36,089 nucleotides of DNA, taken from assembly GCA_035499655.1 (NCBI GenBank), contig DATJYL010000223.1, positions 1 to 36,089 on the forward strand, written 5' to 3'. A model generated the notes under the pieces. That model was not told where the DNA came from. It made no database searches and saw only the letters and a program-made list of their open reading frames with translations. Below are positions 1 through 36,089 of the stretch, in pieces (positions within the stretch are counted from its first letter, which is position 1; the number at the start of each line of letters is the position of its first letter). Origin of the DNA: Pirellulales bacterium. Its GTDB lineage: Bacteria > Planctomycetota > Planctomycetia > Pirellulales > JADZDJ01. Both the position numbers and the translations under genes were made by a program.

Positions 1-232
1 GACTTGACAAAAACGGCGGCGCAATTCTCTGCGGACTTTACCGGTTGCTAGCAGCAAACGCGGCGCTGTGAAGCAAGTTCCGTGCCGCACAATTTCGCGG
101 AAAAAGTTTGGCGAAGAGGAAACAATTTGATGTAAAAAAATGCGCAGAGTGGGCTTGCAAAATTTGCCGCGACAAATATCAATGCGCTGGAAAAACGGCG
201 CGCGAAAGAGATTTGCAGCGACGGGTTGACGT

Positions 233-1000
233 TTAGAACAGCCCAACCAACACATCGTACACCGCATGCGTGCCGACGGCGATGCCGAAGCCGCGATACA
301 AAAAGAGCGCGGCAAAAAACAGACCGGCGGTGGCGCGAAATAGGAAGGCGTACCACTGGAAGGGCTCGCCCAAGGCGCCTACGTGATGGGCGGCGGCGAA
401 AATCAAACTCGACAGCAGGGCGCTGCCGGCCCAGGCCCAAGCTTGTTGACATCCGCACCAGCGCAACACTTGCGCTAGCAGCGGGACCATCATCAGGCGG
501 AAGAGCAATTCTTCATAAATGCCAGCGCCCATGAAGCTAATTAATCGCCGCAGGGCGTTGGCCAGCGTCATTCCCAGCGAGGCGTGCAACACGGCGGGTG
601 GAGCTTCGCGTGTGACCAACGACTGCAAGTTCGCTTGAATCCGCGCAATCACTACCAGCGCCACGGCCAGCAGCACGCATTCGGCCAGCTTGGCGTACAG
701 CACGCCGGGCGCAACGCGCCAGGGTTGCCGTGTCACGTGGTGCCAACCGGCGAGCAGACCCAAAGTTAGCAACGGCAGCAGGAAATATTGGCTGAAGCCC
801 AACAGATCGAGCAGTTGGCGGAGCCAGACATCGGCGCCATTGCGCATGGCTTGGGGTCCGAGCCACAAGACGCCCAGTTCGTACACAATCAACAAAGGCG
901 TTACAAACGCTAGGCTGGTGAGCGGTCGGCGCGATTGCTGCCAATAATCGCCGTAGAATTTGCCAACCGCGATGGAGTTGCTGGTGGTTGCCGCCTGCAT
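233..1000 (-). CDS. CPBP family intramembrane metalloprotease
   Basis: This is a multi-pass membrane protein of the CPBP (CAAX protease and bacteriocin-processing, Abi) family, whose members are intramembrane glutamic/metal proteases. The C-terminal half shows the family motifs in order: EELLFR (the catalytic Glu pair plus Arg), then FAAAHHVG (the first conserved His), then a closing segment GIAVGTHAVYDVL (the second His with Asp). Several hydrophobic segments precede them. The frame can be extended to a TTG at 1081, but the ATG at 1000 gives a normal N-terminus that soon reaches the first membrane helix, so I prefer it. There is no obvious ribosome binding site at either start. The substrate is unknown. 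The gene stands alone; the first 232 bases of the window hold no gene I can support. Confidence 0.87.
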   Translation of the reverse strand: MQAATTSNSIAVGKFYGDYWQQSRRPLTSLAFVTPLLIVYELGVLWLGPQAMRNGADVWLRQLLDLLGFSQYFLLPLLTLGLLAGWHHVTRQPWRVAPGVLYAKLAECVLLAVALVVIARIQANLQSLVTREAPPAVLHASLGMTLANALRRLISFMGAGIYEELLFRLMMVPLLAQVLRWCGCQQAWAWAGSALLSSLIFAAAHHVGALGEPFQWYAFLFRATAGLFFAALFLYRGFGIAVGTHAVYDVLVGLF

Positions 1001-1148
1001 GAACGGTAAGATGAATGCTGTGGATGCGCCGCGCGGCGGGCGAGAAAAGTCGCCGCTGCCCTTGGTCAATACTTCGGACAAAATAACCTTGTCGCTTGAA
1101 GCGCCGCGAGCGAGGCGATTTTGTGAGAACGATCGTTGCTATTGGAAG

Positions 1149-1289
1149 GGTTCAGGGTTCGGGGTTCAGTAAAATACCATCGGCTGATTGCGGCAGCGAT
1201 GTAAGCAGCCATTCATTTCAAATGCGATTTCGGAACGTGTTGAAGTAACATCTCACCGCTGCTTTGGAACTACTGAACCCCGAACCCTA
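1149..1289. repeat. Paired heptamer repeat, GGGTTC(A/G) type
   Basis: A tract with 7-base period (GGTTCAGGGTTCGGGGTTC) at 1149-1167 reappears inverted at 1272-1288. The arms 1154-1170 and 1272-1288 are a perfect 17-base inverted repeat separated by 101 bases. The interior has a weaker nested dyad (GCAGCG...ATGT near 1183-1201, ACAT...CGCTGC near 1248-1263). It lies in the non-coding gap between the CPBP protease and the receiver gene, which contains nothing else I recognise. Confidence 0.8.
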
Positions 1290-1377
1290 CTGCTAAATCC
1301 CCATTCCAAGACAGCGGTGTGCGCCTCTATAATCGGCACAGCTGGAAACGCGCCGCACCCTGTGAGAAACATCCGCC

Positions 1378-1839
1378 ATGGCCAAAACTTCGTCGCCTCG
1401 TAAAAGCCGCATATTGATAGCCGACGACAACGCTCCCAACGTGGAGCTGTTGGAGGCGTTTTTGGCTGAGTTCGATTGCGAAATCGCTGTGGCCGTGGAT
1501 GGGCGCGACACCCTGGACAAGGTAGCGGCTTTCCAGCCCGATTTGATATTGCTGGACATCATGATGCCTAAGCTCAGCGGCTTTGAGGTATGCCGGAAGC
1601 TGAAACAGGACCCCCAAACCAAAGACATTATGGTATTGATGGTGACGGCCCTCAACGAATTGGGGGACATCGAGCGGGCCGTCGATTCCGGCACCGACGA
1701 TTTTTTAAGCAAGCCCGTGAACAAGCTGGAACTGCTGAAGCGGGTGGAAAACATGCTGAAGCTGCATCACGTGACCGACGAATTGGAACGGTTGCGGCGG
1801 TACATCGAGAGGATGGAAGACGGCGCGGGCCCGAAGTGA
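1378..1839 (+). CDS. Stand-alone response regulator receiver protein
   Basis: This is a single CheY-like receiver domain of 153 residues with no output domain. The acidic pocket is D16/D17, the phospho-acceptor is D60 in LLDIMMP, the switch Thr is T90 and the conserved Lys is K112 in SKP, so all catalytic positions for phosphotransfer are present. After the receiver there is a short charged helical tail (about residues 122-153) that may form a coiled coil. It should relay phosphate from a histidine kinase, but no kinase is encoded nearby, so the partner cannot be deduced. The ATG at 1378 directly precedes the fold. The next gene starts about 100 bases downstream on the same strand. Confidence 0.93.
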   Translation: MAKTSSPRKSRILIADDNAPNVELLEAFLAEFDCEIAVAVDGRDTLDKVAAFQPDLILLDIMMPKLSGFEVCRKLKQDPQTKDIMVLMVTALNELGDIERAVDSGTDDFLSKPVNKLELLKRVENMLKLHHVTDELERLRRYIERMEDGAGPK

Positions 1840-1945
1840 CGTTGCCGTGTGGCCAGCGGCGCACTATTCTCTCCCGCAACATTCTGCATTTTGCCTCTGC
1901 CCCCGAATGCTTTGCGTCTGCCCGCTGCCCGGCAAATGCGCTTTC

Positions 1946-2647
1946 ATGGAAACATCGCTGCATCGAGAGCTGAAGCGGATGTACGCCGGCGCGGCGGGGC
2001 GGATGGAGGTTCGCATAGGGCGGTTCCGCGTCGATGCCATCGTGGAAAACGAACGGGAGCGGGAACTCATCGAAATTCAACACGGGCCGCTATGGGCCAT
2101 TCGCGATAAAATTCGGCGGCTGACGCGGCGGCACAGGGTGCGAATAGTCAAACCGATCGTGGGTCGCAAGCTTTTGATCAGGCGGAGCCGGCGCGGCGGA
2201 CCAATCACCGACCGGCGGTTCAGTCCGCGACAGGGCCGGTTGTGCGAGATTTTTGACGAGCTGGTCTATTTCACCCGTGCGTTTCCGCACCGTAATTTAT
2301 CGATGGACGTGCCGCTGGTGGATGTCGAAGAATGGCGTCATCCGCGGCGGCCACGTCGAGGCGGGAGATGGCGGAAATCGTTCACAGTGGAAGATCTCAA
2401 GTTGGTGGCCATTCTGCAAACGTTGCATGTCGCCACGGCGGCGGATTTGCGGCAATTCATTCCGTGCGCGCTGCCGGATCCCTTTCATACGGCACACCTG
2501 GCGACGGGATTGGACGTGCATCGCTGGGAAGCGCAACGCATGGCTTATGTGTTGCGAAAAATGGGCGCTGTGCAAACGGTGGGCAGACAGCGCGGCGCGT
2601 GGTTGTATCGGTGGAATGAAACTGGTGAGTCTTGCCAAGTGGCTTAG
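1946..2647 (+). CDS. CoiA-like PD-(D/E)XK nuclease fold protein with C-terminal winged helix
   Basis: I recognise no named family for this 233-residue protein. The N-terminal part has the layout of a PD-(D/E)XK nuclease: E8 in the first helix (LHRELKRMY), D30 in RFRVDAIV, and E43-I-Q45 in ELIEIQHG, followed by a conserved-looking IRDKIRRL helix with K55. An ExQ signature in place of ExK is known from CoiA-type competence nucleases. A very basic middle segment (about residues 70-95) follows, and the C-terminal 75 residues (EDLKLVAILQTLHVATAADL onward) look like a winged-helix DNA-binding domain. The frame extends upstream to 1847, but ATG 1946 begins exactly at the fold. The gene ends 2 bases from the convergent glgC stop. 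A DNA or RNA processing role is inference. Confidence 0.72.
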   Translation: METSLHRELKRMYAGAAGRMEVRIGRFRVDAIVENERERELIEIQHGPLWAIRDKIRRLTRRHRVRIVKPIVGRKLLIRRSRRGGPITDRRFSPRQGRLCEIFDELVYFTRAFPHRNLSMDVPLVDVEEWRHPRRPRRGGRWRKSFTVEDLKLVAILQTLHVATAADLRQFIPCALPDPFHTAHLATGLDVHRWEAQRMAYVLRKMGAVQTVGRQRGAWLYRWNETGESCQVA

Positions 2648-2649
2648 AA

Positions 2650-3939
2650 TCACATCTGCTCGGCCGGTTCGGCTTCGAAAAAGTGTTCGACGCCTTCGGC
2701 CTTGGCGATGACGGTGACGCCTTTTTCGGTAACCGTGAAGCCGCGGGCGCGGTCTTGTTCAGCATCGTAGCCGATCATCGTGCCCGGGGGAATGTGGACC
2801 CGTTTGTCGATGATGGCGCGGCGGACGAACGTGTGGCGTCCGATGTCGACGCCTTCGAATAAAATGGAATCTTCAACTTTGGCAAAGCTGTTGATGCGGA
2901 CGTTGGGGCCGAGAATGGAGCGTCGGACGTGGCCGCCGGAAACAATGCAGCCGTTGCAGACGACACTATCGAGCGCTTCGCCGCGACGGGCATCGGGGCC
3001 ATCTTCGGCAAACACAAATTTTGGCGGCGGATAATTCGGCTGGTACGTACGGATGGGCCATTGCATATCGTACATATTCAGCAGCGGATCGACGGCCACT
3101 AAATCCATGTTGGCTTCGTAGTAAGCATCCAACGTGCCGACATCGCGCCAGTAGGCGTCTTGCTTGCGGTTTTCGTCATGGAAGGGAAAGGCAAACACCC
3201 GGTGCGTGTCGACAATGGACGGCAGGATATTTCGGCCGAAATCGTGCTGGCTGCCGGGTTGCGTCGCGTCGAGGCATAACTGCTCGAACAAAAACCTCGC
3301 GCCGAAGACGTAAATGCCCATCGAGGCCAGGCAATGTCGTGAATCGCCGGGAATGGTTTTGGCCTGGGGATTTTTTTCCTCGAAGCTAGTGACTCGGCCA
3401 TCGACTTCCATTTCGACCACGCCGAAATGCCGCGATTCCTGGGCCGGGACGCGCAGCACGCCGACGGTGACGTCGGCGTTTTTTTCGAGGTGCGCTTGCA
3501 CCATGGAGTCGTAATTCATTTTGTAAATGTGATCGCCGGCCAGGATGACCACATAATCGGGGCGTTCTTTTTCCAGGGTGTAAATGTTTTGATAAACGGC
3601 GTCGGCGGTTCCTTGGTACCAATGTTCGTCGATGCGCTGCTGCGGCGGCAACACGTCGATAAACTCGTCCAGTTCGCGGCAGAGCAATTGCTTCCAGCCG
3701 AGGGTGAGATGCCGATCGAGACTGCTGGCCTTGTACTGCGTGAGGACCAGCACCTTGCGGAGGCCACTGTTCAGGCAATTCGACAAGGTGAAATCGATAA
3801 TGCGGTACAGGCCGCCGAAGGGAACGGCCGGCTTGGCCCGGTCGCGTGTCAACGGCTCCAAGCGCGTCCCTTTGCCACCGGCTAGGATGACTGCTAAGAT
3901 GCTGGGCCGCTTGACCTGGCCATTCAATAAATGATGCAT
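2650..3939 (-). CDS. glgC: Glucose-1-phosphate adenylyltransferase
   Basis: ADP-glucose pyrophosphorylase makes ADP-glucose from ATP and glucose 1-phosphate, the committed step of bacterial glycogen synthesis. The N-terminal nucleotidyltransferase domain has AVILAGGKGTRL, then KPAVPFGGLYRIIDF, WYQGTADAVYQN, the metal/nucleotide-site AGDHIYKMNY, and YWRDVGTLDAYYEANMDL. A left-handed beta-helix follows, with repeated hexad-like turns (VVCNGCIVSGG, SILGPNVRI, SILFEGVDIG). The length (429 residues) is usual. The ATG at 3939 is preferred over a start at 3963 because GGAGAG lies 8 bases upstream of it. It is the last gene of a minus-strand run after hpt and a glycosyltransferase; the phosphohexomutase further along the window could supply its substrate. 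Confidence 0.96.
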   Translation of the reverse strand: MHHLLNGQVKRPSILAVILAGGKGTRLEPLTRDRAKPAVPFGGLYRIIDFTLSNCLNSGLRKVLVLTQYKASSLDRHLTLGWKQLLCRELDEFIDVLPPQQRIDEHWYQGTADAVYQNIYTLEKERPDYVVILAGDHIYKMNYDSMVQAHLEKNADVTVGVLRVPAQESRHFGVVEMEVDGRVTSFEEKNPQAKTIPGDSRHCLASMGIYVFGARFLFEQLCLDATQPGSQHDFGRNILPSIVDTHRVFAFPFHDENRKQDAYWRDVGTLDAYYEANMDLVAVDPLLNMYDMQWPIRTYQPNYPPPKFVFAEDGPDARRGEALDSVVCNGCIVSGGHVRRSILGPNVRINSFAKVEDSILFEGVDIGRHTFVRRAIIDKRVHIPPGTMIGYDAEQDRARGFTVTEKGVTVIAKAEGVEHFFEAEPAEQM

Positions 3940-4052
3940 TACAGACTCTCCAAGTACCGCCAAACCTGGGGCCTTCCATTCTAACGCAGGTCAGCGTGGG
4001 GGCAAACGGGAAAGTTTTAAAGTCGTGGGTCAATTTGAATGCGCGACATGCG

Positions 4053-5147
4053 TCACAGTTCTTCGTACACCTTTGTGTAAGCTGCGAGCAGTTGGGGCGC
4101 CGCATGAAACTGTTGGACGCGGCGCTGTGCGGTTTCGCCCAGGCGTTGAGCCAAAACCAAATTTTCCAACAACGGCAGAGTGGCGCGGGCAAAACCGGCG
4201 CGTTCGGTAAGCGGGACGAGAAAGCCGGTTTCGGCGGGGACGACCAATTCGCGATTGCCGGCGGCATCGGCGGCAACGACGGGAACGCCGGCGGCCATTG
4301 CTTCCAGCACGGCGCTGGAGTGACCTTCGCGGTCACCGGCTTGCCAGAGCACATCAACGTGCTGCAACAAGCAGGGCACATCGTCGCGAACACCAAGAAA
4401 ATGCACGCGGCTATCGATTTGGTTCAGCCGGGCATATCGCTCCAAGCGATTTTGCAACGGGCCTTGGCCGATGATCAACAAATGTGCGGGTACACCAACT
4501 GCTTTCAATTGATCGGTGGCCCAAATCAATTCCTTGATTCGTTTTTGCTTTTCCAAGCGTCCCACGAAGGCAATCAGTTTAGCCTCCGCGGGGAGGCCGA
4601 GCTCCGCAAGCAAATCGCTGCGAGAAAGTGCGCACGGCGGTGGCGCATCGGCGGCGTTGGGAATGAGCGTGAACTTTTCGGCCGGCAACCCGTGTGCGAC
4701 GCAAGCATTTTTCACGGCCACCGAATTGGCGATGATCCGTTGAGTGCGGCGCGTCAGGCGCCGGTCGATGGCCCATTGGAAATCGACTTTCCAAGTGTCG
4801 ACGGTTCGTTCCGTGGCAATAATGCCTTTCACTCCGGCAGCAAGTGCCGCAGCCCGACCGTAGGCGTTAGCGTGGAACTGCCACGTTTGGACAAGATCGG
4901 GCTGTAAGCGATCGATGTGTTTTCGCAGGCGACTAAAAGCCAGAGGGTCGAGAAGCCAGCGCCGGCCGATGACGGCCACATCGATTCCGGTGCTTTGTAA
5001 ATCCGCCGTGGCGTGTCCGCCGCAGTTCAATGCCGCGACGTGCAATTCGAATTTCTCGCGCGCTAACCCGGCCGCTAACAGCTTTAATTGCGATGTCGTC
5101 CCGCTGGGTTGCAGATCGGAAACGATGTACAGTATGCGACGGGTCAC
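4053..5147 (-). CDS. Glycosyltransferase family 4 protein
   Basis: This is a GT-B fold glycosyltransferase of 364 residues. The N-terminal domain starts with RRILYIVSDLQPSGTTSQL, typical of the acceptor-side Rossmann domain with its glycine/serine loop. The C-terminal domain has LIAFVGRLEKQKRIKELIWA and the nucleotide-sugar E-x7-E motif in GDREGHSSAVLEAMAAGVPV, followed by AADAAGNRELV. These are the marks of the GT4 family (retaining transferases acting on lipopolysaccharide, exopolysaccharide or glycolipid). The donor and acceptor cannot be read from the sequence. The start is GTG; the ribosome binding site is weak. It lies between hpt (87 bases upstream) and glgC (113 bases downstream) on the same strand, so co-transcription is plausible but a shared pathway is not implied. 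Confidence 0.9.
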   Translation of the reverse strand: MTRRILYIVSDLQPSGTTSQLKLLAAGLAREKFELHVAALNCGGHATADLQSTGIDVAVIGRRWLLDPLAFSRLRKHIDRLQPDLVQTWQFHANAYGRAAALAAGVKGIIATERTVDTWKVDFQWAIDRRLTRRTQRIIANSVAVKNACVAHGLPAEKFTLIPNAADAPPPCALSRSDLLAELGLPAEAKLIAFVGRLEKQKRIKELIWATDQLKAVGVPAHLLIIGQGPLQNRLERYARLNQIDSRVHFLGVRDDVPCLLQHVDVLWQAGDREGHSSAVLEAMAAGVPVVAADAAGNRELVVPAETGFLVPLTERAGFARATLPLLENLVLAQRLGETAQRRVQQFHAAPQLLAAYTKVYEEL

Positions 5148-5234
5148 AGAGGCAAATCATCGACAGGGTGAAAAGATGACGGGCAATCTCCGGCGAGCGC
5201 TGGCCGTTGCGGGAATTGCGCGCTGCAAACTTGT

Positions 5235-5768
5235 TCAATGCACTTTTTGCCCGATTTCGTGTTCTTCCAGCGCGGCCAGGTACGGCAGATTGCGGTAGGC
5301 GTCTTGATAATCTAGTCCATAACCGACGACGAACGCATTGGGAATTTCGAAGCCGACATATTCCGGCTCCATCATCACCGCCTGACGTCCTTGCTTGCGC
5401 AACAGCACGGCACAGCGGACACTGGCGGGGTTGTGTTTGCGAAGTTCGTCGACCAGGGCGATCAGCGTTTTGCCGGTATCAAAAATATCGTCGATCAACA
5501 GCACGTGCCGTCCTTTCACGTCGGGCAGCAGATCGAAGTTGATGGTCAACTGTCCCGGGTCAATGGCCGCGCCACGATAGCTGGAGGCCTGCACCAAACC
5601 GACGCGCAGCGGCATGATTAGGCGGCGAATTAAATCAGCCAAGAGGACAATGCTGCCGGTGAGCACGCCGACAATGATGAGCGGCTGACCGTTGTAGAAT
5701 TGGTTGATTTCCTGACCGAGGCGATCGACGCCGGCGTGCAATTGGTCGGCAGTAAGAACGGTTTTCAC
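5235..5768 (-). CDS. hpt: Hypoxanthine phosphoribosyltransferase
   Basis: This purine salvage enzyme joins hypoxanthine or guanine to PRPP. The PRPP-binding loop is LLIDDIFDTGKTL, the canonical type I phosphoribosyltransferase motif; PLIIVGVLTGSIVLLADLIR carries the N-terminal pyrophosphate loop; SSYRGA is the flexible-loop region; EYVGFEIPNAFVVGYGLDY is the C-terminal base-binding segment typical of bacterial Hpt. The length from GTG 5768 is 177 residues, normal for the family. I chose that GTG because GGAAGGA lies 6 bases before it; a longer reading from TTG 5813 has no comparable site. It heads the minus-strand run hpt-GT4-glgC and is divergent from the fucosidase gene. Confidence 0.95.
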   Translation of the reverse strand: MKTVLTADQLHAGVDRLGQEINQFYNGQPLIIVGVLTGSIVLLADLIRRLIMPLRVGLVQASSYRGAAIDPGQLTINFDLLPDVKGRHVLLIDDIFDTGKTLIALVDELRKHNPASVRCAVLLRKQGRQAVMMEPEYVGFEIPNAFVVGYGLDYQDAYRNLPYLAALEEHEIGQKVH

Positions 5769-6000
5769 GAAGGATCCTTCCGGTGGATTTTTTGGGGAAT
5801 CGCGCCACGGCAAAATATAGCAGCCGCCATTTTAGGAGCGACCTGGAAAAATTGCGAGGAGCGAAAGCAAGAATTTAGCGCTAATTGTCGCGATGAACGT
5901 GGTCGGCGAAAGCAGCTTGTGGCCGCCAGTTGCAGCATTTATAGTTTGGTTAGGGATGTCCTTTTGGTGCAAATCAAACTTCTTTCAGAGGAAGACGCCC

Positions 6001-7680
6001 ATGCGCTGGTTGAAGCGGCGGCTGAACTTTCGAAGCGGCTGTGCCGCGGTCTGCGCTGCGCTGGCCGCGCTCATCGCTTGGGCAACATTCGCTGCCGATG
6101 TCGATTTAACCAAAGCCATTCAAACATCGGCGGAGCGGAACATCGCGGCTGGACCGTTTCAGCCCACGTGGGAATCGCTCGAGCAGAATTATCATTGTCC
6201 GGATTGGTTTCGGGACGCCAAGTTCGGCATTTGGGCGCACTGGACTGCGCAGTGCGTGCCGGAACAAGGCGATTGGTACGCGCGCCGGATGTATATTCAG
6301 GGAGACAAAGATTATCAATATCAGGTGGCGCATTACGGACATCCGTCGGAGTTTGGCTTCAAAGACATCGACAACCTGTGGCACGCCGAGAATTGGGATC
6401 CCGAAAAGCTGATGCAGCTTTATAAAGCGGCGGGGGCCAAGTATTTTGTCGCGCTGGCAAACCATCACGACAACTTCGACAATTACGATTCGAAGTATCA
6501 CGAGTGGAACTCGGTGCGCGTGGGACCTCATAAAGACATTGTGGGCACGTGGGCTAAGGTGGCCCGCGAAAATGGGTTGCGGTTTGGCGTGACGAACCAT
6601 TCGGCGCATGCCTGGCATTGGTTTCAGACCGCGTACGGTTACGACGCCGAGGGGGACAAAGCCGGCGTGCCGTACGACGGTTTTTTGACCATGGCTGACG
6701 GGAAAGGGAAATGGTGGGAAGGATTGGATCCGCAGGAGTTATACACGGGGCCGAACATGGTGATGCCTCCGGGGCTGAAAACGATTAAGGAAGGACAAGA
6801 CTGGCATAATCAGCACGACCGCAAGTGGACGGAAGAGCCGCCGCCGGATAATCCCAAATTTGTGAACACGTGGTTTTTGCGGTGCCAGGACTTGGTCGAT
6901 AAATACCATCCTGATTTGCTGTATTTTGACGACACGGAGTTGCCGCTGGGCCAGACGGGATTGGACATCGCGGCCCATTATTACAATTCGAACATGTCGG
7001 CTCACGCCGGCCATTTGGAGGCGGTGCTCGATGCGAAGAAGTTGAAGCCGGAACATCGTGCCGGGCTGGTGGAAGATTACGAGCGCGGGTTTAGCGACCA
7101 AATTCAACCTGATCCGTGGCAAACCGACACGTGTATTGGCCAGTGGCACTACGACCGGGGCACGTTCGAGCGACATCGGTATAAGACCGTCGGCCAGGTG
7201 GTGCGGATGCTGGTGGACATCGTGAGCAAGAACGGCAACTTGCTGCTGAATATTCCGGTGAAGGGGGACGGCACGATCGACAGCGATGAAGTCGCTGTTT
7301 TGCAAGGCCTGGCGAAATGGATGGATGTCAATGGTGAAGGAATTTTCGGCACGCGGCCGTGGACGGTGTATGGCGAAGGACCGACGAAAGTAACCGGCGG
7401 CATGTTTAATGAAGGGCGCGTGAAATATACGGCCGACGATTTGCGCTTTACGACTAAAGACGGCACACTGTATGTGTTTTGCCTGGGCCTGCCGACCGGC
7501 GAGGTGAACGTGAAGGCGTTGGGATTGTCAGCTGCGACAACCAAACCGGTGTCGGATATTAAGCTGTTGGGCAGCGACCAGAAGTTGAAGTGGGAGCAGA
7601 CGGACGAGGGGCTCACGATTCACCCCCCGGAGAAATTTGCCAGCGAAGAAGTGGCGGCGTTTCGGGTGAATTTCAAATGA
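6001..7680 (+). CDS. Exported GH29 alpha-L-fucosidase
   Basis: This is a glycoside hydrolase family 29 enzyme that releases L-fucose from glycans by a retaining mechanism. A signal peptide is evident (basic MRWLKRRL, hydrophobic CAAVCAALAALIAW, then an Ala-rich end near residue 32), so it acts in the periplasm or outside. Family blocks follow in order: WFRDAKFGIWAHW, YFVALANHHDNFDNYDSKY, DIVGTWAKVARENGLRFG, and YHPDLLYFDD, where D310 aligns with the nucleophile Asp. VRMLVDIVSKNGNLLLNIP is the end of the barrel, followed by a beta-sandwich-like C-terminal domain. The start at 6001 has AGAGGA 9 bases upstream; an in-frame start at 5893 is less likely. It could supply sugar scavenged from algal fucans, a known planctomycete habit, but the substrate is inferred. 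Confidence 0.92.
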   Translation: MRWLKRRLNFRSGCAAVCAALAALIAWATFAADVDLTKAIQTSAERNIAAGPFQPTWESLEQNYHCPDWFRDAKFGIWAHWTAQCVPEQGDWYARRMYIQGDKDYQYQVAHYGHPSEFGFKDIDNLWHAENWDPEKLMQLYKAAGAKYFVALANHHDNFDNYDSKYHEWNSVRVGPHKDIVGTWAKVARENGLRFGVTNHSAHAWHWFQTAYGYDAEGDKAGVPYDGFLTMADGKGKWWEGLDPQELYTGPNMVMPPGLKTIKEGQDWHNQHDRKWTEEPPPDNPKFVNTWFLRCQDLVDKYHPDLLYFDDTELPLGQTGLDIAAHYYNSNMSAHAGHLEAVLDAKKLKPEHRAGLVEDYERGFSDQIQPDPWQTDTCIGQWHYDRGTFERHRYKTVGQVVRMLVDIVSKNGNLLLNIPVKGDGTIDSDEVAVLQGLAKWMDVNGEGIFGTRPWTVYGEGPTKVTGGMFNEGRVKYTADDLRFTTKDGTLYVFCLGLPTGEVNVKALGLSAATTKPVSDIKLLGSDQKLKWEQTDEGLTIHPPEKFASEEVAAFRVNFK

Positions 7681-7694
7681 TCCGGTGGATGGAG

Positions 7695-7757
7695 AATGAC
7701 CAATGACCAAACGGCCGGCGAGCATAACACTCATTGGTCATTGGGACTTGGTCATTC
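7695..7757. repeat. Paired heptamer repeat, TGACCAA type
   Basis: A TGACCAA tract at 7695-7710 is repeated inverted at 7731-7756 (TCATTGG TCATTGGGACTTGG TCATT), with a 20-base spacer. The element fills nearly the whole 78-base gap between the converging fucosidase and phosphohexomutase genes and can fold into a hairpin, so it may also act as a bidirectional transcription stop. There is no T-run. Confidence 0.8.
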
Positions 7758-7758
7758 C

Positions 7759-9720
7759 TCATTTGTCCGACTCGCTGGCGGCAAGCAAATTTTTCTCGAT
7801 GCTCGTCAATCGTACGGATAGCCGTTCTTTGGTGGCGACTAAATCGGCCGATTTCTCGGGGGGTTCGTAGGCAAACAGATAGAATTTCAGCTTGGGTTCC
7901 GTGCCGGAGGGGCGTACGGCAGCGCGATTGCCGGGCGGGTCGAGATCGAAAATCAACAAGTCGCTTGGCGGCACGTCGCCCAGCGTTTCCTGACCACTGA
8001 TCACCGACCACTGACCGCCATATTCTGCTTTCTGCTTTCTGCCTTCTGCCTTCGTGAGCACTTGTTGCCGCAAATAATCTCGCGCTTGCCGCACACTCAT
8101 GCCGCCCAATTGCCGGGGCGGATTGGTCCGCAGCCGCTGCATGACAGCCTGCATTTTCGCCAAACCGTCGGCGCCGGGAAGCGTGTGGTTGATGCTTTTT
8201 TCCTGGTGGCAGCCGTATTGCAAAAACAACATGTCGAGTTGCTGGTGCAACGTGCGGCCATGCGTTTTGCATTCGGCGGCCAGCTCGGCTAGTAGCATGG
8301 CTGCGATGGCGCCATCTTTATCGCGGACATACGTGCCGGCCAAATAACCGTGGGCCTCCTCAAAACCGAACACGAACTTATCCGGGCCGAGTTCGTCAAT
8401 TTTGCTGCCGATCCACTTGAAGCCTGTCAGTACGTCGCCATAAGCGCGAACGCCGAACCCTTCAGCCACGCGGCAAATCATGTCGCTGGTAACCAGTGTT
8501 TTGATGACGTAATGCTGCGACGTGAGTTGGCCGGATTGTTCCAGCCGCCGCAGCAAAAATTCGCCGAGGAGCGCGCCGATTTGATTGCCGGAAAGAGTGG
8601 ACCATGAGGAAGGGACGAGGGGTGAGGAGTGAGGGGTGATTGTTAATGGGGCGGCGCAGCCGATGCGGTCGGCATCAGGATCGCTGGCGAGAACGATGTC
8701 GGCGTTGCTGGTTTTGGCGTGTTCGATCAGCGTGTCGAACACCGCTGTGTTCTCAGGATTGGCCACGTGATTGGGCACATGCGGAAAATCGCCGTCGGGT
8801 GCGGCGTGCGGCTGATAGACTTCGACGTTTTGAAATCCGTCGGCCTGCAAGATCGGCAGCACTGAAGTCAAACCGACACCGTGCAGGGGAGAGTAGAGAA
8901 TTTTTAAATCACGTGAGCCACGCTTACTTTGGGCCAGCACGGCGGCGCGGTAGCCCGCGTCGCTTTCGGCCTGGCAGAATTGAATGCGGCCGGCGGAAAC
9001 CGCCTCGGCGAAGGACGTCCGTTTGATCGTTGTGACGCGGCCCACGCATTGAATTATGCCTTCGTCATGCGGCGCGCGCAATTGTCCGCCGGTGGACCAG
9101 AATGCTTTGATGGCGTTGTCGGACGGAGGGTTGTGGCTGGCGCTGATCATGATGCCGCACGCACAATGTCGGTTGCGCACAGTGAAGGAAAGTTCCGGCG
9201 TGGGGCGAAAGCCGTCGAGGAAAAGCACTTGGAAGCCGTTGGCGACCATGATTTCCGCGCTCAGTTCGGCGAATTGCCGTGAACGGTGGCGGGTGTCGTA
9301 GGCGATGGCGCAAGAGATGTCCGTGGTCCGTTGCCCGTGGTCCGTGGAATGGATGTTGGTCGTAGCAACTGACGACGGGCCACGGACTACGGACAAAACG
9401 TAATCCGCCAGGCCCTGCACGCTTTCACCCATCGTGCGATCGTTGATGGCATTGGTGCCGATGGGGTACATCCGTCCGCGACGGCCAGCGGTGCCGAACG
9501 GAATGACGGTCCAAAAAGCGTCGTCCAATTCGCGCCATTGTTGGGCCTGAATGTGCTCAAGAACTCGCGGCGCATAATCCGCATAGTGCGGCTTGGTGAG
9601 CCAAGTGCGGATGTTTTCGACCGCGCTGGCGGAAAGCTGGCCGGCGACTTGGGCAGATTTCAGCGCCGAAAGCGCGGCGTCGATTTGCGCGGCGTCAATG
9701 ACGGAAGCGGCAGCAGACAT
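7759..9720 (-). CDS. Alpha-D-phosphohexomutase (phosphoglucomutase/phosphomannomutase)
   Basis: This enzyme interconverts hexose 1- and 6-phosphates through a phosphoserine. All four active-site loops are present: SASHNP with the catalytic Ser near residue 195, the metal loop DPDADR near 350, the sugar loop GFEEAHG near 455, and the phosphate loop RPSGTEPK near 602. At 653 residues it is longer than usual. The excess is explained by three in-frame repeat tracts in loops: residues about 108-134 (VVRGPSS...TDHGQRTTD), 360-374 (TITPHSSPLVPSSWS) and 556-578 (EGRKQKAEYGGQWSVISGQ). The core motifs are intact, so I expect an active enzyme. It follows accD by 56 bases on the same strand and could feed glucose 1-phosphate to GlgC. 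Confidence 0.93.
   Translation of the reverse strand: MSAAASVIDAAQIDAALSALKSAQVAGQLSASAVENIRTWLTKPHYADYAPRVLEHIQAQQWRELDDAFWTVIPFGTAGRRGRMYPIGTNAINDRTMGESVQGLADYVLSVVRGPSSVATTNIHSTDHGQRTTDISCAIAYDTRHRSRQFAELSAEIMVANGFQVLFLDGFRPTPELSFTVRNRHCACGIMISASHNPPSDNAIKAFWSTGGQLRAPHDEGIIQCVGRVTTIKRTSFAEAVSAGRIQFCQAESDAGYRAAVLAQSKRGSRDLKILYSPLHGVGLTSVLPILQADGFQNVEVYQPHAAPDGDFPHVPNHVANPENTAVFDTLIEHAKTSNADIVLASDPDADRIGCAAPLTITPHSSPLVPSSWSTLSGNQIGALLGEFLLRRLEQSGQLTSQHYVIKTLVTSDMICRVAEGFGVRAYGDVLTGFKWIGSKIDELGPDKFVFGFEEAHGYLAGTYVRDKDGAIAAMLLAELAAECKTHGRTLHQQLDMLFLQYGCHQEKSINHTLPGADGLAKMQAVMQRLRTNPPRQLGGMSVRQARDYLRQQVLTKAEGRKQKAEYGGQWSVISGQETLGDVPPSDLLIFDLDPPGNRAAVRPSGTEPKLKFYLFAYEPPEKSADLVATKERLSVRLTSIEKNLLAASESDK
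7990..8052. repeat. In-gene heptamer tracts, TGACCAC and TGCTTTC types
   Basis: Two adjoining tracts lie inside the phosphohexomutase gene: TGACCACTGATCACCGACCAC at 7991-8011 continuing to 8017, and TTCTGCTTTCTGCTTTC extended to 8052 by two further TGCCTTC units. Both keep a period of about 7 bases and are read through in frame as a low-complexity loop (EGRKQKAE and GGQWSVISGQ). Confidence 0.75.
8601..8641. repeat. In-gene heptamer tract, GGTGAGG type
   Basis: A near-tandem purine tract (GAGGGGTGAGGAGTGAGGGG is not exact; the readable core is GGGGTGAGGAGTGAGGGGTG at 8619-8638) has a 7-base period and is translated in frame on the minus strand as TITPHSSPLVPSS. It sits in the variable loop between the DPDADR motif and LSGNQIGALL of the phosphohexomutase. 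Confidence 0.65.
9319..9395. repeat. In-gene paired heptamer repeat, GGACCAC type
   Basis: The left tract (TGTCCGTGGTCCGTTGCCCG, continuing to 9352) is matched inverted by the right tract at 9368-9394 (CTGACGACGGGCCACGGACT and following). The pair forms a dyad inside the phosphohexomutase reading frame. It is translated on the minus strand as a Ser/Thr/Asp/His-rich loop near residues 108-134. The element is complete, with two arms and a spacer, yet keeps the frame open. Confidence 0.78.
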
Positions 9721-9776
9721 GCTGGCATTGTAATGGGCGGGCGAACGATCGCAGAGGGGCGAGCCGAACCGAGGGG

Positions 9777-10631
9777 CTATTTGCCGCAGTAGTCGATGGC
9801 GCGGGCGATTTCGGTTTTGAGATCGGCGCGGGAGACAATGCGGTCGATGAAGCCGTGTTCCAGCAGAAACTCGCTGGTTTGGAAGCCCTTAGGCAGTTCA
9901 AGACGGATGGTGGCCTTGATGGTTCGCGGGCCGGCAAAGCCGATCAGGGCTTTAGGCTCGGCGAAGACCAAATCGCCGAGCGAGGCAAAGCTGGCGGCCA
10001 CGCCGCCCATGGTCGGATTAGTGAGGACGGAGATGAACAGTCCGCCCAAATCGTGATAGCGGGCCAAGGCGGCGGAAACTTTGGCCATTTGCATCAGCGA
10101 TAAAATGCCCTCATGCATGCGAGCGCCGCCGCCGGAGCCGCTGACAATGATCAGCGGCAGCTTTTCGGCGGTGGCTCGTTCAGTGAGCCGGGTGAGCTTT
10201 TCGCCCACGACGGAGCCCATGCTTCCCATGATGAAGGCGGAATCGGTGACGCCGAAGGCGACGCGGCGGGCGCGAATCATGCCGGTGCCGGTGATGGCGG
10301 CATCGCGGAGTCCGGTCCGTCTTTGCTCGGCCTTGAGTCGTTCGGCGTATGGTTTTTTGTCGGCAAATCCCAACGGATCGGCGGGCAGTATTTCGGCGAA
10401 CCATTCCTCGAACGTGCCTTCGTCGAGCACTTGGCGGATGCGCTCCTTGGCTGGCACGTACAGATGATATTCGCATTCGGGGCAAACATTCAGCCGCCGT
10501 TCAACTTCTTTTTTATAGATGGTGGCCTGACAGCCGGGACATTGCAGCCAGAGACCTTCGGGAACGCCGCGTTTAGGGCGGCGGCCTGTGGGAGGTTCGC
10601 CGGCTGCAGATTCGATATTGCCCGTGGCCAC
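9777..10631 (-). CDS. accD: Acetyl-CoA carboxylase carboxyltransferase subunit beta
   Basis: AccD is half of the carboxyltransferase that moves the carboxyl group from biotin to acetyl-CoA, making malonyl-CoA for fatty-acid synthesis. The N-terminal zinc ribbon is present (CPGC, then CPEC about 19 residues on). The crotonase-like core follows with [20 protein letters not shown], the [11 protein letters not shown] oxyanion/CoA-binding segment and [13 protein letters not shown] chose GTG 10631 because AGGAG lies upstream, although its spacing of 15 bases is long; a TTG at 10706 in the same frame is possible and would add 25 residues. accA is not in the window, as is common. Upstream on the same strand is a degenerate histidine phosphatase; downstream is the phosphohexomutase. 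Confidence 0.95.
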
Positions 10632-10880
10632 GAATGAACTCGCTTTCTCCTGGCGGCTGATACGTCTGGTTGATCGCCAATTTGATCGATCTGATCCAGT
10701 TGCCAAGCCAACAACGACATTAAGTCAAGTTTAACCGCTTTTTAAGGGTGTGTCGCTCTCGAATTTGCGGTGTTTGGCTAATTTAGATGCCATATTTTCA
10801 AGGAGCGTCACCCGAGATTGGGCTGGGAAACTGAAATATGGCGGTTCCCGAAAGCCGTTGTCAAATCACGAATAGAACAT

Positions 10881-11654
10881 TTACCGCGGCGACGTTCCCG
10901 CTGAGCCTTGGCTGCGGCTTGGCGGTGGAATGACTGTGGCGCCTCGATAGACCATCGGGGGCGTATGGGTTGACGGCTTCGCCGGGACAGCTGTATCAAT
11001 GCGGCTTTCGACCGTGCCATTAACGGCCTTTGGCGACGTGCCGTTAATCGTGCCCATTGCACCCGTGGCGGGGGCCGGAGACGATAGGGGAGTGTCTTTA
11101 TCTACGTTCATCACTTCGATGCGGCTGCAACCGTTGGCTGCGCGCCATAAGTCGCTCCAGGGCGTGCCCAAGATGCGATGTTGAACCAGACTCGCCAATG
11201 GTTCCGGAATGACCAATACAATGGTCCCTGAGCGATGCTTGCGGGCCAGCTTTTCGATTGCCTCGGTCGCCCGCTTGAGCGCTGCGGCCAACATTTCGCC
11301 ATCGGGAGGTTGGATGGTTTCTGGACGTTCCTGCCACTGTTTGTAAACCTTGGGCTGTTTGAGGCGAACTTCTTCGACGAGCATTCCCTGCCACAAACCC
11401 AAGTTGACATTTTGCAGCCGATCGAGCGATTTCGGATTCAATTCCAGCTTTTGTCCAATAATGACTGCGGTTTCCTCGGCCGAGCGAGAGGGAGAACAAT
11501 ACAGGGCCTTGGGGAGATAAGGCTGCAATTTTTCAGCCGTTTGAGCGGCGGCCTGCCGGCCGGCTTCGCTCAATGGAATGTTGAGGATGCCTTGAATACG
11601 GGCTTGGTGATCGTAATCGGTTTGACCGGGTCGAACGAGAATGATTTGGACCAT
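10881..11654 (-). CDS. Degenerate histidine phosphatase-fold protein (probable pseudoenzyme)
   Basis: The fold is that of the phosphoglycerate mutase/histidine phosphatase superfamily, but the active site is changed. The signature RHG is RPG (R8, P9, G10 in LVRPGQTDYD), so the phospho-acceptor His is a Pro. The second His motif, normally V-S-H-G, reads LVIPEP with P150. The acidic general-acid position in LxE...G.W.G reads LQNVNLGLWQG. The phosphate-binding arginines R8 and R57 (CSPSRSAEETA) remain, so it may still bind a phosphorylated ligand. After about residue 185 there is a Pro/Ser/Thr-rich tail of some 70 residues that looks disordered. It is not a broken gene: the frame is clean. A sensor or scaffold role is inference. 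accD lies downstream on the same strand. Confidence 0.82.
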   Translation of the reverse strand: MVQIILVRPGQTDYDHQARIQGILNIPLSEAGRQAAAQTAEKLQPYLPKALYCSPSRSAEETAVIIGQKLELNPKSLDRLQNVNLGLWQGMLVEEVRLKQPKVYKQWQERPETIQPPDGEMLAAALKRATEAIEKLARKHRSGTIVLVIPEPLASLVQHRILGTPWSDLWRAANGCSRIEVMNVDKDTPLSSPAPATGAMGTINGTSPKAVNGTVESRIDTAVPAKPSTHTPPMVYRGATVIPPPSRSQGSAGTSPR

Positions 11655-12205
11655 AAACGGATATTGAGTTTACAACTGCCCCCGACTAGCGGAACACCCG
11701 CCGCGTTTTGGAAAACGATATACCAGCGCGAGACATGGCCAAGCCCGCGACAGGAGCGCGCGCGAGTTTTCCTCGCCTAGTTCCAGCGGCTTGCAATCGC
11801 AATGCGCGACCATAAAGGTGGCAATCACGAATGTGCTTATGGAGAAGGAACGGGTAGTGCCGCGCCGTCTAGACAGCAACCCACCTTGGGCGACCGGAGG
11901 ACGACTTCAACTTAGGTAAAATTGTTTGCACTCCCGAATGGCGGTCAAAACATGCTGACCGTGGCGGCCAAGCCTTGAATTCCCACTGTTAAAAAACAGC
12001 CTAGCCACAGACTCGATTGTACCAGCTTTTCGGAAATCGGTATATGGAGACCGATGCTGATTATCTGCAAAGCTATGTCGTGCAATAAGTTAAGTGTAAA
12101 TCCATAAATTCGATGGGTGTATTTGAACCACGCTTATGGAGGGTGCTTGCAAGCAGGAAGTGGAGGGCCGTAACTGCCCGCGCCACCGTGAAGCTTGCGA
12201 GGGGC
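11655..12205. other. 551-base gap without a recognised gene
   Basis: I see no convincing coding region or RNA gene here. The open frames present are short and have compositions unlike the neighbours. Three weak hairpins can be drawn (GGTCA/TGACC at 11943-11960, CTGTT/CAG around 11986-11999, and ATCGGT/ACCGAT at 12036-12055), none followed by a T-run. It lies downstream of scpB and upstream of the degenerate phosphatase gene, so it should contain the promoter of the latter. Confidence 0.5.
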
Positions 12206-12961
12206 TTAGTGCCGCGCCAAATCGTCGCTGCGGGGCAAATCTTCCAGGCTGCGTAGTCGAAAGACTTCCAAAAATCTGGGCGTGGTGAAGTATTTTGCTT
12301 GGCTGGGTTTGGCGTCGCCCCGTTCCAATCGCAACAGTCGGCGGCGGACCAAATGGCGCAAAATATGGCCGCTGGGAGCATTTCGCAGCCGGGTTACTTC
12401 GGCCGAAGTCAATGGTTCGTTGTAGGCGATCAAGGCCAACACTTCGATGGCCGCCGGCGACAGCCGGGCCGCACGCGTTCGTCCCAACATTCGCTCCCGC
12501 AACGGCCCGTACTCGGACTGCAACACCAGGCGGTAGCCAGTCCCTTGGGAGGCGATGGAGTAAGGACAGCCTTGCTCTTTGTAATGGACGTTCAAATCAC
12601 GGACATAACCGTCGATTTCTTCGGGGGTGACGCCGCGCATCAGGCCGGCCATTTGTTCGCTGGTCAAAGGAGCGTTGTCGGGCCGACCGACGAATAGCAT
12701 GGCTTCCAAAATGGCCCGCGGACTGATAGGAAACGAATCGTCAGCGGTTGGATCAGCACTGGTCGGTGCTGAGCTATTGGCGGCAGATTGCGCGGCCCGC
12801 TCGTTTGCGTCGGCCGCCAGGACAGGATCGCCGGCGACAACCAGCGGAGGCAAGGGAGAATCGGTCGTTTGCCCCAGCATAGCAGCAAACGCCTGGCTGA
12901 GCTGATCGAGCGACATACCGGCCGATTCAGGCGGCATCGGGTTGGAGGAAGAATGGGGCAT
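12206..12961 (-). CDS. scpB: Segregation and condensation protein B
   Basis: ScpB is the winged-helix (kite) subunit that, with ScpA, completes the SMC complex for chromosome compaction and segregation. After a disordered Ser/Pro/Ala-rich leader of about 75 residues, the conserved start of the domain is seen (SPRAILEAMLFVGRPDNAPLTSEQ), then YSIASQGTGYRLVLQSEYGPLRERML, and the typical second winged helix LSPAAIEVLALIAYNEPLTSAEVTRLRN with YFTTPRFLEVFRLRSLEDLP at the end. At 251 residues it is somewhat long because of the leader. scpA is not adjacent, which is unusual compared with the scpA-scpB operons of Firmicutes. It follows a sugar epimerase gene by 77 bases on the same strand. Confidence 0.92.
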   Translation of the reverse strand: MPHSSSNPMPPESAGMSLDQLSQAFAAMLGQTTDSPLPPLVVAGDPVLAADANERAAQSAANSSAPTSADPTADDSFPISPRAILEAMLFVGRPDNAPLTSEQMAGLMRGVTPEEIDGYVRDLNVHYKEQGCPYSIASQGTGYRLVLQSEYGPLRERMLGRTRAARLSPAAIEVLALIAYNEPLTSAEVTRLRNAPSGHILRHLVRRRLLRLERGDAKPSQAKYFTTPRFLEVFRLRSLEDLPRSDDLARH

Positions 12962-13038
12962 GATAGCGCACTATAGCGCCGCAGATGCCGCCAAGGCAAG
13001 ATGAACCCCAAGGCTGCCCGAATCTGGCGGGTTCAATT

Positions 13039-13884
13039 TCAAAGTTTTTTGGCCATTCCGGCGCGCAAGTGCGCCAGCGCATCGCGGGCTAGTTGCTCTT
13101 CAGATTCGAACATCCGCCGCCAGATTTTGGTCGCGGCTTGTAAGCCCGGCAGGGCTGTTCCGAACGCCTCGACCACCAGCCAGCCATCGAAGCCAATTTC
13201 TTTGAGCGTCCTGAAAGTTTCATCCCAAGCGATTTGCCCGTGGCCGGGCGTGCCGCGGTCATTCTCGGACACATGTACCATCGCCAAATGCGGTGCCGCG
13301 ACGCGCAGCGCGGCCAGGGGATTTTTTTCTTCAATGTGGGCGTGGAATGTATCGAAAATCATCCGGCAGCGGGGATGGTCGACGGCTTGCACGAAATTCA
13401 CCGTGTCAGCCACACAGTTGAGAAAATAGCACTCGAAACGGTTAAGGAATTCCAGGCCCAGCGTAACGCCCACTTGTTCGGCGTGCTGGGCCACTTGACG
13501 CATGCATTCCACACCCCAGCGCCATTCGTCTTTGGTGCGCGGCTGTCCCGTGAATTCGCCGATGGCCGAGTGATAGGGACCAATCAGCATTTCCGCGCCC
13601 AGCGCCTGGCAACAATCCAGGGTGCGCTTGGTGGCCTCGACGGCAGCGGCGCGAATTTTGGGATCGGGGCTGATGGGGTTGTCGGCCGCGGTACGAACCA
13701 TCGAGGCGGTGCGACGCAAATCCAGATGATCCAAGTGCCGACCCCAGGCCTGGTAATCCAAAGTCAGATCGTGAATGGGCACTTCGACTCCGTCCCAGCC
13801 CTGCTCTTTGAGCATTTCCAGCACGGGTAGCAGGTCGTCGTGCAGCCGATCGGTCCACAGCAGCAAGTTGATGCCGAATTGCAT
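13039..13884 (-). CDS. Sugar epimerase of the D-tagatose 3-epimerase type (TIM barrel)
   Basis: This is a 281-residue xylose-isomerase-like TIM barrel. The metal and catalytic residues match D-tagatose 3-epimerase closely: E145 (LEFLNRFE), D178 (MIFDTFHAH), H204 (MVHVSENDRGTPG), R210 and E239 (VVEAFG). The spacings 33, 26, 6 and 29 equal those of the Pseudomonas cichorii enzyme (E152, D185, H211, R217, E246 as I recall them). The enzyme should be a Mn-dependent ketose 3-epimerase acting on free ketohexoses or related sugars; the exact sugar is not readable. The start follows from the fold (MQFGINLLLWTD). It lies in a minus-strand row between an AcpH-like gene (75 bases upstream) and scpB (77 bases downstream); a functional link is not evident. 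Confidence 0.88.
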   Translation of the reverse strand: MQFGINLLLWTDRLHDDLLPVLEMLKEQGWDGVEVPIHDLTLDYQAWGRHLDHLDLRRTASMVRTAADNPISPDPKIRAAAVEATKRTLDCCQALGAEMLIGPYHSAIGEFTGQPRTKDEWRWGVECMRQVAQHAEQVGVTLGLEFLNRFECYFLNCVADTVNFVQAVDHPRCRMIFDTFHAHIEEKNPLAALRVAAPHLAMVHVSENDRGTPGHGQIAWDETFRTLKEIGFDGWLVVEAFGTALPGLQAATKIWRRMFESEEQLARDALAHLRAGMAKKL

Positions 13885-13959
13885 GGCGGCGGTGCAAAAG
13901 AGTAGATGAGTGTCTACATTCAGGAATCAATCGCGAAACAACCGAGTGGCGACGAGCAC

Positions 13960-14634
13960 TCAACTCGCCAGTCGCTGATCGCAAGAATTTGCTTGGTGAA
14001 ACAATTCCCCGGCCCGGGCCGTAACCATTTGCCGCGCCTGACCAATCACGTCAATAAACGAATGGGGCAAAGCCGTCAGCCGCACTCGCAGCAGCACCTG
14101 ATTCAGGCGAAACAATAGTTTGGCATCGTCGGCGTAATCGCACAAGAACCGCACCTGGCAGAAGCGCACAATGAACCAGGTCAGCCGGTCGGTCGAATTT
14201 CGCGCGATGCCGTTTACGGTGTGTTGCACGATATGGGGATCGACGGTTTCCATGGCCGTGTAATAGCGGTCCAAGCGGGCGGGATCGCTGGCAATCAGCG
14301 CGGCATCGAGCAGCAGTTCCACCAAAATGTGGCCGAGAAAACTAGGCCGATAACCTTCGTCCGGCGGCAGGGCACTGTAGCACAAAACACTCAACGCCCC
14401 CGAGAGTTGATTGAACACCAGGGTGTCGTGAAACCAGGCATCATCGTGATGATGTTGCGCAATGCCTTGGGCTACGGCCGCCACGCGCGGATCGGCATGA
14501 TTCACAAACTCCAGCGCCCGGTCCGAGCGGGTACGCACCCGGCGATCGGCCACGCTGAGCCAATCAGGCACGGCGGTGCCGGCCAGCAGGTAAGGCTGCT
14601 CGATAAAGCGATAACCGTGCGCGAAATAATTCAT
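13960..14634 (-). CDS. Uncharacterised His/Asp-rich protein, distantly like acyl carrier protein phosphodiesterase
   Basis: The protein is 224 residues, mostly helical, with no signal peptide or membrane segment. The opening MNYFAHGYRF...AGTAVPDWLS resembles the start of AcpH (ACP phosphodiesterase; MNxLAHLxLA...GNLLxD), an HD-domain-like metal enzyme that removes the phosphopantetheine of acyl carrier protein. Candidate metal ligands are H6, D24, H46, H61-H63, D64, H69, H102, E106 and D110; the cluster HHHDDAWFHD and GHILVELLLD are the most suggestive. Overall similarity is weak, so the activity is only a hypothesis. It is the first gene of the minus-strand row with the epimerase and scpB, and is divergent from tRNA-Arg. 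Confidence 0.7.
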   Translation of the reverse strand: MNYFAHGYRFIEQPYLLAGTAVPDWLSVADRRVRTRSDRALEFVNHADPRVAAVAQGIAQHHHDDAWFHDTLVFNQLSGALSVLCYSALPPDEGYRPSFLGHILVELLLDAALIASDPARLDRYYTAMETVDPHIVQHTVNGIARNSTDRLTWFIVRFCQVRFLCDYADDAKLLFRLNQVLLRVRLTALPHSFIDVIGQARQMVTARAGELFHQANSCDQRLAS

Positions 14635-14773
14635 GATTGGAGATGGTTTAGCCTATTCTCCTCTGGGTGGTCGTATTGGCAACCCCGATGGAAGAAGTTC
14701 GCTTTTCGCCCGAGGTCCGATGAACTAGGATTGATAGCATGGAAGCGTTGGCTAGCGGCGCGCCAGCGTTTAT

Positions 14774-14847
<74 letters not shown>

Positions 14848-14987
14848 CTGTGAGACAGATTTCGCAATACTCAATGGCCCAAAACGGGCACTTTCGCGGG
14901 CTGGGGCGGCTCGTTAAACTAGTTTGATACCGGCTGGCTGCTTCTGGCCCCTGCTGTTGCTTCCCCGTTCACGTATTTTGTCGATCC

Positions 14988-16766
14988 ATGACTGCCGATC
15001 CGCACGCTGCATCGCCTTCGCCGGAATCTGAAGGCGTTTCTTCTTCCGCCACGGAAACGGCTTCGGCTGCTGAATCTTCACCTCCTGTGCAACCTGCGCC
15101 TGAAGCGATTGCGCCGGAAACCGCCGCGCCCGCTGCCGAAACGTCAGGCGATGCCTCGGCGGAATCGTCCAAGCCGCGCATTCGCATTGGCACACAGCGG
15201 CCAGGTGTCGCGGTGCCGCGGGTTGAGCCGCGGGCCAAAGTGGCCTTTCGCACAGTACCGGGACAAGGAGCAGCGCCCGGTGGCGCGCCGCAGCAACCCA
15301 TCCAGCATCAGCCGGTGGAGCGTCCGCCATCTCACGAACAATATCCGGCCAAGCCCGTGGCGAAAAAACCTCCGCGCCCGGAGGCGCCCCTTAAGCCCGA
15401 GGAACTGGGGAGTGCCGCGGTTGTGCTACGCAAAGCAGCGGCCAAGAAATCCAAGTTCGAAGTGCCTGCGTTGCCGACCGAGAAAGTCGAACTGCCAAAT
15501 TTACGAGCGCCCCTCTCGCCGGAGTTGGAAGCGGAATTGGAAGCAGCGCTGGGCGATCAATCGCTGGACGAAATGATTGCCGCCGAAACAAGCGGCGCAA
15601 CGGGCACAGCCTCTGGTGAGCCGTTGGAGCCCGAAGCGCGGCTGACCGGAACAGTAGCCCGTATTTTTCGCGACAACGTGTTTGTCGATTTGGGGGGCCG
15701 CAATCAAGGCGTACTCACGCTGCACACGCTGCCGCAAGAGCCGAATGTGGGCGATCAAATCGAAGTGGTTGTTAACCGATTCAATGCCGACGACGGCTTG
15801 TACGAACTGACGCCGATTGGCGCCAGCGTGCAAGTGGGCGATTGGACCGATATTGCAGAGGGAATCACTGTCGAAGCGCGCATTACTGGACACAATAAAG
15901 GCGGTTTGGAGTGCGAAGTGAATAAAATTCGCGGATTCATTCCAGCCGGTCAGATTTCGATTTACCGCGTGGAAAATTTTGAGGAGTTCGTCGGCCAAAG
16001 CTGGCCCTGCGTGGTGGTCGAAGCGAACCAGGAGCGGCGGAATTTAGTGCTCAGTCGCCGTGCCATTTTGGAGCGCGAGCAGGCTGAAGCCAAGCAGCAA
16101 CTTTTATCGCAATTGGAAGTGGGGCAGGTGCGCGATGGGACGGTGCGGAACATTCGCGATTTTGGCGCGTTTGTCGATTTGGGCGGCATCGATGGGATGA
16201 TTCACGTCAGCCAAATGAGCTGGGACCGCATCAAGCATCCCAGCGAAGTGCTGACGGTCGGCCAAAAAGTAAAAGTGAAAATTCAGAAGATCGATCCGGA
16301 CACGCACAAAATCAGCCTGGCCTACCGCGATTTGTTCGAAAGCCCTTGGACCAAAGTGCCGGCGAAATATCCGGTGACGAGCAAAGTCAGCGGCATGGTG
16401 TCGCGGATCATGGATTTCGGCGCGTTTGTGAAACTGGAGCCTGGCGTGGAGGGGCTGGTGCACATTTCGGAGCTGTCGTACAAGCGTGTGCATCGAGTGA
16501 CCGACGTGGTGCAGGAGGGACAGCAAGTAGAAGCGAAGGTGCTGTCGGTCGATCCGGAAAATCAGCGGATTAGTTTGTCGATCAAAGTGCTCGGTCCGCC
16601 GCCGGAGCCGCCCAAAGAAAAATCAGTCGATGCCGAAGCGGGCGAATCTTTTGTAGCAGCCACTGCCCCGCCCGCCGAACCGCCGAAGAAAAAGCAGCGC
16701 AAAGTGCCGCTGCAAGGCGGTCTGGGGCGTTCGCCGCTGGGGGATAAATTCGGCCTGAAGTGGTAG
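14988..16766 (+). CDS. S1 RNA-binding domain protein (ribosomal protein S1-like, four S1 domains)
   Basis: The protein has a disordered N-terminal third (about residues 1-205, Pro/Ala/Ser/Glu-rich with basic patches) followed by four S1 OB-fold domains at about 216-280, 285-365, 377-446 and 462-535, and a Lys/Pro-rich tail. Domains 3 and 4 are canonical ([40 protein letters not shown]); domains 1 and 2 are more divergent. S1 proteins bind mRNA on the 30S subunit or act in RNA turnover. Typical S1 of Gram-negative bacteria has six domains and no such leader, so this may be the ribosomal S1 of the lineage or a paralogue; I cannot decide without the rest of the genome. The gene follows tRNA-Arg by 140 bases. 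There is no clear ribosome binding site. Confidence 0.88.
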
Positions 16767-16773
16767 CGAATTC

Positions 16774-16831
16774 TGGCGTAGGTCAGCCTTTCCAGGCTGA
16801 CCTGTCAGGCTCGAAAGCCGGACCTACGCCA
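16774..16831. repeat. Imperfect hairpin element after the S1 gene
   Basis: Perfect 11-base arms TGGCGTAGGTC (16774-16784) and GACCTACGCCA (16821-16831) enclose a second dyad made of AGCCTTTCCAGGCTGAC and GTCAGGCTCGAAAGCC. It begins 8 bases after the S1 stop codon. It may stop transcription or stabilise the mRNA end, but there is no T-run. It resembles a dispersed palindromic repeat more than a canonical terminator. Confidence 0.75.
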
Positions 16832-17062
16832 ATCGCTCTTGACCCGGCCGGCCCGATTGTGATTCGATTGGTAGTCTGGGCAAAGCCGTGCCCTATCTCT
16901 AGGCCATAAAAACGGTTGCGAAGGCACAAACGGGGCGACACGGTCCAGCGGCTAAGTCGTTGTGACGCCAATAGTTCGCGTCGGCAACTCATAGATCGAT
17001 ACCAGGCGCAAGGATGTGCCGCGAGCAGGCCTTGTGGGCACGTGCTCGTCGTAGGATTGATT

Positions 17063-17659
17063 GTGATCGATGTTCATCAACTCAGCGACGAGCAGTTGGC
17101 GGCGGAAGCGGCCCGCGAAGGGTCCGACGGCCCCGCCTTTGTAGAACTGGTGGAGCGATTTCGCCAGCGGGTGTGGCATATTTGCTATCGCTTGCTGGGC
17201 AACGAACACGACGCCAGCGACGCCGCCCAGGAAGTTTTCGTGCGGTTGTTTTTGCACCGCGCCAAGTTTGAAGGCCGCTCTAAGTACAGCACCTGGGTAC
17301 ACGGAATTGCGGTCCGCACCTGTTTAACGTTGCGGCGTGGGCGTGGGCGGCGACAGCGGCGCGAAAGCGTGACCAGCGAGGAAACCATCGAGGCCCATTC
17401 GCCCGGCACTCCAGCGCCCACGGAAGGATTATCGCTCGATTTGCTGCAAATGCTCGACATATTGGGCGAAGAAGATCGAGCACTACTGATCCTTAAATAC
17501 GCGGAAAATTATAGCCACGAAGAGTTAGCGGAAATTTTCGGATTGAGCGTTAGCGCGTGCAAAATGCGGATTAGCCGCGCGCGAGAAAAAATTCAACAGC
17601 GATTTGGCGACAAAACAGACGAACCCCATAGCACGAAAAACGGAAATGATGAAACTTAA
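17063..17659 (+). CDS. ECF-type RNA polymerase sigma factor
   Basis: This is a group 4 (ECF) sigma-70 family factor of 198 residues. Region 2 is seen in FVELVERFRQRVWHICYRLL and NEHDASDAAQEVFVRLF, where DAAQEVF is the core-binding/-10 recognition block. Region 4 is seen in LLILKYAENYSHEELAEIFG and SVSACKMRISRAREKIQQRF, a helix-turn-helix for the -35 element. A variable linker joins them. The GTG at 17063 is preferred because AGGA lies 6 bases upstream and the protein then begins just before region 2; a longer reading from TTG 16916 is unlikely. No zinc-finger anti-sigma factor follows. The next gene, a short protein with a hydrophobic segment, is 81 bases downstream and is a candidate regulator by position only. 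Confidence 0.93.
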   Translation: MIDVHQLSDEQLAAEAAREGSDGPAFVELVERFRQRVWHICYRLLGNEHDASDAAQEVFVRLFLHRAKFEGRSKYSTWVHGIAVRTCLTLRRGRGRRQRRESVTSEETIEAHSPGTPAPTEGLSLDLLQMLDILGEEDRALLILKYAENYSHEELAEIFGLSVSACKMRISRAREKIQQRFGDKTDEPHSTKNGNDET

Positions 17660-17740
17660 TCGTGGCGGTTTCACGCCGCTTGCGGTTTAGCAAAATTTAT
17701 AACTGTAATTCACTGACGAAAACAAACTTCGGATCTACCC

Positions 17741-17989
17741 ATGCCAACCGATTTATTGGAACAACTTGCCGAGCTGCCGGTTCCGCCGGCGCCGCCCACC
17801 AAGGCGTTTGACCGCGCCATTCACCGGCGGATTAACAGCCGTCTAATTGTGGGACAGATTTGCGATTTTCTGTTTCGCGGATTTGGATTCGCCATTGTGC
17901 ATTTTGTCAAAGCGGCGTTAGGCGTTGTGCAGCTTACAGTTACGGGAAAACTACCGACCAAAACCGACCGAGGCCCAGGGCCCATGTGA
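17741..17989 (+). CDS. Small uncharacterised protein downstream of the sigma factor
   Basis: I do not recognise a named family for this 82-residue protein. It has a Pro-rich start (LAELPVPPAPPTKAFDRAIH), a basic segment (RRINSRL), and a moderately hydrophobic, probably amphipathic or membrane-associated stretch (FLFRGFGFAIVHFVKAALGV) followed by a Gly/Pro tail. The start ATG is the only good one. Its organisation, a conserved-looking FDRAIHRRIN motif before a single hydrophobic helix, and its position 81 bases after an ECF sigma gene suggest that it is real and perhaps acts with the sigma factor at the membrane. That role is inference; it lacks the Cys/His pattern of a zinc-finger anti-sigma factor. 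Confidence 0.65.
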   Translation: MPTDLLEQLAELPVPPAPPTKAFDRAIHRRINSRLIVGQICDFLFRGFGFAIVHFVKAALGVVQLTVTGKLPTKTDRGPGPM

Positions 17990-18183
17990 CGCCGCGACTT
18001 TCCCCGGCAACCCAAACTGTGAGAGGGCAACTCGCCGGTTCAACGCCGGACTTTGCAGCGGTTCCCCGAACCAATCACCGAATTTTCAATTCAACACGAA
18101 GTGTTTCGCAGAACGGAGGCTGCGGAAATTAAGTTTTTCTCGACTCACCTTCTTTTACTGATCGCGCGAAGCGACCCAACAAC

Positions 18184-18200
18184 TCAGTCCACCGGACTGA
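18184..18200 (+). promoter_or_regulatory. Small hairpin directly before a ribosome binding site
   Basis: TCAGTCC (18184-18190) pairs perfectly with GGACTGA (18194-18200) around the 3-base loop ACC. The Shine-Dalgarno AAGGAG follows at once at 18201-18206, 8 bases before the ATG of the channel gene. It could stabilise the mRNA or influence ribosome loading. It does not cover the Shine-Dalgarno itself. Confidence 0.5.
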
Positions 18201-18214
18201 AAGGAGCAGATTGT

Positions 18215-19102
18215 ATGTTTGCAATTTTGGCAGAAGTCACCGAAACCGCCGGCAATGTGGGCGACAAGCTTGCAGAAACGGCCAATGGCGCGGGCACCGC
18301 TTTGAAAACCAGTTTCGAAAACGCCTGGGCCCAAATTGTCGATTACACGCCCCGGGTATTGGCCGCGATTATTGTGCTGGTGGCGGGCTATTTCGTCGCC
18401 AAGTTAGTCGCTCGGGCTGTTACGCTGTTGTGTGAACGCGCCGGCTTGCAACGCGCCGCCGAGCGCAGCGGATTGTGGGAATCGATGACCCACATGAACA
18501 TCAAGCGGAACGTGCCGGCGATTGTGGGCACGATTGTGTTTTGGGGATTGATGCTGGTGTTTTTGATGGCCGGGTTCAACATTTTGAAAATCACCTCGGT
18601 TTCCGATTCGATTAGTCAAGTCGTGGCGTACATTCCTAACGTGTTGGTCGCCACGGTGATGGTCGTGGTGGGCTTGCTCGTGGCCGGCTTCCTGCGGGGT
18701 GTGATTGCCACCAGCGCTGACCGCGTGGGCATCAGCTATGCCGACCACTTGGCCAATGGCTGCTATTACATTATGGGCCTGATGGTGTTCATGGCCGCGT
18801 TCGACCAACTGCACATTCATTTTGAGTTGCTGAATTACGCCATCCTGATCGTGTTCGGCGGATTGGCCTTGGGCTTCGGACTGGCGCTGGGCTTGGGAGG
18901 CCGCGACACGATGGCCGGCATTTTGGCCGGGTACTACGTGCGGCAACGCTTGCAAGCGGGCGACCATGTAACCGTGGGTCGCTTGGAAGGCACGGTGCGT
19001 GAAGTCGGTCCGGTGGCGACGATTATCGAAACCGAAGAGGAAGGCATGCTGAATCGGCACAGTGTTCCGAATTCCAAAATGCTGAACGAGGCCGTGCGGT
19101 AA
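18215..19102 (+). CDS. Mechanosensitive ion channel family protein (conserved TM helix type)
   Basis: This is a 295-residue inner-membrane protein. Repeated hydrophobic helices with the signature of the conserved TM helix domain are visible: WAQIVDYTPRVLAAIIVLVA followed by GYFVAKLVAR, and a second copy VVAYIPNVLVATVMVVVGLL followed by VAGFLRG. A last Gly-rich pore-like helix (ILIVFGGLALGFGLALGLGG) leads into an MscS-type beta domain (AGDHVTVGRLEGTVREVGPV, then TIIETEEEGMLNRHSVPNSK). Proteins of this type (CmpX-like) are thought to respond to membrane tension. The start at 18215 is fixed by AAAGGAG 8 bases upstream. The gene ends before a strong intrinsic terminator. Confidence 0.9.
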   Translation: MFAILAEVTETAGNVGDKLAETANGAGTALKTSFENAWAQIVDYTPRVLAAIIVLVAGYFVAKLVARAVTLLCERAGLQRAAERSGLWESMTHMNIKRNVPAIVGTIVFWGLMLVFLMAGFNILKITSVSDSISQVVAYIPNVLVATVMVVVGLLVAGFLRGVIATSADRVGISYADHLANGCYYIMGLMVFMAAFDQLHIHFELLNYAILIVFGGLALGFGLALGLGGRDTMAGILAGYYVRQRLQAGDHVTVGRLEGTVREVGPVATIIETEEEGMLNRHSVPNSKMLNEAVR

Positions 19103-19194
19103 GGCCCGAGTGATACAATGCCGGCGATGTCATCGCCGGCTCAATCGCACCTCGTTTAACAAAGAGTTACCGTCGTTTAGGCGGAAAACGACAG

Positions 19195-19238
19195 CGGCCC
19201 TGGGAGTTCCTTGCGGATTCCCAGGGCCGACTTTTTTT
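19195..19238 (+). terminator. Intrinsic transcription terminator
   Basis: CGGCCCTGGGA (19195-19205) pairs perfectly with TCCCAGGGCCG (19219-19229) around a 13-base loop, and is followed by CTTTTTTT (19231-19238). This is a canonical rho-independent terminator for the mechanosensitive channel gene, about 90 bases after its stop codon. Confidence 0.95.
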
Positions 19239-19325
19239 GAATGACTAATGACCAAATCCCAATGATCAATGTTGGTTTCAATCCTTACTTTTCATTGGTC
19301 ATTGGTGCTTGGGCATTGGTCATTT
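19239..19325. repeat. Paired heptamer repeat, TGACCAA type
   Basis: GAATGACTAATGACCAAATC with its continuation to 19270 is matched inverted at 19290-19325 (TTTCATTGGTCATTGGTGCT and following). The pair fills the gap between the intrinsic terminator and the TSUP gene and reaches into it: the TGA stop of the TSUP gene (19320-19322, read on the minus strand) is part of a TGACCAA word. Confidence 0.82.
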
Positions 19326-20114
19326 TCCACTGAACTGCCGCCAGAAGTAATACGTCGCCAGGGAAAAGCCGATGACGACGATAATCCGCCGCACGACGAC
19401 TTTGTCGATTTTCTGCGCCAGCGTGGCCCCGACAAAGCCGCCGAGCATCGAACAGGCGATCATTGGGCCGGCCAGCGACCAATCGATTTCTCCGCGCGTC
19501 AAGAACACGGTGAGCGCCATGATATTGATGGCAAAGGCCAAGCAATTTTTTAGACCGTTCATTACGTGAATGTCGGCCAGGCCCATCAGGCCCAGCGCGC
19601 TGAGCATGAGAATGCCGATGCCGGCGCCGAAGTAGCCGCCGTAAATCGCCACGAAGAATTGAAACACGATGATCGCGATCAGCGTCCCGCCGTGCGGCTC
19701 GGCATGCGGCGCGCCAATGCCGGTCCAACGGGCAATTTGCGGTTGCAGCACGAACAGCACGGCCGCCGTCAAAATCAGCCACGGCACCAGCGCGCTGAAT
19801 TGATCGGGAAAGCCAACGACCAACCAGCCGCCGAGCAACCCGCCCAGCAAACTCGGCGGCAACAACCACTTGAGCCAGTGGCGCGAATGTTTGAGCTGGC
19901 TGCGATAACCCCAAGCGGCGGCGAAAATTCCAGGGATCAGCGCCATGGTGCTGGTTTGGTTGGCAACCACGTCGGCGTGTTTGTGATCGCCGAATTTACG
20001 CATCAGCACGGCCGTCAGCACGGGAAATGTCAGCAGCGTGCCGCCGCCGGCCACAGAATTTACCGCTCCGGCCGCCATCGCCGCACAGCATACTAAAATT
20101 ATTTCCCAATTCAT
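19320..20114 (-). CDS. TSUP family (TauE/SafE) membrane transporter
   Basis: The 264-residue protein belongs to the TauE/SafE (TSUP) family, thought to export sulfite, sulfoacetate or other organosulfur anions. It has about eight hydrophobic segments in two similar halves. The first begins with EIILVCCAAMAAGAVNSVAG and GGTLLTFPVL, the second with FQFFVAIYGGYFGAGIGILM; the GxVNSxxGGG and YGGYFGAGxG motifs mark the two halves. The start at ATG 20114 puts the first motif at the N-terminus; the frame stays open far upstream to 20582, but that part overlaps the next gene and is not credible. Substrate cannot be read. It faces the mechanosensitive channel gene and is divergent from the RNase HII homologue. 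Confidence 0.92.
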   Translation of the reverse strand: MNWEIILVCCAAMAAGAVNSVAGGGTLLTFPVLTAVLMRKFGDHKHADVVANQTSTMALIPGIFAAAWGYRSQLKHSRHWLKWLLPPSLLGGLLGGWLVVGFPDQFSALVPWLILTAAVLFVLQPQIARWTGIGAPHAEPHGGTLIAIIVFQFFVAIYGGYFGAGIGILMLSALGLMGLADIHVMNGLKNCLAFAINIMALTVFLTRGEIDWSLAGPMIACSMLGGFVGATLAQKIDKVVVRRIIVVIGFSLATYYFWRQFSGK

Positions 20115-20211
20115 GGCCGGAGTGTAACGTGCGATGCGGTTGCGTGCTAGCCGATGTGCCCCGCCTCCGCGCCATAGCAAAATCAGGATATACTCGCTCT
20201 CGCTGTATGGA

Positions 20212-20236
20212 AACTGAACCCTGAACCCTGAACCCG
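20212..20236. repeat. Heptamer tract, CCTGAAC type, single arm
   Basis: AACTGAACCCTGAACCCTGA followed by ACCC has a strict 7-base period. It ends 4 bases before the start codon of the RNase HII homologue, where a ribosome binding site would be expected. I see no inverted partner nearby. The word is the same family as the 1149-1289 element. Confidence 0.75.
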
Positions 20237-20240
20237 CGTA

Positions 20241-21200
20241 ATGCCCTATCTCATCGGCACGGACGAAGCCGGTTACGGCCCAAACTTTGGACCCTTGGTA
20301 ATTACCGCCACGGTGTGGGACATCGACGACGGCCTCGATTGCGCAGCGCTCTACAAGCATTTGCGACGGCATGTGACGGCGCAAGTCGCGCGGGCGAGCA
20401 AAAAGAAAATTGTCTGGGCCGATTCCAAAGCGATTTACAAAAACGTCTGCGGGCTGGAACATCTGGAGCGTGGCGTGCTGGCGGCGCTGGGATTGTTGGG
20501 TCGAATGCCGCGTCAATGGTGCGAGCTGTGGCATTGGCTCGATCCGCAATTCGCCCCGCGCATCGACGAATTGCCGTGGCACCTGGGTTACGCGGCCGAT
20601 GTGCCGCTGTGGACCGACGGCGAAGAGTTGGCGGCGCTGATCGATGTGCTCAAGTCCGGTTTGGAAACACTCGGCGTGCGATTGATGGGGCTGCTGTCTC
20701 GCGCCGTGTTTCCTGACGAATTCAATCGGCTTGTCGAGGCCAGCAATAAGGCCGACGCCTTGTCGCGCATCACGCTGGGCCTGGTGGCCGAGGCATTGAC
20801 GCTAGTGCCACAGGGTTGCGTGCAAGTGTTTTGCGACAAGCACGGCGGGCGAGATTATTATCATCCGTTGTTGCAAATCCAATTTGAAGATGCGTGGATT
20901 GAAGTGCGGCAGGAATCAGAGGGCATCAGTTGTTATCGCTTCGGGCCTGAAGAGCGGCGCGTGGAGATTGGCTTTTACGTCCAGGGCGAGCGTTTTTTGC
21001 CCGTCGCCTTGGCCTCGATGACTTCCAAATACTTGCGTGAAGCGGCAATGCGCCCGTTCAACGAATTTTGGTGTGCCCGGGTGCCGGGTTTGAAACCGAC
21101 GGCGGGCTATCCGAGCGATTCGCATCGCTTCAGAAAGCAAATTGCCGCCGCACAGCGCGAATTGGCAATTGAGGACCACATTCTGTGGCGCAGCCGGTGA
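20241..21200 (+). CDS. Divergent ribonuclease HII homologue
   Basis: The protein is 319 residues, against about 200-260 for RNase HII, which cleaves RNA in RNA/DNA hybrids and at single ribonucleotides. Family landmarks can be followed: GTDEAGYGPNFGPLVI (D8, E9), VWADSK (the DSK motif), VFCDKHGGR (D199, third acidic residue), GERFLPVALASMTSKYLREA aligned with the usual GD...AASIxAKVxRD (E250 in place of the fourth Asp), and GYPSDSHRF for the C-terminal GYP..H. Changes: the G-R-G ribose-recognition motif is G-Y-G, and about 100 extra residues lie between DSK and D199. It may be an active but altered nuclease or a paralogue. A repeat tract directly abuts the start, leaving no visible ribosome binding site. 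Confidence 0.78.
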   Translation: MPYLIGTDEAGYGPNFGPLVITATVWDIDDGLDCAALYKHLRRHVTAQVARASKKKIVWADSKAIYKNVCGLEHLERGVLAALGLLGRMPRQWCELWHWLDPQFAPRIDELPWHLGYAADVPLWTDGEELAALIDVLKSGLETLGVRLMGLLSRAVFPDEFNRLVEASNKADALSRITLGLVAEALTLVPQGCVQVFCDKHGGRDYYHPLLQIQFEDAWIEVRQESEGISCYRFGPEERRVEIGFYVQGERFLPVALASMTSKYLREAAMRPFNEFWCARVPGLKPTAGYPSDSHRFRKQIAAAQRELAIEDHILWRSR

Positions 21201-21307
21201 AAGTCTTTTTGCCCGCTAGTCTCACAGTGGCGATTTGAGATGCCCGCCGCCTTCAATTACAATCCAAACATCCTCGTCTCTCGCCTCTAACCCCTCGATC
21301 CTACATC

Positions 21308-24173
<2,866 letters not shown>

Positions 24174-24255
24174 GCCCTGGCTAGTTCATGGTCGCGGTCG
24201 GGGGAGGCAATTTGCGGTGCTTCGTCGTTGTTCCGTGGCGCGGTAGAATTATGAT

Positions 24256-24675
24256 ATGGCCAGCGATCAAGACGAGTTATATCAGGAACACATTCTCGAT
24301 CATTACGAGCGGCCCTATCATTGCGGCCATTGCCCGGCGGCCACGCATGCCCATGAAGACGACAACCCGTTGTGCGGCGACGTAGTGCGGGTGGAGTTGA
24401 CGATTGCCGATAATCGCGTCCGCCAGGCGTGGTTCAACGGCAGCGGCTGCTGCATCAGCCAGGCGGCGGCCTCGATGCTGATGCAGGCGGTCGAAGGCAA
24501 GTCGCTGGCAGAAATTCAGCATTTTAGCGGCGAAGATATGCTCCGTTTGTTTGCGGCGCGGCTGACGCCCAATCGTCAAAAATGCTGTCTTCTCGGTTGG
24601 CGCGTGCTGCAAAGCGCCTTGTTTTCACCCCGACCGTCCAATCACGGGAATGCGGATGAGCACCAAACCGCTTGA
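24256..24675 (+). CDS. sufU: SufU/IscU-type Fe-S cluster assembly protein
   Basis: SufU takes sulfur from the cysteine desulfurase SufS and acts in Fe-S cluster assembly. The 139-residue protein has the conserved ligands: C40 and D42 in NPLCGD, C65/C66 in GSGCCISQAAASML, and C110/C111 in RQKCCLLGW. The opening LYQEHILDHYERP is family-typical. The spacing between the second and third Cys motifs is about 44 residues, shorter than in Gram-positive SufU, where an insertion separates them. Two of the Cys sites are doublets, which is unusual. The coding region overlaps the start of sufS, showing translational coupling. No sufBCD genes are present in the window. Confidence 0.93.
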   Translation: MASDQDELYQEHILDHYERPYHCGHCPAATHAHEDDNPLCGDVVRVELTIADNRVRQAWFNGSGCCISQAAASMLMQAVEGKSLAEIQHFSGEDMLRLFAARLTPNRQKCCLLGWRVLQSALFSPRPSNHGNADEHQTA

Positions 24676-25933
24676 AACCATCGACGCGAAGCGGCTGCGG
24701 CAGGATTTTCCGATCCTCACGGCCCGCCGTCCCGATGGCAAGCAGCTTGTGTATCTCGACAACGCCGCCAGCACCCAGCGCCCGCGCCAAGTGATTGACG
24801 TCATGGTGGACGTGTACGCGGCCCGTTACGCCAATGTGCATCGCGGCATTCACTGGCTGAGTGAACAAGCGACCGATTTGTACGAGGCGGCCCGCGAAAA
24901 AATTCGCGCATTTCTTAATGCCCCGGCGCTGGTAGAGGTGATCTTCACGCATGGCACGACCGAAAGCATCAATCTGGTGGCACGAAGTTGGGGCGACGCC
25001 AATTTGAAGACGGGCGACGAGATTTTGCTCACCGAGTTGGAGCACCATTCCAATATTGTCCCCTGGCAGCAATTGGCCGCCCGCACCGGCGCGACTGTCC
25101 GGTGGCTACCGATCAGCGATGACGGTCGGCTACGGCTTGACTTGCTGGGCGACCTGCTCGGCAAGCGCACCAAAATGGTGGCCGTGGCCGGCGTTTCGAA
25201 CGTGTTGGGCACGATCAATCCTGTGACCGAAATTGCCCAGCGCGCGCATGCCGCCGGGGCGGTAATCCTGGTCGACGCCGCACAATGGGCCCCGCATTTG
25301 CCGCTCGATGTTCAAGCGCTGGGGGCCGATTTCGTCGCCTTTAGCGGGCATAAAATGCTGGGACCAACCGGTGTGGGTGTGCTGTGGGGCCGGCGAGAAT
25401 TGCTGGAGACCATGCCGTCGTTTCTCGGCGGTGGCGGCATGATTCGGCGCGTTCGCAAAGACGGTTTTGAGCCGGCCGAACTGCCCGCCAAGCTCGAAGC
25501 CGGCACGCCGCCGATTGTGGAGGCGATTGGGTTGGGCGCGGCGATCGATTATCTCAACGCCATTGGACTGAAAAACATTGCCCGCCACGAACAATTGCTC
25601 ACCCAGCGAGCTGTAGGAGTGTTGTCCGCGATCAAAGACGTCCGCCTGCTCGGCCCGCGGATAGAGACAACTGACCACGGACCACGGACCACGGACCATT
25701 CCGGCATCGTCAGTTTCACGGTCGAGGGCATTCATGCCCATGACGTGGCGCAACTGCTCGATCGGCATGGCATTGCCGTTCGGGCCGGTCATCACTGCGC
25801 CATGCCGCTGCACCAACGGTTGGGCCTAACCGCCACCGCGCGGGCCAGTTTTTATTTTTACAACACACCGGCCGAAGTCGATGCATTGGCGACGGCGCTT
25901 GAGGATGCAAAGCGGGTATTTAGAAGAAGGTAG
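24650..25933 (+). CDS. sufS: Cysteine desulfurase, SufS type
   Basis: SufS is a PLP enzyme that takes sulfur from cysteine as a persulfide and passes it to SufU. PLP-site Lys K235 is in SGHKMLGPTG, the active Cys C383 in AGHHCAMPLHQ (the short-loop type of SufS), and YLDNAASTQRP and THGTTESINLV are the substrate and PLP-phosphate segments. Length 427. It overlaps sufU by 26 bases; ATG 24656 is an alternative start. Near residues 340-351 the reading frame contains a heptamer repeat tract (ETTDHGPRTTDHS) in a loop before GIVSF, absent from relatives as I know them. The stop is 15 bases from the convergent DUF1501 gene. Confidence 0.95.
   Translation: MRMSTKPLETIDAKRLRQDFPILTARRPDGKQLVYLDNAASTQRPRQVIDVMVDVYAARYANVHRGIHWLSEQATDLYEAAREKIRAFLNAPALVEVIFTHGTTESINLVARSWGDANLKTGDEILLTELEHHSNIVPWQQLAARTGATVRWLPISDDGRLRLDLLGDLLGKRTKMVAVAGVSNVLGTINPVTEIAQRAHAAGAVILVDAAQWAPHLPLDVQALGADFVAFSGHKMLGPTGVGVLWGRRELLETMPSFLGGGGMIRRVRKDGFEPAELPAKLEAGTPPIVEAIGLGAAIDYLNAIGLKNIARHEQLLTQRAVGVLSAIKDVRLLGPRIETTDHGPRTTDHSGIVSFTVEGIHAHDVAQLLDRHGIAVRAGHHCAMPLHQRLGLTATARASFYFYNTPAEVDALATALEDAKRVFRRR
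25669..25699. repeat. In-gene heptamer tract, GGACCAC type, single arm
   Basis: AACTGACCACGGACCACGGA continuing to 25699 is three and a half copies of a 7-base unit. It is read in frame inside sufS as TTDHGPRTTDH. The same word is found in the phosphohexomutase gene at 9319-9395. No inverted partner is visible. Confidence 0.78.
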
Positions 25934-25948
25934 GCTTTTTCGCCAGGA

Positions 25949-27262
25949 TTACCCAAACAATTCCTGCACCGGTTTGCCGCCGTCGACCACTTTGATCGGC
26001 CGGCCGATGGGGCTCATGTTTTCTTTGGCGGGCTTCATGCCCAGGCTTTTGCAGAAGGTTTGGAACAGATCGTTCACGGCGACGGGGCGGTCTTTGATTT
26101 CGTTGCCCGTGGCGTCGGTTTCGCCGATGACCTGGCCGCCGCGGATGCCGCCGCCGGCTAAGGCCACGTTAAACGCTTTGGGGAAATGGTCGCGGCCGCT
26201 GTTGGCGTTGATGTTGGGGGTGCGGCCGAATTCGCCCATCCACACGACAAGAGTTTTGTCGAGCATGCCGCGCTGCTTCAAATCGGCCACCAGCGTGGCA
26301 AACGGCTTGTCGACCGTCTCGGCGAGCCGTGACACCCGGGCGAAATTATCTTGGTGTGTGTCCCAGCCGTCCAAGTGGACTTCGACAAAGGTTACGCCCG
26401 ACTCGACCAGCCGCCGGGCCAGCAAGCAGCCGGAGCCGAACGCGCTGTCGCCATAGGCGGCGCGGGTTTTATCGTCTTCTTTCGACAGATCGAAGGCTTT
26501 CATGTCGGGGCTGGTGATCATTTTCACGGCGCGCTGGTACAGCTTTTGGTGCTCGGCCGATTCGGGCGAGAGCTTGCCGCCGCCGGCCGCGATTTCCAAC
26601 TGGCCGAGCAAATCGAGCCGGCTGTTGTAACGGGACATGTCGGTCTGGACCGTGGTGTTGGTGGGCGGAGCGCTGGGGTTGGCAATGTCGAATGGATCGA
26701 ATTCATTTCCTAAAAATCCGCCGCCGCCGCCACTACCGCGCCCGCCGCCAATGCGCACGAATGATGGCAACTGCCCGGCCGCATCGGCAATTTCGTGCGC
26801 CACGAGCGAACCCAGCGTGGGATACTTGACCGTGGCGACGGGCAAATACCCGGTGTGCATTAGCAGTTGTGCCCGGGGGTGCGCGCCTTCGCGGCTGTTG
26901 ACCGAGCGAATGAAGGCGATGTCCCCAGCCTGCTTGGCGACTGCAGGCCAATCGGCGGCAATTTGAATTCCGGGCACGGCGGTGGAGATGGCTTTGGTTT
27001 CGCCGCCGGTGGCCGTGCCGGGCTTGGGACTGAATGTTTCGAACTGGCTAGGGCCGCCTTGCATCCACAGCAAAATGCAAGCCATTCCGCGGCTGCGCAA
27101 ATCGGCGGCCTGGGCGGTGACCAAATCGGTCCAGTGCAATAAGCCGCCGGCTAATCCGCCGGCCAGCGCCGAAGCGGAAATGCCTTTCAAAAAATCGCGG
27201 CGGCCGAAGGCGCCCTGTTTATGTGCTTTGGCGGTGACGCAGTGGCAAAGTTGGATGGACAT
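25949..27262 (-). CDS. DUF1501 domain-containing protein with Tat signal
   Basis: The 437-residue protein belongs to DUF1501, an exported family related in fold to alkaline-phosphatase/sulfatase-type hydrolases and very numerous in planctomycetes; its biochemical function is unknown. The N-terminus carries a Tat signal (GRRDFLKGISASALAGGLAG), so it is exported folded. Family landmarks are ACILLWMQGGPSQFETFSPK, the SVNSREGAHPRAQLLMHTGY segment, FVEVHLDGWDTHQDNF and VVWMGEFGRTPNINANSGRD, with candidate metal ligands Asp and His in DGWDTH and GRDHF. A Gly-rich loop is at GGGRGSGGGGGF. It follows the DUF1549/1553 gene, the usual partner. The gap between them is filled by a repeat that leaves no obvious ribosome binding site. 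Confidence 0.93.
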   Translation of the reverse strand: MSIQLCHCVTAKAHKQGAFGRRDFLKGISASALAGGLAGGLLHWTDLVTAQAADLRSRGMACILLWMQGGPSQFETFSPKPGTATGGETKAISTAVPGIQIAADWPAVAKQAGDIAFIRSVNSREGAHPRAQLLMHTGYLPVATVKYPTLGSLVAHEIADAAGQLPSFVRIGGGRGSGGGGGFLGNEFDPFDIANPSAPPTNTTVQTDMSRYNSRLDLLGQLEIAAGGGKLSPESAEHQKLYQRAVKMITSPDMKAFDLSKEDDKTRAAYGDSAFGSGCLLARRLVESGVTFVEVHLDGWDTHQDNFARVSRLAETVDKPFATLVADLKQRGMLDKTLVVWMGEFGRTPNINANSGRDHFPKAFNVALAGGGIRGGQVIGETDATGNEIKDRPVAVNDLFQTFCKSLGMKPAKENMSPIGRPIKVVDGGKPVQELFG

Positions 27263-27271
27263 GGCTGCTTG

Positions 27272-27376
27272 GGTGTCTGGTGGTATGGTGTCTGGTGGTA
27301 TGGTGCCGGAGCCGGGTTGAATTTCTTCTTACCAGGCACTAGACGCCAGACACTAGACACCTAATCATCAGACACT
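27272..27376. repeat. Paired repeat, GTGTCTGG/AGACACT type
   Basis: GGTGTCTGGTGGTATGGTGT and its continuation to 27304 (a 16-base unit twice) is matched inverted at 27330-27376, where the words CAGACACTAGACACC and CCAGGCACTAGACGCC occur. The pair fills the 119-base gap between the DUF1549/1553 stop and the DUF1501 start almost end to end. Confidence 0.78.
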
Positions 27377-27381
27377 TTCTC

Positions 27382-29127
27382 TCACTTTCTCTGTAAAAAT
27401 TCCGTGGAGTTGATCAGCGCCCACAGGACGTCTTCAAAACCTGCGGCGCGGTTTTTACTTTGTTTGACGTGCGTCAGGCACGTTTGCAATTCGGTCTTGT
27501 TCGGTTCGCGGCCCAGGCAGCGCAAATACAACTCCGTGGCGACCGCCTCGTCGTCCGTGGTGGACGAAAGCAATTGGCCCAGGCCGGTGCCGGGGCGGTA
27601 GCCGTTAATGGCCCGATTGATTTGCGGGCCGTTCATCATCAGCAGGGCTTGCGGAATGGAGCCTGTGACTTCGTCTTTAGGCACGCTGGGGTCGAAGCCG
27701 AAGATCTGGTCGAATTGATTTCGCGGCGAGCGGAGCAGGGCGGCAGCTTTTCCGCCCGCGCCAGCGCCTCCGGTGGCCGCCAGGCGCAGCATCGGCAAAT
27801 CGTCGTTGATTCCTAGCGCCGATACGAGTGCATCGTACACTTCGTCGCCGCGCAAGCGTTCCGGACAATTCGCGGCAAATGGCATATCGGTGGGGAGCCG
27901 CCGCGAACGGCTGTCGCGCTGATAGGCATCGGTATCGGCGATAATGTGGAACAATCGCTTGATGTCGAATCCGCTGTCGGCAAATTCGTGGCCCAAAATA
28001 TCCATGGTTTTGGGGGCCGTGCAAGTGCGGTCGGGCCCAATGTCGTCGATCGGCTCATATAAACCTTCGCCCACCAATTCGCCCCAAATGCGGTTGACGA
28101 AGGCTTTGGCAAACCACTCGTCGGTGGGCGCGGTGATCCATTTGGCAATGGTTTCGCGGCGCTCGGCATCCGGAGTGCCGAAGGGAAGTTTTTGGCCAGT
28201 GAGAAAGAACACCGGCTGCATTTTGGTCCCTTCCGATTCCGGATGTTTCAAGTCGGGCATGTAATGCTCAGGACTGCCGACGGGCCGATTGGCCGCTTTT
28301 GGATTGGTGATTTTGAAGGGCCGGTCATTGCTGGCAACTTCGAAGCTGCGCTTTTCGTCGTCCAACTTCACCGGCCTCAACGCAATGCGCGGGAAGAAGG
28401 CCGCCAGCTCATGAAATTGGTTGCGCTTCCAGCGGTCGGTTTTATGATCGTGGCAATTTGCGCATTGAACTTGGATGCCCAGAAAGATGCGCGACACTTC
28501 GGACGTGATGTCGCTGGTATTGCCGTTTTGCGCCATGATGAGGCCGGTGGCGCCGTTCTCGCGGACATCGCCGGTGGCCGTCATAAAGGAACGAGCGATT
28601 TCGTCCCAGGGCGTATTCTTGTTGAATTGCTCGGTCAGATAGTCAGTGAGCGCCGGCTGGGCCAATAGAGCGCGTTCGTCGGTGCGGCGATACATCATCA
28701 CGTCGCGCCAGTAGTGGCCCCAGTTTTCACCGAAGCGCGGATCATCCAGGAGCTTGACAATTACTTTGTCGCGCTTATCGGCCGTGGGATCGAGGACGAA
28801 GGCCGTTACTTCGTCCGGCGTGGGATTGCGTCCGATAAAGTCCAGATACACGCGCCGCAGAAAAACTTCGTCGCCGGCGCGTTGACTGAACGTCATGACT
28901 TTGTTGCTATCGTCGGCGGCGGCCAAATCTTCCGTGAGCGATCTGTCGATTTCCTTGGCCAGCGCCGCCGGTGCGTCTTTGCTGATCGAAAACGGGTCGG
29001 GCTTGCCCGTCCAATTGATCAGCGGCGTTTGCTTGACCGAGGTATTGTATTCGGCTGCCGGCAGCGAGAAGCCCAACGTCACCAAAACCAGCGCGACAGC
29101 AACCACCCCAAAAATTGGCTTTTGCAT
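27382..29127 (-). CDS. DUF1549/DUF1553 domain-containing exported protein
   Basis: The 581-residue protein has DUF1549 in its N-terminal half (FLRRVYLDFIGRNPTPDEVT, then FGENWGHYWRDVM) and DUF1553 in its C-terminal half (WFAKAFVNRIWGELVGEGLY, LLMMNGPQINRAI, ELYLRCLGREPNKTE). Between them, near residue 220, lies VQCANCHDHKTDRW, a CXXCH motif of the c-type haem kind that is common in this family. A hydrophobic N-terminal segment (FGVVAVALVLVTLGF, then LPAAEY) looks like a signal peptide. The family is nearly restricted to planctomycetes and related phyla; its role is unknown. I chose ATG 29127 because the signal peptide then starts at once; an upstream start at 29190 is possible. It is followed by its usual DUF1501 partner. 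Confidence 0.92.
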   Translation of the reverse strand: MQKPIFGVVAVALVLVTLGFSLPAAEYNTSVKQTPLINWTGKPDPFSISKDAPAALAKEIDRSLTEDLAAADDSNKVMTFSQRAGDEVFLRRVYLDFIGRNPTPDEVTAFVLDPTADKRDKVIVKLLDDPRFGENWGHYWRDVMMYRRTDERALLAQPALTDYLTEQFNKNTPWDEIARSFMTATGDVRENGATGLIMAQNGNTSDITSEVSRIFLGIQVQCANCHDHKTDRWKRNQFHELAAFFPRIALRPVKLDDEKRSFEVASNDRPFKITNPKAANRPVGSPEHYMPDLKHPESEGTKMQPVFFLTGQKLPFGTPDAERRETIAKWITAPTDEWFAKAFVNRIWGELVGEGLYEPIDDIGPDRTCTAPKTMDILGHEFADSGFDIKRLFHIIADTDAYQRDSRSRRLPTDMPFAANCPERLRGDEVYDALVSALGINDDLPMLRLAATGGAGAGGKAAALLRSPRNQFDQIFGFDPSVPKDEVTGSIPQALLMMNGPQINRAINGYRPGTGLGQLLSSTTDDEAVATELYLRCLGREPNKTELQTCLTHVKQSKNRAAGFEDVLWALINSTEFLQRK

Positions 29128-29383
29128 GGCAGTTTGCGAATTAGAGACGCCCCTACCGTTAATTCTCAGCCATTTATTTGAACCCCGCAAGCTACGCGGC
29201 AGTTCCGAGGGCCAACTTAGAAACTATGCTTTCTTATCGGGCCGTAACAGCCGAGGTTGCCCCGAAACCACATCAGTTGCAATTTCGATACAAGAAAGCA
29301 GCCGTTTGCGGTCCCCGTCCGGCATCGCAAGGGGCATTTCAAGAATCCGCCAGATTGCCGCAAATCATTACGCCATAAGCCAA

Positions 29384-30577
29384 ATGTTACACGTCAGAGA
29401 AATCAATTCGCCGCAGCAGCTAGCCGATTTGCGGACGGTGTGGAGAGATTTGCTGGCTTCGACCGCCGGGGCGACCTTTTTCCAATCGCTCGATTGGTTG
29501 GAAACTTATTGGCAGTTTTACGGCTATGGCATAGCAGATACTTCCGAAAAATTGTCGGACGGCGGGGCGCACACTAGTGTCCGGCCGGAGCGATTACGGG
29601 TGCTGCTGGTCGAAGCCGATCGGGAACCGATTGGCATTTTGCCGCTCGTCGTAACGACCGAACCGTACCGTGTGGGACCGATGCGCGTGCTCGGCTATCC
29701 GCTAGCCGGGTGGGGCAGTTTTTATGGACCGATTGGCCCGCACCCTGCCGCCACGCTGCGCGCCGGTTTGCAACACATTCGCCACACGGCGCGCGATTGG
29801 GATTTATTGGACCTGCGCTGGGTTGATGCGGACGAAGTCGACGAGGGGCAAACTCCGCAAGCCATGCAAGTGGCCGGTTTCAAATTCGAAAGCCAGGTGT
29901 GGCACTTTTCGGCGCAGATCGAACTGCAAGACGGCTGGGAAAAATATTGGGCCGGACGCAAATCGATTTGGCGAAGCAACCTGCGGCGCTGCGAGCGGCT
30001 GCTTACCGAGCGCGGCAAGCTGGAATACCTGCGTTACCGTCCGCTGGGAGAAGCACACGGCGATGGCGACCCACGCTGGGATTTGTACGACACCTGCGTG
30101 GAATTGGCGCGGCGCAGTTGGCAGGCCGATTCGAACAGCGGCACGACACTCTCGCACGACTCAGTGCGCGAATATTTGCGCGCCACCCACGAATCGGCCG
30201 CCCGGGCCGGCGCGGTCGACGTGAATTTGCTGCTGCTGGACGGCGAGGCCGTGGCGTTTGCGTACAATTATCGATTTCGTAACTGGGTGTATGGCGTCCG
30301 CAACGGATACGATCCAGCGGCCGTCCAGGAAGGGGCCGGCACCGTACTGATGGGTAAAATGATCGAAGACAGTTGCCAGCGCGGCGATCAACTGTTCGAC
30401 TTGGGACCCGACTATCTGAAGTGCAAACGCTATTGGTACACCCGCTTGCACCCGGCCTACCATTACACGCATTTCCATCCGGTCCGTTTGCGTGCCCAGG
30501 CCTTGCGGCTGAAGCGGATCGTCCGCCGCTGGTTGAGTTGGAGCCCGACAGAACCGCAACCCACTGTGGTGGGTTGA
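29384..30577 (+). CDS. GNAT/FemAB-like acetyltransferase (CelD/BioF2 type)
   Basis: This 397-residue cytosolic protein resembles the double-GNAT proteins of the BioF2/CelD family, often found with polysaccharide biosynthesis. Seen in order: TFFQSLDWLETYWQFYG at the N-terminus, PIGILPLVV, the basic helix WRSNLRRCERLLTERGKLEY that is typical after the first lobe, VDVNLLLLDGEAVAFAYNYR as the acyl-CoA-lobe core strands, and LFDLGPDYLKCKRYWYT near the C-terminus. The reaction is not readable. ATG 29384 is chosen because the protein begins at the first strand; the frame is open upstream to 28895 but that part overlaps the divergent DUF1549 gene. A loop at about residues 58-66 (KLSDGGAHT) is encoded around a 10-base palindrome ACACTAGTGT. 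Confidence 0.85.
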   Translation: MLHVREINSPQQLADLRTVWRDLLASTAGATFFQSLDWLETYWQFYGYGIADTSEKLSDGGAHTSVRPERLRVLLVEADREPIGILPLVVTTEPYRVGPMRVLGYPLAGWGSFYGPIGPHPAATLRAGLQHIRHTARDWDLLDLRWVDADEVDEGQTPQAMQVAGFKFESQVWHFSAQIELQDGWEKYWAGRKSIWRSNLRRCERLLTERGKLEYLRYRPLGEAHGDGDPRWDLYDTCVELARRSWQADSNSGTTLSHDSVREYLRATHESAARAGAVDVNLLLLDGEAVAFAYNYRFRNWVYGVRNGYDPAAVQEGAGTVLMGKMIEDSCQRGDQLFDLGPDYLKCKRYWYTRLHPAYHYTHFHPVRLRAQALRLKRIVRRWLSWSPTEPQPTVVG

Positions 30578-30689
30578 GATTGGCCGTCGCCTAATCGGAT
30601 GCAGTGCCGGCCGGGCACGGACTGAAGATGAGTCGAAGCCGTTTTTGTGGCTGAGCCATCAACTTTTCAAACGCGACTCGTAACGCTCA

Positions 30690-31073
30690 TCAATCGTCGT
30701 AGCGCGCGCGGCGATAATATCCGCGGCGATAGAAAGGCATACGGGTGCCAGGGGGCGGGGCGGTCACGCCTTCGCGGAAGAAATATCCGCCCATCAAGCG
30801 ATAGAAAAACAGCAGCAGAAACGCGCCACCCGTGCCGACGGCAAAACCTAACGGACTGATCGGTGAGATGTGCCGGTCGGAAAAGTAAGACAAAATGCCG
30901 CAGCCGATGATGGTGCCGCCGATGCCCATCATCAGCGTGGCGATGGTCCCGCCCGGGTCGCGTCCCGGCATAATGGCTTTGGCCAGCAAACCCACCAACG
31001 TGCCAAAGCCGACCCACACCAACAATTCGTTGGCGGCCTGCTGCACGGCGGTGGAGAATTCAACGTCGGCCAT
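30690..31073 (-). CDS. GlsB/YeaQ/YmgE-like small membrane protein
   Basis: The 127-residue protein has three hydrophobic segments: VWVGFGTLVGLLAKAIMPG, then GTIATLMMGIGGTIIGCGIL, and FAVGTGGAFLLLFFYRLMGG. The Gly-rich GxxxGxLAxxxxPGxDPGG and MMGIGGTIIG motifs mark the transglycosylase-associated (GlsB/YeaQ/YmgE) family of stress-linked inner-membrane proteins of unknown mechanism. An unusual Arg/Tyr-rich C-terminal tail (MPFYRRGYYRRARYDD) follows. ATG 31073 is chosen because it opens the family domain; a longer reading to 31136 consists of repeat DNA. The gene is convergent with the GNAT gene. Confidence 0.88.
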   Translation of the reverse strand: MADVEFSTAVQQAANELLVWVGFGTLVGLLAKAIMPGRDPGGTIATLMMGIGGTIIGCGILSYFSDRHISPISPLGFAVGTGGAFLLLFFYRLMGGYFFREGVTAPPPGTRMPFYRRGYYRRARYDD

Positions 31074-31087
31074 AGAACGCAAAAGAC

Positions 31088-31196
31088 GAATTTCGAATGT
31101 CGAATGAATGACCAATGACCAAATCCCAATGACCAAATAGGTTGAGTCTCAACCATTTTTCATTAGTCATTCGAGCTTAGGCATTCGTCATTTGGA
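31088..31196. repeat. Paired heptamer repeat, TGACCAA type, with TTCGAATG words
   Basis: The left tract (GAATTTCGAATGTCGAATGA followed by two TGACCAA words, to 31138) is matched inverted at 31157-31196 (TTTTTCATTAGTCATTCGAG and following). Each arm combines a TGACCAA part and a GAATG part. It lies in the promoter region of the GlsB-like gene. A separate 9-base inverted pair follows at 31213-31264. Confidence 0.8.
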
Positions 31197-31205
31197 GATT
31201 TCCCT

Positions 31206-31267
31206 CAGCGCGGCTGACGTCCGATGGGGCGCCCTGCGAAGGGCGACGCCGATCAGACGTCAGCGCG
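31206..31267. repeat. Two-level hairpin element
   Basis: GCTGACGTC (31213-31221) and GACGTCAGC (31256-31264) are perfect inverted arms that enclose an inner hairpin CGCCCT-GCGA-AGGGCG (31230-31245). The remainder of the region to 31516 is a GC-rich stretch in which I see no gene. The design (outer and inner arms) resembles the element at 16774-16831, with a different sequence. Confidence 0.7.
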
Positions 31268-31516
31268 AAGGGGTCGTCCCCCCTGCCGCCGGCAACGGGT
31301 TGAAATTGCCTTCGATTGCTCGATGGCAAAACCGGCAACCTGGCCGACGTCCGACAAACTTGTACGGCTCGAAGCCCGAGGGTTGCGAGCCGGCGCCTGG
31401 GGCTTTTTCGGCCAAAGGCTTGGTGAACTGGTAATTTGGGATCGTGCGGCGGTTTAGCCGCAGTTCAATTCGTGTTTGGTGCAGATTTGATTTGCTTGTG
31501 TCTTGCTGCAATATCG

Positions 31517-31792
31517 TTATTGTTGCACTGGGGCCGGTGGCGGCGGCAGCGTTGACGGTGGTCCTTGTTGCTGCTCTTGCGATTCGCGATATTCCTTTTG
31601 GGCCGCAGCTTCGTTAGTTAAAGGGAACTGATTGCCCGGCGGAAAGTATTGCACTTGCGAGCTTAAATAATATCCGCTGGGTAAATTCTGGCCGGAGTAC
31701 GTGCCCATGCAGCCAGTCAGTCCGCAAAAGCCTGCCAGGGCCACGGCCCACAAGGCGTGTTTCCAAAAGCGAGCGGTTGACATTGAATTCAT
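31517..31792 (-). CDS. Small Pro/Gln-rich lipoprotein
   Basis: This is a 91-residue lipoprotein of unknown function. The start ATG 31792 has AGGAGG 6 bases upstream, the best ribosome binding site in the window. A hydrophobic signal (WKHALWAVALAGFCG) is followed by the lipobox LTGC, so the mature protein begins at the Cys after LTG and is anchored to a membrane. The mature part has a Tyr/Ser/Gly segment (YYLSSQVQYFPPGNQFPLTN), then a charged Gln/Glu helix and a Pro-rich end (STLPPPPAPVQQ). I recognise no named domain. Its neighbour upstream is an intergenic repeat region and the divergent CHAT gene. Confidence 0.8.
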   Translation of the reverse strand: MNSMSTARFWKHALWAVALAGFCGLTGCMGTYSGQNLPSGYYLSSQVQYFPPGNQFPLTNEAAAQKEYRESQEQQQGPPSTLPPPPAPVQQ

Positions 31793-31970
31793 CGACCACC
31801 TCCTGCGGCATTCGCGCGGGGATTCCTCAAGCGCAGCGATTTGCTGGCCGCGGCAGGCGTACTCTGCCAGCGGGTGCAAATTCTAAAATCGTTACAATCG
31901 TTATCGTCTATCCAAGCGACCAACTTGCGAACGATTTGGGAAATCGGACCTGCTAGCACGCAGATTTGAA

Positions 31971-32123
31971 CGACCGAGACACTGAGGCACAGAGCAGGCA
32001 GCGGTAGCTTTATTAGGACGCCAGGAATTCAGGATCGCATAGAGCTTGCCATCATCAGTTTTGCTCTCCTGGCTTCCTATTAACAATTCTTCTCTGTGTC
32101 TCCGTGTCTCCGTGGTGAAAAAG
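31971..32123. repeat. Nested paired repeat, (GA)CAC(A/G)GAG type
   Basis: The outer pair is CGACCGAGACACTGAGGCAC (31971-31990, to AGAG at 31994) against TTCTCTGTGTCTCCGTGTCT (32089-32108, continuing to 32123), an 8-base unit inverted. Inside it is a second pair, TTAGGACGCCAGGA near 32013-32026 against TCCTGGCTTCCTA near 32067-32079. It lies in the 446-base gap between the lipoprotein and CHAT genes, where I see no coding region. Confidence 0.72.
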
Positions 32124-32238
32124 GCTGAATTGGCTACTAGTCGCGGAAGCTGTCGAGCCGGGGTATGATGAATTTAGCGCCTGATCGGCCAATTGGGACA
32201 GAATTGCCGTCGGGACAGAATCTATGCGGAGGCGAAAC

Positions 32239-35200
32239 ATGATGCTTTCCTTTGCGCGCGGGCGAGTGCCTGCCCGAGAGCGTGTTCCCGTGCCGTTTCA
32301 TGCACGGTCCGTGTCAACCGCTGCGGCATTGCTGTTCATTGTTTCGCTAGCATTGCTGGCTTGTGGAGCGACTCCTGCCGGGGCCCAAGTACAGCAAGTT
32401 CCCATCATGGCGCCAGCCCAAGTTCCGATGGGGGGCGGGCGCTCGTATCCCACGCAAACATATTTTATTGCATTCAATTCGCTCAACGACGGCGATTACA
32501 AAACCGCGCTGGATCAGTATACCCGTGAATTGCGCGGCGCCTATCGGAACGGGCAAACGCGCTGGCTCGATTCCATTTGCGATTACACAATGGTGGGCGA
32601 ATGCGATTACCGGTTGGGCGATTATTCCGACGCGCTGGAAAACTTCAATGCAGCATTGCAATTGTACATGGCCAATTCGGATTGGATGCTGCGCGTGCAA
32701 TTTCCACCCACGCTGGGTTCCTCGGGCCCTTCCCGCGGCGCGCCGTGGGGTAAAAGCACCCGGGGGACTGCCCCGGCGCGCATTCCAGAAACCCTGCCGA
32801 TTGGCGTCGGCAATTTTGATCCCAATCAATTGAATGCAGTGTTGCAGCGCGGCGGCGGTGTGATTTCGCCACCCATGTATTTGTCGATCAACGTGCAGGA
32901 AATCGTGCGTTGCACGTGTCTGGCAATGCTGCGCCGCCAAGAAATTTTGGGGCCGCTGGTAACCCATGACACGCTGACCGACGAGGTGCTAGCCACGACG
33001 AGCCGGCGACAAGGCCCGCCCAACCATTGGTCGGAAGCGTGGCTCGATGCGTTGCAAGCCACAGCCTATAACTCGGCCGGGAAAGAGGGCCAGGCCATTG
33101 CGCTGCTCAAGCGTTCGCTGTTGATGCAAGGACAGTTCGATCACCCATTGACCGGGTTGGCCTTGTTGCAATTGGGACAGTTGTCGATGGAGACGGGCGA
33201 TTACAAAACTGCCGGCGGATATTTCGAGGAAGCCACTTATACCGGCTACGATTATTCCGACGCCACGGTGATTACCGAGGGATTCAAAAAACTGTTTTTG
33301 GCGCATCTTCTGGCCGGCGATGTCGCTACGTTGGATACGCTTCTTACGCAGGCCGAGGGTTGGGCCCGGAATAAGGCCCGCGAATTGGAAGCTACGATCT
33401 TGCTGATGGCGGCGGAAAGTCTGGCCGATCGGGGTGATCGCCAACAAGCGGTCGCACTATTGGGCGACGCAACCGGAACCATCGGCCGCCGCACCATGGG
33501 AATGTGCGAAATCGGTTCACAACTGTATTTCCTGACCGCGTTAACGCAATATCAAGCCGGGGCCATCAACTCCGGCGATACCGCGTTTAACAACGCTTTG
33601 CAATGGTACAAAAACGGCGGTTCGAAATGGCTGTTTCAAATCGGGCAGGCTGACAATTTGTGCGTGAGCAATCCAAACGGTCGGTACGATCGTCACGTGG
33701 CGATGCCGCTGTACGCCGACATGCTGCGCGATCCGACACCTGCCGATTGGGCGATGCAACCGTTGGAAAGTTTGGCCGTGATGGCGACGCCACATCCGTT
33801 GCCTTTTGAGCATTGGTTGGAAATCGCCGTGCAGCAGGCCACGTCGGCCGATGCCGCGGCGCAAGGGGCATTGTTGATCTCAGATCTGGCTCGGCGGCAT
33901 CGTTTTTTAAGCACACAACCGTTTGGCGGCCGGCTGTTGGCGTTGCGCTGGCTGTTGGAAGCGCCGCCGGAAACGCTGGACAAACAGGCCGCTTTGCAGC
34001 GGCAGGAATTGTTGACTCGCTACCCCAAATATGCCGAGGCAGCCGACAAAGTTCGCCAACTGCGTGCGGACATTACTCAAGCCGGCGTCATTGCCGACGC
34101 GCGCGACGCCCAACACGCGCTGAGCGGCAAATTCAACGAGCTGGCCGCGCTCACCACTACGCAGGAAAACATTTTGCACGAGATTGCCGTGCGGCGCGAG
34201 CCGGCCAACTTCGTATTTCCCCCTGTTCGCAGCGTGAAACAAGTGCAGCATGACCTGGGCAGCGACAAACTGCTGCTAACGTATTTCGCCACCAGTCATG
34301 CTATGTACGGCGGATTTTACTCCAGCGACCGCAGCTCGCTGTGGAAAATCGACAACCCTGCGTTGTTGGAAAAGCGGACTGTGGCATTGTTGAAGGCACT
34401 TGGAAATTACGACGCTAATCACGAGCTGCAAGAAGCCCAGCTCAGCGACGAGATGTGGCAGCAGGCGGCCAAAGATGTGCTGGCTTCGGCGCTCAGTAAC
34501 CCCAAAACCGCCTTCAATGCCGAGTTTAAGGAACTGATTATCGTTCCTGACGGTCTGATGTGGTACGTGCCGTTTGGCATTCTGCCGATGGGCGATCCGA
34601 AGGACAACACTCCGCTTATTTCGCGGATGCGGATTCGTTATGCGCCGACGGTGGGGCTAGCAATGAACGACCGCGCCGGGCGAAAAGCCGCGCCCGATTT
34701 GGGAGTGGTGGCCGGCAAGCTTTATCCCAGTCAGTCGGCGGATTTTACCGCCGGGGCGCTGGACGATATCCGTCACGCAGCCACGCATGCGGTGGCGCTG
34801 CACGCTCCGTTGCCTGCCATTTCGCCTTTGGTGGGAGCGATGCTGGACGGCGTGGTGGTGCTGGACGATATTCCAGCCACGACTCCGCAATCTGGTCCGT
34901 ACGATTGGTCGCCGGTGCCGCTGGAAAAAAACAACAAGAACGTGGGTGCGCTGAGCACGTGGCTGGAACTGCCTTGGAAAAATACCGATGTGTTCGTGTT
35001 TCCCAGCTTTCACACGGCGGCGGAAAACGGTTTGAAAACCGTCGGCACAACGCCCGGCAACGATTTGTTTTTGGCGACGACCGGTTTGATGGCCACAGGC
35101 GCGCGAACGATTTTAATCAGCCGCTGGCGAACCGGCGGCCAAACCGCGTTGGATTTGGTGCGGCAGTTCATCCAAGAGCTGCCTTTCTCCGCGGCTGACG

Positions 35201-35643
35201 AAGCCTGGCAAAGGGCCGTGGAATTAGTGAGCCAATCGCCGTTGGATCCGCAGCGCGAGCCGCGCATCAGGTTAAAGCCCGACTCCCCGCCGATCAATGC
35301 GCAGCATCCATTTTTTTGGGCCGGATATTTGTTGATCGATAGCGGGGCCACGCCGCAAGAAATCGATCAGTTGCAAAACAAGCCACAAATCATGAAACTC
35401 GATACGAAGAAAGCGGACAACAACGCCGCCGCCCAAAATCCCGCCAATGCGCCGTCTGCCAACGTGCCGCCTGCGGTTCCGCCACAACCGGCCGACGCGA
35501 ACGCCGTGAATGCAAAATCGTTCGAAATAAAATCGGGCAACGCCAAAGCGGGCGAAGAAAAATCGGGTGACACCAAGCCGCTTACGCTTCCCGAACTGAA
35601 TGCGCCGCAAAAAACTGGCGAGATGAAACCTGGCGGGACTTGA
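32239..35643 (+). CDS. Exported TPR-CHAT protein lacking the catalytic cysteine
   Basis: The protein is 1134 residues. ATG 32239 has GGAGG 6 bases upstream. A signal peptide is likely (AAALLFIVSLALLACGATPA after a long basic leader), so it is exported. Residues about 60-600 are TPR-like helical repeats (YFIAFNSLNDGDYKTALDQY, YRLGDYSDALENFNAALQLY). From about residue 690 to 1080 is a CHAT (caspase-like) domain: KELIIVPDGLMWYVPFGILP, candidate His H855 in ALHAPLPA, then VFPSFHTAAE and LMATGARTILISRWRTGGQT. Where CHAT proteases have A-C-E-T there is S-F-H-T (F924, H925), and no Cys exists anywhere after about residue 475, so proteolysis by the usual mechanism is impossible. The tail is Ala/Pro/Lys-rich and disordered. 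The 3' end is 8 bases from the next convergent gene. Confidence 0.9.
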   Translation: MMLSFARGRVPARERVPVPFHARSVSTAAALLFIVSLALLACGATPAGAQVQQVPIMAPAQVPMGGGRSYPTQTYFIAFNSLNDGDYKTALDQYTRELRGAYRNGQTRWLDSICDYTMVGECDYRLGDYSDALENFNAALQLYMANSDWMLRVQFPPTLGSSGPSRGAPWGKSTRGTAPARIPETLPIGVGNFDPNQLNAVLQRGGGVISPPMYLSINVQEIVRCTCLAMLRRQEILGPLVTHDTLTDEVLATTSRRQGPPNHWSEAWLDALQATAYNSAGKEGQAIALLKRSLLMQGQFDHPLTGLALLQLGQLSMETGDYKTAGGYFEEATYTGYDYSDATVITEGFKKLFLAHLLAGDVATLDTLLTQAEGWARNKARELEATILLMAAESLADRGDRQQAVALLGDATGTIGRRTMGMCEIGSQLYFLTALTQYQAGAINSGDTAFNNALQWYKNGGSKWLFQIGQADNLCVSNPNGRYDRHVAMPLYADMLRDPTPADWAMQPLESLAVMATPHPLPFEHWLEIAVQQATSADAAAQGALLISDLARRHRFLSTQPFGGRLLALRWLLEAPPETLDKQAALQRQELLTRYPKYAEAADKVRQLRADITQAGVIADARDAQHALSGKFNELAALTTTQENILHEIAVRREPANFVFPPVRSVKQVQHDLGSDKLLLTYFATSHAMYGGFYSSDRSSLWKIDNPALLEKRTVALLKALGNYDANHELQEAQLSDEMWQQAAKDVLASALSNPKTAFNAEFKELIIVPDGLMWYVPFGILPMGDPKDNTPLISRMRIRYAPTVGLAMNDRAGRKAAPDLGVVAGKLYPSQSADFTAGALDDIRHAATHAVALHAPLPAISPLVGAMLDGVVVLDDIPATTPQSGPYDWSPVPLEKNNKNVGALSTWLELPWKNTDVFVFPSFHTAAENGLKTVGTTPGNDLFLATTGLMATGARTILISRWRTGGQTALDLVRQFIQELPFSAADEAWQRAVELVSQSPLDPQREPRIRLKPDSPPINAQHPFFWAGYLLIDSGATPQEIDQLQNKPQIMKLDTKKADNNAAAQNPANAPSANVPPAVPPQPADANAVNAKSFEIKSGNAKAGEEKSGDTKPLTLPELNAPQKTGEMKPGGT

Positions 35644-35651
35644 ACCCCTCG

Positions 35652-36089
35652 TTATGTCCGCGGCAGGCCTTTGGCCATTAGTGTGTTTTCCAAATCTTGC
35701 TGCTGTCGCTGCAGATTGGTCATTTGATCGGCTAGATCGGGCCGTTTGCCAGCCATGTCGACAGCTTCGTCGATCCAGCCGCGTGCTTCAGCGGCCCATT
35801 TGGCGAGGGTTTCTTTCGGCACATCAGCTTTAGCCAATTGAACTTCAATGCCCAGCGCCCTAGCGCCAAAGCTGCGCCAGGCCCAACTGTCTGGGTTGTC
35901 GGGCGCAAGCGCAATGGCTTTGCGCACATCTTCCAGGGCCCCTTTGCGATATTCCAGTTTTTTTGCCACCGTGAAGGTGGGCGAGCTGGAAAGAACGCTT
36001 TTGAACTTGGCATTCGCCGCATTCCAATCGGCCAGCGCTTCACTGTGCGGATCAGCCTTGAGCTGAATCACTCGGGCGTCGTCTTTCAG
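35652..36089 (-). CDS. TPR-like protein, 5' end beyond the window
   Basis: The frame runs on beyond the window edge, and the visible 146 residues are the C-terminal part. The segment GALEDVRKAIALAPDNPDSW has the form of a tetratricopeptide helix pair, preceded by a similar one (EALADWNAANAKFKSVLSSS). The last third (KETLAKWAAEARGWIDEAVD to the stop) is helical and Gln-rich (LQRQQQDLENTLM), possibly coiled coil. There is no membrane segment in the part seen. The GTG at 36071 could be an internal start, but the open frame upstream makes that unlikely. Function unknown. It converges on the TPR-CHAT gene with an 8-base gap. Confidence 0.75.
   Translation of the reverse strand: MKDDARVIQLKADPHSEALADWNAANAKFKSVLSSSPTFTVAKKLEYRKGALEDVRKAIALAPDNPDSWAWRSFGARALGIEVQLAKADVPKETLAKWAAEARGWIDEAVDMAGKRPDLADQMTNLQRQQQDLENTLMAKGLPRT

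Follow-up and report, generated by a model that had tools for sequence, protein, structure and literature searches.

The inverted-pair heptamer element at positions 9319 to 9394 on the minus strand of the window, the whole stretch of 36,089 nucleotides that was analysed, is considered to be a copy of a non-autonomous hairpin repeat that is dispersed in Planctomycetota, lying in frame in an exposed loop of a phosphohexomutase (probability about 0.7). The repeat would have the form 5'-(GTCNGTN)n - spacer - (NACNGAC)n-3', with the GTC arm always first. The element was characterized by sequence comparison, RNA folding, AlphaFold modeling and a covariance model (R1).

The element is 76 nt long and is composed of a 29-nt arm, an 18-nt spacer and a second 29-nt arm. 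It is a near-perfect inverted pair, with GTCNGTN heptamers in one arm and inverted heptamers in the other. On the plus strand, 9319-9347 reads GTCCGTGGTCCGTTGCCCGTGGTCCGTGG and 9366-9394 reads CAACTGACGACGGGCCACGGACTACGGAC; the coding strand (minus) is GTCCGTAGTCCGTGGCCCGTCGTCAGTTG-CTACGACCAACATCCATT-CCACGGACCACGGGCAACGGACCACGGAC. On the coding strand, the 5' arm (9366-9394) contains four heptamers, GTCCGTA, GTCCGTG, GCCCGTC and GTCAGTT, followed by G, and the 3' arm (9319-9347) contains four heptamers, CCACGGA, CCACGGG, CAACGGA and CCACGGA, followed by C. No second full copy with the spacer (9348-9365) was found. The predicted fold of the element has an energy of -38.4 kcal/mol, against -23.4 +/- 3.3 for shuffled sequences (z = -4.6), and none of 200 shuffles folded as well; pairing in the hairpin is interrupted about once per heptamer. 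Direct reading, the intact ORF and this fold confirm the preliminary description of a complete inverted pair inside a coding region. It had been placed at 9319-9395; the start is correct, and the end lies one base earlier, at 9394. R1 matches the window copy at 9322-9396, a copy that belonged to its training set. An RNA-family search of the window returned no match at the element and a single match, a tRNA, elsewhere. A plasmid search with a peptide gave 0 matches.

The host gene (7759-9720, minus strand) encodes a 653-aa phosphohexomutase of the phosphoglucomutase/phosphomannomutase superfamily, assigned with Pfam and Foldseek. The ORF has 653 codons and no internal stop. Phosphoglucomutase domains I-III (PF02878, PF02879 and PF02880) are found in one frame in the later part of the ORF, and the best Foldseek matches are 3olp and 2fuv. 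The four active-site motifs, SASHNPP, DPDADR, EEAHG and RPSGTEP, are present together with the three domains as expected for the superfamily, and all are read in the frame of the element, as had been proposed for the four catalytic loops.

The element (site A) corresponds to residues 109-134, a surface loop between a helix (94-118) and a strand (136-141). Two other loops of the enzyme also contain heptamer arrays. Site B (8610-8644, minus strand; residues 359-372) is a second intragenic array, of the CCCTCAC type, and site C (7989-8057, minus strand; residues 555-577) has GGCAGAA-type and then GGTCAGT-type heptamers. The AlphaFold2 model, built from an alignment of the window protein and 41 homologues, has a mean pLDDT of 89.4 and a pTM of 0.90. 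Besides the termini, confidence is lowest at residues 121-131, 361-370 and 561-570, which are the three repeat-derived inserts; the mean pLDDT is 62 at residues 361-370 (site B) and 50 at residues 561-570 (site C). In this model, the product of site A appears to be a disordered, solvent-exposed loop of ~25 residues.

The comparison drew on searches of two relatives from the same family and of 97 genomes from the order, and on a further 80 named loci. Nearly all of these loci are planctomycete records, many of them labelled Pirellulales, the order to which the window's homologues point. Homologues free of the insert, such as L012 and L047, have a 30-nt loop between ...ADYV and (S)CAIAYDTRH. The window gene has 81 nt in that slot, for a net increase of 51 nt (17 codons), and the flanks match to the codon. 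The sequence of the element itself is absent from the relatives. The earlier argument that a tolerated insertion must total a multiple of 3 is sound and agrees with this gain. The loop has the ordinary length of 9-14 residues in 85 homologues. Longer loops are seen in the window's family and in L060/L190, L064, L136, L146, L167, L168 and L179. Heptamer arrays are not obvious in the loop DNA of L064 and L136, or in the other two inserts of L146.

The same slot contains different repeats in different relatives. The orthologue in a genome of the same genus (G001) is 79% identical, and it has a different dispersed palindrome in the slot, with matching flanks. This palindrome, TTTAGCCCCCGGYGANTCRCYGGGRGC (CCCCCGGCGANTCGCCGGGGG), is present in both the orthologue and its paralogue. 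Its 16-nt core has five exact copies in the genome, one of them after a gene and followed by a T-run. The reading of the resulting AYLAPGES loop as ordinary protein sequence was rejected, since the sequence belongs to a dispersed palindrome that also occurs in this terminator-like position. In another genus (G002), a paralogue (L010) has a GGTCAGT-type heptamer hairpin at the same codon as site A. The paralogue in the window's own genome (G000) has CCCTCAC arrays in the slot, and L060/L190 has a long REP-like palindrome there. The heptamer arrays at sites B and C also differ among relatives. Thus, the same enzyme loops are used by several repeat families, and tolerance of these loops is the simplest reason.

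At site A the insert took the place of the ancestral loop instead of just splitting it; there is no clean empty site, and neither a target-site duplication nor a pair of filled and empty strains was seen. Of the active insertion with selection suggested earlier, only purifying selection against frameshifts and stops is supported. A clean insertion is not, given the replaced loop and the other repeat in the same-genus orthologue.

The position of the inserts bears on whether selection acts on the loop as protein, with a Ser/Thr/Asp-rich disordered insert tuning the enzyme or a partner and repeats serving as raw material. All three internal low-confidence regions are repeat-derived, and inserts occupy the same sites in both paralogues of the window's family, as this explanation expects. 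However, recurrence of sites is equally predicted by tolerance, the insert sequences are completely different between orthologues, and short loops suffice in most homologues across the order. Such selection is unlikely. An assembly error or chance is very improbable: the contig is a draft, but the ORF is intact, and a like element recurs at this codon in G002 and also in many genomes that were assembled independently.

The arm order indicates that the window element belongs to a discrete family. Among close GTCNGTN pairs in 1.24 Mb, the GTC arm comes first in 18 of 18, and in 50 of 50 distinct pairs once more loci are included. The first 18 are the cleaner test, because a model trained on pairs of this kind was used to retrieve the later loci. 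Random placement would mix the arm orders. In the consensus, GTC and GT are paired and heptamer positions 4 and 7 are free. At arm position 4, 39 of 78 are complementary against 34 expected (p = 0.14), and this lack of significant covariation indicates that structural selection does not hold the arms together there. Solo GTCNGTN arrays carry no information (68 matches versus 67 in shuffled sequence).

The model R1 was built from 12 copies and used at a threshold of E <= 1e-4. It finds copies outside the training set in other families, with E-values (which are rough) down to 1e-17. Positive genomes are 43 of the 94 sampled from the order, in a patchy distribution, and 13 of 78 others in the phylum. 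Copies are ~50-120 nt long with spacers that vary from copy to copy, and sites are usually matched on both strands. Some genomes have dozens of copies and close relatives have zero, as do many genomes, where all counts are lower bounds from the few candidates scored. In the window's own genome, the arms of the element are found again elsewhere (best E = 4.5e-6); searches with the element there yielded single arms almost exclusively, and no other copy at full length. A classical MITE with conserved internal sequence was rejected on these grounds, as the spacers differ and a second full-length copy was not found. Long hairpins of a related word, GGTTAGT, are observed at L264, L265 and L268 in a genome of another family (G006). 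These hairpins suggest that the architecture is common to several heptamer words.

Other members of the family are also located in genes. In G006, 7 of 19 inspected copies lie within predicted genes, mostly between domains, with peptides such as SVVRGPSSVATDDGQLTTDN. By Pfam, three of them are between Clp_N and ThiD2-ThiE, between a protein kinase and a WD40 propeller, and before an outer-membrane efflux (OEP) domain. Most copies in the genome of the window itself lie outside genes. Since such repeats are mostly outside genes, and the element is here in frame and absent from relatives, a noncoding repeat appears to have turned into coding sequence, in agreement with the preliminary description.

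The unit itself determines how a copy can be read. As 7 and 3 are coprime, a tandem 7-mer gives one cyclic heptapeptide in all three frames. GTCCGTG gives VRGPWSV in every frame and TDHGPRT on the opposite strand, and the GTCCGT form is stop-free on both strands. GTCAGTG gives H*PLTTD on the opposite strand; GTCAGT places TGA in the opposite arm. Intragenic copies are richer in the stop-free letter (C-arm G:T of 21:6 versus 48:42, p = 0.027) and have more open frames (p = 0.023), in small tests with 8 intragenic elements whose units are not independent within an element. This bias is as expected from purifying selection. Because of these frame and stop properties of the unit, intragenic copies would be tolerated if they contain few stops, add up to a multiple of 3 and lie in a loop or an inter-domain linker. 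A wider reading is tentative: a phylum-wide mobile hairpin, kept stop-poor in either orientation (in any frame for GTCCGT) by its 7-nt unit and fixed arm polarity, might repeatedly supply disordered loops and linkers and be adapted to intragenic life. The peptides would then be SVVRGP.. or TDHGPRT.., depending on orientation.

Heptamer arrays of several types are found elsewhere in the window. A GGACCAC array (25662-25703, plus strand) lies in frame in a class-V aminotransferase (SufS-like) gene (24650-25933), with a net gain of 27 nt relative to G002 (LLGPRIETTDHGPRTTDHSGIVSF versus LLGPSPEHKSGIVSF in G002). A hairpin with TGACCAA heptamer arms (7690-7770) is located between the convergent 3' ends of the phosphohexomutase gene and the neighboring plus-strand gene, and one with TGACCAA-like arms (19240-19330) between other convergent genes. 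Short tandem repeats of 15 and 14 nt are present at 27272-27305 and 31112-31138 (GGTGTCTGGTGGTAT; CCAATGACCAAATC).

The own-genome sample of 857 kb (0.86 Mb, about 19% of the genome) contains 58 period-7 arrays. In a content-blind choice of 675 kb, 20 strict period-7 arrays were found, against 0-3 for periods 5, 6, 8-11 and 13. Genes were called on the sampled contigs with a home-made caller using a simple dicodon model, and ~82% of the sample is coding. Fourteen arrays are well inside genes, nine at edges and 35 between genes, fractions that are approximate because some contigs were picked for holding arrays. The two phosphohexomutase paralogues account for six of these 14 intragenic arrays. 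An inverted partner within 150 nt accompanies 12 of 58 arrays (control ~1%) and a direct partner 4 of 58. Heptamers other than GTCNGTN are mostly single arrays. One contig (L031, G000:C11) is all N and was left out of the counts.

Several further repeats were observed. At L095 (2886-2969), GGCAGAA and CCTGCCG arrays lie in frame within an ORF of 353 codons, whose contig also contains the phosphohexomutase paralogue. At L083 (13054-13130; also L238 and G000:C29 about 23100), a heptamer array makes up most of the leader before an GFTLVELLVVIAIIGI prepilin cleavage motif; judging from the sequence, repeat DNA may encode a pilin-type leader peptide there. Facing GACTAGC-type arrays are about 420 nt apart at L029 (7973-8454), and inverted AGGGCGC arrays are about 400 nt apart within one large predicted gene at L087 (1309-1776). 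A different repeat type in the same genome, a 49-nt inverted repeat with a period of about 8 (ACCACGGAGACACAGAGGCACAGAG..., 41/49 paired), is found at L030 (5535-5680).

Arrays of this kind could form at their present sites through replication slippage and template switching at hairpins, in the manner of long simple-sequence repeats, in loops that tolerate growth and with no transposition. The many different heptamers, mostly solitary rather than paired, are consistent with this, as are the different heptamers in the same loop of orthologues. According to PMC4679880, which cites Mrazek 2007, the long repeats of many bacteria are most often heptamers. However, slippage does not predict a single word, GTCNGTN, across families and classes of the phylum with the arm order fixed, nor dozens of copies in one genome and none in its relatives. 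Slippage is a possible but doubtful origin for the window element, and solitary arrays of other words could come from it.

Intergenic arrays avoid divergent promoter regions (1/34, p = 0.0008). Together with similar hairpins at convergent gene ends and the strong predicted fold, this would fit a hairpin acting in mRNA, in pausing or stability, whose coding position is incidental. On the other hand, arm position 4 is without covariation, and the G001 insert at the same site folds weakly (z = -0.8). A role in mRNA is quite improbable.

For a dispersed hairpin repeat, copies would arise by insertion in trans, possibly carried by a Y1/HUH transposase acting on hairpins, and the loop at site A would be near-neutral. 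Y1_Tnp genes are present in 42 of 43 element-positive and 27 of 51 negative genomes (p = 3e-7), and the association is also seen in genomes of at least 4.5 Mb (p = 0.0008), both values being uncorrected for kinship. Given genome size, the partial rank correlation is 0.48; the association is partly genome size. No GTCNGTN hairpin flanks the six Y1 genes of G000 within about 1.5 kb on each side. Among its three strongest Y1_Tnp genes, two have inverted repeats of their own.

In-frame palindromic insertions are best known from Rickettsia, and the planctomycete family, which spans many families of one order and beyond, appears to be independent of them. The grammar of its unit predicts which of its copies are readable. 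The window enzyme, with several repeat types in three loops, and its relatives, with other repeats in those slots, together form a natural experiment: they bear on the way noncoding repeats turn into protein sequence and on which loops accept them. It follows that some planctomycete linker peptides are repeat DNA and not conserved domains.

Searches of the open-licence literature gave no account of a polar heptamer hairpin family from Planctomycetota. Heptanucleotide repeats include cyanobacterial STRR, GGGAATC of Xanthomonas and Nostoc, and TAACTGA of Beggiatoaceae (PMC4692102, PMC4679880). The planctomycete repeats resemble STRR/LSSR in their tandem 7-nt units, mainly intergenic location and several words per genome. 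STRR/LSSR are reported as direct arrays, whereas GTCNGTN forms polar inverted pairs, also within loops of conserved enzymes. Enterobacterial RU-1, RU-2 and RU-3 (ERIC-type MITEs) are small mobile repeats whose open frames are fused to genes (PMC2759123), but they differ in having 103-168 bp units with conserved internal sequence.

Rickettsia palindromic elements (RPEs) are dispersed palindromes in frame in unrelated protein genes and in spacers; their length is about 105-150 bp, and the peptide they encode is conserved (PMC10969869, PMC2229807). Planctomycete copies are likewise in frame in unrelated protein genes. They differ in their phylum, the 76-nt size, the 7-nt units and the unrelated spacers, the unit being compared by length alone. 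REPs have been reported within genes, and also at one shared site across recB orthologues (PMC3733652, PMC3116915). As in REPIN/REP-RAYT systems, the planctomycete repeats are dispersed inverted pairs that form hairpins, mainly extragenic in tandem or convergent spacers, and co-occur with Y1 genes, at the genome level only. Unlike those systems, they are not adjacent to Y1 genes, and their arms are heptamer arrays of variable length instead of one fixed REP palindrome. The best reading is that the element works like a REPIN or an RPE and differs from both in the tested features; membership of either family is not claimed.
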